Shown piece after piece: positions 1 to 64,000 of a stretch of 64,000 bases of DNA. Source of the stretch: Sporosarcina sp. P33. Its GTDB lineage: Bacteria; Bacillota; Bacilli; Bacillales_A; Planococcaceae. Under the pieces are notes generated by a model. The model made no database searches and had not been told where the DNA came from. It saw only the letters and a list, made by a program, of their open reading frames with translations. The DNA lies in assembly GCF_002077155.1 (NCBI RefSeq), contig NZ_CP015027.1, forward strand, positions 2,272,501 to 2,336,500, in the 5' to 3' direction. Within the stretch, counting starts at the first letter, position 1. Each line of letters opens with the position of its first letter. The position numbers and the translations under genes were made by a program.

Positions 1-445
1 CTCAACCCGCATCCGCCAGCGCTCATAGCCCGCGGTCAAGCGCTCAATCCACATCCGCTGGCGCTCATAGCCCGCGGTCAAGCGCTCAATCCACATCCGC
101 TGGCGCTCATAGCCCACGGTCAAGCGCTCAACCCGCATCCGCCAGCGCTCATAGCCCACGGTCAAGCGCTCAACCCGCATCCGCCAGCGCTCATAGCCCG
201 CGGTCAAGCGCTCAATCCACATCCGCAACCGCTCAAAGCCCACGCCCAAGCGCTCAACCCGCATCCGCTGGCGCTCATAGCCCGCGGTCAAGCGCTCAAC
301 CCGCATCCGCAACCGCTCATAGCCCACGTCCAAGCGCTCAACCCGCATCCGCAACCGCTCAAAGCCCACGCCCAAGCGCTCAACCTACATCCGCAACCGC
401 TCAAAGCCCACGTCCAAGCGCTCATACCCGCCCCAAACACCGCCC
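1..445 (+). repeat. 21-bp tandem repeat array A
   Basis: About 21 head-to-tail copies of a degenerate 21-bp monomer, organised mainly as 42-bp dimers: one half contains CAAGCGCTCAAYCC and the other contains AGCGCTCATAGCCC. The core GCGCTCA recurs every 21 bp, and AGCGCT within it is palindromic. The array may extend beyond the left edge. It ends just past the stop codon of the converging pbpG gene. Three related arrays occur in this window at 14480-16844, 41015-41560 and 51696-52135, all with the core reading in the + direction. I see no coding signal: open frames exist only because 21 is a multiple of 3. Function unknown. Confidence 0.93.
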
Positions 446-453
446 GCAATAAA

Positions 454-2508
454 TCACTCAAAAAACGAAAACGGGAATAACTCTAGCTTCGAATTCTCCT
501 GCTCACCCGCGTGCTCTTCCCGCAGCGAACGGTCCGTGCATAATTTCTTCGGCACGTCCTTATCTTTCAAATACATCAATCGCTGCTTCGGACATTCATT
601 GACTGCGATTCCGCCGGTTTCGATATCTACAATCACGCCCTGTACACCTGAAGGGGGGAGGAATGGCTGCGGGGCCGTACCTTCGTGTGCTGCTTCCATG
701 AAATCAATCCAGATTTTTTTTGACGCAGCTTTGTCCTCCAGATTCTCGAGCTGTTTCCCGCGGTCAAATCCTGTCCAAATACCGGCAGTTAATGAAGGGG
801 AAAACCCGATCAAATATTGATCGGATATGGTCGTTCCGGACTTTGCCGCATAGGGGCGCGTCTGTTTTGGACGCATCGATAAGCCGGTGGAGGATAAATA
901 ATCATTGAAAACCGGATCGAACATGCCTGTCATTAAATGTGTCAGCACAAACGCATCCTGCTCCGACATTACTTGTTTCAGCTTTTTCGACGGATGCTCG
1001 TACACGAGTTTGCCGTTTGCATCGGTAATCGACAGAATCATATGCGGCTCAACTTGTTTTCCTTCTGAAGCGATGCGGTTATACGCCGTCGTCATTTCAA
1101 GCAGTGTCAGTTCAGAAGTTCCGAGCGCTACAGCAGGGGATTCAGGAAACGCAACATTGATCCCGAGCCGCTGTGCCATTTTCGTATATGGCTTATAGCC
1201 GACTTGTTCGAGCGTTTTGACCGCAAAAACATTATCGGAGATTGCAATGGCCTGTGCCAATGAAATCGGTTTAGCCGCAAATTCACCGTTAATATTGCTT
1301 GGCTCATAAGTTGAACGGCCCTCGTCATAAGTGAAGATGGTTTTCTCTGCCGTCATGAACGTCAAGGGATTCATTCCTTTTTCCAGTGCGGCTGCATACA
1401 AAATCGGTTTCATCGCAGACCCCGGCTGCCTTTTTGCCTGCGTTACACGGTTAAATGAACTGTCGGTAAAATCTACGCCGCCCGTCATTGAAGTCACGAA
1501 GCCGGTATCCGCGGCCATCGAAATAAAGCCAACCTGCAAATCATTGTTCGGCATATATTCTTTAATAGCTGCTTCCGCGGCCTGCTGGTGCTGCTGGTTC
1601 AATGTCGTGCGGATTTGCCAGCCGCCCTCAGCAGGCGCGCGGCCTTTTGCAAGCAGTATATCTTCCGCCTCCTGCCATGCGGCATCAAGAAAGTAAGGTG
1701 CCACCTGCTTCATATCTTTCCAGCTGTCTGTTTTTAGCACGATCTTCTCTTCGATCGCGCGTTCCTTTTGTGCCGCAGATATATAATCATAATGTTCCAT
1801 TTGATTGAGCACCAGCAGCTGGCGTTCCCGTGAATTTTCGGGATGATCAAGCGGTGAATAAATGGAAGGTCCTTTTGCGATTGCCGCAATTGTCGCCGCT
1901 TCTTCCAGCGTCAGATCTTTTGCCGCTTTCGAGAAATAAAACCGGCTTGCCGCCTCGACACCATACATCCCGTGCCCAAAGTAGACGGTATTCAGATAAC
2001 CTTCCAAAATTGTATCTTTATCATAGAAAACTTCCAAACGATAGGCAAAGAGCGCCTCATGGATTTTACGTGTCCACGATTTTTCATGCGTTAAATAAAG
2101 ATTTCGCGCATACTGCTGAGTGATGGTACTTGCTCCCTGGGCTTTGCTCATCGTCTTAACATCTTTTAAAACCGCAGCCGCGATCCGTTTATAATCAAAT
2201 CCGTGATGCGAATAAAATTTCCGGTCTTCCGCCGCAACGAATGCATCCGCTAAAAAGGGCGATATATCCGAAATCTTCATCCAATAACGCCTTTGCTGTG
2301 AAAAATGATCCCCGATCTGATGCCCGTTATGATCCAAAAACAACGATGCTTTTGGAACGCTTAACGAAGGAGCACCGAGTATCTGAGCATATAGCCGCAA
2401 TACGATCATGACGGTCACCACTGCAGTCAGCAGCGTGATTGACAGCGACAGAGTGATCTTCTTCAGTTTTTTGCGATTCGCGGACTTTACATAGTCGGTA
2501 CGTTTCAT
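454..2508 (-). CDS. pbpG: Class A penicillin-binding protein (transglycosylase/transpeptidase), PbpG-like
   Basis: A 684-residue bifunctional peptidoglycan synthase anchored by one N-terminal membrane helix (about residues 17-39), with its catalytic domains outside the membrane. The GT51 glycosyltransferase domain follows, with the catalytic Glu94 in AAEDRKF and the GASTITQQ motif at 125-132. The transpeptidase domain has SAMK (364-367), SDN (424-426) and KSGT (556-559), so all three active-site motifs are present. B. subtilis has pbpG (PBP2d), a sporulation-associated class A PBP, in the same general region near argS; the symbol rests on that context and the family, not on an alignment. The gene is monocistronic here, diverges from ywiB-argS, and converges on repeat array A. 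No clear intrinsic terminator is visible after its stop. Confidence 0.88.
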   Translation of the reverse strand: MKRTDYVKSANRKKLKKITLSLSITLLTAVVTVMIVLRLYAQILGAPSLSVPKASLFLDHNGHQIGDHFSQQRRYWMKISDISPFLADAFVAAEDRKFYSHHGFDYKRIAAAVLKDVKTMSKAQGASTITQQYARNLYLTHEKSWTRKIHEALFAYRLEVFYDKDTILEGYLNTVYFGHGMYGVEAASRFYFSKAAKDLTLEEAATIAAIAKGPSIYSPLDHPENSRERQLLVLNQMEHYDYISAAQKERAIEEKIVLKTDSWKDMKQVAPYFLDAAWQEAEDILLAKGRAPAEGGWQIRTTLNQQHQQAAEAAIKEYMPNNDLQVGFISMAADTGFVTSMTGGVDFTDSSFNRVTQAKRQPGSAMKPILYAAALEKGMNPLTFMTAEKTIFTYDEGRSTYEPSNINGEFAAKPISLAQAIAISDNVFAVKTLEQVGYKPYTKMAQRLGINVAFPESPAVALGTSELTLLEMTTAYNRIASEGKQVEPHMILSITDANGKLVYEHPSKKLKQVMSEQDAFVLTHLMTGMFDPVFNDYLSSTGLSMRPKQTRPYAAKSGTTISDQYLIGFSPSLTAGIWTGFDRGKQLENLEDKAASKKIWIDFMEAAHEGTAPQPFLPPSGVQGVIVDIETGGIAVNECPKQRLMYLKDKDVPKKLCTDRSLREEHAGEQENSKLELFPFSFFE

Positions 2509-2604
2509 TGCACATCACATCCCGTTCCATTCAGTGTCTTTTGACAGTATGGTACGGTTTTGGACGGATTAAACGGAAGACAGGAAAAGTTTAGACACGG
2601 AACA

Positions 2605-2634
2605 TTGAAAGTGAAGCCAGAAGAAGTGTATAAT
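2605..2634 (+). promoter_or_regulatory. Sigma-A type promoter for ywiB-argS
   Basis: TTGAAA at 2605-2610 and TATAAT at 2629-2634, separated by 18 bp, lie about 33 bp upstream of the ywiB start codon. The -10 hexamer is perfect. The interval between the divergent pbpG and ywiB starts is only about 160 bp. Confidence 0.65.
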
Positions 2635-2666
2635 GAGGGAATCTATCTACATAAGGCGGTGAACGA

Positions 2667-3083
2667 ATGGAAACGCCAAAACTGGACGTTCAACTCCGTT
2701 CTACTATTCAACACCCCGGACAGTCAGCGGAAACACATAATATGCAGGCGACGGGAAAGATTATTGAAAAAAAGGGACAGGCTTATTTATTGTTTGAAGA
2801 GCAGACAGAAGGAATGCCGGCAGTCCGAACGACAGTAAAATTACATGCAGACGATGCCTTCATCATGCGTAAGGGCGGCGTACAGATGCGGCTGCCATTC
2901 CGGCCGGACGATGTACGATTCGGGACGTACGGAAATGGACCAGCCGTCATGGATTTAGCCGTTCATACGAATGAGCTTCAATGGGAACCCGGACGTTTTG
3001 CGGTATCGTATGATTTACATTCAGAAGGAAATTTATTAGGAAAATATCAATTGACAATAACCTACTCGGAGGTAGCACAATGA
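2667..3083 (+). CDS. ywiB: DUF1934 family beta-barrel protein (YwiB-like)
   Basis: A 138-residue protein of the DUF1934/YwiB family, small predicted beta-barrel proteins of unknown biochemical role that sit directly upstream of argS in many Bacillales. The start at 2667 is preceded by AAGGCGGTGA at good spacing. The stop codon overlaps the argS start (ATGA-type overlap at 3080-3083), which indicates a two-gene operon with translational coupling. There is no signal peptide or membrane helix, so a cytoplasmic location is expected. The name comes from family resemblance and from the argS neighbourhood. Confidence 0.8.
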
Positions 3084-4747
3084 ATGCAGTAGAGCAGATT
3101 CAACATGAAATTAAAGAAGCATTAAAACAGGCAATTGAAAAATCGGGACTGGTGGAAGCTTCAGATATCCCGGAAATCAAACTGGAATCACCCAGAAGTA
3201 AAGAAAACGGTGATTATGCAGCGAATATCGCTATGCAGTTGACGAAACTGGCAAAAAAGCCGCCGCGCACAATCGCCGAAAGTATTTTGGAGCATCTTGA
3301 CACGTCTGATACAGCTATTCAGACCATTGAAATTGCAGGGCCCGGTTTCCTGAATATTCGGCTGAAAACAGACACCCTGGGCGATATCGTGAAATCTGTC
3401 CTTGATCAAGGAGAAGACTACGGCCGTTCTGACAGTGGCAAAAATGAGAAAATCCAAGTGGAATTCGTTTCAGCGAATCCAACAGGGGACCTGCATTTAG
3501 GCCATGCCCGCGGAGCTTCTCTAGGTGATTCATTATGTAATATTCTCGACAAAGCTGGCTATGACGTAGCACGCGAATACTATATCAATGACGCGGGAAA
3601 TCAAATCAATAACTTGGCGCTGTCAATCGATGTCCGCTATTTCGAAGCACTTGGCCTGGAAAAAGAAATGCCTGAAGACGGCTACCGCGGCGCAGATATC
3701 ATTACGATCGCAAAGGCTCTAGTCGATGAGCACGGCGACCGCTATGTAAACGTTCCGGAAGAAGAGCGTCTGGCATTTTTCCGTGAATACGGCTTAACTA
3801 TTGAGCTCGACAAACTGAAACAGGACTTGGAAGACTTCCGTGTTCATTTTGATAACTGGTTCTCAGAAACTTCATTATATCAAAACGGCAAAATCGAAGT
3901 TGCTTTGGAAAAGCTTCGTGAAAACGGCCATGTGTATGAAGAAGACGGCGCGACTTGGTTCCGTTCTACAACGTTTGGAGATGACAAAGACCGTGTGCTG
4001 ATCAAGCAAGACGGGTCATTCACCTATTTAACGCCGGATATCGCGTATCATGAAGACAAGCTTCGCCGCGGATTCGATAAACTTATCAACATCTGGGGAG
4101 CGGATCACCACGGCTATATTCCTCGTATGAAAGCGGCAATCCAGGCGCTTGGCTATGACCGCGATACGCTGGAAGTAGAAGTGGCGCAGATGGTTCAGCT
4201 TTATAAAGACGGAGAAAAGTTCAAAATGAGCAAACGCACAGGGAAAGCGGTCACGTTGCGTGAGCTTGTGGAAGAGGTAGGCCTTGACGCTGTCCGTTAC
4301 TTCTTCGCTATGCGTTCGGGTGATGCACAAATGGACTTTGACCTGGACTTGGCAGTTTCTAATTCCAATGAAAACCCCGTCTATTACGCACAGTACGCGC
4401 ACGCACGCATTTGCTCAATCCTGCGTCAGGCGAAAGAACAAAATATGCAGGCATCAACTGAACATGTCACGCTTTTGCAAGATGAAAAAGAATTGGAACT
4501 GCTGAAAAAACTGGGTGATTTCCCAAGACTGGTAAGCGATGCAGCACGTTTGCGCGCACCGCACCGGGTCACAACATACATCCAGGAACTGGCGGCTGCA
4601 TTCCACAGCTTCTATAACGCCAACAAAGTGCTGGATTCAGAAAACAAAGACTTGTCCGAAGCACGTCTGGCCCTCATTACTGCCACAAGCACGACAATTG
4701 CCAACGCATTGAAACTGGTAGGCGTTCAGGCACCGGAAAGAATGTAA
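3080..4747 (+). CDS. argS: Arginyl-tRNA synthetase
   Basis: A 555-residue class I aminoacyl-tRNA synthetase that charges tRNA-Arg with arginine using ATP. An N-terminal ArgRS-specific domain (about 1-110) is followed by the Rossmann catalytic core with the HIGH-class motif HLGH (around residue 138), the KMSK-class motif KMSKRTG (around 383), and a C-terminal all-helical anticodon-binding DALR domain. The length matches the Bacillus enzymes. The start is coupled to the ywiB stop and has AGGAGGT upstream inside ywiB coding sequence. A strong terminator follows at 4757. Confidence 0.97.
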
Positions 4748-4756
4748 ATAAAATAC

Positions 4757-4790
4757 AAACAGCTGTCCCATGCGTGGGGCGGCTGTTTTT
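4757..4790 (+). terminator. Rho-independent terminator after argS
   Basis: The stem AAACAGC/GCTGTTT is extended by GTCCCA/TGGGGC and followed by a T run. It begins 10 bp after the argS stop. Confidence 0.85.
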
Positions 4791-4984
4791 ACGTCTTTCC
4801 GCATGGTTTAACTTCTTTTGTTTACAGGCAGTGCGGCCGTAAAGCGTAATAGCGCGTTGGCAGGGCACGATGACGCGGTGGCCTGTTTCCATAGTGCGGG
4901 CCGGGCCCGAAATACCGGCACTGCGGCATTGCAGCCGGAATTCTATGCATTATTCCGCAATACGTCAAACTCTGCGGCTCTCTC

Positions 4985-5013
4985 TGTACAACCCCCGGGA
5001 TTACCGGTATAAT
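4985..5013 (+). promoter_or_regulatory. Promoter of the cobalamin operon
   Basis: TGTACA at 4985-4990 and a perfect TATAAT at 5008-5013, with 17-bp spacing, place transcription initiation near 5020, immediately upstream of the B12 riboswitch. The 4791-4984 stretch between the argS terminator and this promoter is GC-rich, and I see no gene in it. Confidence 0.65.
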
Positions 5014-5029
5014 AAGGTGCAATTACATA

Positions 5030-5190
5030 TCTTTCGAAAAGGTTCTCTTTCCTAGAGATGAAAATGGAAATCGGTTAAAATCCGATGCGGTCCCGCCACT
5101 GTAAGTGCACTGTGCACAAGCCAGGTCACCTGCCTTTAAGAAAAGAAGTTCCGCAGCAACCTACGAGGATAGGCACAGTGGGCGAAATCA
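5030..5190 (+). ncRNA. Cobalamin (B12) riboswitch
   Basis: The leader carries the conserved blocks of the adenosylcobalamin riboswitch: a GATGAAAATGGAAATCGG-like P3/J region, GGTCCCGCCACTGTAA (5089-5104), and the B12 box AGCCAGGTCACCTGCC (5119-5134). A further pairing segment follows, ending near ATAGGCACAGTGG. An intrinsic terminator lies directly downstream (5210-5237). This fits transcription attenuation: cobalamin binding favours the terminator and shuts off the btuF-pduO operon. Family assignment is by conserved motif. The exact ends are approximate. Confidence 0.93.
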
Positions 5191-5209
5191 CTTGATTTCA
5201 TTCCGCCTG

Positions 5210-5237
5210 ATCCTTCGAAACTGTCGAAGGATTTTTT
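5210..5237 (+). terminator. Riboswitch-controlled terminator
   Basis: ATCCTTCG (5210-5217) pairs with CGAAGGAT (5225-5232) and is followed by a T-rich tract. It lies between the B12 riboswitch aptamer and btuF, so it is the likely expression platform. Confidence 0.88.
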
Positions 5238-5287
5238 CGTGTCTGCGGCCAGCGTAATGCATTACCCATTTCAGAGGAGGAATACAA

Positions 5288-6277
5288 ATGAAGAAGTTTT
5301 GGCAGCTGTTGCTTACAGCGATGCTTGCGGTATTACTGCTTGCGGCGTGTGGAAACGACAGTACAAAAGAGGAAAAACCGGCAGATGAAAATCAGGCTGG
5401 CGAAGAAACAAATACAGACTCGGAAGCGTCTGCAGATAACACCAGTTATCCATATACATTGAAGGACGCTGTTGGTGAAGAAATTACATTTGAAAAAGCA
5501 CCGGAAACAGTTATTTCATTACTGCCAAGCAATACGGAAATTCTGTTTGGCATCGATGCCGGCGATAAAGTAATTGCTGTAACAGAAAACGATACATATC
5601 CAGAAGAAGCGACGAAGCTGGATACAGTAGGGGACTTCACAGTCAACGTGGAAAAAGTTATTTCATTGGAGCCGGATGCAGTATTTGCAAATGAAATGAT
5701 GATGGGATCAAACGAAGAAGGATTGAACCAAGTCCGTGAAGCAGGCATTCCGGTAATTGTTATACAGAACGCAAAAACATTTGAAGAAACATATGAAACG
5801 ATTGAAACGATCGGTAAAGTAATGGATAAAAATGCAGAAGCCAATCAAGTCGTGGAAGATATGAAAGCAAAAGTGGAAGACATCAAAAAGAAAGCAGCAG
5901 ACATTACAGACAAAAAGCGTGTGTTTGTTGAAAACTCCGATGCACCAGAAATTTATGCTCCAGGTAAAGGGACATTCCCGCAGCAATTCCTAGATATGAT
6001 TAATGCAGAAAATATTGTGACAGAAGAAGGCTGGATTATGATCAGTCCGGAAACGATTGTGGATGAAAGCCCAGACGTGATTCTGGCAATCTACAGCTAT
6101 ATCCCGAACGTTGTGGAAAATATTAAAACACGCGACGGATTTGACACAGTCACTGCAGTTAAAGAAGATCGGGTTATTCAACTGGATGAAGATATTACAA
6201 GCCGGACAGGCCCACGTCTGGCTGACGGATTAGAAGCTTTTGCGAAAGCAGTCTATCCAGAGGTATTCGGTGAGTAA
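5288..6277 (+). CDS. btuF: Corrinoid ABC transporter substrate-binding lipoprotein
   Basis: A 329-residue lipoprotein with a signal peptide and the lipobox LLAAC (Cys21), then a Ser/Glu/Asp-rich linker (about 22-55) and a class III periplasmic-binding fold typical of BtuF and siderophore receptors. It should capture cobalamin or cobinamides outside the membrane and deliver them to BtuC. The first gene after a B12 riboswitch, and clustered with B12 salvage enzymes, it is better assigned to corrinoids than to iron. AGAGGAGG lies upstream of the ATG. Its stop overlaps the btuC start by 8 bases. Confidence 0.9.
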   Translation: MKKFWQLLLTAMLAVLLLAACGNDSTKEEKPADENQAGEETNTDSEASADNTSYPYTLKDAVGEEITFEKAPETVISLLPSNTEILFGIDAGDKVIAVTENDTYPEEATKLDTVGDFTVNVEKVISLEPDAVFANEMMMGSNEEGLNQVREAGIPVIVIQNAKTFEETYETIETIGKVMDKNAEANQVVEDMKAKVEDIKKKAADITDKKRVFVENSDAPEIYAPGKGTFPQQFLDMINAENIVTEEGWIMISPETIVDESPDVILAIYSYIPNVVENIKTRDGFDTVTAVKEDRVIQLDEDITSRTGPRLADGLEAFAKAVYPEVFGE

Positions 6278-7262
6278 AACAGCTGTCGCCTATGCCGTGT
6301 CGATTGCCACACTTCTTGTGGCAATCTGGCTCGGTGTATCGATCGGCACGGTGAAAATACCAATAGAGACGCTATGGAATCAAACGGATGCGACCGCCAG
6401 CAATATTTTGTGGAAAATCCGTATGCCTCGCGTACTGCTGGCGGGAATCGTTGGCGCGTCATTGGCCATTTCAGGAGCTGCGTTTCAAGGGCTGCTGAAA
6501 AATCCATTAGCGGATCCATATACCCTCGGAGTGTCGTCCGGTGCCTCTGTAGGCGCTGTGATTACACTCTTTTTTGGTATATCCTTACCGGTTTTGGGCA
6601 CGTTTACTTTACCTGTTTTCAGTATGATCGGTGCAGCAGTCACCATGTTCCTTGTGATCGGCTTTGCCCGGATGATTGACCGGTCAATGAAAATGGAAAC
6701 CATTATTTTAACGGGGATCATTTTTGGATCGTTTCTTGGATCGGTACTCTCTCTGATGATTGCGCTGACACAGGAAGAGCTTCGTCAGATTGTCGGCTGG
6801 CTGCTTGGCAGCGTGTCGATGAGGGGCTGGAAATATATTACGATGGTATTGCCGTTTTTCATTGCCGGCTCGTTTATTTTGTGGCTCAACCGCAGGGAAT
6901 TGAACGCGTTATTATTCGGCGAAGAGCGTGCGCATCATCTTGGCGTTAATGTAAAACAGCGCAAATTGATGATTCTGCTCGGCGGCTCGGTATTGACAGG
7001 CTCTGCAGTTGCGGTGTCCGGAACTATCGGCTTTGTCGGACTGGTCGTGCCGCATATGACGCGCATGCTGTGGGGGTCGGATCACCGTCACGTGCTGCCG
7101 CTGTCATTATTCAACGGCGCTTCGCTTTTAATCATTTGTGATCTGGTAGCGCGGACGGTTATTTCGCCGGCTGAGTTACCGGTCGGTGTCATTACGGCAT
7201 TCATTGGCGCTCCGGTGTTTGCCTATATCTTTTACAAGCAGCGCAGAAAAGGAGCGATGTAA
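6270..7262 (+). CDS. btuC: Corrinoid ABC transporter permease
   Basis: A 330-residue polytopic membrane protein of the FecCD/BtuC family, with roughly nine to ten hydrophobic helices. It forms the import channel for corrinoids with BtuF and BtuD. Family-typical segments include GAxLAISGAAFQG near the N-terminus and GFVGLVVPH in the second half. I chose the GTG start at 6270, which overlaps the btuF stop (GTGAGTAA) and has AGAGGT upstream. An in-frame TTG at 6240 would add ten residues but lies deep inside btuF. Confidence 0.9.
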   Translation: MSKTAVAYAVSIATLLVAIWLGVSIGTVKIPIETLWNQTDATASNILWKIRMPRVLLAGIVGASLAISGAAFQGLLKNPLADPYTLGVSSGASVGAVITLFFGISLPVLGTFTLPVFSMIGAAVTMFLVIGFARMIDRSMKMETIILTGIIFGSFLGSVLSLMIALTQEELRQIVGWLLGSVSMRGWKYITMVLPFFIAGSFILWLNRRELNALLFGEERAHHLGVNVKQRKLMILLGGSVLTGSAVAVSGTIGFVGLVVPHMTRMLWGSDHRHVLPLSLFNGASLLIICDLVARTVISPAELPVGVITAFIGAPVFAYIFYKQRRKGAM

Positions 7263-7264
7263 TT

Positions 7265-8737
7265 ATGTTGCAAGTAGAAAACTTATCGGGGGGCTACGGC
7301 AAAGAACCGATTGTGCGAAATGTGTCGTTCCACGTGGAAAAAGGAGAAGTTCTCGGGATTTTAGGGCCAAATGGCAGCGGGAAGTCTACTTTATTGAAAA
7401 TCATTTCAGGTATTTTGCCGAAACAAAGCGGCAAGGTGATGATTGCCGGAAAACCGTCCGGTGCGTATTCTCAAAAACAGTTCGCACAGCAAGTCGCAGT
7501 GTTGCCGCAGCTTCATGCACATGCTTTCTCCCATTCGGTGAAAGACACGGTGGCACTCGGCCGCTACCCGTATCAGTCGGGAATTTTCTCCAGCTGGTCT
7601 GAATTGGATGAGCAAGCGGTTCAGGAAGCGATGGATCATACAGGCGTGACACGCTATTCAGATACCGCAATTGAACTGTTGTCAGGAGGTGAGCAGCAGC
7701 GGGTGTTCGTTGCGCAGGCACTGGCACAGCAAGCCCCCGTGCTGTTGCTGGATGAGCCGACGAATCATTTGGACATCGCCCATCAGCAGCAATTGCTTGA
7801 TACCATCCGTAATCAGGCGAGACAGAAGGGCATCACAGTCATCTCGGTATTTCATGATATTAATCTTGCGGCGCTCTATTGTGACCGCCTGCTGCTGATG
7901 AAGGGCGGGGAAGTGTCGGCGATTGGCGTGCCTCAGGATGTGGTCCTTGAACAGGAAATTCATTCTGTCTACCATGCGCGAGTAAAAACGCAGCCCCATC
8001 CTGAAATGCCGAAGCCGCAAATGACGATATTGCCGAAATTGCAGGAGGAAGAGCAGCGATTCTTCGTGACTAAAGCAGATGTGACTGTACAGGAAGACCA
8101 TGTGCTGCTGCAATCAAGCCAGCCGCTAAAAACTATTTCATCTGCCGTTCATAATGCAGGCGTTGGCTGGTACCGGACATTTGTGAACCGCGGTGTGCCT
8201 GCGGATTACATGATTGATGACGTGCAAAGGGAGAACACGGCGTTTTTGCGTTCGCATGGGTATCATTTGACAGATACAGTCGCGATGATGACTGCGGTCA
8301 GTCCGGAGCACGTCGAAGTGCATGAATATGAAGCGGACTTCGGCTCGATTGTCGTCGTAGTAACAGCCGGTGTCGGAAATGCGGTGGATGTTTCCAAGGC
8401 GTGGCAGCGCGAAGATATTTCTTATATAGGAACGATTAATACATGGGTGTTCATCAACGGAGTATTGAGCGATGAAGCGTTCGTTCAGGCACTTGTTACG
8501 GCGACAGAAGCGAAAACGAAAGCTTTGGCGGACGAGCAAGTGAAAGATCCCGAATCAGGAACGGTTGCGACAGGCACTTCGACAGACAGTCTGCTCATTG
8601 CATCCACACAGCAGGGAACGAAGCTGCCGTATGCCGGACCGATAACACAGCCTGGAAAACTGATTGGTAAAGGTGTCTATGACTGCACCGTACGGGCTAT
8701 TCATTCATATCGGGCGGCAACAGGGGGAAGGCAATGA
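7265..8737 (+). CDS. Fusion: corrinoid ABC ATPase (BtuD) + adenosylcobinamide amidohydrolase (CbiZ)
   Basis: 490 residues in two domains. Residues 1 to about 255 are an ABC ATPase with Walker A GPNGSGKST (34-42), signature LSGGEQQ (139-145), Walker B LLLDE (about 160-164) and the switch His197. Residues from about 270 to 490 are a CbiZ domain, with AGVGNAVD and the C-terminal GTSTDSLLIA characteristic of the family. CbiZ hydrolyses adenosylcobinamide (or pseudo-B12-type precursors) to adenosylcobyric acid, so imported corrinoids with the wrong lower loop can be rebuilt. The fusion would place the amidohydrolase at the importer on the cytoplasmic side. The last base pairs overlap cbiB (ATGA). 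Confidence 0.92.
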   Translation: MLQVENLSGGYGKEPIVRNVSFHVEKGEVLGILGPNGSGKSTLLKIISGILPKQSGKVMIAGKPSGAYSQKQFAQQVAVLPQLHAHAFSHSVKDTVALGRYPYQSGIFSSWSELDEQAVQEAMDHTGVTRYSDTAIELLSGGEQQRVFVAQALAQQAPVLLLDEPTNHLDIAHQQQLLDTIRNQARQKGITVISVFHDINLAALYCDRLLLMKGGEVSAIGVPQDVVLEQEIHSVYHARVKTQPHPEMPKPQMTILPKLQEEEQRFFVTKADVTVQEDHVLLQSSQPLKTISSAVHNAGVGWYRTFVNRGVPADYMIDDVQRENTAFLRSHGYHLTDTVAMMTAVSPEHVEVHEYEADFGSIVVVVTAGVGNAVDVSKAWQREDISYIGTINTWVFINGVLSDEAFVQALVTATEAKTKALADEQVKDPESGTVATGTSTDSLLIASTQQGTKLPYAGPITQPGKLIGKGVYDCTVRAIHSYRAATGGRQ

Positions 8738-9690
8738 TTCCTGCACATATAATTGCCATTGCGATTGGCATGGTGCTTGACCGGCTCATTGGTGATCCGC
8801 CGAATTGGCCGCATCCCGTCAAGTGGTTAGGGACGACAATCGGCAATTTGACGAAACTGCTGAATAAAGGCCGCATGCGCACGGTGAAAGGCGGAGTTCT
8901 GTGGCTGCTCATTTGCATAGGGACATTCGTTCTTGTCATTTGGTTCATCAGTATCGCCTACCGCTTGAATATATTCGCGGGCATTACGGCTGAAGCTTTG
9001 CTGATCGCAGCCGGACTGGCACAAAAAAGTCTTCGTGACGCAGCCCTTCTCGTCTATGAGCCGCTGCAGTCGGGAGATATAAAAGAAGCGCGGGAGAAAT
9101 TGAGCTGGATTGTCGGCCGGGATACGGAAAAACTGGATGAAAGTGCGATTTCCCGTGCGGCGATAGAAACCGTCTCGGAAAACACTTCGGATGGAATTAC
9201 CGCGCCGTTATTCTGGGCGTTCTTGCTCGGCGCACCCGGTCTGTGGCTTTACAAAGCAGTCAACACGCTGGATTCGATGATCGGCTACAAAGATGATCGT
9301 TACCGGGAGTTTGGAAAAATATCTGCACGCATGGATGATCTGTTCAACTGGATTCCTTCCCGAATTACCGGTGTACTCATTATACTGTGTACACCGAATG
9401 AAGGCGGACGCCCTGTAAAACAGCGGATCAGCGGCTGGCTGCGCGATGCGAAACGGCATATGAGCCCGAACAGCGGCTATCTCGAAGCAGCGACGGCCTG
9501 GCAGCTGAATATTCAATTGGGCGGAAGCAGTACGTATCGCGGCATCCTGTCGGAAAGAGCAGTGCTTGGACCGCCAGTCGTCGCTAATATGCGGCACATA
9601 CGCTCAACAATCCATCAGATGCAAGTTGTGTCGTGGATTTTCTGGCTGCTGTGCACAGTGATAGGAGTCGTTTTCTATGCAATTACCTGA
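8734..9690 (+). CDS. cbiB: Adenosylcobinamide-phosphate synthase
   Basis: A 318-residue integral membrane protein of the CbiB/CobD(Pseudomonas) family. It attaches (R)-1-amino-2-propanol phosphate to adenosylcobyric acid, the step following CbiZ. Several hydrophobic helices are present, as are the family motifs DRLIGDPPNWPHPVKWLG near the N-terminus, ETVSENTSDG in the middle and NTLDSMIGYK. The length is usual. It starts in an ATGA overlap with the upstream fusion gene and overlaps cobD by 14 bases. Confidence 0.93.
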   Translation: MIPAHIIAIAIGMVLDRLIGDPPNWPHPVKWLGTTIGNLTKLLNKGRMRTVKGGVLWLLICIGTFVLVIWFISIAYRLNIFAGITAEALLIAAGLAQKSLRDAALLVYEPLQSGDIKEAREKLSWIVGRDTEKLDESAISRAAIETVSENTSDGITAPLFWAFLLGAPGLWLYKAVNTLDSMIGYKDDRYREFGKISARMDDLFNWIPSRITGVLIILCTPNEGGRPVKQRISGWLRDAKRHMSPNSGYLEAATAWQLNIQLGGSSTYRGILSERAVLGPPVVANMRHIRSTIHQMQVVSWIFWLLCTVIGVVFYAIT

Positions 9691-10750
9691 ACACGGCGCA
9701 AACAGTAAAAGACTGTATGCGTCGTTGAATATCCCGATGCCCGATCACGTTCTCGATTTCAGCGAGAACTGCAATCCCGCAGGACCTCCGCCATCTGTAG
9801 CGGACGCGTGGCCTGACTTGCTGGCAACACTTGCCGGATATCCTGATCCGGACGGGCAGCCATTTTTATCCGCCATTGCCGCCTATCATCATACAGAAGA
9901 GCAACAGGTTCTCGTCGGCAACGGGGCGGCCGAAATACTGTCGCTGCTCGCAGGACGCTATGAAGGCAAACGTGTCATCGTAATCAATCCGACTTTTTCT
10001 GAATATAGGGCTACGCTGGAAGCGAACGGGGCAGAAGTGGTGCAGCTTCAGGCTGTCGAAGCTGATCATTTCCAGCTGCCCATGGAGCAGATTCTGAAAG
10101 CGCTGCCGGAAGCAGATGCAATTTATTTGTGCACGCCGAATAATCCGACGGGGCTGCTGCCGTCAACAGACGTATTATGGACGATCATCAAGGCAGCTGA
10201 ACAGAGTGAGACAGATATCGTGCTTGACGAAGCTTTCATTGACTTTGTGGATGAAAACCGCTCATTTATCAGGTACGCCGCAAGCTGTCCCCGCCTGATG
10301 GTCGTCCGCTCGATGACGAAAATGTATGCAATTCCCGGCATTCGGTTAGGTTATTTAATTGCACATCCCAGACGGATTGAAGCCTTAAAACGCCGAGCCT
10401 CTCATTGGCATGTCAATGGAATCGCTGCGGAAATCGGTGTGCTGTGTCTGCAGGAAGAGGCATATCGGCGCCAGGCAATCGAGCATGCAAGGCAAGAGCG
10501 TCTGAAGATGAAGGAGTTTTTACATTCGCACGGCTGTGAAGTGATTGATTCCGCCGCTAATTATTTGGTCATGAAACCAATATGCGACGCCAATCTGCTG
10601 TACCGGGAGTTATTGGCCCAAGGAATGATCTTGCGCCACTCTGAAAACTTCAAGGGCATGGACGGACGCTGGCTGCGAATTGGAATGAAATCCGAAACGA
10701 TGATGAAAAGGCTGCGGGAGGCGATGGAGACTTGGTTCAAGGAACACTGA
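9677..10750 (+). CDS. cobD: L-threonine-O-3-phosphate decarboxylase
   Basis: A 357-residue PLP-dependent fold-type I aminotransferase-like enzyme that decarboxylates threonine phosphate to aminopropanol phosphate, the substrate used by CbiB. NPTG-type motif CTPNNPTGLL, the aspartate-containing DEAF segment and the PLP lysine in SMTKMYAIPGIRLGY are all visible. The general histidinol-phosphate aminotransferase fold is shared; location between cbiB and cobU makes CobD the best call. It overlaps both neighbours. Confidence 0.9.
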   Translation: MQLPEHGANSKRLYASLNIPMPDHVLDFSENCNPAGPPPSVADAWPDLLATLAGYPDPDGQPFLSAIAAYHHTEEQQVLVGNGAAEILSLLAGRYEGKRVIVINPTFSEYRATLEANGAEVVQLQAVEADHFQLPMEQILKALPEADAIYLCTPNNPTGLLPSTDVLWTIIKAAEQSETDIVLDEAFIDFVDENRSFIRYAASCPRLMVVRSMTKMYAIPGIRLGYLIAHPRRIEALKRRASHWHVNGIAAEIGVLCLQEEAYRRQAIEHARQERLKMKEFLHSHGCEVIDSAANYLVMKPICDANLLYRELLAQGMILRHSENFKGMDGRWLRIGMKSETMMKRLREAMETWFKEH

Positions 10751-11307
10751 CATTTATCAGCGGCGGGGTGCGAAGCGGGAAAAGTGCCTACGCGGAGCAT
10801 CTGCTCGTTAATCAGGCAGCTGGCCGCCTCGTCTATATCGCATCCGGTAAAGCGACCGATGCGGAGATGAAACAAAGGATCGACAAGCACAAGGAAGACC
10901 GCCGCCATGCAAACTGGCAGACGATCGAGCAGCCCGTAAATCTTCATGAAGTTCTGCCGTTACTGCGTTCCGGTGACCTTGTGCTATGGGATTGTCTGAC
11001 AACGTGGCTGGCAAATGAGCTGTACGAAGGATTTGAAGAAGGCCGCCCCTGTGTGCACCGCCCGGGGTGTCTGGAGCAGAAGCAGCAGCGCTTATTACAT
11101 ACCATCAGACAAATGAAAGAAATTGTCAGCCAACTCGTAATTGTTTCCAATGAAGTACTCGACGAATGGCCGCAGTACGAAGAGGAGACCGAGCTGTACC
11201 GGCAGACAATCGGCAGGCTGCATCAAAACATCGTAGAAATAGCGGACACAGCCATCGAAATGGATCATGGCATTCCGATTGTCTGGAAAGGGGCGCCTCT
11301 ATTATGA
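10732..11307 (+). CDS. cobU: Adenosylcobinamide kinase / guanylyltransferase
   Basis: 191 residues. The P-loop GGVRSGKS is at the N-terminus, and a histidine in RIDKHKEDRR occupies the region of the family's guanylylated histidine. A C-terminal VSNEV-type motif is followed by a Gly/Arg-rich helix. The enzyme phosphorylates adenosylcobinamide and converts the phosphate to GDP-cobinamide. I chose the TTG at 10732 because GGGAGG lies upstream and because it keeps the P-loop at its usual distance from the N-terminus. It overlaps cobD by 19 bases, and its stop overlaps the next start (ATGA). Confidence 0.9.
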   Translation: MVQGTLTFISGGVRSGKSAYAEHLLVNQAAGRLVYIASGKATDAEMKQRIDKHKEDRRHANWQTIEQPVNLHEVLPLLRSGDLVLWDCLTTWLANELYEGFEEGRPCVHRPGCLEQKQQRLLHTIRQMKEIVSQLVIVSNEVLDEWPQYEEETELYRQTIGRLHQNIVEIADTAIEMDHGIPIVWKGAPLL

Positions 11308-12122
11308 AAGGTTTAATGGTTGTCGGCACTGCGTCAGACGTCGGCAAAACGATGATCTGCACCGCGTTATGCAGGCTGCTTGCGAATGAAGGTGTCCATG
11401 TAGCACCTTTTAAATCGCAAAACATGTCAGGCTTCACCGAAACATTGCCGGACGGCCGTGAAATCAGCCGGTCGCAGCTGCAGCAGGCAGAAGCCGCGCG
11501 AACAGAACCGGTTGCCGAAATGAACCCCATTTTAATGAAACCTGGAGCGAATTTACAGGCTGACGTATTATTCATGGGTATTCCGGCAGGCGGGACAGAC
11601 GGGCACGTATTTCGTGAAAAGTGGTTCGATAAGGGATTCGATGCCATTCGGCAGGCGCTTAATTATCTGTCCAATCAGTACGATGCGCTCATTATGGAAG
11701 GGGCGGGGAGTACCGCGGAAGTCAATCTGATGGACCGTGAACTGACAAATATGCGTGTGGCGGAATTAGCCGATGTGCCTGTCCTGCTCGTGTCAGATAT
11801 TTCAAAAGGCGGCGCGTTCGCATCGGTCATTGGTACGCTGCAGCTGCTGTCAGAAGAGAGGCGCAGCCGCGTCAAAGCAATAATTATCAATAAATTTTAC
11901 GGCGATGCTTCGTATTTTGAAGAAGGTGTCGCATTCATTGAACAATACACAGGCATCCCGGTCGCAGGTGTCATTCCGGTGCTGGAGAACCACGGAATTC
12001 CGGAAGAAGACATGGACCGCAGAACACAGCCCGCGGCGGCTGGGGTTGATGTCTATGAACAATGGGCAGACCATGTGAAAAAGCATATCAACTGGCCGTT
12101 GATTCAATCCATTTTGGCGTAA
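11304..12122 (+). CDS. Truncated cobyric acid synthase: N-terminal ATPase domain only
   Basis: 272 residues that match only the N-terminal dethiobiotin-synthetase-like domain of CobQ/CbiP. The P-loop GTASDVGKT is at 8-16, followed by APFKSQNM and EMNPILMKP, all family-typical. Full CobQ is about 500 residues and carries a C-terminal class I glutamine amidotransferase domain; here the protein ends with a normal stop and cobS begins 12 bases later, with no glutaminase remnant between them. Without that domain, glutamine-dependent amidation of the corrin ring is not expected. In a salvage operon that regenerates cobyric acid with CbiZ, CobQ is not needed. It may be vestigial or repurposed. Start ATG 11304 overlaps the cobU stop. 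Confidence 0.85.
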   Translation: MKGLMVVGTASDVGKTMICTALCRLLANEGVHVAPFKSQNMSGFTETLPDGREISRSQLQQAEAARTEPVAEMNPILMKPGANLQADVLFMGIPAGGTDGHVFREKWFDKGFDAIRQALNYLSNQYDALIMEGAGSTAEVNLMDRELTNMRVAELADVPVLLVSDISKGGAFASVIGTLQLLSEERRSRVKAIIINKFYGDASYFEEGVAFIEQYTGIPVAGVIPVLENHGIPEEDMDRRTQPAAAGVDVYEQWADHVKKHINWPLIQSILA

Positions 12123-12134
12123 AGGGGCGGGAAG

Positions 12135-12899
12135 ATGAATAGCATTTTATTAGCGCTCCAGTTTTTCACGTCTTTTCCTGTCAATAAAGAACTGCCGCTC
12201 GGGAAGAAAGAAGTGTCCGGCATGTACATCGCGCTGCCGTTCGCAGGCGGCGGAATCGGTTTGCTGCTGGCGGGCGCTGCGTATATCACGGGCGATTTCA
12301 ACAGCTTTCTTGCAGCGGTACTTATTTTGCTGACAGGACTCATCGCAACAGGCGGCCTGCATGCGGACGGTTTTGCAGATCTCGGTGATGCATTCTTTTC
12401 TTATCAGGACCGGGAAAAACGTTTGAAGATTATGGGAGATCCGCAGCTCGGCGCATTCGGCACCTTGTCCTTGCTCATTTTGCTTGGCCTGAAAATCGGT
12501 ATTTTTATGGAGATTCTTCAGCTGGCAAATGGCTGGGTATTACTCGTTGCGGTACCGGTTTTATCACGCGCTGCGCTAGTCGTCTACTTCACACGGACAA
12601 AAACAGCGAAATCAAGCGGAATTGCGCATTTCTTTCAACAGAACTTTCTGCGGGGGCCTATGCTGTTCGCTTCATTTGCTGTCAGTGCAGTGACAATCAT
12701 TTTTGTAAGCGTGTACTATCAGTCATTTCTTCTCATTCCTGTCATGCTGCTCGTCATGACTTTGTCTGTCTGGCTCTATAAACGGTGGACCGTCAAACAT
12801 TTCGGCGGCGCCACGGGAGATCTGTGCGGTGCATTTATTGAAGGAATGGAGGTGCTGCTATGGCTCGTCCTTATCGTTTATTTCTCGTTCGGCATTTAA
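12135..12899 (+). CDS. cobS: Adenosylcobinamide-GDP ribazoletransferase (cobalamin synthase)
   Basis: A 254-residue polytopic membrane protein of the CobS family. It joins GDP-cobinamide with alpha-ribazole (or its phosphate) to close the nucleotide loop. The family motifs GGLHADGFADLGDAF and DPQLGAFG are present, with several hydrophobic helices after them, ending with the ATGDLCGAFIE segment. AGGGGCGGGAAG precedes the ATG. The cobC start lies 40 bases inside its 3' end. Confidence 0.93.
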   Translation: MNSILLALQFFTSFPVNKELPLGKKEVSGMYIALPFAGGGIGLLLAGAAYITGDFNSFLAAVLILLTGLIATGGLHADGFADLGDAFFSYQDREKRLKIMGDPQLGAFGTLSLLILLGLKIGIFMEILQLANGWVLLVAVPVLSRAALVVYFTRTKTAKSSGIAHFFQQNFLRGPMLFASFAVSAVTIIFVSVYYQSFLLIPVMLLVMTLSVWLYKRWTVKHFGGATGDLCGAFIEGMEVLLWLVLIVYFSFGI

Positions 12900-13453
12900 A
12901 GACGGCTGCGAATGAAAGCAGGCAATATTGCGGCTGGACGGATAGTGAGCTCGCATCTGCTGATGGAGAGGCTGTTGAATTCCCGGTTGCTGTCCGCCAT
13001 GTGTTCGGCAGTGATCTGAGCAGAACACGCCAGACCGCTTCGATTTATTTTCCGCAGGCAGAGTACACGGCGGATGCTCGTTTACGCGAGTGCAGCTTCG
13101 GGGATTTTGAAGGGCAGACATATGAGCAATTACAACATGACCCAGACTATCGAAACTGGCTGGATGATCCGTGGCACGTACCGCCGCGCAACGGGGAAAC
13201 GCTCAAACAAGTGAAAGCCCGTGTGCTAAACGCGCTGTCCGAACTGCCGAATGAAGCAGTGGCGGTGACGCACGGCGGCGTGATCCGCGTAGTGCTGGAT
13301 ACATTCGCTCCGCTCAGCCGGTCATTTTGGGAGTGGAACGTACCGAACGGCTCGATCTGGCAGCTCGAATGGGCAGACGAGCAGGAAATGAAGGAGGGGA
13401 AGCGATGCACGTCTTTATCGGAGGTGCCTATAACGGCAAAACGGACTATGTAA
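12860..13453 (+). CDS. cobC: Histidine phosphatase, alpha-ribazole phosphatase type
   Basis: 197 residues of the histidine phosphatase superfamily. The phosphohistidine motif is RHLKT (usual RHGET) near residue 10 and the second catalytic His lies in THGG. In B12 assembly, CobC removes the phosphate from alpha-ribazole phosphate or adenosylcobalamin phosphate. The assignment depends on the operon, because the superfamily has many activities. The ATG at 12860 follows GGAGGT and overlaps cobS by 40 bases. It overlaps the next gene by 49 bases. Confidence 0.82.
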   Translation: MARPYRLFLVRHLKTAANESRQYCGWTDSELASADGEAVEFPVAVRHVFGSDLSRTRQTASIYFPQAEYTADARLRECSFGDFEGQTYEQLQHDPDYRNWLDDPWHVPPRNGETLKQVKARVLNALSELPNEAVAVTHGGVIRVVLDTFAPLSRSFWEWNVPNGSIWQLEWADEQEMKEGKRCTSLSEVPITAKRTM

Positions 13454-13788
13454 GACGTTGGGTTGGCGATACGGCTGCATGTTTCTGTACAATGGAGACA
13501 ACAGCATCCGCAGCTCCCGGCGAATGTCTTGTCATTACGGGTTTGCATGAATGGCTGATGAATACTGCATTGACCGAAACAGAAGCAAGTCAGGCCGTGC
13601 GTGATGTCAGCGGCCCTGACACGGTTTTCATTTTGACAGAGATCGGCCGCGGCATCGTCCCATTAGATGCCGGACAGCGTGAACTGCGCGACCGGTGCGG
13701 CCGTCTGTATCAGCAATTATTTGCTGAGGCGACAGGCGTTACGAGAATTTGGTATGGCATTCCCCACACAATAAAAGGAGTGAAGTGA
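13405..13788 (+). CDS. Small CobU-like P-loop protein
   Basis: 127 residues that look like a shortened second CobU. A P-loop GGAYNGKT lies at the N-terminus and the C-terminal half has EIGRGIVPLDAGQRELRDR, matching CobU's final motif. The middle section, which in the full-length CobU upstream carries the conserved histidine-containing segment, is largely missing. It could therefore be a kinase-only relic or a regulator; it is unlikely to be a full guanylyltransferase. AAGGAGGGG precedes ATG 13405. A related small gene is, as far as I recall, seen in other Bacillales B12 clusters. Confidence 0.7.
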   Translation: MHVFIGGAYNGKTDYVRRWVGDTAACFCTMETTASAAPGECLVITGLHEWLMNTALTETEASQAVRDVSGPDTVFILTEIGRGIVPLDAGQRELRDRCGRLYQQLFAEATGVTRIWYGIPHTIKGVK

Positions 13789-13789
13789 A

Positions 13790-14371
13790 TTGAAAATCTA
13801 CACAAAGACAGGCGATAAAGGCACAACCAGTTTGATCGGCGGGCGCGTGGCGAAAGATGACTTGCGCGTAGAAGCGTACGGCACAATCGATGAACTGAAT
13901 TCATTCATCGGCAAAGCAATGACAGAGCTGGAAAAAGAAAAGTTTGCAGATATCCTGACTGACCTCGAAACCATTCAAAATGAATTATTTGACGGCGGCG
14001 GCGACTTGGCAAACGTCATGAAAGAGCGTCACTATAAGCTGGATGAAGAGCCTATAACCGTTCTGGAACAGCGGATTGACAAATTAATGGAAGAAGCCCC
14101 CGAATTGGAACGGTTCATCCTCCCGGGCGGTTCACCTGCCGCTGCGACTTTACACATCGCACGCACCGTCACACGCCGCGCTGAACGCGTTACAGTAACA
14201 CTGATGAACGCAGCCGACGACGTATCACCGGTGGTGGGCCGATACTTAAACCGCTTATCGGACTACTTATTCGTAGCAGCACGCATCGTCAACGCGCGCC
14301 TCGGGATTCCCGACAATGAATACGTCCGCAGCGCAAAAGTATTCCGCACGAACGACAAAAAAGACAAGTGA
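13790..14371 (+). CDS. pduO: Cob(I)alamin adenosyltransferase, PduO type
   Basis: 193 residues of the PduO/MMAB family, which transfers the adenosyl group of ATP to cob(I)alamin or cobinamide. Characteristic N-terminal YTKTGDKGTTSLIGG and the C-terminal RTVTRRAER and LNRLSDYLFVAAR motifs are all present. The TTG start at 13790 has AAAGGAG upstream, one base after the preceding stop. This is the last gene of the B12 operon, and it supplies the coenzyme form required by IcmF (27355-30612). Confidence 0.95.
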   Translation: MKIYTKTGDKGTTSLIGGRVAKDDLRVEAYGTIDELNSFIGKAMTELEKEKFADILTDLETIQNELFDGGGDLANVMKERHYKLDEEPITVLEQRIDKLMEEAPELERFILPGGSPAAATLHIARTVTRRAERVTVTLMNAADDVSPVVGRYLNRLSDYLFVAARIVNARLGIPDNEYVRSAKVFRTNDKKDK

Positions 14372-14384
14372 ATCACAACAGACA

Positions 14385-14415
14385 GAGGCCGAGGGGAATA
14401 TCCCCGGCCTCTTCA
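14385..14415 (+). terminator. Terminator of the cobalamin operon
   Basis: GAGGCCGAGGGGA pairs with TCCCCGGCCTC across an ATA loop, with one bulged A. The T tract is short. It is 13 bp after the pduO stop. Confidence 0.7.
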
Positions 14416-14479
14416 ATAGTCTTGCGTTGATAGATTTTGGGTGAGCAGTAGTATGCGGGAGGGGGTTGCTTATATGCCT

Positions 14480-15306
14480 AGGTTAAGTGATCAAAGAGTT
14501 GGGCTAAGCGCTCATACATCTGGGTCAAGCGCTCATACATCTGGCCAAGCGCTCATAGAGTCCGGTCAAGCGCTCATACCCCCTGGCTAAGTGATCATAA
14601 AGTCCGGTCAACCGCTCATACTCCCGAGTCAACCGCTCAAACCCCTTGGCCAAGCGATCATAAAGTCCGGCCAACCGCTCATACTCCCGGGTCAAGCGCT
14701 CATACCCCCTGGCCAAGCGATCATAAAGTCCGGCCAACCGCTCATACTCCCGGGTCAACCGCTCATACCCCCCCGGCCAAGCGATCATAAAGTCCGGCCA
14801 AGTGCTCATACTCCCGGGTCAAGCGCTCATACCCCCTGGCCAAGCGATCATAAAGTCCGGCCAACCGCTCATACCCCCTGGCTAAGTGATCATAAAGTCC
14901 GGTCAAGCGCTCATACTCCCGAGTCAACCGCTCAAACCCCCTGGCTAAGCGATCATAAAGTCCGGCCAAGTGCTCATACTCCCGGGTCAAGCGCTCATAC
15001 CCCCTGGCCAAGCGATCATAAAGTCCGGCCAACCGCTCAAACCCCCTGGCTAAGCGATCATAAAGTCCGGCCAAGCGCTCATACTCCCGAGTCAAGCGCT
15101 CATAGCCATTGGCCAAGCGATCATACCCCCCTGGCCAACCGATCATCCCCCTTGGCCAAGCGATCATAAAGTCCGGCCAAGCGCTCATACTCCCGAGTCA
15201 ACCGCTCAAACCCCTTGGCCAAGCGATCATAAAGTCCGGCCAACCGCTCATACTCCCGGGTCAAGCGCCCATACCCCCTGGCCAAGCGATCATAAAGTCC
15301 GGCCAA
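14480..15306 (+). repeat. 21-bp tandem repeat array B (left part)
   Basis: About 39 copies of the 21-bp monomer. Most are organised as 63-bp trimers with three distinguishable monomers: one ends in CTCCCG, one in CCCCCT, and one contains GATCATAAAGTC. The shared core is CAAGCGCTCATA or CAACCGCTCATA. It lies between the converging pduO and adh genes and continues beyond an inserted IS element at 16719-16844. On the - strand it reads as heptads of the type YERLxxx, which I regard as a by-product of the period. Confidence 0.93.
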
Positions 15307-15385
15307 CTGATGTTATTGTAAAAAACGTACACAAGGCTCTCATTATTGTTATAGTGAACCTAACTTAGAAAAGGACGTGTACGGC

Positions 15386-15679
15386 ATGAAAAAACATCGC
15401 TCACCAGAATACAAACGGTATCTCAGTAAGTTGGTAGTGGAAGAAGGCAGAAAAACCACGGAGCTTTCTTACGAAACCGGCGTACCTGTCAGTACAATTA
15501 GACGCTGGGCGGCAACTTATCGGAAAGAGTTGAAAGATCAGTATAAAGAAGAAGGTTTAGAAACGTTTTCCGACATGGAAAAGAAGCTAAGGGAAGCCGA
15601 AAAAGCTATGAAGGATCTGCAGGAGGAAAATGAAATCTTAAAAAAGGCTATGCATGTCTTCGCGAAAGACCAGGCGTAA
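15386..15679 (+). CDS. IS3-family transposase OrfA
   Basis: 97 residues: an N-terminal helix-turn-helix ([14 protein letters not shown]...[13 protein letters not shown]) followed by a leucine-zipper-like coiled coil near the C-terminus, as in OrfA proteins of IS150-like elements. It binds the terminal repeats. A slippery A-AAA-AAG heptamer near 15637 lies close to its 3' end; a -1 shift there continues into the orfB frame and gives the typical OrfAB junction [14 protein letters not shown]. The ATG at 15386 follows AAAGGACG. Confidence 0.88.
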
Positions 15680-15708
15680 AGTACGAGTTTATTGAAAAGC
15701 ATCAAGGC

Positions 15709-16587
15709 GTGTACTGCGTGACGAAGATGTGCAGGGTACTGGGTGTCTCTCGAAGTGGCTATTATGAGTGGAGACGGCGACCGCTGACCAAGGAATGGCA
15801 GGAGCGGCAGGAGTATAGAGAAGCGGTGAAACAGGATATTTCAATCTCTTACCATCAAAGCCACGGTATTTACGGCAGTCCTCGGATCCATGGAGATTTA
15901 TTGGCGTTGGGATATACGCTGAGCGAGAGCTATGTCGCTTCTTTAATGCGTGAAATGGGCTATTCAGCAAAATTTCCTAAACGGTTTGTGAACACGACGG
16001 ACTCCGACCACGGGCAACCGATTTACCCTAATTTACTGAATCGTCAATTCAATGTAGAAGTGATAAATACCGTGTGGGTGACGGACATCACGTATATTTA
16101 CACGCTGGACGGCTGGTTGTATTTGGCGAGTGTAATGGACCTGTATTCACGCCGTATTGTAGGCTACAGTCTAGGAGAGTCATTGAAAGCTGAGCTGGTG
16201 GTCTCAGCGTTACAGAAGGCGTTGGTCTGCAGACAGCCGCCAAAAGGTTTTCTGCATCATTCGGACAGAGGAAGCCAGTACTGTTCAAAAGAGTATATCC
16301 CGCTCCTTGAGGAGCATAACGCGCAAATCAGTATGAGCAGGAAAGCAGATCCATATGACAATGCCTGTATCGAGTCATTCCACGCAACCACTAAGAAGGA
16401 ATTGATTTACCGCTGGGGCAAGATCGGGCGCGAACAAGCCAAGCAAGAGATTATCTCGTACATTGACGGGTTCTACAATTTGCGAAGAAGGCATTCAAAA
16501 TTGGGATATCTGTCACCCATTGAATTTGAGCTGCAAGAACGTGAGCGCGATCAGAAAAATAGAGCAGAAGAGTCGCTTGTTTTGTGA
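15709..16587 (+). CDS. IS3-family transposase OrfB (DDE integrase domain)
   Basis: 292 residues as an independent frame, but more likely made as an OrfAB fusion by -1 frameshifting from 15386. The N-terminal HTH_21 region ([10 protein letters not shown]) precedes the rve integrase core. The catalytic triad is visible: Asp in VTDITY, Asp in HSDRGSQY and Glu in [10 protein letters not shown]. The frame is intact, so the element may be active. Confidence 0.92.
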
Positions 16588-16718
16588 CCAGATTGACGGT
16601 GAAAGAGAATTATTCCAAAGGAATCATTCTCTTTCACTGTCCGACCAAGCGAAGCGCGGTAGTGGTTGGAGAGTAAAAAGCGCTCAATATTGAGTGTACG
16701 TTTATTGACATAACTCCA

Positions 16719-16844
16719 CAAGCGCTCATACTCCCGAGTCAACCGCTCAAACCCCCGAGTCAACCGCTCATAGCCCCCGGCCAACCGCCCATACTCCCGA
16801 GACAACCGCTCATCCCACCCCGCTCAACCGCTCAATCATCACAC
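16719..16844 (+). repeat. 21-bp tandem repeat array B (right remnant)
   Basis: Six monomers of the same 21-bp family as 14480-15306, now separated from the main array by the IS element. The monomers contain CAAGCGCTCATAC and CAACCGCTCAAAC with CCCGAGT linkers. The array runs right up to the stop codon of adh (- strand), so it abuts a coding end with no terminator between. Confidence 0.9.
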
Positions 16845-18038
16845 CCGAATTACATCATACAGCTCCGAAAATTCTTTTCTGCTTAAAATCTTCGGCACGG
16901 GATACAGCGGATTCGCTTCCGCCGATGCCCGCTTCACCATCAGCGGAATATCCTCCTGAACAATCCCGTTCACCCGGTCAGGAATATTCATCGCGCGGTT
17001 CAGTGCCCGAATTTCACTGATGAATTTCTCTGCCTTCATCCGCTTCGTGTCAGTACGGCTGGTGATTCCGATCAAATCCGCCAGCTCGGAAAGGGGTTCG
17101 TATACACATTCGCCATAGTATTCCAGTACATGCGGTAAAATAATCGCATTCGCGAGTCCGTGCGGCATTTGATAAAACCCGCCGAGCGTGTGTGCGATGG
17201 CGTGCACATTTCCTACATAGGCGCGTGTGAATGCTTTGCCGGCCAGATAGGAAGCCCGCTGCATATTCGCCCGCGACGATAAATTCCCTCCATTGCGGTA
17301 AGCTTCGAATAAATTCGTGAACACGAGCTGCACGGCTTCGCGGCTGTCTTCCCGCGTTTCCTTCGTATTGCTTCTGCCGATATACGCTTCCACTGCGTGC
17401 GTCAGCGCATCCATGCCAGTTGCCGCGGTTATCGCTTTCGGCAGTTTCACGGTCAGCAAGGGATCAAGGACAGCGTAATGGGGAATCAGCGACGTATCAT
17501 TAATCGCATATTTTTCATGCGTCTCACTGTTCGTCACTACCGCTGCGAGCGTCGCTTCACTGCCGGTGCCCGCAGTCGTCGGCACCGCAAAAAGCACAGG
17601 GATCCGTCTGCGGACATGCAGCTGGCCTTTCAATTGAGGAATCTTTTTCTGTGGCCTTGCAATCCGGGCACCGACCGCTTTTGCACAGTCGATCGGAGAA
17701 CCTCCGCCAAACGCAATCAGCGCTTCGCATTCATTCGCGAGATACAGACTGCGCGCTTCCTCGATATTGTGAATGGTCGGGTTCGGCACCGTTTTGTCAT
17801 AGACCAGATAGTTGATGCCAAGTGAATTCAGCCCGACCAGCAATACATCCATCAGACCGAGCTTCGCGATATCGCGGTCTGTCACAATCAGGACACTGCC
17901 AATCCCTAAACTTTTTACTTTTCCGGCTAGGCCTTCCAGACTCCCCAGCCCTTGCAGCAGTTCGGGCTCCCGCCAAGGCAGAAAATTCATTCCCGCCTTA
18001 AAACTTTTCTGAAACAGCCGCGCATATAACCGATACAT
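16839..18038 (-). CDS. Iron-containing alcohol dehydrogenase
   Basis: 399 residues of the group III (Fe-dependent) alcohol dehydrogenase family. The nucleotide-binding motif GGGSPIDCAKAV lies around residue 115, and the metal-site region TGMDALTHAVEAY and the HAIAHTLGGFYQMPHGLANA segment supply the usual Asp and His ligands. The substrate cannot be read from sequence; butanol-type, lactaldehyde-type and other alcohols are possible. I chose ATG 18038, which has AAAGGAG eight bases upstream on the coding strand; a TTG six bases earlier is also open. It is a single-gene unit converging on array B. Confidence 0.87.
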   Translation of the reverse strand: MYRLYARLFQKSFKAGMNFLPWREPELLQGLGSLEGLAGKVKSLGIGSVLIVTDRDIAKLGLMDVLLVGLNSLGINYLVYDKTVPNPTIHNIEEARSLYLANECEALIAFGGGSPIDCAKAVGARIARPQKKIPQLKGQLHVRRRIPVLFAVPTTAGTGSEATLAAVVTNSETHEKYAINDTSLIPHYAVLDPLLTVKLPKAITAATGMDALTHAVEAYIGRSNTKETREDSREAVQLVFTNLFEAYRNGGNLSSRANMQRASYLAGKAFTRAYVGNVHAIAHTLGGFYQMPHGLANAIILPHVLEYYGECVYEPLSELADLIGITSRTDTKRMKAEKFISEIRALNRAMNIPDRVNGIVQEDIPLMVKRASAEANPLYPVPKILSRKEFSELYDVIRV

Positions 18039-18092
18039 AACCAAAACTCCTTTCCCGTGCTCGCGTAATATTACGGAAATGTTAACATAATA

Positions 18093-18121
18093 TTCAGAAG
18101 TCTGCTAATATGGTATATAAT
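18093..18121 (+). promoter_or_regulatory. Possible sigma-A promoter upstream of a small ORF
   Basis: TTCAGA (18093-18098) and a perfect TATAAT (18116-18121) with 17-bp spacing. It would transcribe the stretch holding the 28-codon frame at 18136 and then enter the FadR-box promoter region. The 18039-18429 interval otherwise holds only regulatory sequence. Confidence 0.45.
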
Positions 18122-18135
18122 AAAACGAAAGGGGC

Positions 18136-18222
18136 ATGGCAGGCCAGGCAATCCCGATCATCGGCAGCGGATACGGGGTGATGACGCAACAAAATCCGCA
18201 CAGAACTTGGTTTTGCTTGTAA
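18136..18222 (+). CDS. Candidate 28-residue small ORF
   Basis: ATG at 18136 is preceded by GAAAGGGGC at acceptable spacing and by a plausible promoter at 18093-18121. The frame runs 28 codons (starts MAGQAIPIIGSG, ends NPHRTWFCL) to TAA. I do not recognise the peptide. It could be a leader peptide upstream of fadF, a small protein, or chance: a 28-codon frame is short enough to occur randomly. Conservation in related genomes would decide. Confidence 0.3.
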   Translation: MAGQAIPIIGSGYGVMTQQNPHRTWFCL

Positions 18223-18329
18223 AATTAAATCGTCTCCGCATGGTAATTTTTACATCCGCGAATCATAAGCTGGACAATACTTGCTGACTTCAACGGCTGT
18301 AAAATGAAAAATAAAATCATAAAAAACAG

Positions 18330-18358
18330 TTGACTGAATGCTCATTCATTATTACACT
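18330..18358 (+). promoter_or_regulatory. Promoter of the fad operon overlapped by a FadR-type operator
   Basis: TTGACT (18330-18335) and TACACT (18353-18358) are spaced 17 bp. TGACTGAATGCTCATTCA at 18331-18348 covers the -35 and spacer and agrees with 14 of the 16 defined positions of the B. subtilis FadR consensus as I know it (TGAATGANTANTCATTCA). A TetR-family FadR-like gene is in the same cluster (26671-27288). Repression by FadR relieved by long-chain acyl-CoA is the expected logic. Confidence 0.75.
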
Positions 18359-18429
18359 ATACATAGAATTAAATTGTAAGCGATTTCTTACAAGGGAACT
18401 GCAGGAGAAAAAAGAAAGGGGAAAATGAG

Positions 18430-20667
18430 ATGAACATACTACTCATCGCAAACTGGATATTATTTGTAGCAGTCGTCGTATACGGCGTCGGGCTATTTCT
18501 ATATCTGCTGAAAACCCGGTACGAATTCATTCGGCTTGGTAGAAAAGAAGAATTTGACAACAACGTCAAAGAACGTCTCAGAAAAATCTGGGTCTACGTA
18601 TTCGGACAAAAGAAACTATTGAAAGATAAAAAGAGCGGGGCCATTCACGTGATGTTCTTCTACGGATTCCTGCTCGTCCAATTTGGTGCAATCGATCTTA
18701 TCTGGAAAGGATTAAAGCCGGGATCGCACTTGCCGCTTGGCCCGCTGTATCCGGCATTCACATTCTTCCAGGAGATTGTCGTATTCGTCATTCTGGTTGC
18801 GGTAGTGTGGGCATTCTACCGCCGTTATATGGAAAAACTTGTTCGTCTGAAAAGAGGCTGGAAATCCGGACTGGTCCTGATTTTCATCGGATTGCTGATG
18901 CTTTCCACACTCGTTGCAAACGGCGCGAACATGATCTGGCATAATGAGGGGACGACTTGGACAGAACCGATGGCGTCCATAATCGCTTCAGTATTCAGCG
19001 GATTGCCGACTGGCGCAGCCGTCACTATCTTCTTTGTCGGCTGGTGGGTACACTTACTGACGCTTCTGACGTTCCTTGTATATGTGCCGCAATCCAAGCA
19101 CGCGCACTTAATCGCAGGTCCGGCCAACGTTTATTTCCATCGCCTCGACCATGCAGGCCGTCTGAAGCCTATCGATTTTGAAGCGCTTGAAGAAGTTGAG
19201 GACGAAGAGGAAATGCCGCCGCTTGGTGTGGGCAAAATTACCGATTTTACACAGGCGCAAATGATCGACTTCTATGCTTGTGTGGAATGCGGACGCTGTA
19301 CGAATATGTGTCCGGCAACGGGAACAGGGAAAATGCTGTCACCGATGGATCTGATTACGAAATTGCGTGATCATCTGACAAACACAGGGGCTGTCATGAC
19401 GAAGCAAAAACCTTGGGTGCCGCAACTCATGTTTAATAATACACAGGGGAATCAGCTGGCATTTGCTGCTGCGGCAGAAGGAGTGACAGTTGATGAGTTG
19501 TACAATCCTTCATTGATTGGCGATGTCATCACAGAAGAGGAAATCTGGGCATGTACGACGTGCCGTAACTGTGAAGATCAATGTCCTGTCATGAACGAAC
19601 ACGTTGACAAAATCATCGACCTTCGCCGTTACCTTGTTATGACGGAAGGGAAGATGGACGCGGATGCACAGCGCGCGATGACAAACATCGAGCGTCAGGG
19701 AAATCCGTGGGGCCTTAACCGAAAAGAGAAGGAAAACTGGAGAGATGCGCGTCCTGACTTGCACATCCCGACAGTGAAAGAAGCGAAAAAAGCTGGAGAA
19801 GACTTCGAATACTTACTATGGGTAGGTTCCATGGGTGCATTCGATAATCGCTCACAGAAAATCGCGCTGTCATTCGCACACTTGCTGAATGAAGCAGGCG
19901 TAAGCTTCGCGATTCTCGGCAATAAAGAGAAAAACTCGGGTGATACACCGCGCCGTCTCGGAAATGAGTTCTTATTCCAAGAATTGGCGACTGCCAATAT
20001 TGCAGAGTTTGAAAAAGCGAACGTTTCGAAAATTGTCACGATCGATCCGCACGCATATAATATCTTCAAGAATGAATATCCGGATTTCGGACTGCAGGCG
20101 ATTGTCAAACACCATACGGAGCTGTTGTATGAACTCGTCATGGCAGGCAAACTGGTTCCAAAGCATGCGATCAATGAAACGATCACATTCCACGACTCCT
20201 GTTACCTGGGCCGTTATAACGATGTCTATGATCAGCCAAGAGAAATTCTCAAAGCGATCCCGGGCGTCCAGCTGGTGGAAATGAAACGTAATCGCCAGGA
20301 CGGCATGTGCTGTGGCGCAGGCGGCGGTATGATGTGGATGGAAGAAGATGCAGGCCAGCGCGTCAACGTAGCACGTACAGAACAGGCACTTGAAGTCAGT
20401 CCCGGCATCATTTCCTCGGGTTGTCCGTACTGCTTAACGATGCTGTCTGACGGAACGAAGGCTGTGGAAGTGGAAGATGGAGTCGGAACATATGACATCG
20501 CAGAACTGTTAGAGCGCTCCATTTTCGGAGAGGAACAGACAGTAACTGAACCAGAAATCGCAGAGGAGCCTGAAGTCTCCGTCGCGGTGCCTGAATTGGC
20601 CGCATCTGCTGAAACTGCCGAAACTGCGGATGAAGCACTGAATAACAGCGACGAAACATCGAATTAA
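18430..20667 (+). CDS. fadF: Membrane iron-sulfur oxidoreductase of beta-oxidation (FadF)
   Basis: 745 residues in three parts. The N-terminal ~230 residues carry about five membrane helices of the nitrate-reductase-gamma/HdrE type. Next is a ferredoxin-like segment with two 4Fe-4S motifs: CVECGRCTNMCP (from Cys284) and CTTCRNCEDQCP (near 377). The C-terminal half has cysteine-rich CCG-type domains (HDSCYLGRY, MCCGAGGG, SGCPYC). It is thought to pass electrons from acyl-CoA dehydrogenase/ETF to the quinone pool. B. subtilis FadF (YwjF) sits next to acdA and rpoE in the same way. An Ala/Glu-rich tail follows residue 700. AAAGGGG precedes the ATG. Confidence 0.9.
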   Translation: MNILLIANWILFVAVVVYGVGLFLYLLKTRYEFIRLGRKEEFDNNVKERLRKIWVYVFGQKKLLKDKKSGAIHVMFFYGFLLVQFGAIDLIWKGLKPGSHLPLGPLYPAFTFFQEIVVFVILVAVVWAFYRRYMEKLVRLKRGWKSGLVLIFIGLLMLSTLVANGANMIWHNEGTTWTEPMASIIASVFSGLPTGAAVTIFFVGWWVHLLTLLTFLVYVPQSKHAHLIAGPANVYFHRLDHAGRLKPIDFEALEEVEDEEEMPPLGVGKITDFTQAQMIDFYACVECGRCTNMCPATGTGKMLSPMDLITKLRDHLTNTGAVMTKQKPWVPQLMFNNTQGNQLAFAAAAEGVTVDELYNPSLIGDVITEEEIWACTTCRNCEDQCPVMNEHVDKIIDLRRYLVMTEGKMDADAQRAMTNIERQGNPWGLNRKEKENWRDARPDLHIPTVKEAKKAGEDFEYLLWVGSMGAFDNRSQKIALSFAHLLNEAGVSFAILGNKEKNSGDTPRRLGNEFLFQELATANIAEFEKANVSKIVTIDPHAYNIFKNEYPDFGLQAIVKHHTELLYELVMAGKLVPKHAINETITFHDSCYLGRYNDVYDQPREILKAIPGVQLVEMKRNRQDGMCCGAGGGMMWMEEDAGQRVNVARTEQALEVSPGIISSGCPYCLTMLSDGTKAVEVEDGVGTYDIAELLERSIFGEEQTVTEPEIAEEPEVSVAVPELAASAETAETADEALNNSDETSN

Positions 20668-20840
20668 AATTATTGCGAATAACGCGGCAATAACGTACAA
20701 TTAGAATATCTAAAACGCTGACAAGAAGAATGCTAGTTTACTAAGAGGGTACTTTGGGCTAACCTAAATTTTTGAGACAATATAAAACACCTTCGAAGTG
20801 GTACACTTGTAAAAAGTACTTACAACGGAGGTGTTTTTGC

Positions 20841-21158
20841 GTGGGCAAAAACGTATATTCAAGCGAAGTAAAATGGGCAGTTGTCAAAGATAAATTGAGT
20901 GGGGAATTAACAACTAAAGAAATTATGGAGAAGCACGGAGTCAAAAATAAATCCCAGATTGAAACCTGGATGAGATGGTATCGTGCAAATGAAATATATC
21001 GTTTTGATCAACCGATAGGTAAACAATATACCTTCGGTCATGGACCAGAACTTTCGAGTGAAGCGGACAAGAAAGAACGACAGATGTCTCATTTAAAAAT
21101 GGAGAATGAGATTCTAAAAAAGTACATGGAGATCGAAAGGAGATTGAGAAAGAAATAG
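20841..21158 (+). CDS. IS3-family transposase OrfA
   Basis: 105 residues from the GTG at 20841, which has CGGAGGTG upstream. An HTH_Tnp1-type N-terminus (SSEVKWAVVKDKLSGELTT) is followed by the conserved IETWMRWYR segment and a C-terminal coiled coil. The slippery A-AAA-AAG at about 21114 lies near its 3' end and allows a -1 shift into orfB. Confidence 0.88.
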   Translation: MGKNVYSSEVKWAVVKDKLSGELTTKEIMEKHGVKNKSQIETWMRWYRANEIYRFDQPIGKQYTFGHGPELSSEADKKERQMSHLKMENEILKKYMEIERRLRKK

Positions 21159-21169
21159 TTCTTCAGATT

Positions 21170-22006
21170 GTGGAAAAACTAAAAAAGAAGTATACAATAA
21201 CAGCCATTTTATCCGCATTAGGAGTACCACGAGCTACCTACTATAGGTGGCGTCTGGAGGAAACGGATAAGTCTCTTTCAGTGGAAGAGGAGGCTATTAT
21301 AGAATTGTGTAAACGCACTAAATATCGGAATGGACATAGAAAAATCAAAGCATTTCTAAAGCAGGAATACAACATAGAATTGAATCGCAATACGGTTCAA
21401 CGCCTCATGCAAAAGCATAACTTACAGTGTCGTATCAAGCCTAAACGAAAGTGGAAATCTCAAGGGGAAAGTATCATAATTGCCCCAGATCTTCTTAAAC
21501 GTAATTTCACAGCTAGTGAACCGAATCAGAAGTGGGTAACCGACATCACCTATATCCAGTATGGTAGTACGACAAAATATCTTTCAACCATTATGGATTT
21601 ATACAATAATGAAATTGTTGCTTACAAATTATACGACCATCAACAGACACCACTCGTAATTGACACATTAAAGGCGGCACTAGCTGCGAGAAACCACCCC
21701 ACAGGAGTGATTATACATTCGGATCAAGGGAGTGTGTATACGTCATACGCGTATCAAGCCTATATCAAGGATAACGACCTGATCGGCAGCATGTCACGTC
21801 GAGGAAACTGTTGGGACAATGCGGTGATTGAATCATTTCATTCGAGTCTGAAATCTGAAGAATTTCAATACGTTAAATTTAATTCATTACGCAATAATAT
21901 TGTAGTTGAACGAGTAATTGCCTATTTAAATTATTATAATGAAGAACGTATCCAAGAAAAATTAGGCTACCTGACACCGATAAAATATGGTGTCAAAGCA
22001 GCCTAA
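21170..22006 (+). CDS. IS3-family transposase OrfB (DDE integrase domain)
   Basis: 278 residues, probably produced as an OrfAB fusion by -1 frameshifting. An HTH_21-like start (GVPRATYYRW) leads to the rve core, with Asp in VTDITY, Asp in HSDQGS and Glu in VIESFHSSLK. The frame is intact. It is clearly different from OrfB at 15709, so the two insertion sequences are unrelated copies. Confidence 0.92.
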   Translation: MEKLKKKYTITAILSALGVPRATYYRWRLEETDKSLSVEEEAIIELCKRTKYRNGHRKIKAFLKQEYNIELNRNTVQRLMQKHNLQCRIKPKRKWKSQGESIIIAPDLLKRNFTASEPNQKWVTDITYIQYGSTTKYLSTIMDLYNNEIVAYKLYDHQQTPLVIDTLKAALAARNHPTGVIIHSDQGSVYTSYAYQAYIKDNDLIGSMSRRGNCWDNAVIESFHSSLKSEEFQYVKFNSLRNNIVVERVIAYLNYYNEERIQEKLGYLTPIKYGVKAA

Positions 22007-22122
22007 TCATGGTGTTTTATATGTGTCTCATATCGCTAGGTCAGTCTAACTTGTACCCTCTTATCTTATTAGCGAATATCGAGCGAGCGTTCAGTCAATA
22101 TAAAAATAGGGGGAATGAAACA

Positions 22123-23313
22123 ATGAGAACAGTAATCTTACAGGGTGCCAGAACACCGTTTGGAAAATTAGGCGGTGCGCTGCAATCACTGTCTGCAAGT
22201 GACCTAGGCGGGATCGCAATCAAAGAGGCATTATCGCGTGCGGGCATACAGGGCGACCAAGTGGATGAAGTCATCATGGGGACTGTGCTGCAGGCAGGAC
22301 AGGGGCAAATTCCATCTCGTCAAGCGGCTGTAAAGGGCGGCATTCCGTATCAGGTTAAAACGGAAACGATCAATAAAGTTTGCGCTTCCGGAATGCGCAG
22401 CATCACGCTTGCTGATCAGCTGATCCGTCTCGGCGACGAGAAAGTCATTGTGGCAGGCGGCATGGAGTCAATGTCCAGCGCGCCGTACTACGCCAATGTC
22501 CGCTCAGGATTGAAAATGGGTGACAGCACATTGGTAGACGGCATGATCTATGACGGTTTGACTTGTTCATTCTCTCCTGGCAATGTCCACATGGGCACAT
22601 ACGGCAACAGGACAGCAAATGATTTCTCATTAAGCCGTGAAACACAGGACCAATGGGCGCTTCGCAGCCATGAGCGCGCACTGAACGCAATCGATAATAA
22701 ATGGTTTGAAGATGAAATTGTGCCTGTCAGCATTCCGCAGCGAAAAGGTGACCCGGCAGTCATCACAGAAGACGAAGGCCCGCGCAGAGGCAGTTCACTC
22801 GAAGCATTGGCAAAACTGCGTCCGGCATTCGGTAAAGACGGAAGTGTTACAGCAGGAAACGCGCCAGGCATTAACGACGGAGCATGTGCTGTCGTGCTGA
22901 TGAATGAAGACGAAGCGAAAAAACAAGGAAAAGAACCGCTGGCTGTCATTCTGGGGCACGCAGAAGTAGCGATTGAACCGGAACGTTTCCCTGAAACACC
23001 GGGGCATGTAATCAACGCACTTCTTGAAAAAACGGGAAAGACAACAGATGATATCGATTTATATGAAATTAATGAAGCGTTCGCGGTCGTTGCGCTTGCA
23101 AGCTCGCAAATCGCAGAACTCGATGAAGAAAAAGTCAATGTCAATGGCGGGGCAGTGGCACTTGGCCACCCGATCGGCGCAAGCGGGGCGCGCGTCGTTC
23201 TAACTTTGGCGAATGAACTGAAACGCCGCGGCGGCGGAATCGGCATTGCGGCAATTTGTTCAGGCGGCGGCCAAGGTGATGCCATCATGATTGAAGTACC
23301 AAAATCAAACTGA
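22123..23313 (+). CDS. Acetyl-CoA C-acyltransferase (thiolase)
   Basis: 396 residues of the thiolase family. Nucleophile Cys87 lies in NKVCASGM; the His of GHPIGASGAR and the second catalytic Cys in CSGGGQGDA are present. It cleaves 3-ketoacyl-CoA with CoA at the end of beta-oxidation, or condenses acetyl-CoA in reverse. The start at ATG 22123 follows AGGGGGAATG; a longer upstream frame reaches into the IS and is not real. It is the first gene after the IS and likely co-transcribed with hbd, acd and icmF. B. subtilis mmgA is a close functional analogue. Confidence 0.92.
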   Translation: MRTVILQGARTPFGKLGGALQSLSASDLGGIAIKEALSRAGIQGDQVDEVIMGTVLQAGQGQIPSRQAAVKGGIPYQVKTETINKVCASGMRSITLADQLIRLGDEKVIVAGGMESMSSAPYYANVRSGLKMGDSTLVDGMIYDGLTCSFSPGNVHMGTYGNRTANDFSLSRETQDQWALRSHERALNAIDNKWFEDEIVPVSIPQRKGDPAVITEDEGPRRGSSLEALAKLRPAFGKDGSVTAGNAPGINDGACAVVLMNEDEAKKQGKEPLAVILGHAEVAIEPERFPETPGHVINALLEKTGKTTDDIDLYEINEAFAVVALASSQIAELDEEKVNVNGGAVALGHPIGASGARVVLTLANELKRRGGGIGIAAICSGGGQGDAIMIEVPKSN

Positions 23314-23329
23314 CCGGGAGGCATTTCAG

Positions 23330-24181
23330 ATGACAATCGAGAAAGTATTCGTAATCGGCGCAGGCCAAATGGGCGGAGGGATCGCCCAGGTCTGTGCACA
23401 GGCAGGCTATGAAGTCACACTTCACGATATTAATGAAGCTGCACATGACCGCGGTTTTGAGGTCATTAAGAAAAACTTATCGCGTAACGTGGAAAAGGGC
23501 CGTATGACTGAGGGAGAGAAAGAAGAGATCCTTGGCCGTTTCACGAAGTCGGTAGATCTGCAAAATGCAAAACATGCCGATATCGTGATTGAAGCAGCAG
23601 TCGAAAATATGGAAGTAAAATCAAAAATATTTGCAGAGCTGGATGAAATCACACCGTCTCATACGATTCTCGCAACAAATACTTCTTCATTGCCGATTAC
23701 AGAAATCGGTGCGGCAACGAAACGTCCCGGTAAAGTCATCGGCATGCATTTCATGAATCCGGTGCCGGTGATGCAGCTTGTGGAAGTCATTCGCGGCCTT
23801 GCGACAGACGATGATGTCTATGAAGCAGTGGAAGACATGACAAAGAAGCTCAACAAAACACCGGTGGAAGTAAATGATTATCCGGGATTCGTTGCAAACC
23901 GTGTGCTTATGCCGATGATCAACGAAGCAATCTTCACACTGTATGAAGGCGTCGCAACGAAAGAAGCAATCGACGATGTCATGAAAATGGGCATGAATCA
24001 CCCGATGGGGCCGCTGCAGCTGGCAGATTTCATTGGACTCGATACATGTTTGTATATTATGGAAACCTTGTATGAAGGATTTGGAGACTCGAAATACCGT
24101 CCGTGTCCGCTGCTCCGTAAATACGTCAAAGCGGGCTGGTACGGTAAAAAGACGGGCCGCGGATTTTACTCATACGAATAA
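23330..24181 (+). CDS. 3-hydroxyacyl(butyryl)-CoA dehydrogenase
   Basis: 283 residues: an N-terminal Rossmann domain with GAGQMGGGIAQ (residues about 9-19), the catalytic His in GMHFMNPVP (around 138) and a C-terminal dimerisation domain (PGFVANRVLMPMINEA). It oxidises 3-hydroxyacyl-CoA to 3-ketoacyl-CoA with NAD+. CGGGAGG-type RBS lies 10 bases ahead of ATG 23330. It is 16 bases from the thiolase stop; equivalent to mmgB/hbd. Confidence 0.92.
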   Translation: MTIEKVFVIGAGQMGGGIAQVCAQAGYEVTLHDINEAAHDRGFEVIKKNLSRNVEKGRMTEGEKEEILGRFTKSVDLQNAKHADIVIEAAVENMEVKSKIFAELDEITPSHTILATNTSSLPITEIGAATKRPGKVIGMHFMNPVPVMQLVEVIRGLATDDDVYEAVEDMTKKLNKTPVEVNDYPGFVANRVLMPMINEAIFTLYEGVATKEAIDDVMKMGMNHPMGPLQLADFIGLDTCLYIMETLYEGFGDSKYRPCPLLRKYVKAGWYGKKTGRGFYSYE

Positions 24182-24213
24182 TTTTATTAAGCTGAAAGCA
24201 AGAGGTGAAAAGA

Positions 24214-25350
24214 ATGGATTTCATGTTAACAGAAGAGCAACAAATGATGCGTCAAATGGTCCGGGACTTTGCAAAAAACGAGATCGAGCCTTGGATTCCA
24301 CGAATGGAAGAAGGGGAATTTCCTCGTGAATTGCTGGAGAAAATGGGCGGGCTCGGATTGATGGGGATTACAGCGCCTGAGAAATACGGAGGTTCAGAAA
24401 TGGACTTTCTGTCATACATTATCGCCATTCACGAACTGTCAAAAGTAAGTGCAGTCATGGGTGTTGTTCTGTCCGTCCATACTTCTGTTGGCATGAATCC
24501 AATCCTCTACTTCGGCACAGAAGAACAAAAGAACCGCTATTTGCCGAAGATGGCGTCTGGTGAATACCTCGGCGCGTTCTGCCTGACAGAAGCATCATCG
24601 GGATCAGATGCAGGCTCATTGAAAACATCAGCTAAGCGGGTGGATGACCACTACGTCATTAACGGTTCTAAAATGTTCATCACAAACGGCGGAGAAGCGG
24701 ACGTCTACATCGTCTTCGCAAACACCGCGCCTGACAAAGGAACATATGGCATCACAGCATTCATCGTCGACCGTGACACACCGGGACTTTCCATCGGCAA
24801 AGATGAAAAGAAAATGGGATTGCACGGCTCGCGGACTGTTGCGCTGAGCTTCGATAATATGAAAGTACCTGCAGAAAACAGACTCGGTGAAGAAGGCGGC
24901 GGCTTTAAAATCGCCATGGCCAATCTGGACGTCGGCCGCATCGGCATCGCAGCGCAGGCACTCGGCATAGCGGAAGCATCACTTGAAGCTGCAGTCAGTT
25001 ACGCCAAAGAACGCGAACAATTTGGCAAACCAATCGCAGCCAATCAAGGAATCGGCTTCAAACTGTCCGATATGGCAACCGCAGCAGAAGCCGCCCGACT
25101 GCTCGTCTACCGTGCGGCATGGCTGCGCGCAGAAGGCAAACCGTGCGGGAAAGAAGCCTCCATGGCCAAATTATTTGCAGCACAGACTGCAGTAGACAAC
25201 TCCATCGAAGCCGTTCAAGTATTTGGCGGCTACGGCTACACAAAAGACTATCCGGCAGAACGTTACTTCCGCGATGCGAAAGTATGCCAAATCTACGAAG
25301 GCACAAGCGAAATCCAAAAAGTAGTCATCGCCAAACACATCACAGGCTGA
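24214..25350 (+). CDS. Acyl-CoA dehydrogenase (first copy)
   Basis: 378 residues, flavin-dependent, with the FAD-binding [12 protein letters not shown] signature (about residue 128) and the catalytic Glu in IYEGTSEIQ near the C-terminus. It introduces the 2,3 double bond of acyl-CoA and passes electrons through ETF, probably to FadF. Chain-length preference (butyryl or branched-chain) is not readable. The ATG at 24214 follows AAGAGGTG. It is roughly half identical by eye to the next gene, so the pair probably arose by duplication and specialised. Confidence 0.93.
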
Positions 25351-25515
25351 CGAACAGGGGATGGATAACGCACAGAGACCGCCTGTCTGATGTAATAGCG
25401 CGGATGGGCGGCGGATTGGCAAGGCCAGCCGGCGGAATCGCGTGGTCTTGGTTTCCGATGGCGCGGTCCGCCAGCCATAAAAATTTCATTAATCAAACAA
25501 AAGGGTGGGAGTATA

Positions 25516-26655
25516 ATGGACTTTAAACTGACAGAAGAACACGAAATGATTCGCAAAATGGTACGGGACTTTGCACAAAAAGAAGTAGCACCAACCGCAG
25601 CACAGCGCGACGAAGACGAGACATTCGACATGGATATTTTCCGTAAGATGGCCGAACTCGGACTGACAGGAATTCCGTGGCCTGAAGAGTACGGCGGCAT
25701 CGGCAGCGACTACCTGGCCTATGTGATCGCAGTGGAAGAGCTGTCACGTGTCTGCGCATCTACAGGAGTTGTCCTTTCCGCACATACATCACTAGCAGGA
25801 TGGCCGCTGTTCAAATATGGCAATGAAGAGCAAAAACAAAAATACTTACGCCCGCTCGCTGAAGGCTCCAAAATGGGCGCATACTGTCTGACAGAAGCAG
25901 GCTCAGGCTCAGATGCTGGCGGCATGAAAACTACGGCAAAGCTTGACGGTGACGATTACGTGCTGAACGGCTCGAAAATCTTCATCACGAACGGCGGAAT
26001 TGCCGACACATACATTGTCTTTGCGGTAACGGATCCTGAATCCAAACATAAAGGAACAAGCGCATTCATCGTTGAAAGTACATTTGAAGGCTTCTCAGTA
26101 GGTAAGAAAGAGAAAAAATTGGGCATTCGTTCATCTCCGACAACAGAAGTCGTACTCGACAACTGCCGCGTACCGAAAGAAAACCTCCTCGGAGAAGAAG
26201 GCGACGGATTTATTATCGCTATGAAAACACTTGACGGCGGCCGTAACGGAATTGCAGCACAGGCAGTCGGAATCGCACAGGGCGCCTTGGATGCGGCAAT
26301 CGACTACTCGAAAGAACGTGTGCAGTTCGGCAAGCCGATTGTAGCCAATCAGGGGATCAGCTTCAAACTTGCAGACATGGCAACCGCAACGGAAGCTTCC
26401 CGTCTGTTGACTTATCAGGCGGCATGGCTTGAATCAAACGATCTGCCGTACGGTAAGGCATCCGCCATGGCAAAATTGATGGCCGGCGATACGGCGATGA
26501 AAGTCACAACAGAAGCCGTTCAAGTATTCGGCGGCTATGGTTATACGAAAGACTATCCGGTGGAGCGCTATATGCGCGACGCGAAAATCACGCAAATTTA
26601 TGAAGGAACGCAGGAAATTCAACGTCTCGTCATCTCTCGCATGCTGACGAAATAA
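25516..26655 (+). CDS. acdA: Acyl-CoA dehydrogenase (second copy), AcdA-like
   Basis: 379 residues with the signature [12 protein letters not shown] and catalytic Glu in IYEGTQEIQ. It resembles the AcdA of Bacillus, which lies next to fadF and rpoE. It probably handles short or branched-chain acyl-CoAs, consistent with the IcmF neighbour, but the specificity is inferred. AAAGGGTGGGAG precedes the ATG. The 165-bp gap ahead of it has no visible gene. Confidence 0.92.
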
Positions 26656-26670
26656 CAGGGGGTACACCCA

Positions 26671-27288
26671 ATGGCAAAACATGAAGTAAAATCTACCGTC
26701 AAAGATGAAGAACTCATTCAGAAAAGACGGGAACAAATCAGCCGGGGAGCTGTAAAACTATTTATCGATAAAGGATTTCACAGGACAACAACACGTGAAA
26801 TCGCCAAAGAAGCCGGCTTCAGCATCGGCACACTATATGAATATATTCGTACAAAAGAAGATGTTCTGTATCTGGTCTGTGACAACATCTATAACGAAGT
26901 GAGGATTCGTCTGTCCGAGCTCGACACAAACGACAAGACGGTGGAAGGCTTGCGCGCGGCAATAGCCCGTTATTATGAAGTCATTGATCAAATGTCAGAT
27001 GAATTTCTCGTCATGTATCAGGAATCCAAGTCATTGCCGAGCGAAGCACTGCGTTACGTGCTCACAAAAGAACTGGAAATGGTTGAACAGTTCGAGAAAA
27101 TCATCCGCCGCTGCATGGAAGCAGGAAATCTGCGCATTGGACCGGATGAAGTATCATTGACAGCTCATCATATCCTCGTTTCAGGCCAAATGTGGTCATT
27201 CAGAAGATGGGCACTGCGTAAAGAGTATACACTGCAGCGCTACATCGAAGTACAAACAGATCAAATTATCAAAGGTTTGGGTAAATAA
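26671..27288 (+). CDS. fadR: TetR-family regulator, FadR-like
   Basis: 205 residues. The N-terminal helix-turn-helix reads RGAVKLFIDKGFHRTTTREI...GTLYEYIRTKEDVLY (about 25-70), and the C-terminal all-helical ligand domain is of the length seen in Bacillus FadR. It probably represses the fad genes and is released by acyl-CoA. A matching operator overlaps the promoter upstream of fadF (18331-18348). The symbol rests on this pairing. AGGGGGT precedes the ATG; it lies 15 bases after acdA. Confidence 0.8.
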   Translation: MAKHEVKSTVKDEELIQKRREQISRGAVKLFIDKGFHRTTTREIAKEAGFSIGTLYEYIRTKEDVLYLVCDNIYNEVRIRLSELDTNDKTVEGLRAAIARYYEVIDQMSDEFLVMYQESKSLPSEALRYVLTKELEMVEQFEKIIRRCMEAGNLRIGPDEVSLTAHHILVSGQMWSFRRWALRKEYTLQRYIEVQTDQIIKGLGK

Positions 27289-27354
27289 CTTGCGAACTCC
27301 GCCGCGGGACATCTCCCGGGCGGCAGTCAGCATGCAAGGAAGGCGGAAAGCAAA

Positions 27355-30300
27355 ATGGCTACTGAAGAAATTTATAAACCGAAACATCATATTCGTTTTG
27401 TGACGGCATCCAGTTTGTTCGACGGACATGATGCATCCATCAATATTATGCGGAGAATTTTGCAGTCGACTGGAGCAGAAGTCATCCACCTCGGGCATAA
27501 CCGATCTGTTGAGGAAGTTGTAAACGCTGCCATTCAGGAAGACGTGCAGGGAATTGCGATGTCATCCTATCAGGGCGGGCATGTCGAATATTTTAAATAT
27601 ATGTATGATTTATTGAAAGAACGGGGCGCTTCCCACATTAAGATCTTCGGCGGTGGCGGAGGAGTCATCATCCCGAAGGAAATCAAAGAGTTGCATGATT
27701 ACGGCATTGAATGGATTTTTTCACCGGAAGACGGCCGGAAAATGGGTTTACAAGGCATGATCAATAAAATTATGGAACTATCCGATTTCTCCACGACTCC
27801 CGAAAGCGAAGAAGCCAACCTCGAAAACCTGACGGCTGAAACGCCTGGCATTCTGGCAAACTTGATTACGTACGTTGAAGAGAATCATCTGCATAAAAAC
27901 GAAGCAACCGAGCAATTACTCGAACATGCGCGCGAAAAGTCCAAACAAACCCCCGTACTTGGAATCACTGGTACAGGCGGTGCGGGTAAGAGTTCATTGA
28001 CTGATGAATTAATCCGCCGTTTCTTGCGTGAATTCCCGGATAAACGGGTAGCTATTCTTTCCGTCGATCCGACGAAGCAAAAGACAGGCGGCGCATTGCT
28101 TGGAGACCGCATCCGCATGAATGCCATATTCAATAATCGCGTCTATATGCGAAGCCTCGCGACAAGAGGCTCCCGTTCCGAACTGACGACTGCCATTCAT
28201 GACGTCCTGGATGTTACGAAGGCGGCCGGCTATGATCTGATCATTGTTGAGACGAGCGGGATCGGTCAGGGGGACGCGCGCATTACGGATATCTCCGATG
28301 TCTCAATGTATGTCATGACGAGCGAATTCGGTGCGCCGACACAGCTTGAGAAAATCGATATGATCGACTTTGCCGATTTAATTGTCATCAATAAATTCGA
28401 GCGGAAAGGTTCGGAAGATGCATTAATCCAAGTGCGCAAACAGTATCAGCGCAGCCATTTATTATTTAATGAAGATCTTGAGTCAATGCCTGTGTATGGA
28501 ACCATTGCGAGTCAGTTCAATGACAAAGGGACGAATACGCTGTTTGCTGCACTAATCGACAAACTGAATGCGGTCACTGATTCCGACTGGACGACCAGCT
28601 ACGCGGAAACTGTCAAAGATCAGAAACAGACTGTAATCATCCCGCCTGACCGCAGTCATTACTTGCGTGAAATCGCATCTGCTGTCCGCAATTACCACGT
28701 CAAATCTGCACAGCAGGAAGAACTGGCACGGCGTCTGTTCCAGCTTGAAGGTGCCATTGAATCAGTGAAAGAAGCGGATTCCAATGAAGCGCTGCTTGCT
28801 TCATTGAATAGTTTAAAAGAAGGCATAGAAGAGCAGCTGACAGGCGAATCCAAAAAGACGCTGAAAAATTGGGAAGCTTTAAAAGAATCATATAAGCAGG
28901 ATGAATATGTCGTCAAAATCCGCGACAAAGAAATTCGCACGTCGCTCAACACAGTCAGCCTGTCGGGCTTGAAAGTTCCGAAAGTAGTTTTGCCGAAGTT
29001 CAAGGACTACGGTGAAATTCTGCGCTGGGTATACAGCGAAAACGTGCCGGGCTCATTCCCTTACACGGGAGGTGTTTTCCCGTTCAAACGTGAAGGGGAA
29101 GATCCGCGCCGGCAATTCGCCGGGGAAGGAACGCCGGAGCGAACGAACCGCCGATTCCATTACGTATCAAAAGATGACGATGCCAAACGCTTATCGACAG
29201 CGTTCGACTCTGTAACTTTGTACGGGGAAGATCCGGATGAACGTCCGGATATTTACGGGAAAGTAGGAGAGTCAGGAGTCAGCATCTGTACGCTGGAAGA
29301 TATGAAGAAACTCTATGACGGGTTTGATCTTTGTTCGCCGATGACCTCTGTTTCGATGACAATCAACGGACCGGCTCCGATTATCCTGGCAATGTTCATG
29401 AACTCAGCAATCGATCAGCAAGTGCGGAAAAAAGAAGATGAACTGGGCCGTACACTGACTGTTGAAGAATTCACGGACGTGCGCGAAAAAACATTCCAGA
29501 CTGTGCGCGGAACCGTGCAGGCGGATATTCTTAAAGAAGACCAAGGACAGAATACTTGTATTTTCTCCACGGAATTTGCGCTGCGTCTGATGGGGGATAT
29601 CCAGCAGTACTTCATCGATAAAAAAGTGCGCAATTACTATTCTGTGTCGATTTCCGGCTACCACATCGCAGAAGCAGGCTCAAATCCCATTTCACAGCTG
29701 GCGTTTACGCTCGCAAACGGCTTCACCTACGTAGAATATTACTTGAGCCGCGGCATGCATATCGACGACTTTGCACCGAATCTGTCGTTCTTCTTCTCGA
29801 ACGGCCTCGATCCGGAATATAGTGTAATCGGCCGTGTCGCACGCCGAATTTGGGCGGTTGCGATGCGCGATAAATACGGTGCCAATGAGCGCAGCCAAAA
29901 GCTGAAATATCACATTCAGACATCAGGCCGCAGTTTACATGCGCAAGAAATTGATTTCAACGATATCCGTACCACGCTGCAGGCATTGATGGCGCTCCAG
30001 GATAATTGTAACTCGCTGCACACAAACGCATACGACGAAGCAATTACGACACCGACAGAAGAATCAGTGCGCCGTGCGATGGCAATCCAGATGATCATCA
30101 TGAAAGAACACGGCTTATCCAAAAATGAAAATCCGCTGCAGGGCGCATTCATTATTGAGGAAATGACGAGCCTGGTGGAAGAAGCGGTCCTGCAGGAATT
30201 TGACCGCCTGAATGACCGCGGCGGCGTACTCGGTTCTATGGAAACGCAGTATCAGCGCGGAAAGATCCAGGAAGAGTCCATGTACTACGAAATGAAAAAA

Positions 30301-30612
30301 CATTCAGGCGAGCTGCCGATCATCGGTGTCAATACGTATTTGAACCCGAATCCGCCGTCTGAAGACGATATCGATAACATGGAACTGGCACGCGCAACGA
30401 AGGAAGAAAAAGAAGCACAGATCCGCAATCTGCGCGCGTTCCAGGCTGCGTACGCAGATAAATCAGAGCAAGCGCTGGCGAACCTTCAGCAAGTTGCGGT
30501 TTCAGGAGGCAACGTCTTCGCCGAACTGATGGAAACCGTTAAAGTGGCAAGTCTGGGCCAAATCACTAACGCTTTATATGAAGTAGGCGGGCAATACCGC
30601 CGTAATATGTAA
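27355..30612 (+). CDS. icmF: Fused isobutyryl-CoA mutase (IcmF), adenosylcobalamin-dependent
   Basis: 1085 residues. The N-terminal B12-binding domain (about 1-140) contains DGHD, with His25 the probable lower cobalt ligand. The GTPase chaperone domain (about 195-420) has the P-loop GTGGAGKSS (near 207-215). The C-terminal mutase (TIM-barrel) domain covers about 520-1085. IcmF interconverts isobutyryl-CoA and n-butyryl-CoA (or isovaleryl/pivalyl-CoA in some homologues), with the GTPase domain loading and protecting the cofactor. Location behind two acyl-CoA dehydrogenases and a thiolase fits branched-chain acid catabolism. It depends on the coenzyme made by the salvage operon at 5-14 kb. Confidence 0.95.
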
Positions 30613-30624
30613 TAACCCGCAGAA

Positions 30625-30668
30625 AAGGATGTCTCAGAAGCCATAACTTCTGTTGACATCCTTTTTTG
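30625..30668 (+). terminator. Rho-independent terminator after icmF
   Basis: AAGGATGTC (30625-30633) pairs with GACATCCTT (30655-30663) and is followed by T residues. It ends the fad/icmF transcription unit. Confidence 0.88.
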
Positions 30669-30839
30669 CATAGATAGAAGTCCCCCGCTTAGCGGCAATG
30701 AAGGGCGAGGTAATGAATGAGTATTCAAGGCTTCCCATTGTATATTTATCAGATACATAAAATTCATTGCCTTCAAAGTGGATAAATTAGCAATTTTGTC
30801 AGTATAATGATAACAACTAAGAAAAGGGACGTGTTGAAT

Positions 30840-31004
30840 GTGAGATGGTATTATCACGCGATTATAATAGCTTTATTGATTATTCTCACACTCGTCCTCT
30901 ACAAGAGCGGGCTGGGTGCATTTCCCTTTGCATTTGCATCGGTCTATTTGGGGTATCTGACTATAAATGAATACAGAAATATTAAGAGAAGTAAAAGAAT
31001 GTAG
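30840..31004 (+). CDS. Small membrane protein of unknown function
   Basis: 54 residues from the GTG at 30840 (MRWYYHAIII...). A strongly hydrophobic helix pair (AIIIALLIILTLVLY and FPFAFASVYLGYLTI) is followed by a basic tail ending NIKRSKRM. AAAAGGGACG lies upstream. In-frame TTG 30834 or ATG 30807 are alternative starts. I recognise no family. Its place just ahead of rpoE and its membrane character are all that can be said. Confidence 0.6.
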   Translation: MRWYYHAIIIALLIILTLVLYKSGLGAFPFAFASVYLGYLTINEYRNIKRSKRM

Positions 31005-31135
31005 CATATTGGAAGAAAAACTGTATATAATGTAAACTATGCACAGCAGTTACAAAAGAAAACGTGAATCGGCCAAATCACTTGCTGACTTGGCCGGTCC
31101 GCGCGTGATTCATAGAAGAAAGGACGTGCCATACA

Positions 31136-31696
31136 TTGAATATCCATGACATGACAAAAGAAGAACTATTGGAAGAATCATTAATTAATATTACCTACCA
31201 GATTCTTACAGAGCGCCGGGAATCTCTTACGTTACAGGAATTAATGGAAGAATTCCGTAAGCTAACGGGTATCACAGATAAAGAATTGAAAGAAAAGGTC
31301 CTTCAATATTACACAGATCTGAACATCGACGGCAGATTCCTCGCAATTCAGGACAACCGCTGGGGCTTGCGCGAATGGTATCCGGTCGATCAGATCGAAG
31401 AAGAGACAGCGCCAGTCGTAAAAGTGCGCAAAAAGAAAAAGAAGAAAAAAGATTACGATGATGAAGATGAAATCGAAGAAGATGACGACGAAGAAGAAAT
31501 CTTCGACGAAGAATATGTGGAACTTGGCGAAGAAGACGATGACGTGGATGACGAGGAAGAAGACGAGGACGTTATCGAGATCGAAGAAGATTTAATCGAT
31601 CCTGACGACGACCTGGAAGTTATTCCTGAAGAAGAACTCGACATCGACGAAGAAGATGAAGAGGACGAGGAAGAAGAGTACGAGGAAGAGGAATAA
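31136..31696 (+). CDS. rpoE: DNA-directed RNA polymerase delta subunit
   Basis: 186 residues. The N-terminal HARE-HTH domain (about 1-90, MNIHDMTKEELLEESLI...WGLREWYP) is followed by a lysine-rich patch (KVRKKKKKKKD, about 100-110) and then a disordered tail of almost only Asp and Glu to the end. Delta increases polymerase recycling and sensitivity to initiating NTPs in Firmicutes. The TTG start at 31136 has AAAGGACG upstream. It precedes pyrG as in B. subtilis and has its own terminator. Confidence 0.95.
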   Translation: MNIHDMTKEELLEESLINITYQILTERRESLTLQELMEEFRKLTGITDKELKEKVLQYYTDLNIDGRFLAIQDNRWGLREWYPVDQIEEETAPVVKVRKKKKKKKDYDDEDEIEEDDDEEEIFDEEYVELGEEDDDVDDEEEDEDVIEIEEDLIDPDDDLEVIPEEELDIDEEDEEDEEEEYEEEE

Positions 31697-31772
31697 TCAG
31701 ACTTGACTTTTCCGGCCCAAAAATATAAGATTTGTATGGGCTCCTGAAAAGGACACATGAATTCGTGTATAC

Positions 31773-31814
31773 GCGCTCCTTATTGTAGTTACGCTACAAA
31801 TGGGGCGCTTTTTT
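31773..31814 (+). terminator. Terminator between rpoE and pyrG
   Basis: GCGCTCC pairs with GGGGCGC, extended inside by TTGTAG/CTACAA, and followed by six T residues. Confidence 0.8.
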
Positions 31815-31843
31815 GATTTTATATCCACCCTGACAGCATGTAA

Positions 31844-33469
<1,626 letters not shown>

Positions 33470-33470
33470 A

Positions 33471-33509
33471 AAAATGCCGTCAGAAGAGAGTTCTTCTGGC
33501 GGCATTTTT
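33471..33509 (+). terminator. Terminator after pyrG
   Basis: AAATGCCG plus CAGAAGA pairs with TCTTCTG plus CGGCATTT around a GAGT loop, with a T tract. It starts directly after the pyrG stop. The following ~170 bp up to the ywjG end hold nothing I recognise. Confidence 0.88.
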
Positions 33510-33680
33510 GTATGCTGCATACGGACTAATAAAAGAAATGAAAGTTAGTCAGCAGATTAATCTGTACATGAATCTCAAATACGTTTAGTGACCGCATGAA
33601 TTAGCTGGCCCATCATGGGCACTCAAGAAAAAAACAAGTGCATAAGTCCCGCATCCTAACCCAATGCCGGCAAATTTGTT

Positions 33681-34205
33681 TTATAAATCGTCTTCATCCG
33701 CCAGCATGTCGTCCATTGCGAGCTTTACTGCCTCGTAGGCGAATAGTGCGGCGAGTGCGTGCGGCTGGACGATTCGTTCGCCTGTCGGACCCGGTATCAG
33801 CCCTTTTTTTAAACCTGTCGAAATATAAGCGAACGCAAGGGAGGAAAGTTCATTGTCGTCAGTGTCTTTATCTGCGGCTAGTGCGGCGAATGGGACGAAT
33901 TGATCAGACAGCTGTTCTGCCAATTCTAGTGCAGCAGGATGATCTGCATTTCGTGCCAGCAGCCACACGCGGTCTGCGGTGGTCAGTTCGAGCTCTTTCG
34001 TATAGCGGACTGCGCCGTTCATTGGCTCTGCGCCTTCCAATGCAGTGGACGCAATGGCCTCCATTTCACCAAAAGCCGCCAAAATGATGCGCCCTTCGCC
34101 AACAAGTGCCTGCGCAAGCAGACGGGCTGTATCTTCAATTTCTTGTTCCTGGCCTTCTGCAATTCTCTCCAGAAGTCCTCTGATTTGTGTCGTCAATATT
34201 TTCAC
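33681..34205 (-). CDS. ywjG: DUF2529 family protein (YwjG-like)
   Basis: 174 residues of the DUF2529 family, named YwjG in B. subtilis, where it also lies between pyrG and spo0F. The fold looks like a SIS-type sugar-isomerase domain (VGEGRIILAAFGEMEAIA, then VWLLARNADHPAALELAEQL), but no catalytic role is established. It is transcribed against its neighbours. An acidic C-terminal end (MDDMLADEDDL) is present. The start at 34205 on the - strand has GGAGGG upstream on the coding strand. Confidence 0.8.
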   Translation of the reverse strand: MKILTTQIRGLLERIAEGQEQEIEDTARLLAQALVGEGRIILAAFGEMEAIASTALEGAEPMNGAVRYTKELELTTADRVWLLARNADHPAALELAEQLSDQFVPFAALAADKDTDDNELSSLAFAYISTGLKKGLIPGPTGERIVQPHALAALFAYEAVKLAMDDMLADEDDL

Positions 34206-34486
34206 GGAAATCCCTCCAAAATCTCAGTATAGGCGACAAAAGGTAGAAGTGCAAAAGTAAATGTAAAATAATAAAGGAAATCTTGTGAGTATTTAGAATA
34301 ATACACAATAGAGTAAAAATGAGTTAAACTAGTAAAAACAGGTTGTACTCATATTTAAATATTTTTTATGCCGACGAATTATAGCTATATACGTATAATA
34401 ATAATCGGATTTAATGAGTTGATTTATGGAATGCTGGAGAACACGGGGGAAACACAGGGGAAATTCACGTATTGGGGGAGATGGGT

Positions 34487-34855
34487 ATGAAGCATTTATT
34501 AATTGTAGATGATCAGCCGGGTATCCGGTTGTTACTGGAAGAAATATTTAAGTCAGCGGATATAAAAACATCGCTCGCGTCAAACGGAAAAGAGGCGCTG
34601 GAAATTGTCCGGCAGCATCATCCCGACTGTGTGCTGCTGGACATGAAGATGCCGGGGATGAATGGCGTCGAAGTGCTTCAGGAAATTAGAAATATCTCAC
34701 CGAAGGCGCTTGTCATGATGATGACGGCATACAGCGAAGTGGAACTGACGGAAGAAGCAGACAGACTTGGCATCGATCATCACTTTACTAAGCCATTTGA
34801 TATATTTGACGTACGCAATACCGTATTAAAAAGGTTGCAGCTGCAAGGCGCCTGA
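34487..34855 (+). CDS. spo0F: Sporulation phosphorelay response regulator
   Basis: 122 residues, a single receiver domain with no output domain. Acidic pocket Asp8/Asp9, phosphoacceptor Asp52 ([11 protein letters not shown]), the conserved Thr in MTAYSE and Lys in FTKPFD are present. Spo0F receives phosphate from the sporulation kinases and passes it to Spo0B. I chose ATG 34487 because GGGGGAG lies about 7 bases upstream; ATG 34481 is two codons earlier. The 280-bp upstream interval is A+T-rich and likely regulatory; I could not assign a sigma-H promoter with confidence. Confidence 0.95.
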
Positions 34856-34952
34856 CAGTAGTAATCATGGCGTGAATTTGATATGCTTACAGGTAGAAAT
34901 TAATATAATAAAAATACATTATAATTCGTATGAACCCAAGGAGGAATTTTGC

Positions 34953-35810
34953 ATGCCACTCGTCTCGATGAAAGAAATGATGATTCAGGGGAAAGAAAAA
35001 GGATACGCGATCGGCCAGTTTAACCTCAACAATTTAGAATATACACAGGCGATCCTGCAGGCCGCTGAAGAAGAAAAATCACCTGTCATCTTAGGCGTTT
35101 CAGAAGGTGCGGCGCGCTATATGGGCGGTTTCAAAACTGTTGTCATGATGGTAAAAGGATTAATGGAAGACTATGGCACAACGGTGCCTGTTGCCATTCA
35201 CCTGGATCACGGGTCCAGCTTTGAGAAGTGTCAGGAAGCAATCGAAGCAGGCTTCACTTCTGTCATGATTGATGCGTCTTCTAAACCGCTTGAAGAGAAT
35301 ATTGCTATTACAAAAAAAGTGGTAGAATTAGCAAAGCAGCATAATGTATCTGTAGAGGCTGAGCTTGGCGTCGTAGGCGGACAGGAAGATGACGTCATCG
35401 CGGACGGTGTCATCTATGCAGATCCTGCCGAATGTAAAGAACTGGTAGAGAAAACAGGCATCGACTGCCTGGCGCCTGCACTTGGTTCTGTACACGGCCC
35501 ATATAAAGGAGAGCCGAATCTGGGGTTTGAAGAAATGGAAGAGATCTCCAAACAGGGAGATATTCCGCTAGTATTGCACGGAGGTACAGGAATCCCGACA
35601 AAAGATATTCAGCGTGCAATTTCATTAGGCACATCTAAAATTAACGTCAACACAGAAAACCAAATTCAGGGTACGCAAGCTGTGCGTGATACATTGCAGG
35701 CAGATCCGAAAGTCTATGATCCACGTAAATACCTTGCGCCGATGCGTGAAGCTATTAAAGAAACGGTCATCGGAAAAATGCGTGAATTTGGAAGTTCACA
35801 GCAAGCGTAA
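34953..35810 (+). CDS. fbaA: Fructose-1,6-bisphosphate aldolase, class II
   Basis: 285 residues. A zinc-dependent aldolase of glycolysis and gluconeogenesis that cleaves fructose 1,6-bisphosphate. Metal ligands and active-site motifs [23 protein letters not shown] and HGGTGIP are visible. AAGGAGGAA precedes ATG 34953; the frame remains open further upstream, but without a ribosome site. The neighbours are spo0F and tal, as in B. subtilis. Confidence 0.96.
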
Positions 35811-35830
35811 TGATAGAGTGAAGACAGGAC

Positions 35831-35862
35831 AAAGGAGGAGCGCAATACGTCTCCTTCTTTTG
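35831..35862 (+). terminator. Probable terminator between fbaA and tal
   Basis: AAGGAG pairs with CTCCTT around a ~13-base loop, with a T-rich run CTTTTGCTTTT after it. It is a moderate hairpin 20 bases after the fbaA stop. Confidence 0.5.
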
Positions 35863-35905
35863 CTTTTCAGTAAATGAACGATTCATAACTAGGAGGACAA
35901 TACAC

Positions 35906-36553
35906 GTGAAATTTTTTATAGATACTGCAAATTTTGAAGAAATCAAAGAAGCGCACAGCTGGGGGATTATCTCTGGCGTTACGACCAATCCGTCGCTTGT
36001 CGCAAAGGAAAACATTTCATTCCATGACCGTTTAAAGGAAATTACAGCGCTTGTTCCGGGTTCTGTCAGCGCGGAAGTAATTTCACTAGATGCAGAAGGT
36101 ATGATTGAAGAAGGACGCAAGCTTGCGGCACTGGCAGACAATATTACGGTGAAGCTGCCGATGACGCCTGAAGGTTTACAGGCTTGTTCGGTATTTGCGG
36201 CTGAAGGAATCAAAACGAATGTCACACTGATTTTCTCCGCCAATCAGGCATTGCTGGCAGCGCGCGCAGGTGCGACTTATGTTTCTCCGTTCATCGGACG
36301 CCTGGACGATATTGGCCAAAATGGGACAGAACTGATTGAAACAATTTCAGATATCTTCACAATTCACGACCTGGATACGCAAATTATTGCGGCTTCCATC
36401 AGACACCCGCAGCATATTACAGCTGCAGCACTTGCCGGCGCACATATTGCGACGACTCCATTCAACGTGTTGCAAAGTCTTTTTGCTCATCCGTTAACGA
36501 CTAAAGGTATTGATCAGTTTTTGAAAGACTGGGAAACCAGAACGAATAAGTGA
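35906..36553 (+). CDS. tal: Transaldolase, short (TalC/fructose-6-phosphate aldolase-like) type
   Basis: 215 residues, a compact class I aldolase. The Schiff-base lysine lies in [10 protein letters not shown] (around residue 83), and the phosphate-binding segments [14 protein letters not shown] and ASIRHPQH follow. It transfers dihydroxyacetone units in the pentose-phosphate pathway; this short family also includes fructose-6-phosphate aldolases. AGGAGG precedes the ATG. The stop is 20 bases ahead of the murA2 start. Confidence 0.93.
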
Positions 36554-36573
36554 TGGAACAAAAGGAGCTTGAA

Positions 36574-37851
36574 ATGGACGTTTACAAAATCAAAGGCGGA
36601 AAACGGCTGCAAGGAACCATCAGAGTAAGCGGTGCAAAAAACAGCGCGGTTGCCCTCATTCCCGCTGCTATTCTGGCCGACTCACCGGTAACGATTGCAG
36701 GACTTCCCGAAATTTCTGACGTTTACACATTGCAGGCATTAGTTGAAGAAATTGGCGGGAGCGTAGAATTGAAAGACGGCGTGATGACTATCGATCCGTC
36801 AGAAATCATTTCCATGCCGCTGCCAAACGGTAACGTGAAAAAACTGCGTGCATCGTATTATATGATGGGTGCGATGCTCGGCAAGTTCAAACACGCGGTC
36901 ATCGGATTACCGGGCGGCTGCCACCTGGGCCCGCGTCCGATTGATCAGCATATTAAAGGCTTTGAAGCACTCGGCGCGAAAGTGGAGAATGAACATGGCG
37001 CTATTTATCTGCGGGCAGATGAACTCCGCGGTGCGAAAATCTATCTGGATGTTGTCAGCGTTGGCGCGACGATTAATATTATGCTGGCGGCTGTTAAGGC
37101 GAAAGGCAAAACGGTCATTGAAAATGCTGCAAAAGAACCTGAAATTATTGACGTTGCGACGCTGCTTTCCAATATGGGTGCGAATATTAAGGGCGCAGGC
37201 ACAAACGTCATCCGTATTGAAGGAGTAGAAACATTGCACGGCACAAAGCATACGATTATTCCGGATCGCATTGAAACGGGCACTCACATGATCATGGCCG
37301 CAGCAATCGGGGATGGCATCACCATTGATAATGTCATCCCGCTGCACGTGGAAGCAGTGACTGCGAAACTTCGTGAAATGGGCGTCAAAGTGGAAGTGGG
37401 AGAAGAACAAATTTTCATTCCTAAGCCAGAAAAGCTGGAGGCGGTCGATGTGAAGACACTGGTGTATCCGGGCTTCCCGACAGATCTCCAACAGCCGTTT
37501 GGCGTGTTGTCGACACAAGCGGAAGGTTCTTCCATTTTGACAGACACCATCTATCCGGCGCGCTTTAAGCAAATCGATGAGCTTCGCCGAATGAATGCAG
37601 ACGGCAGGGTGGAAGGGCGTTCGGCAATTATTACCGGACCGACACCATTGCACGCTGCAACTGTTGAAGCGACAGACTTGCGTGCAGGCGCCGCTTTATT
37701 GATTGCAGGACTTTTGGCCACCGGTGAGACAGAAATTCATGAAATTGAGCACATCGAACGAGGATACGGCAAGATTATTCAAAAGCTGAAAAACCTTGGT
37801 GCAGACATCAATAAAGTGAAAGTGCCGGTGCAATCCTCGATTTCGGAGTGA
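36574..37851 (+). CDS. murAB: UDP-N-acetylglucosamine 1-carboxyvinyltransferase (second MurA)
   Basis: 425 residues of the EPSP/MurA family. The fosfomycin-target cysteine lies in [11 protein letters not shown], and GAKNSAVAL holds the conserved Lys-Asn. It transfers enolpyruvate to UDP-GlcNAc in peptidoglycan synthesis. A second paralogue is at 62866. By its place between tal and rho it corresponds to murAB (murZ) of Bacillus. The ATG at 36574 has AAAGGAG upstream; earlier in-frame ATGs at 36550/36553 overlap the tal stop. Confidence 0.94.
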
Positions 37852-37876
37852 CGCTAATTGCCAAAAGGTGTATAAT
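37848..37876 (+). promoter_or_regulatory. Possible promoter for glpX
   Basis: GTGACG (37848-37853) and a perfect TATAAT (37871-37876) are 17 bp apart. The -35 overlaps the murAB stop codon. It is about 115 bp ahead of glpX. Confidence 0.4.
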
Positions 37877-37989
37877 AGATTTAAACGACACATCCACTGC
37901 CGAAACGCAGTAAAAATGGATGCGGACGTAGGCAAATGAAAGGTAATACGCAATACGCGCCTTACCGCAAACAGGAGGAACAAAACATT

Positions 37990-38955
37990 ATGGAACGCAG
38001 TTTATCAATGGAACTAGTACGTGTGACAGAGGCGGCGGCTGTAGCAGCGGCGCGCTGGATGGGACGCGGTTTGAAAAATGAAGCAGATGACGCGGCAACA
38101 GAAGCAATGCGCACGGTATTCGATACAATCCCAATGGAAGGTGTAGTCGTCATTGGTGAAGGTGAAATGGACGAAGCGCCGATGCTGTATATAGGTGAAG
38201 AACTCGGAACAGGTCACGGCCCGGCTGTAGATATCGCGGTAGATCCAGTGGAAGGCACAAACATCGTAGCGGCAGGCGGATGGAATGCACTTGCTGTTCT
38301 TGCGGTTGCAGACAAAGGAAACTTGCTGAATGCACCGGATATGTACATGGATAAAATTGCAGTCGGACCTGAAGCAGTCGGTAAAATTGATATCGACGCA
38401 AGTGTCACAGATAACTTGAAAGCTGTCGCAAAAGCGAAGAACAAATCAGTATCCGACCTAGTGGCATCTGTTTTGAACCGTGAACGCCATCAGGCAATTA
38501 TTGAGGAAATCCGTGAAGCGGGCGCACGCATCAAGCTGATCGAAGATGGCGACGTAGCAGCTGCCATCAACACAGCTTTCGATGATACAGGTGTGGATAT
38601 TTTATTCGGCAGAGGCGGCGCTCCTGAAGGCGTTATCGCAGCAGTCGGTTTAAAATGTCTGGGCGGAGAAATCCAAGGACGTCTGGTCCCTTCGAATGAT
38701 GAAGAGAGAGCCCGCTGCATCAAAATGGGCATTGACGTAGACCAAGTTCTCATGATGGATGATTTGGTAAAAGGAGACGACTGTATTTTTGCGGCAACCG
38801 GCGTAACAGACGGCGAGCTGATGGACGGCGTGCAGTTTAAAGGCTCGTACTGCCGTACACAATCTATCGTTATGCGCTCTAAATCAGGAACGATCCGTTT
38901 CGTAGAAGGTCGCCACAGCATTGCGAAAAAGCCTCTTCTTGTGATGCAAGACTAA
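37990..38955 (+). CDS. glpX: Fructose-1,6-bisphosphatase, class II
   Basis: 321 residues of the GlpX family. Metal-binding motifs [18 protein letters not shown] and GAPEG are present. It hydrolyses fructose 1,6-bisphosphate in gluconeogenesis. I chose ATG 37990 after ACAGGAGGAAC; an upstream in-frame ATG at 37936 would add 18 residues but lacks a ribosome site. A weak hairpin (ACCCG/CGGGT, 38966-38985) follows. Confidence 0.93.
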
Positions 38956-39114
38956 CTCCCTCAACACCCGGTGTTACAGCCGGGTTTCTATTTCCTAAAA
39001 CTATTCAAATCCATAATGTACGGCATTTTTGGAAAGGAAGTACATCTCGTACTCTCCTTTCTATTTACTGTGCCGAAATTTCCATAATAAAAATGAAGAG
39101 TGGTGTACGCACAG

Positions 39115-40395
39115 ATGACAATGATTACTCTTGCCGACCTCGAGAACATGACGCTCAAGGAGCTGTATTCTCTCGCGAAGCAATTTAAAATCACCAACTA
39201 TAGCAAACTGACGAAGAAAGAATTAATCTTTGCTATATTGAAATCTCGCGCCGAACAAGAAGGTTTCTTTTTCATGGAAGGCGTTCTCGAAATTATTCAA
39301 TCAGAAGGATACGGTTTCCTGCGTCCGATCAATTACTCATCCAGTTCGGAAGATATCTACATTTCCGCATCCCAAATTCGCCGATTCGATTTGCGTAATG
39401 GCGATAAAGTAACAGGAAAAGTCCGGCCGCCAAAAGAAAATGAGCGGTACTATGGCTTGCTGCAAGTGGAAGCCGTCAACGGTCAAAATCCGGAAGTGGC
39501 ACGCGAGCGCGTACATTTTCCCGCCCTGACACCTTTATATCCGGACCGTCAAATCAAATTAGAAACAGCTAAAAATAATATCTCCACACGCATCATGGAT
39601 CTCGTATCGCCTGTCGGTTTCGGACAGCGCGGATTAATTGTCGCACCGCCAAAAGCGGGAAAAACAACGCTGCTGAAAGAAATCGCCAACTCGATCACGA
39701 CGAATCATCCGGAAGCGGAATTAATTGTGCTGTTAATCGACGAACGTCCGGAAGAAGTAACAGACATCGAACGTTCTGTAAAAGCAGACGTTGTCAGTTC
39801 CACATTTGACGAAGTGCCGCAAAATCATGTAAAAGTGGCAGAACTGGTACTTGAACGCGCAATGCGTCTTGTCGAAAGTAAACGCGACGTCATCATCCTG
39901 ATGGATTCCATTACTCGTTTGGCACGTGCATTCAACCTGGTCATCCCGCCAAGCGGCCGGACACTTTCCGGGGGAATCGATCCGGCGGCTTTCCATCGCC
40001 CTAAACGATTTTTTGGTGCTGCGCGTAATATTGAAGAAGGCGGCAGCTTAACGATCCTGGCCACAGCGCTTATTGAAACAGGCTCTCGTATGGACGAAGT
40101 CATCTACGAAGAATTCAAGGGAACCGGCAACATGGAACTGCACCTTGACCGCAGCCTGGCTGAACGCAGAATCTTCCCTGCACTCGATATCCGCCGATCA
40201 GGTACAAGAAAAGAAGAGCTGCTCATCCCGAAAGCAAATCTGGACAGACTATGGGCGATCAGAAAAACCTTCTCAGACTCCCAGGATTTCACCGAGCGCT
40301 TCATGAGAAAACTTCGGCAATCTGAGAACAACGATGAATTTTTCGATAAGCTGAATGAAGAAATGAAAAGTAAGAAGGGCAAGGGACTGATCTGA
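39115..40395 (+). CDS. rho: Transcription termination factor Rho
   Basis: 426 residues. The N-terminal Rho domain ([18 protein letters not shown]), the cold-shock-like RNA-binding domain ([20 protein letters not shown]), and the RecA-type ATPase with Walker [11 protein letters not shown] and Walker B VIILMDS are all present. It is a hexameric RNA helicase that ends transcription. No N-terminal insertion is visible. ATG 39115 or 39121 may be used. It precedes rpmE as in B. subtilis. Confidence 0.96.
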
Positions 40396-40543
40396 TGTGG
40401 CAGTAGGTGCTTTGTCTTTCAAACTGCCGGGAAAAAGCGAAGTGCACAGCCGCAGTGAAAAGATGGAAGATAGCCTCCGCCGAACATGAAAAACCTTACT
40501 CAATACAGTGTGTAGCTATCCAATAAAAACCCAAATCAAACAG

Positions 40544-40572
40544 TTGCACAACATATCGAATTTTGCTATACT
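40544..40572 (+). promoter_or_regulatory. Promoter for rpmE
   Basis: TTGCAC (40544-40549) and TATACT (40567-40572) with 17-bp spacing, about 150 bp ahead of the rpmE start. The 40396-40720 interval has no gene. The ~140-nt leader contains short complementary stretches (ACGGGCCGTGTACGG) that could form an autoregulatory fold; I cannot place it in a known leader family. Confidence 0.65.
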
Positions 40573-40720
40573 AATCAAGTACGGTTTTACTGTACACTGC
40601 ATATACGGCTGACACACACGGGCCGTGTACGGCATCGATCCGTTTTATTGGCAACTGGCCGATAAAACGCCTAAATTCATACTCTGTTCCAGATGGTTCA
40701 GGGCGAGAGGAGAGAGACCG

Positions 40721-40936
40721 ATGAAAGCAGGAATTCATCCCGATTACAAACTTGCAAAAGTAACTTGCTCATGTGGCAATACATTCGAAACAGGTTCTGT
40801 AAAAGAGGATATTCGAGTAGAAGTTTGCTCAGAATGTCACCCATTCTACACTGGACGCCAGAAGTTTGCTGCAGCGGACGGCCGTGTCGACCGTTTCAAC
40901 AAGAAATACGGCATCAAGTCAGAAGAACAAAAGTAA
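40721..40936 (+). CDS. rpmE: 50S ribosomal protein L31, zinc-binding form
   Basis: 71 residues. CSC (residues 16-18) and CSEC (around 37-40) provide four cysteines, which marks the zinc-containing (C+) form rather than the zinc-free paralogue induced on zinc starvation. [18 protein letters not shown] is typical. ATG 40721 follows AGGAGAG; a longer upstream frame is not coding. Confidence 0.96.
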
Positions 40937-40946
40937 TAAAAGCCAG

Positions 40947-40985
40947 ATACCCGTCAGGTGCAGTCGTGCCAGACGGGTATTTTTA
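40947..40985 (+). terminator. Terminator after rpmE
   Basis: ATACCCGTC (40947-40955) pairs with GACGGGTAT (40972-40980) and is followed by TTTTTAT. It lies directly before repeat array C. Confidence 0.88.
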
Positions 40986-41014
40986 TAATTTTCTCTGGTA
41001 ATCGCATTCGCGGA

Positions 41015-41560
41015 GGACGCGACCGCTCATAACACATGCAGAAGCGCTCATACTAGTATGTGATCCGCTCAGTAAGCTGGGGTAAGCGCTCATAGCCGCG
41101 CGTGATCCGCTCATAAACTTGGCCAAGCGCTCATACCAACGCGCGATCCGCTCATAATCCCGGTCCAAGCGCTCATAGTTGCCCGCGATCCGCTCATTAA
41201 GCCGGGGTAAGTGATCATAGCTGCGCGCGATCCGCTCTAAAACCTGGTTAAGCGCTCATAGTTGCGCGTGATCCGCTCATAATCCCGGTTCAAGCGCTCA
41301 TAGCTGCACGCGATCCGCTCATAAACTTGGCCAAGCGCTCATAGCTGCGCGTGATCCGCTCATAAACTTGGCCAAGCGCTCATAGCCGCACGTGATCCGC
41401 TCATAAGCCCGGTTCAAGCGCTCATAGCCGCGCGTGATCCGCTCATAATCCCGGTTCAAGCGCTCATAGCCGCACGTGATCCGCTCATAAGCCCGATCCA
41501 AGCGCTCATACCAACGCGCGATCCGCTCATACAAGCAGATCAACCGCTCATAAACAAACA
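41015..41560 (+). repeat. 21-bp tandem repeat array C
   Basis: About 26 monomers arranged as 42-bp dimers: one half contains GATCCGCTCATAA and the other CAAGCGCTCATAG. It fills almost all of the interval between the rpmE terminator and the tdk start, in the same orientation as arrays A, B and D. Its dimer type differs from the other arrays. It ends about 50 bp ahead of tdk, so it lies within or next to the tdk upstream region. Confidence 0.93.
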
Positions 41561-41613
41561 AAACTTAACAACTAACTCATACATATACACACAACATCGA
41601 AAGGGGATTGACC

Positions 41614-42210
41614 ATGTACGTTTCAATGCAAGGCGGCTGGATGGAAGTCATCTGCGGCAGTATGTTTTCAGGTAAGTCGGAGGAGCTGATTCGCCGGATT
41701 CGCCGGGCGGAATTCGCCAAGCAAAAGATTGCGGTATTTAAACCGGCTATTGATGACCGGTACAGTGAAGAGGCCGTGGTCAGTCATGACGGTTCTTCGA
41801 CTATCGCCAATCCAATTGCCAAAGCGAGTGAAATACCGGATCTCGTCTCAGATGATTTCGATGTGGTCGCCATTGACGAAGCACAATTTTTCGACGAGGA
41901 AATTTTAGATGTCGCAATCAGTCTTGCGGATCGGGGATTTCGTGTCATCATTGCAGGGCTTGACCAAGATTTCAGAGGAGAGCCATTCGGTCCCATGCCT
42001 CAATTGATGGCTGTGGCGGAATTGGTGACAAAACTCCAGGCAGTCTGTACTGTCTGCGGTTCGCCTTCGAGCCGGACGCAGCGGCTAATTGATGGACAGC
42101 CTGCATGCCAGGATGACCCAATTATTTTGGTTGGCGCATCTGAAGCTTATGAGCCGCGGTGCCGCCACCACCATGAAGTGCCGGTAAGCCGCGCAGAGCA
42201 CGCAAAATAA
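41614..42210 (+). CDS. tdk: Thymidine kinase
   Basis: 198 residues. The P-loop [11 protein letters not shown] (about residues 15-25), the lid and a C-terminal zinc site (CTVC and a later CQDD/CRHHH region) are as in type II thymidine kinases. It phosphorylates thymidine in nucleotide salvage. AAGGGG precedes ATG 41614; an in-frame TTG two codons upstream is less likely. Confidence 0.95.
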
Positions 42211-42218
42211 ACGACACG

Positions 42219-42252
42219 CCGTCTATCCGCACGCACGAGGATAGGCGGTTCT
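42219..42252 (+). terminator. Possible terminator between tdk and prfA
   Basis: CCGTCTATCC pairs with GGATAGGCGG around a ~10-base loop; the T tract afterwards is weak (TTCTGT). Confidence 0.5.
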
Positions 42253-42301
42253 GTCATACAAATAAATCAGTATTCAACATTTCAGAAGAGGTGAAACTAC
42301 T

Positions 42302-43370
42302 ATGTTCGACAGACTGCAAGCAGTAGAAGACCGATATGACCGATTAAATGAACTACTTAGTGACCCCGAGATCGTCAATGATCTTGAGAAACTGCGGAAT
42401 TACTCCAAAGAACAATCCGACCTGCAAGAAACTGTAGACGTATATCGTGAATATAAAGAAGTTCAGACACAATATAAAAATGCTAAAGAAATGCTTGATG
42501 AACCGTTGGATGATGAAATGAAAGAATTAGTCAAAATGGAAATAGACGAGCTGGAAGACCGGATCGAGCAGCTTGAAGAACAGCTGAAAGTGTTGCTCAT
42601 TCCGAAAGATCCCAACGACAATAAAAGTGTCATTATGGAAATCCGCGGCGCAGCAGGCGGGGATGAAGCGGCTTTATTCGCAGGCAGCCTGTACCGCATG
42701 TATACACGTTTCGCGGAAATGAACCATTGGAAAGTGGAAGTCATTGATTCCTCTCCTACAGAACTGGGCGGTTTTAAAGAAATTATTTTCATGATTGACG
42801 GCAAAGGCGCGTATTCCAAGCTGAAGTACGAAAACGGCGCACACCGCGTACAGCGTGTGCCGGAAACGGAATCCGGCGGCCGCACCCATACATCCACTGC
42901 GACAGTCGCTTGTCTGCCGGAAGCGGAGGAAGTGGAAATTGAAATCCACGAAAAGGATATCCGTACCGACACATTCGCTTCATCCGGGCCAGGAGGACAA
43001 TCTGTCAACACGACGATGTCCGCCGTGCGTCTGACACATTTGCCCACAGGAACGACAGTATCGATTCAAGATGAAAAATCACAAATAAAAAACAAAGAAA
43101 AAGCGATGAAAGTGCTGCGTGCCCGTGTCTATGACAAATTCATGCAGGAAGCACAGGCAGAATACGATGAAAAGCGAAAATCGGCTGTAGGGTCCGGCGA
43201 CCGTTCAGAACGGATCCGCACGTACAACTTTCCGCAAAATCGTGTCACTGACCATCGAATCGGCTTAACGATTCAAAAACTCGACCAGATTATTGAAGGG
43301 AAGCTGGATGAAGTAATCGACGCGCTGATTATCGAAGAACAGGCCCGCCGCCTGGAAAGTTTGGATCGCA

Positions 43371-43378
<8 letters not shown>
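42302..43378 (+). CDS. prfA: Peptide chain release factor 1
   Basis: 358 residues. The GGQ motif lies in [10 protein letters not shown] (around residue 233), surrounded by the usual release-factor domains. It ends translation at UAA and UAG. Its stop overlaps prmC by 8 bases; PrmC methylates the glutamine of this very GGQ, so the pairing is functional. Confidence 0.97.
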
Positions 43379-44222
<844 letters not shown>

Positions 44223-44269
44223 ATAAAATCCTCTCCTGCGGGTCAAGATAGAGTGCAGGAGGGGATGAC

Positions 44270-44836
44270 ATGTTACAAGATTATCCGATGAACCAACAAC
44301 CAACGTATACTTCAAAACTAGTGGCTTTTATAGAATTTGTACTTATACTGCTGACGATTCAAGGGGTGCTGCTCGTATTTGGCCAGCATATGACGGCAAG
44401 CGATGCCACGCAGTTCCGCATTCTGGCTAATTCAAATACGGCAGCAGACCAGCAAGTGAAGCAGAACGTGCAGGAAAAAATTGCACCGTTACTTGAGCAG
44501 GCAATCAATCAATCTGTCAATCAGCAGGAAATCCATGATAAACTTCAGGCGCTGCAGCCGGTGATACTTGACATCGCACAGTCGCAGGTGAATGGCGCGA
44601 CGGTTTCAATCGAGCACAGTGCCGCATTGATTCCGCCGAAGCGCGTCGGATCATTCATTCAGCCGCAGGATGTTTATGATGCGTATGTAGTGAAAATCGG
44701 TGCCGGCAGAGGAGATAACTGGTGGTGCGCATTGTTTCCGAATGTCTGTTTTCCTGATGAAGCAAGTGTAACTGAAACAGAAGAAGAACCTGTTAGATTT
44801 TTCATTTGGGAGTGGATAAAATCACTGTTCAAATAA
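44270..44836 (+). CDS. spoIIR: Stage II sporulation protein R
   Basis: 188 residues with an N-terminal hydrophobic signal/anchor (about residues 20-38) and the family-typical FRILANSNTAADQQVK and the aromatic segment NWWCALFPNVCF. SpoIIR is secreted by the forespore into the intermembrane space and triggers SpoIIGA processing of pro-sigma-E. A sigma-F-like sequence (GAATA near 44221 and GGTCAAGAT near 44240) is loosely visible upstream; one conserved -10 position does not match. AGGAGGGG precedes the ATG. Confidence 0.92.
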   Translation: MLQDYPMNQQPTYTSKLVAFIEFVLILLTIQGVLLVFGQHMTASDATQFRILANSNTAADQQVKQNVQEKIAPLLEQAINQSVNQQEIHDKLQALQPVILDIAQSQVNGATVSIEHSAALIPPKRVGSFIQPQDVYDAYVVKIGAGRGDNWWCALFPNVCFPDEASVTETEEEPVRFFIWEWIKSLFK

Positions 44837-44896
44837 AACTATTCACAAATTTTGTGGATAAGATTCAGAGAATGTGTATAAAAAGGGGTTGAGCAT

Positions 44897-45928
44897 ATGG
44901 ACACTACGCAAGAAAAAGTGGATAACCTAGTGGATAACGATGAAATCTATGAACAAGCTGTGGATATCCTGACTTCTGGAGGGATTGTTGCATTCCCGAC
45001 TGAAACAGTTTATGGTCTCGGGGCAATTGCGACAGACGAGCAGGCGGTTCGGCGGATCTTCGAGGCAAAAGGAAGACCGTCTGATAATCCGTTAATTGTA
45101 CATATTGGCAATCAGTCAGACATTACCAAATACGCGACAGACGTGCCGGAGATTGCGCATCAATTAATGGATGCATTCTGGCCGGGTCCATTGACATTGA
45201 TTATGGAGAAAAAGCCCGGCGTTATTGCGGATGTCGTAACGGCAGGGCTCAGCACGGTGGCAATCCGTATGCCGGACCATCCGGTGGCTTTGCAGCTGCT
45301 GCGGAAGCTGAATATGCCGCTGGCTGCACCGAGCGCAAACCGCAGCGGAAAGCCGAGTCCGACAGAAGCCGGTCACGTCTACCATGACTTGATCGGAAGA
45401 GTGCCGCTGATCTTGGATGGCGGCGAGACGGGAATTGGCGTGGAATCCACTATTTTGGATATCACGGTCACGCCTCCCGTTATTCTGCGTCCCGGCGGAA
45501 TTACTAAAGAACAGCTGGAAGAATTGATTGGTCCTGTTCATCTGGCAACGCAGCCTGCGGATCCGTCATCGGCACCGCGTGCACCTGGCATGAAGTATAC
45601 GCATTATGCACCTGAAGCACCGCTGTTCGTCATCGAGCCGAATGCCGCTTATATCGAGAACGCGCTAGCCGCTATTCATCGGCAAAACAAACGCGCCGCA
45701 ATCATCGGTCCGGATGAGTTATACACAGAACATGCGGATTGGTACTTTTCCACAGGTCCGATTGACAGCCGTGAAGCGATGGCATCGAGTCTGTATAAAG
45801 CAATCCGTCAGTGTGATCATACAGAAGCAGATATCATCCTGGCGATTGAGACAGATCTTTCCGGTATCGGCGCGGCGGTCATGAATCGTTTGAACAAAGC
45901 ATCAGACGGCAGACGTTTTACTGAATAA
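44897..45928 (+). CDS. ywlC: L-threonylcarbamoyladenylate synthase (Sua5/YwlC)
   Basis: 343 residues. The N-terminal YrdC domain (about 15-210) contains PTETVYGLG, KGRPSDNPLIVH and SANRSGKPSPT, and a C-terminal Sua5 domain follows the linker (APGMKYTHYAPEAPL). It makes threonylcarbamoyl-AMP for the t6A37 modification of tRNAs reading ANN codons. AAAGGGGTTGAG precedes the ATG. It lies in the conserved ywl cluster. Confidence 0.94.
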   Translation: MDTTQEKVDNLVDNDEIYEQAVDILTSGGIVAFPTETVYGLGAIATDEQAVRRIFEAKGRPSDNPLIVHIGNQSDITKYATDVPEIAHQLMDAFWPGPLTLIMEKKPGVIADVVTAGLSTVAIRMPDHPVALQLLRKLNMPLAAPSANRSGKPSPTEAGHVYHDLIGRVPLILDGGETGIGVESTILDITVTPPVILRPGGITKEQLEELIGPVHLATQPADPSSAPRAPGMKYTHYAPEAPLFVIEPNAAYIENALAAIHRQNKRAAIIGPDELYTEHADWYFSTGPIDSREAMASSLYKAIRQCDHTEADIILAIETDLSGIGAAVMNRLNKASDGRRFTE

Positions 45929-45946
45929 TAGCTGTTAACGATGAAT

Positions 45947-45998
45947 AGCCCCCTTTGGCCCCCGCATAGGATGAACATATGCGAACTGCAAGGGGGCT
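45947..45998 (+). promoter_or_regulatory. Hairpin covering the mntP ribosome binding site
   Basis: AGCCCCCTT (45947-45955) pairs perfectly with AAGGGGGCT (45990-45998); CGCATA pairs with TATGCG inside the loop. The right arm contains the AGGGGG ribosome-binding site of mntP, whose TTG start is at 46005. No U tract follows, so it looks more like a translation-controlling structure than a terminator. The yybP-ykoY manganese riboswitch motif is not recognisable here. Confidence 0.6.
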
Positions 45999-46004
45999 TA
46001 GTCT

Positions 46005-46508
46005 TTGTTAGAAATCATAGCGGCTGTCGTTACGACAATCGATATTCTAATTATTTATACGCTTCTCCAGCTGCGGCGGGGCAGATTGATGATCACGCTG
46101 TGGACGATTATACTGAATATGGTGTTACCGCTTATTGGATTTTATACGGGAGAATGGATAGTGATTTACTTCACCGAGTGGAGCCACGCGCTGTCCGGCG
46201 TATTACTCTCGCTGATCGGTCTCCACATTTTGCTCGATGACTCTGAGCAGCCGTCACTCATCGAAAAGATTTCTCCGTTTTTTCTCGCTATGCTGGTCAG
46301 TGTGGATGCGTTCGCTGTCAGCGTGACATTTGGAATGATGCAGATGAATAAATGGCTGTTCATTCTGGCGTCCGGTTTCTTTGCCGGCTTTTTTAGCGTA
46401 GTAGCATTTTTGTCAACTGGCCGTATTCGGCTGATTAATGGAAAAGCAATTAGGCGGTTGGCTGGAATTGCATTAATCGGCATGGGTGTAATGTCCTTTA
46501 TCATTTGA
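46005..46508 (+). CDS. Manganese efflux pump MntP-family protein (YwlD)
   Basis: 167 residues, about six membrane helices in two repeats. The signature MLVSVDAFAVSVTFGMM carries the conserved Asp of the MntP/DUF204 family. It probably exports Mn2+ from the cytoplasm. It starts at TTG 46005 after AGGGGGC, which is buried in a hairpin. In B. subtilis the equivalent ywlD lies in the same place between ywlC and ywlE. Confidence 0.85.
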   Translation: MLEIIAAVVTTIDILIIYTLLQLRRGRLMITLWTIILNMVLPLIGFYTGEWIVIYFTEWSHALSGVLLSLIGLHILLDDSEQPSLIEKISPFFLAMLVSVDAFAVSVTFGMMQMNKWLFILASGFFAGFFSVVAFLSTGRIRLINGKAIRRLAGIALIGMGVMSFII

Positions 46509-46564
46509 AGAATTGTGTTTCTTTTTTCACATAAATCCGGTATTCTGTAAAGTAGGTGAAGAAA

Positions 46565-47011
46565 ATGAATATTTATTTTATTTGTACAGGCAATACGTGC
46601 AGAAGTCCTTTAGCGGAGGCATTGCTTAATCATGCGAATGTACCCGGACTTACAGCGAAATCTGCAGGAATACACGCGATGGACGGCTTGCCGATTTCCG
46701 TAAATTCCGCACAATTGCTGACGGAAGCAGGGATTTCCTTTACACCCTATTCCAATGAACTCAAAGCGTCCGAGATGGAGTGGGCGGATCTCGTCCTGAC
46801 GATGACAGCAAGCCATCGGGATTTCCTGCACAGCCGTTTTCCTGAAATGAAAGAAAAAGTGTTTACATTAAAAGAGTATGCAGGTGCGGTGCCAGGAACC
46901 GACGTTCACGATCCGTACGGGGGGCATTTGGCTACATACCGCACGACATTCAATGAGCTGACAGAACTTATTGACTCAGTCATCCGGCAGCTAGCGGAGG
47001 GGAATTCATGA
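46565..47011 (+). CDS. ywlE: Protein-arginine-phosphatase (YwlE)
   Basis: 148 residues of the low-molecular-weight phosphatase fold. The P-loop is CTGNTCRS (from Cys7); the Thr within it is the feature that sets phosphoarginine phosphatases apart from tyrosine phosphatases. The aspartate general acid lies in VHDPYGG. It counters the McsB arginine kinase. AGGTGA precedes ATG 46565. It overlaps the chemotaxis receptor gene by 4 bases. Confidence 0.92.
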
Positions 47012-48300
47012 ATGAACCGAAAAAAGTGGGACTGCGGAAAAAGCTTGTATTATTTATAGTAATACTCGCAGTCATCACCTATACAACAAGTGCGGTCTTT
47101 ATTAATTGGGTGCAGCCAACGTTCTTCCCGAATGTAAAACCGTTCATCTTTCAGCTAGTAACGTACGCAATGGGCGTCATGTGGTCCGGAATTTTAGCGG
47201 CGCTGTTCAGCGTGATTTTAACAAAGCCGCTGCAGCGTCTTGAAACAGCCGCTATGCGGGTCGCGGACGGAAAGATCGGCACTGATATCGAACTGCCGAA
47301 TTCTTCGGATGAAATTCATTCCGTCTCCAGTGCATTCCAGCAAGTTGTCGTGAATTTGCGCAGCATTATCGAACAGATTGAATCCAATTTCCAGGCAACA
47401 GCGGAATCGGTCGACTCATTGACGAAAGAGACGAGCGCCGCGGCAGGACAGTCCGACGCCATTGCGCGGACCATCTCGGAAATTTCAAACGGAGCGGAAA
47501 ATACATCCGAAGCCATACGGGAAACGGTGCAGGCCATCGAAGATATCCGGCAGTTGGCGATGGAAGTCAATAACCGCGCAGATCAGTCGTCTGCACAATC
47601 CAAAATGATGCTGCGGGATTTGCATGCCACAACAGAAATTTTCCATTCCGTATTGGCGGGTATTCATCAAATGAGCGACCAAAGCGAGCATTCATTGGAA
47701 ACCATTCGGGTGCTCGATGAAAATGCGCATAAAATTGGAGAAATCGTGGAACTGGTCGGCAGCATTGCAGGCCAGACGAACTTGCTCGCACTAAACGCAT
47801 CCATCGAAGCGGCACGGGCTGGTGAACACGGCAAAGGATTCGCCGTAGTTGCAGAAGAAGTGCGCAATCTGGCAGACGAAAGCGCCAAAGCGGTCCAAAT
47901 GATTTCCGGACTGGTTCAGACAATCCAGGCTGACGTCAAACAAGTCGTTGCAGAAATGCATAAACAAGTGAAAACAGCCTCAACAGAAGCCGAACGCGCC
48001 ACCCAGACAAATGAAAATGTGGAAACGATGACAGCGACCATCCAGACCATGGCTCTCTTTGTGGAAGAAATCACGCAGATCGTCGGCAATCAGATGCAGA
48101 CTATCGAACGCACAGCCGCGCAATCCATGGAAGTTGCTTCGATTGCAGAGCACACATCAGCCGGCGCTGAAGAAGTGCGCGCCGCCACTGAAGAACAAGT
48201 GGCATCGATAGACCAGACCAAAACCAAGGCACTGGAGCTCAAAGAACAATCCGAGGAGCTGTACAAAGTCATCCGCAAATTCGACCGAACACCAGGCTGA
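47008..48300 (+). CDS. Methyl-accepting chemotaxis protein
   Basis: 430 residues. Two membrane helices (about 12-32 and 46-68) with only a very short external loop, then a HAMP region (about 70-122) and the MCP signalling domain with the hairpin tip [19 protein letters not shown]. It has no sizeable sensor domain, so it may sense inside the membrane or cytoplasm, or follow a partner protein. It starts in an ATGA overlap with ywlE. B. subtilis has no receptor at this place, so this is a lineage-specific addition to the ywl cluster. Confidence 0.93.
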
Positions 48301-48308
48301 AAAATAGG

Positions 48309-48344
48309 ACAACCCTGAGGCACTGCGCTTGGGGTTGTTTTTTT
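48309..48344 (+). terminator. Terminator after the chemotaxis receptor gene
   Basis: ACAACCC pairs with GGGTTGT, followed by seven T residues. It starts 8 bp after the stop codon. Confidence 0.88.
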
Positions 48345-48414
48345 GCATTATAACTGGATTACACCAGTTGCGGTCATTGTAGGGGGAGAAGGGGAACGTC
48401 ATTGGACTCACTGC

Positions 48415-48500
48415 GGCGCTGGCGGATGGCTTCCGCGATGAGCCAGACAGGAAGAGCGCCTGTCAGTCTCATCGCTACGCCGACCGCTTGTAAGGCGCCT
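48415..48500. repeat. Degenerate palindromic intergenic element
   Basis: GATGAGCCAGACAGG (48437-48451) pairs with CCTGTCAGTCTCATC (48459-48473), with outer GGCGC segments also complementary. It resembles the GC-rich palindromic repeats scattered through Bacillaceae genomes. It is non-coding. Confidence 0.6.
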
Positions 48501-48502
48501 CC

Positions 48503-48778
48503 GTTTAGTTAGGGGGAAGCAGATCATGACACTTCATTTGCCAAAGCATACGCCAGTCGTCAACCAGTCACTGCACTTCTTCTCTTTTAAAAAAGTACTT
48601 GGATTGTCTCCACTCAGCAGCGCAGGCACAACTGCGGGGTCGGCCGAAGTCATGAGACAACTGGCACGCTCTTCGCCAGCTGGCTCATGACGAAAGGCAA
48701 TCCCCCACGTGCCTGCGCGGATCCAAAGAGCGGACAGTTGCTAACTATAATACCCGACAATGAGTCGAGCAACGACCC
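48503..48778. repeat. ~275-bp foldback element, copy 1
   Basis: First of two imperfect direct copies. Within it GCGCAGGCAC (48620-48629) pairs with GTGCCTGCGC (48709-48718), and the interior GTCATGAGACAACTGGC pairs with GCCAGCTGGCTCATGAC, so about 100 nt can fold into one long hairpin. The flanking parts (CATTTGCCAAAGCATACGCC, CTTCTTCTCTTTTAAAAAAG, AAAGAGCGGACA) are also conserved between copies. I see no gene in it. Confidence 0.85.
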
Positions 48779-48822
48779 AAAAACCAGAGCTTGAACAGCA
48801 TTAAACTCACTGCTGTTTGTAA

Positions 48823-49097
48823 AGTTTAGGAAAAAGCGGATTATGACATATCATTTGCCAAAGCATACGCCAGTCGCTTAGTAGTCACTGAACTTCTTCT
48901 CTTTTAAAAAAGTAACCTAGCTTGCTTCCACTCAGCAGCGCAGGCACAACTGTGGGGTCGGCCGAAGTCATGAGACAACTGGCGCGCACTTTCGCCAGCT
49001 GGCTCATGACGAAAGGCAATCCCCCACGTGCCTGCGCGGGTCCAAAGAGCGGACACTCGCTAACTCCAACCCCCAACAACCAATCGAGCAACGGCCC
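48823..49097. repeat. ~275-bp foldback element, copy 2
   Basis: Second copy, in the same orientation. The hairpin arms are at 48938-48947 and 49028-49037 with the same inner palindrome. Differences from copy 1 are mostly point changes and small indels, several outside the stems. The 48301-49284 interval therefore holds a terminator, one palindrome and these two copies, and no gene I can support. Confidence 0.85.
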
Positions 49098-49284
49098 CCC
49101 AAAACTCTTCATTCCATAAAAAAGACGTACATTATATCAACTCCAACCCCGTAACATTCGCCTTTATAACGATAATTCACAAATAAAAAATGAGAAATTC
49201 AAAAGTTGTACACTAAAACCGATGATTTTTTTATCGAACAATGATAGAATAAGCGATAAGTAAAAATGGAAATGAGGGTGAACA

Positions 49285-49725
49285 GTGAAAGTAGCAATTT
49301 CTTCAGACCACGGAGGCAATAACCTCCGAAAAGAGATCACCAATCTATTAACCGAACTCGAGATAGAATACACCGACTACGGACCCGACTCCGGCGATTC
49401 CGTCGACTACCCTGACTATGCAGTACCGGTAGCCAACGCCGTCGTGGAAGGAAAAGCAGACCGCGGGATCCTGATTTGCGGCACGGGTATTGGCATGTCA
49501 ATCTCCGCCAATAAAGTCAAAGGCATTCGCTGTGCGCTCGTCCACGACGTATTCAGCGCAAAAGCAACACGCGGCCACAATGACTCCAACATCATCGCGA
49601 TGGGCGAGCGCGTAATTGGACCAGGGCTTGCACGTGAAATTGTCAGCACATGGCTTGAAACAGAATTTGAAGGCGGACGTCACGAGCGCCGCATCGAGAA
49701 AATGATGAAACTGGAAGAGAACTGA
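49285..49725 (+). CDS. rpiB: Ribose 5-phosphate isomerase B
   Basis: 146 residues of the RpiB/LacAB family. SSDHGG at the N-terminus, the catalytic Cys in GILICGTGIGMS and the GHNDSNI segment are present. It interconverts ribose 5-phosphate and ribulose 5-phosphate. The GTG at 49285 follows GAGGGTGA. It corresponds to ywlF of B. subtilis. Confidence 0.94.
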   Translation: MKVAISSDHGGNNLRKEITNLLTELEIEYTDYGPDSGDSVDYPDYAVPVANAVVEGKADRGILICGTGIGMSISANKVKGIRCALVHDVFSAKATRGHNDSNIIAMGERVIGPGLAREIVSTWLETEFEGGRHERRIEKMMKLEEN

Positions 49726-49743
49726 AGAAAGCAGGTGGAACAA

Positions 49744-50289
49744 GTGGATGCTATTGAACTATGGAAACTGCAGCTGGAACAGGCATTGACCGAATTTGCC
49801 GAACAAGCACCGCCTGCCGAAGAGACGATGTTTGTCGTCGGCTGCTCGACTTCCGAAGTAGCGGGCGCTCGCATTGGCACGAACGGCGCACTTGAAATAG
49901 GAGAAGCATTATTCGCACCACTTCAGGCATTTGCAAATAAATACCGTGTACATTTGGCATTCCAGGGCTGCGAACACATTAACCGAGCGTTGACAATGGA
50001 ACGCAAGACAGCGAAACAATTTCATCTGGAACCTGTTTCTGTTGTACCGGTGTTTAAAGCAGGCGGCTCCATGTCGACCTGTGCCTATCAGCAATTTAAC
50101 GACCCTGTCGTCGTGGAATCCGTACAGGCCAGTGCAGGCATTGATATCGGCCAAACCTTAATTGGCATGCAGTTAAAGCCGGTCGCAGTACCGATCCGCA
50201 CCTCCATTAAACAAATTGGTGAAGCAGTGATCACGCTTGCGACAACACGTCCAAAATTGATTGGCGGAAGTCGTGCGCAATACGAATAA
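49744..50289 (+). CDS. ywlG: DUF436/TIGR01440 family protein (YwlG)
   Basis: 181 residues of the YwlG family, found just upstream of glyA in Bacillales; its biochemical role is not known. Conserved GCSTSEVAGARIG and FQGCEHINRAL segments are present. I chose the GTG at 49744, with AGCAGGTGG upstream; another GTG at 49735 is in frame. It lies in a run with rpiB and glyA. Confidence 0.87.
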   Translation: MDAIELWKLQLEQALTEFAEQAPPAEETMFVVGCSTSEVAGARIGTNGALEIGEALFAPLQAFANKYRVHLAFQGCEHINRALTMERKTAKQFHLEPVSVVPVFKAGGSMSTCAYQQFNDPVVVESVQASAGIDIGQTLIGMQLKPVAVPIRTSIKQIGEAVITLATTRPKLIGGSRAQYE

Positions 50290-50344
50290 ACCGTGTACAA
50301 TGTAACAAGATATAAAATTATCAGAATAAAGGGGATACTAACCA

Positions 50345-51598
50345 ATGGACTTAAGTAATGTACAGCGTGAAGATGCAGCAATTTATGAAGCAATCATGGC
50401 TGAAAAAAACCGTCAAAACTCAAACATCGAACTGATTGCATCTGAAAACTTCGTAACAGAAGCAGTTATGGAAGCACAAGGATCATACTTAACTAATAAA
50501 TATGCTGAAGGCTATCCAGGCAAGCGCTACTACGGCGGATGTGAGCATGTGGACGTGGTGGAAAACATCGCACGCGACCGTGTAAAAGAAATCTTCGGCG
50601 CAGCATATGCAAACGTACAGCCGCACTCCGGTGCACAGGCGAATATGGCAGTATACTTCACAGCCCTTGAGCCGGGCGACACAGTTCTTGGGATGAACCT
50701 TTCCCACGGCGGTCACTTGACGCACGGTTCACCGGTTAACTTCTCCGGAAAACTATATAATTTCGTAGAATACGGTGTAACTAAAGAAGAAGAGATGATT
50801 GATTACGAAGACGTTCGTCAAAAAGCACTTGAGCACAAACCAAAAATGATCGTTGCAGGTGCAAGTGCATACCCGCGTGAAATCGACTTTGCGAAATTCC
50901 GTGAAATTGCGGATGAAGTCGGTGCATACTTGATGGTGGATATGGCGCACATCGCAGGTCTTGTGGCAGCAGGCGAGCACTCAAATCCAGTGCCGCACGC
51001 ACACTTCGTGACATCTACTACGCATAAAACATTGCGTGGTCCACGTGGCGGTATCATTTTATTGAATGAAGAAACAGCTGAAGAATTCGGCAAGAAAATC
51101 GACAAAACTGTATTCCCAGGCGTTCAAGGCGGTCCTTTGATGCACGTAATCGCTGCAAAAGCGGTGGCATTCAAAGAAGTATTGGAGCCGGAATTTAAAA
51201 CCTATGCACAGCAAGTGAAGAAAAACGCGGAAGCATTGGCTAAAAAATTGCAGGAAGAAGGAATCGACGTCGTTTCAGGCGGCACAGATAACCACCTTGT
51301 CCTGGTAAAACTGAAATCACTTGACCTTACAGGTAAAGTGGCAGAGCACGTACTTGACGAAATCGGTATTACAGTAAACAAAAACACTGTACCATTCGAC
51401 ACAGAAGGACCATTCGTCACTTCCGGTATCCGTATCGGTACGCCAGCAGTCACAACTCGCGGCTTCAAAGAGGAAGACATGGTAGAAGTGGGACGCATCA
51501 TTGCAACTTTATTGAAAAACCACGAAGACCAGTCAGCAAAAGACGAAGCACGCAAAGCAGTTACAGCACTGACAGATCAGCACCCTCTATATAAGTAA
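50345..51598 (+). CDS. glyA: Serine hydroxymethyltransferase
   Basis: 417 residues. A PLP enzyme that converts serine and tetrahydrofolate to glycine and methylene-THF. The PLP lysine lies in [14 protein letters not shown] (around residue 226), and SENFVTEAV and [10 protein letters not shown] are typical. AAAGGGG precedes the ATG. It is followed by a strong terminator and then repeat array D. Confidence 0.97.
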
Positions 51599-51604
51599 TA
51601 AGCC

Positions 51605-51634
51605 AGCGCCCGACACCGTGTCGGGCGCTTTTTG
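51605..51634 (+). terminator. Terminator after glyA
   Basis: AGCGCCCGACA (51605-51615) pairs perfectly with TGTCGGGCGCT (51619-51629), followed by a T tract. Confidence 0.93.
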
Positions 51635-51695
51635 TCGGGATGATTTTGTGCAGGAGCCGTTGGGGCGGGGGAGTGCTTGGTTGTTTGGGATTAAT

Positions 51696-52135
51696 GCTCA
51701 AGCGCTCAACCCACATCGGGGACCGCTCATAGCCCACGTCCAAGCGCTCAATCCGTGTCCGCCAGCGCTCATAGCTCGTGGCCAAGCGCTCAATCCATGT
51801 CCGCCAGCGCTCAAAGCTCGCGTCCAAGCGCTCAACCCACCTCCGCCAGCGCTCATAGCCCGTAGCCAAGCGCTCAACCCACATCCGCCAGCGCTCATAG
51901 CCCGTGGCCAAGTGCTCAATCCATGTCCGCCACCGCTCATAACCCACGTCCAAGCGCTCAATCCACCTCCGCCAGCGCTCATAGCCCGTAGCCAAGCGCT
52001 CAACCCACGTCCAAGCGCTCAATCCACCTCCGCCACCGCTCATAACCCACGTCCAAGCGCTCAATCCACCTCCGCCAGCGCTCATAGCCCGCGTCCAAGC
52101 GCTCAACCCAAGTCCACAGTCAAACACTCACACCC
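51696..52135 (+). repeat. 21-bp tandem repeat array D
   Basis: About 21 monomers, mostly 42-bp dimers: CAAGCGCTCAAYCC in one half and AGCGCTCATAGC in the other. By eye it is much closer to array A than to B or C. One place (around 52000) lacks a half-unit, which points to slippage or unequal exchange at monomer level. Same orientation as the other three arrays. It lies between the glyA terminator and the upp promoter. Confidence 0.93.
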
Positions 52136-52248
52136 CATTCCAGCCCAACAATGACCATCCATCCGCCAAGTTTATCCAGCATCGAGAGACACTTTGCTCT
52201 TTCGTCACAACAATTCGTATATGTTCACTGCGCCTGTCGCGTGATTTC

Positions 52249-52257
52249 TGTTATAAT
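52249..52257 (+). promoter_or_regulatory. Extended -10 promoter for upp
   Basis: TGTTATAAT carries the TG extension at 52249-52250 and a perfect TATAAT at 52252-52257, about 31 bp ahead of the upp start. No good -35 is visible, which extended -10 promoters tolerate. Confidence 0.5.
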
Positions 52258-52288
52258 GTACAAGATATTCCGAAAAGGAGCGATACCA

Positions 52289-52918
52289 ATGGGAAAAGTA
52301 CATGTTTTTGATCATCCATTAATTCAGCACAAATTGACGTTTATACGAAAGGCAGATACAGGAACGAAAGAATTCCGCGAGCTCGTGAATGAGTTGGCGA
52401 CACTGATGGCATTTGAAATCACACGTGAACTTCCAACTAAAGAAATCACAATTCAAACACCAGTCTGCGAAGCGAAGTCCCGCGTGCTGGCAGGGAAGAA
52501 GCTGGGGATTGTGCCGATCTTGCGTGCGGGAATCGGCATGGTGGACGGCATTATCGATTTAATTCCGGCTGCAAAAGTGGGACACGTCGGGTTATTCCGT
52601 GATCCGGAAACGCTAAAACCGGTAGAATACTTTGTGAAGCTGCCTTCTGATGTTGCCGAGCGCGAATTCATCGTAGTGGATCCGATGCTTGCGACAGGCG
52701 GAACAGCAGTCGAAGCCATCAATTCAATGAAAAAACGCGGAGCGGTCAACATCAAATTTATGTGTCTCGTCGCTGCTCCTGAAGGCGTCGAAATATTGAC
52801 GAAAGAACACCCGGATGTAGATGTTTATATCGCAGCATTGGACGAAAAGCTGAACGAAGACGGCTATATCGTACCTGGACTGGGTGACGCTGGTGACCGT
52901 TTATTCGGCACAAAATAA
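52289..52918 (+). CDS. upp: Uracil phosphoribosyltransferase
   Basis: 209 residues. The PRPP-binding motif [15 protein letters not shown] and the uracil-binding C-terminal [16 protein letters not shown] are present. It converts uracil and PRPP to UMP. AAAGGAG precedes ATG 52289; the longer upstream frame enters array D and is not coding. Sixteen bases separate it from mnaA. Confidence 0.96.
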
Positions 52919-52933
52919 TGGAGGGAACAAACA

Positions 52934-54052
52934 TTGACTAAAAAGTGGAAAGTGATGACGATTTTCGGCACAAGACCGGAAGCGATTAAAATGGCGCCAC
53001 TCGTGCTGGAACTGGAAAAACATCCGGATCAAATCGAGTCGATTGTCACAGTCACTGCCCAGCATCGTCAAATGCTTGACCAAGTGCTGGAAACATTCAA
53101 AATAACACCTGATTATGATTTGAATATCATGAAAGACCGCCAGACACTGATCGACGTAGCCACTCGGGGCCTCGAAGGTCTGGACAAAGTAATGAAAGAA
53201 GCAAAGCCGGATATCGTGCTCGTCCACGGCGATACATCGACTACTTTCATCGGCAGTCTGGCAGCTTTCTACAATCAAATCTCAGTGGGGCACGTGGAAG
53301 CAGGATTGCGGACGTGGAATAAATTCTCACCGTATCCTGAAGAGATGAACCGTCAATTGACTGGCGTCATCGCTGATCTTCATTTTTCGCCAACTGAAAA
53401 GTCAGCACAAAACCTGTTAGATGAAGGCAAAAATAAAGACCGCATCTACGTCACGGGCAATACGGCGATTGATGCACTGCAAACGACAGTTGACCCGGAT
53501 TATCATCATCCGATTTTCGATACACTCGGCGACGACCGTTTAGTTCTATTGACCGCACACCGCCGAGAAAACCTGGGCGAACCGATGCGCAATATGTTCC
53601 GTGCGATCAACCGTCTGCTCGACAAACATGACGACATCCAGGTGATTTACCCTGTGCACATGAATCCGGCTGTGCGTGAAGTGGCGGATGAACTGCTTGG
53701 AAACAACAACCGCGTTCACTTGATTGAACCGTTGGAAGTATTGGATTTCCATAACTTCGCAGCCCGTTCACACATCATCCTTACCGACTCCGGCGGCATC
53801 CAGGAAGAAGCGCCTTCACTTGGCAAGCCTGTCATTGTCCTGCGTGACACGACTGAACGTCCGGAAGGGATAGATGCAGGAACGCTGCGCCTGGCAGGAA
53901 CGGAAGAGGAAGATATCTTCCGGCTGTCCGATACACTTCTGTCCGATCACGCCGAGTACGAAAAAATGTCCAAAGCCCACAATCCATACGGCGATGGCCA
54001 TGCGTCAAAGCGAATAGTAGAATCGTTACTCAAATATCTTTCTTCATTATAA
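52934..54052 (+). CDS. mnaA: UDP-N-acetylglucosamine 2-epimerase (non-hydrolysing)
   Basis: 372 residues of the WecB/MnaA family. GTRPEAIKMAPL at the N-terminus, VHGDTSTTF, HVEAGLRTWN and TDSGGIQEEAP are the family motifs. It makes UDP-ManNAc for teichoic-acid linkage units and other cell-wall polymers. TTG start at 52934 with GGAGGGAAC upstream. It lies between upp and the atp operon, a position that mnaA does not hold in B. subtilis. Confidence 0.94.
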   Translation: MTKKWKVMTIFGTRPEAIKMAPLVLELEKHPDQIESIVTVTAQHRQMLDQVLETFKITPDYDLNIMKDRQTLIDVATRGLEGLDKVMKEAKPDIVLVHGDTSTTFIGSLAAFYNQISVGHVEAGLRTWNKFSPYPEEMNRQLTGVIADLHFSPTEKSAQNLLDEGKNKDRIYVTGNTAIDALQTTVDPDYHHPIFDTLGDDRLVLLTAHRRENLGEPMRNMFRAINRLLDKHDDIQVIYPVHMNPAVREVADELLGNNNRVHLIEPLEVLDFHNFAARSHIILTDSGGIQEEAPSLGKPVIVLRDTTERPEGIDAGTLRLAGTEEEDIFRLSDTLLSDHAEYEKMSKAHNPYGDGHASKRIVESLLKYLSSL

Positions 54053-54060
54053 TAACAATC

Positions 54061-54093
54061 AAAACAGCAGAGACTTTTCCTCTGCTGTTTTTT
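54061..54093 (+). terminator. Terminator after mnaA
   Basis: AAAACAGCAGAG pairs with CTCTGCTGTTTT around a short loop and is followed by T residues. Confidence 0.92.
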
Positions 54094-54144
54094 TCTGCAT
54101 GTAAGTAAAATGGTAAGAGGAAAGTAAGAAGGGCTTGTGGTTCG

Positions 54145-54230
54145 GGATTGAAGCTCCAGCTGGGGACGCTTTCCGGAGGGCGGGCGGTGAAACACCCTTC
54201 GCTCGAAGGGTGTTTCACCTGTCAAAGCAA
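54145..54230. repeat. Palindromic intergenic element with a 16-bp perfect stem
   Basis: GGTGAAACACCCTTCG (54186-54201) and its exact complement (54204-54219) are separated by two bases. Next to it, GGGATTGAAGC and GGGGACGCTTTCC are shared in inverted sense with the element at 54444-54571, so both belong to one family of GC-rich repeats. Non-coding. Confidence 0.75.
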
Positions 54231-54443
54231 AGATGTGCTCCTATTCGCTTCCGCTTCACTCCTAATTTTATAGTGGTTGCACTTGAATCACTTACTGACG
54301 GTAGAGTGTGAAACAGTACTTGTTTTGGAGTTATTTAAGTTCAAGTTCAAGTGCAAATCAAGATTACTTACCTGTTAATCTAGTAAGTCGATTGCAGCCT
54401 AGCTTCAATGCACAACAATAAGTACCTCCCTCTCTCATTGCAA

Positions 54444-54571
54444 GGGATTGAAGCGCAGGAGGGGCGACTCCCGATGGATCAGCCCGACAGGTGAGACAAC
54501 CAGAAGGAGCCTGCGACTTGGTTGGCTCAGCGCGGGCCCATGGGAAAGCGTCCCCTCCGAAGCGCAAATCC
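54444..54571. repeat. Bacillaceae-type GC-rich palindromic repeat (~128 bp)
   Basis: The left end GGGATTGAAGCGCAGGAGGG is complementary to the right end CCTCCGAAGCGCAAATCCC, with matching inner parts (GGGCGACTCCC; GGAAAGCGTCCC). It resembles dispersed intergenic repeats that I know from Bacillus, Oceanobacillus and Lysinibacillus genomes. The 54094-54753 interval holds this element, the one at 54145-54230 and A+T-rich sequence, and no gene. Confidence 0.75.
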
Positions 54572-54753
54572 CCACCCCGACACACTGCCGGCCTCTCAAA
54601 TTAATAAACCAATACAATCCACAAATTTCACTCTTCAATACGTAAATAATACCCCCCTAACAACACGTCACAAAATGCAAGCAAAAATTGAAAAACAAAT
54701 ATGTCGAATGTTTGACAAAGAGAACGCATTGTGAATTAATTCACCTGAATCAA

Positions 54754-54782
54754 TTGACATAAAAAACCCCCTATTGTATGCT
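54754..54782 (+). promoter_or_regulatory. Promoter of the ATP synthase operon
   Basis: Perfect TTGACA (54754-54759), 17-bp spacer, and TATGCT (54777-54782). The predicted transcript has a leader of about 290 nt before atpI, with several short inverted repeats (for example CGACAATCGTCG near 55013). Confidence 0.8.
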
Positions 54783-55080
54783 AACAAAGGGTAAGATTGA
54801 TAAGGAACTCATACATATGTTGAGTACAAAAATGATGTTTTAGAAGTTTCTAGTCTTCACTCAGAAACGCCAAAAACCAACCATTTGCGGATGTCGCTCA
54901 TAGCAACGTCACCTGGTGGACGGTACAGGCGATTCACTTACAATTTCCAGGTTCCTTTGCAAGGAATCTATGTCGTTGAAACAAGATCAAAACGACAAAG
55001 ACTCATCTCTCTCGACAATCGTCGGGAACTACTGAACACTTCAGACGCTGGAATCCAAATACGAATTGGGAGAATCGACA

Positions 55081-55449
55081 ATGCAAAGTATGCAGGAAAT
55101 ATTCAAACAGCAAAAGAAGGGTTTCTTTTTTTTGCTAGCATTGTTCGTGCTCGGCTGGTTCTTATTGGACTACCGTACTATCTTCGCGGGACTCATCTTA
55201 GGTTCACTTTTCGGTATGTATAACTTTTGGATTTTATTACGGCGTATGGAGCGGTTTGACCGTTCGATTACGGAAGAAACGCGTGCGAAGTCATTAGGTA
55301 TGGGTTTACGTTTTGCATCAGGTGTAGCGGCTGCGGCCATTGCACTCGTAATGCCGGAGGAGTTCGATTTGATCAGCACGGTAATCGGGTTAATGATACC
55401 CTACGCATTGCTGTTTACTGGTCATCTGCTGTTCCATTGGAAGCATTGA
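55081..55449 (+). CDS. atpI: ATP synthase subunit I
   Basis: 122 residues, four predicted membrane helices. AtpI assists assembly of the c-ring in the Fo sector. ATG 55081 is followed by QSMQEIFKQQKKGFFFLL; a TTG five codons earlier is also open. It is the first gene of the atp operon. Confidence 0.88.
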   Translation: MQSMQEIFKQQKKGFFFLLALFVLGWFLLDYRTIFAGLILGSLFGMYNFWILLRRMERFDRSITEETRAKSLGMGLRFASGVAAAAIALVMPEEFDLISTVIGLMIPYALLFTGHLLFHWKH

Positions 55450-55460
55450 CACTTTACTAG

Positions 55461-56192
<732 letters not shown>

Positions 56193-56214
56193 ACATATAT
56201 TTACCCTATTTTAG

Positions 56215-56472
<258 letters not shown>

Positions 56473-56484
56473 TTATTGCGCAAT

Positions 56485-56526
56485 ATGGCGAAGCACGTAG
56501 TAATGTTCTTCGCCATGCTTTATGTG
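56485..56526 (+). promoter_or_regulatory. Intercistronic hairpin between atpE and atpF
   Basis: ATGGCGAAG (56485-56493) pairs perfectly with CTTCGCCAT (56518-56526), with no T tract after it. The atpE-atpF gap (157 bp) is the longest inside the atp structural genes. It may protect the atpE message or reduce read-through, which would suit the high copy number of subunit c. Confidence 0.6.
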
Positions 56527-56629
56527 GTGAAACAAATGCATGAACGAACAGAACATAGAATAATTTTGCCGGTAACGGCAGAACATTGAAACGAAAGAGT
56601 CATGAGCTCTTGAAGGGAGTGAAACAATC

Positions 56630-57178
56630 GTGTTGGATACCTTCGTCCTTTTATCAGCAGAAGCTGACGCAGGATTTTTAGCTAGTTTGAACCAACGACT
56701 CAATTTGGGTGACATCATCGTCACTGTCGTATTTTTCACGATTCTCATGGTACTTCTGAAGAAGTTTGCATGGGGTCCGTTAATGGGCGTGATGGATCAG
56801 CGGGCGCAATTAATCGCCACGGAGATCGAACAGGCCGAAGCAAGCCGTCAAGAATCTGCAAAGCTTCTTGAAGAACAGCGTGCGCTATTGAAAGAAGCAC
56901 GTGACAACGCACAATCTATCGTTGAAACAGCGAAGAAACAAGGTGACACTCAACGTGAAGAGCTGATTACGGCTGCACGCGCTGAAGTAAACCGTATGAA
57001 AGAATCTGCAACTCTCGAAATCGCTACAGAAAAAGAGAAAGCAGTTGCAGCAGTTCGCGAAGAATTCGTATCTCTTTCTATCTTGGCTGCGTCTAAAGTT
57101 CTTGGGAAAGAAATTTCCGAAGAAGATAACCGCGCATTGATCGAAGAAACGATTGTGAAGGCAGGCGAAGGGCGATGA
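56630..57178 (+). CDS. atpF: ATP synthase Fo subunit b
   Basis: 182 residues: one N-terminal membrane helix (VTVVFFTILMVLLKKFAW) and a long charged coiled coil that forms the peripheral stalk. GTG start at 56630 with AGGGAGTG upstream. It overlaps atpH (ATGAG). Confidence 0.94.
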   Translation: MLDTFVLLSAEADAGFLASLNQRLNLGDIIVTVVFFTILMVLLKKFAWGPLMGVMDQRAQLIATEIEQAEASRQESAKLLEEQRALLKEARDNAQSIVETAKKQGDTQREELITAARAEVNRMKESATLEIATEKEKAVAAVREEFVSLSILAASKVLGKEISEEDNRALIEETIVKAGEGR

Positions 57179-57711
57179 GCCAATCGGTAATCGCAAAACG
57201 TTATGCCGTTGCATTGTTTGAAGCCGCACAGGAAAAGCAGCAAACGCTTGCTGTGCAGTCAGATCTAAAAGAATTAAAAAAAGTGTTCGCTGAAGAAAAG
57301 CAATTTGACGAGATGTTAATCTCACCGAAGTTCTCTATTCAAAAGAAAAAAGAATTGATTGGTCAGCTATTCAGCGGAGCGAACCAGCTTGTATTGAACA
57401 CACTTTACGTGCTGATCGATGCAGGCCGTATCGGAGAAATCGGCAATCTAATCGAAGACTTCCAAGAGCTCGCTAACGAAGCTTCTGGAGTTGCCGAAGC
57501 GAAAGTCTTCTCTACACGTCCGCTTTCTGATGAAGAAAGTACAGCGATCTCTGCTGCGTTCGCGCACAAAGTAGGGAAACAATCATTGCATATCGAAAAC
57601 GTAATTGATCCTAGCCTGATCGGCGGCATTCGCCTTCAGATCGGCAATCAAATTTACGACAGCAGCATCAGCGCGAAGTTAGCGCGTCTTGAACGTCAAT
57701 TAATCAATTAA
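57175..57711 (+). CDS. atpH: ATP synthase F1 subunit delta
   Basis: 178 residues, an OSCP/delta subunit that links the peripheral stalk to the top of F1. The N-terminal helical domain (VIAKRYAVALFEAAQE) and the C-terminal DPSLIGGIRLQIGN segment are typical. It starts inside the atpF stop region. Confidence 0.95.
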   Translation: MSQSVIAKRYAVALFEAAQEKQQTLAVQSDLKELKKVFAEEKQFDEMLISPKFSIQKKKELIGQLFSGANQLVLNTLYVLIDAGRIGEIGNLIEDFQELANEASGVAEAKVFSTRPLSDEESTAISAAFAHKVGKQSLHIENVIDPSLIGGIRLQIGNQIYDSSISAKLARLERQLIN

Positions 57712-59247
<1,536 letters not shown>

Positions 59248-59286
59248 TTTTTATTGAATGGATCTTAAAATAAAGGTGGTGAATAG

Positions 59287-60147
<861 letters not shown>

Positions 60148-60156
60148 TAGATTTGA

Positions 60157-61596
<1,440 letters not shown>

Positions 61597-61620
61597 GAAA
61601 AGGGACCAGGAGGGAAAAAA

Positions 61621-62025
61621 ATGAGTAAAATCAAAGTGAATATCGTCACTCCCGACGGCCCTGTTTGTGAAATGGACGCGAACATGGTGATTGCAGTCAC
61701 CGAAGCTGGTGAGATCGGGGTTCTTCCCGGCCACATCGCAATGGTCGCTCCGCTTCAAATTGGTGCACTCCGCCTGAAAACAGACGGTAAAACAGAAACT
61801 GTCGCAGTCCACGGAGGCTTCATTGAGGTCCGTCCTGAAGTGGTTACTGTATTGGCACAGAGTGCGGAAATGGCTGAGTCCATTGATATTGCGCGTGCAA
61901 AAAGAGCTGCAGAAAAAGCAGAACAAGATTTGAAGAATAAATCCGATGATCTTAGTCAGCGCTTATATGAGCTTGATTTGAAGCGTGCGATCAACCGCAT
62001 GCAAGTGTATGAACAACGTATTTAA
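61621..62025 (+). CDS. atpC: ATP synthase F1 subunit epsilon
   Basis: 134 residues: an N-terminal beta-sandwich (VNIVTPDGPVCEMDANMV) and two C-terminal helices that regulate rotation. AGGAGG precedes the ATG. It is the last gene of the operon, before a strong terminator. Confidence 0.96.
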   Translation: MSKIKVNIVTPDGPVCEMDANMVIAVTEAGEIGVLPGHIAMVAPLQIGALRLKTDGKTETVAVHGGFIEVRPEVVTVLAQSAEMAESIDIARAKRAAEKAEQDLKNKSDDLSQRLYELDLKRAINRMQVYEQRI

Positions 62026-62036
62026 TTTATAAAAAT

Positions 62037-62068
62037 GGGCGGACAGACGATTTTCTGTCCGCCCGTTT
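62037..62068 (+). terminator. Terminator of the atp operon
   Basis: GGGCGGACAGA (62037-62047) pairs perfectly with TCTGTCCGCCC (62054-62064), followed by a T-rich tract. Confidence 0.93.
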
Positions 62069-62098
62069 TCTTTATCTTGAGTAAGAGGAGTGTCAGAA

Positions 62099-62332
62099 AT
62101 GGACAGCATGCTAGGCAGCAATCCGCTGCTCGCAATTGTATCTCACATTTTCTTCATCGGCGTCAGCTTCTACGCACTGCAGGCAATTCTGCCGGAAGCG
62201 ATCATTCGAAAAAACCGCGTATTCCAAACACAACTTTTGTTTATTTTGCTAAGTATTGCAATTGGATCTACCGTATCAAAATTCTTTTTAGACATATCCT
62301 ATTGGTCAGGGAGATGGGCAACCTGGTTTTGA
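62099..62332 (+). CDS. ywzB: DUF1146 family small membrane protein (YwzB)
   Basis: 77 residues with two membrane helices (HIFFIGVSFYALQAI and QLLFILLSIAIGSTVSKFF). DUF1146/YwzB proteins lie between atpC and murAA in many Bacillales; the function is unknown. ATG 62099 follows AAGAGGAG; an in-frame GTG three codons earlier is possible. Confidence 0.85.
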   Translation: MDSMLGSNPLLAIVSHIFFIGVSFYALQAILPEAIIRKNRVFQTQLLFILLSIAIGSTVSKFFLDISYWSGRWATWF

Positions 62333-62709
62333 TTTCCTTCAGCTGAAGCTCTACGAGAATCAACAGCAGGAATCAGAACTCTGGCTGAAAGAAATTAAAC
62401 GTTTGAAAGTACTTACTGATCTGAGTTAAAAAAAGATAAATACACAATGATAGCAAGACAATGGCAGCTGGAGTCCGAGCGAAGAATTGGGAAGAAAAAG
62501 CCCAAACTATTCATTTTAAATACCTTAGCTGCTGTCAATCTGTAATATATGTGAAACAAATTTAACATCGAAAGCGTGTAAACTGTAGGAATATGGGGTA
62601 TTACGTGTAATGTGGCTTAAAAAGATCAGTCATATGTAAGCACTTTGTGTCAGATCCTCACATATACTACAGCACGCAAGAAATAACGCAAAACTGCGCC
62701 GGAAGATAC

Positions 62710-62738
62710 TTGTTTAGTGAAGTTTTACAAGGTACAAT
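62710..62738 (+). promoter_or_regulatory. Possible promoter for murAA
   Basis: TTGTTT (62710-62715), 17-bp spacer, TACAAT (62733-62738), about 130 bp ahead of murAA. The 62333-62865 interval has no gene I can support. Confidence 0.45.
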
Positions 62739-62865
62739 AGTATATGTTTTATATGTGAATTATGGTAAATAATAAAGACTTGGACACAACACTGAAAATG
62801 TTTATAGACGACTTTTGAAAAATAGGCTGTGGGTGAAGGATAAATTGGACTCGGAGGGGCTACTG

Positions 62866-64000
62866 GTGGAAAAAATTATTATTAACGGCGGGCGTACTTT
62901 AAAAGGGAACGTACGTGTAGAAGGTGCGAAGAACGCGGTATTACCGATCTTGGCTGCTGCTTTATTAGCATCTGAAGGAGTGAACGTCATTCGTGATGTT
63001 CCGAACCTGTCAGATGTTCGGACAATCAATGAAGTGCTCAAAAGTTTAAATGCAAAAATTACGCATGACCCTGAAAAAGGGGAAGTCATCGTAGATTCAC
63101 GCGGCAGACTGGCAGATGAAGCACAATTTGAATTTGTACGTAAAATGCGCGCATCCATTTTAGTAATGGGACCGCTGCTGGCCCGTAACGGATTTGCGCG
63201 TGTCGCATTACCAGGCGGCTGTGCAATTGGGTCAAGACCGATCGATCAGCACTTAAAAGGCTTTGAAGCAATGGGCGCGGAAATTACATTTGGTCATGGA
63301 CATGTTGAAGCGAAAGTAGACGGCCGATTAAAAGGCGCGAAAATCTATTTGGACTTCCCGAGCGTAGGTGCAACGGAAAATATTATGACAGCTGCTGCAT
63401 TAGCAGAAGGCACGACCGTCATTGAGAACGCCGCTAAAGAACCGGAAATTGTAGACTTGGCGAACTTCATCAATGAAATGGGCGGTAAAGTAGTAGGAGC
63501 AGGTACAGATAATATTCGTATTGAAGGTGTTCCGACACTTTATGCATCTACTCATCATATTATTCCGGATCGTATCGAAGCCGGGACATTCATGGTGGCT
63601 GCAGCAATCACCGGCGGAGACGTCGTGATTGAAAATGCAGTACCTGAACACTCTACTGCGTTAATTTCTAAGTTAACGGAAATGGGCGTAACTATTACTG
63701 TATTGGATGAAGGGGTCCGTGTAACAGCGACGCATCCGCTGAAGGCAGTTGACCTGAAGACGATGCCGCACCCTGGCTTCCCGACAGATATGCAGTCACA
63801 AATGATGGCATTGATGTTAAAAGCTACAGGCATAGGTGTGCTGACGGAAACTGTATTTGAAAATCGTTTTATGCACGTGGAAGAATTCCGCCGTATGAAC
63901 GCGGATGTGAAAATCGAAGGACGTTCTGTTATTGTTTCAGGCCCTTCAAAAATCCAGGGAGCGGAAGTCGCAGCCACAGACTTGCGCGCCGCTGCATCAC
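62866..64000 (+). CDS. murAA: UDP-N-acetylglucosamine 1-carboxyvinyltransferase (first MurA), 3' end beyond window
   Basis: 378 codons are visible and the frame is still open at the window edge; the family is about 430-440 residues. [10 protein letters not shown], the fosfomycin-target Cys in [11 protein letters not shown] and [13 protein letters not shown] are present. It catalyses the first committed step of peptidoglycan synthesis and is the second MurA in this window (other copy at 36574). Its place behind atpC-ywzB matches murAA of B. subtilis. The GTG start at 62866 follows CGGAGGGG. Confidence 0.96.

Follow-up and report, generated by a model that had tools for sequence, protein, structure and literature searches.

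Most knowledge of REP and BIME elements comes from Gram-negative bacteria, and a role in chromosome organization has been proposed for the BIMEs of Escherichia coli. BOX elements are modular in make-up and vary in the number of modules that they carry. Many REP/BIME elements are tied to RAYT enzymes, and CGTC repeats lack a RAYT gene, according to the available part of PMC3733652.

Here, we describe a family of large, directional hairpins that form arrays in Sporosarcina and related genera, starting from one such array in the window, that is, the whole 64-kb stretch of Sporosarcina sp. P33 DNA that was analyzed. We lean towards reading the family as palindromic, non-autonomous elements of DNA in a BIME-like mosaic that is old, vertically inherited and homogenized within genomes.

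Anatomy of the array

An MCP-like gene (47008-48300) lies on one side of the array and an rpiB-like gene (49285-49725) on the other, both named from their translations. The initial annotation had described two tandem copies of an element with a foldback and had seen no transposase. Indeed, two direct copies of a module that we call B occupy positions 48509-48778 and 48826-49097, are 87% identical and stand in a register of 317-319. Both copies fold back much more strongly than shuffled sequences, with z values of -3.7 (286 nt) and -3.9 (281 nt) as RNA and of -5.0 and -7.4 as DNA (107-108-nt cores); the stems are preserved in both, many of the differences fall in loops and flanks, and no transposase is evident in the neighboring ORFs, judged from their translations.

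We used a covariance model, R1, built from 53 B cores of seven genomes. Alignment A1 holds at most eight cores per genome, drawn at random from 119 unique ones (53 drawn), with the internally shortened row L087:1977-2075 left out and the first copy of the window added. The cores are mostly 96-110 nt long, and the unit is a directional palindrome of about 105 nt.

Read from the left, an intrinsic terminator-like hairpin (48306-48341, plus strand) lies 3' of the MCP-like gene and ahead of the array; the region scan gave two such sites against 1.5 expected from shuffles, which is not above chance. The left end of the array is hairpin A (48406-48508, minus strand), a member of the same family in reversed orientation, which R1 matches with 50.2 bits (E 1.2e-10) and which has a DNA fold z of -4.2 on the minus strand. 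A spacer (48509-48615, plus strand) leads from A to the first B. The spacer is alike among the arrays of the own genome, where most matches to the first copy span query positions 1-270, and far less so between species, the matches in relatives starting mostly at about query position 101-111, with a few at 59. The 107-nt core of B copy 1 (48616-48722, plus strand; R1 123.1 bits) has 31 consensus pairs and conserved internal loops, and is followed by a 3' tail (48723-48778, plus strand) with a GTCGAGC..CG motif that is conserved in the species consensus lines. The 47-bp gap between the B copies (48779-48825, plus strand), when compared by eye with an intact B-A-B spacer (L074), contains both edges of a second A hairpin with the middle missing. 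Next come a spacer-like stretch homologous to 48509-48615 (48826-48933, plus strand; repeat family D3) and the core of B copy 2 (48934-49041, plus strand; R1 125.5 bits, DNA z -7.4), which is the right end of the array and whose 3' tail (49042-49097, plus strand) ends where likeness to other copies stops.

Given the reversed hairpin upstream and the A edges in the 47-bp gap, the pair reads, from its sequence, as a degraded A-B-(A)-B array rather than as a plain duplication; the earlier description as a tandem pair is thus right for the two direct copies and too simple for the array as a whole. The ORF list has no ORF of 80 aa or more within the two copies, and a coding role was rejected; in copy 2, the ATG frame of copy 1 is interrupted by a stop at codon 13.

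Elsewhere in the window, a tandem repeat with 21/42-bp units and the sequence CGCTCA forms five stretches in the 64 kb (1-431, 14502-15307, 16719-16834, 41042-41552 and 51699-52110), and near 51561-52154 these repeats read as repetitive ORFs on both strands. Rfam matches place a cobalamin riboswitch at 5023-5151 and an L31-Firmicutes ribosomal protein leader at 40682-40712.

Copies and array order across the genome

The initial annotation had proposed to look for further copies in the genome, and these are plentiful. Profile searches with both modules found 67 A and 58 B hairpins, about 125 in total and at least five of them fragments of <60 bp, in 19 arrays that span 0.74% of the 3.235-Mb chromosome. 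A sequence search of the chromosome gave 48 same-strand matches in 18 clusters, plus two weak reverse-strand matches, and R1 added the nineteenth cluster. R1 yields 148 matches in the own genome, 57 of them above 60 bits, a number that is not an element count since it includes reverse-strand matches over the same palindromes. By simple ORF calls, all 19 arrays lie between ORFs, such that the family shares with REP/BIME elements the character of high-copy intergenic palindromes.

The arrays follow a regular order. All 19 begin with A and 18 end with B, mostly as A-B-A-B, often with one more A in front or one more B behind; arrays of relatives include A-A-A-B-B-B-B-B-B and A-A-B-B-B-B, and some sampled loci have B only. 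R1, which was built on B cores, also matches module A on the minus strand, and A and B are therefore one family in opposite orientation; opposite orientations inside clusters are another feature of REP/BIME elements. Two further genomes, G075 and G081, agree with this arrangement, with 17 of 36 neighbors back to back, 6 face to face and 13 on the same strand (p 0.004 versus one quarter).

In the own genome, the A side of the array adjoins a gene 3' end in 15 of 19 cases. A general place at gene 3' ends was rejected from counts in relatives: of 18 cases in G028 and G075, one is convergent and six are divergent, and of 48 in G075 and G081 the numbers are 14 convergent, 9 divergent and 25 co-directional (crude ORF calls).

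Fold, covariation and strand

Compensatory changes, which the initial annotation had named as a check on the fold, are clear in both the closer and the distant sets. In the closer set, 9 of 31 pairs show both-sided changes. In G075 and G081, neither of which contributed to R1 (85 matches, 83 distinct), 17 of 31 pairs do so, a count that 1 of 500 shuffles matched and for which the shuffled mean is already 13.6; the number of both-sided cells (244 versus 79 on average in shuffles) and the covariation score (0.276 versus 0.109), neither reached by any of 500 shuffles, are for this reason the stronger measures. Moreover, 92.2% of cells pair in G075 and G081, compared to 82.0% for shuffled and no more than 46.6% for slid controls, in an alignment that was fitted to R1 and is biased towards the structure of the model. 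The inner pairs 46-109 and 52-103 hold poorly in these two genomes, and 21-134 holds partly. Folding is under selection, and the covariation supports the fold as would be expected of a structured RNA; single-stranded DNA would give the same signal. Of the grounds on which the initial annotation would have given up its reading, a lack of other copies and a lack of covariation therefore do not apply.

In a folded single strand, G-T is more easily accommodated than A-C. Counted in element orientation, stem mismatches lean towards G-T over A-C in B (27:16 events, p 0.13) and in A (23:14, p 0.19), with p 0.03 for the two pooled, and in the distant set (15:5 columns, p 0.04). These counts are genome-column events in which related genomes are treated as independent, and they depend on the pairs kept: pairs with <60% Watson-Crick were dropped, a rule that also removed two A pairs where G-T is common, and the ratios are 35:16 and 29:14 with weak pairs included. 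All three leans, each of them weak, agree in direction, even though A and B lie on opposite chromosomal strands. We see in this a modest indication that selection acts on the strand of the element itself, be it DNA or RNA.

The main rival to the BIME-like DNA reading is a multi-copy structured RNA, the other option named in the initial annotation, whereby A and B would be transcribed and the conserved internal loops would bind a protein or act in cis on neighboring transcripts. The covariation in the closer set and in G075 and G081 fits this proposal, as do loop-side sequences such as CAACTGCGGGGT and GGCAATC that are conserved in the closer set, the lean of G-T over A-C in one orientation, and the fact that, of the 10 own arrays between co-directional genes, 7 point in the direction of transcription. 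What makes us doubt it is the opposite orientation of A and B, by which any transcript carries A or B antisense, together with the sequence around the array: there are no sigma-70-type promoter-like sites in 48290-49290 (0.6 expected), and a terminator-like hairpin stands ahead of the array, albeit at a frequency of such sites not above chance. Nor does the array match any Rfam family at gathering score, the three matches obtained lying far below it.

Distribution and orthologous sites

Within the genus, R1 has matches in 40 of 68 genomes, and within the GTDB family in 83 of 261, from 5 of 19 genera (both at E 0.01, some genomes by a single weak match). At the order level it matches 81 of 261 genomes at E 0.001, the genome number being the same as for the family, and at the class level 14 of 398 at E 1e-4, all 14 of them in the same family. 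Searches of more than 40 genomes used stricter filters, and for this reason absences are soft. In the sequence search of relatives with the first copy, G010 and G058, with matches of 35 and 27 bases, were not counted as carriers. An 18-base core pattern occurs, among the matches listed, in S. ureae, S. aquimarina, S. cascadiensis and Sporosarcina sp. P2, P13 and P32b, and is often repeated there; its matches in unrelated phyla, again among those listed, and in eight viral-contig stretches are likely chance. A phage or plasmid origin was rejected, with no match in the phage or plasmid collection. A literature search, judged mostly by titles, found no published description of the hairpin family, and the available part of PMC6006769 has nothing on this group.

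Many of the arrays are old residents of their sites. Of 18 arrays, 10 have a counterpart in a sampled relative next to an orthologous flanking gene, and for seven of them both flanks match by reading; this comparison excluded pairs with <50% identity and left out the nineteenth array. At the rpiB site of the window, R1 matches 7 of 30 loci, the own one included (30 fetched of 68 genomes with the gene). No clean empty site was found, the rpiB loci without the element being diverged or remnant-like. Apparent remnants, with the B hairpin gone and the edges kept, were seen by eye at this site in G018 (L300) and G030 (L298). Such sequences suggest that hairpins may get lost from arrays.

At the same time, copies resemble one another more by genome than by site. 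Their identity is 87.8% within a genome across sites (539 pairs) versus 74.4% for copies that share a site but not a genome (217 pairs). On a tree with 77 units, taken from 12 genomes, genome labels require 16 changes and site labels 48. This tree is partly resolved (39 of 74 inner branches <80); only G000, G012 and G079 form single groups, and G001, G018 and G019 intermix (6, 3 and 3 changes).

In the BIME-like mosaic that we favor, left-pointing A and right-pointing B subtypes stand back to back and are multiplied into arrays that start with A and nearly always end with B. The thing recognized by a protein would be one folded single strand, and the elements may once have spread in trans through a putative enzyme. 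What mainly keeps the copies alike today would be recombination or gene conversion among the arrays, or same-site turnover.

A more specific proposal, which is speculative and to which we give as little credence as to the structured RNA, is that the directional single-strand hairpins make up a self-contained population, whose own putative trans-acting enzyme rewrites copies at fixed chromosomal sites, old orthologous arrays being converted together in each species. If true, these would be site-stable, sequence-converting repeats, a system distinct from transposing REPINs.

Somewhat less likely again are double-stranded protein-binding sites for chromosome organization, recognized by gyrase, nucleoid proteins or condensin and multiplied and maintained through selection. 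The presence of arrays at orthologous positions in several species, the many copies dispersed over the chromosome and the invariant sequence blocks would all suit such sites; the both-sided changes and the G-T lean speak for a single folded strand and not for a duplex site, and 28 of 68 genus genomes are without a match at E 0.01 under the stricter filters.

Search for a mobilizer

A single RAYT-like gene is present in the own genome (NF047646, E 1.5e-21); its 76.8 bits fall slightly short of the curated cut-off of 80, which only 1 of 68 genomes reaches. At E 1e-5, RAYT-like matches occur in 40 of 68 genomes, namely 22 of 40 with the element and 18 of 28 without (Fisher p 0.47, genomes counted as independent of kinship). 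No RAYT-like gene was found in G089, G090, G075, G071, G072 and G031, which hold 24 to 90 R1 matches, and 20 RAYT loci gave no R1 match up to E 1.

That the family consists of REPINs mobilized by the one RAYT-like tyrosine transposase of the genome, as the inverted pairs of palindromes and the presence of that gene might suggest, is thus very improbable, with RAYT presence out of step with the element, rich genomes lacking RAYT, RAYT loci free of R1 matches and a different repeat 3' of several of them. The organization of the family works like that of BIMEs, and on two tested features the family falls outside the RAYT-linked REP families.

The different repeat (GAATTGTGTGGGGACCTGGTACC and variants) was seen by eye 3' of RAYT-like genes in at least 7 of the 20 loci (L234, L236-L238 and L240-L242). 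The GAATTGTGTGGGGACCTGGTACC repeat is a candidate for the REP that is cognate to a Gram-positive RAYT. The RAYT-like gene of the own genome (L233:3451-4104) adjoins two neighboring ORFs (1950-2912 and 2931-3488), which read like parts of a ComM/YifB-type gene.

A reverse transcriptase was rejected as mobilizer: PF00078 occurs in 47 of 68 genomes, and in none of the element-rich G030, G012, G028 and G081. Among the candidates RAYT and reverse transcriptase, then, no mobilizing enzyme was found in the 68 genus genomes. Circularly permuted group II introns, as presented in the available part of PMC8637638, were set aside for lack of resemblance.

Comparison with known repeat systems

The initial annotation had thought of a non-autonomous, MITE-like element. 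This was close in spirit, while the arrays are built like a REP/BIME-like mosaic in which hairpins are inverted. The Bacillus cereus element bcr1, named in PMC3733652 and PMC2267715, and other MITEs are likewise short, non-coding, multi-copy and foldable. MITEs are marked by terminal inverted repeats and target-site duplications, and the elements here stand apart as mosaics of two inverted subtypes. BOX elements of Streptococcus pneumoniae are, in what is accessible of PMC3049150, also structured intergenic repeats of a Gram-positive bacterium, and a variable number of modules is common to both. The present modules belong to a single family and are inverted, which sets them apart from BOX modules, compared by description only.

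REPINs share with the present family the inverted pairing of hairpin-forming repeats and the existence as a population within a genome, as described in the available sections of PMC8049555. Compared with that same partial account, each half is here a full hairpin of ~100 nt, there is no RAYT association, and old orthologous sites carry copies that are alike within the genome.

The closest likeness is to BIME/REP elements, which, in the part of PMC3733652 available, are many intergenic palindromes, often close together, oppositely oriented and clustered, with G-T pairs noted in their stems. Their unit in that text is 20-40 bp, with GTAG or CGTC palindromes, whereas the unit here is ~100-108 nt. 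The foot of the element is NNAGC with varying first bases; several genomes have GCAG or GTAG, G012 and G028 have neither, and no GTAG foot is conserved across species. GTAG REPs further differ in that the RAYT gene is flanked by the repeat, again by the available part of PMC3733652, compared to no RAYT link here. Moreover, the elements here were found in one Gram-positive family.

For annotation of repeats in Sporosarcina and its relatives, the R1 covariance model should be of direct use. The family would also lend itself well to the question whether such mosaics owe their persistence to transposition, to gene conversion or to a host function. Taken together, these hairpins would represent a Gram-positive counterpart of REP/BIME elements, with a large covarying hairpin, a fixed grammar of orientation, within-genome likeness at orthologous sites and no known mobilizer.
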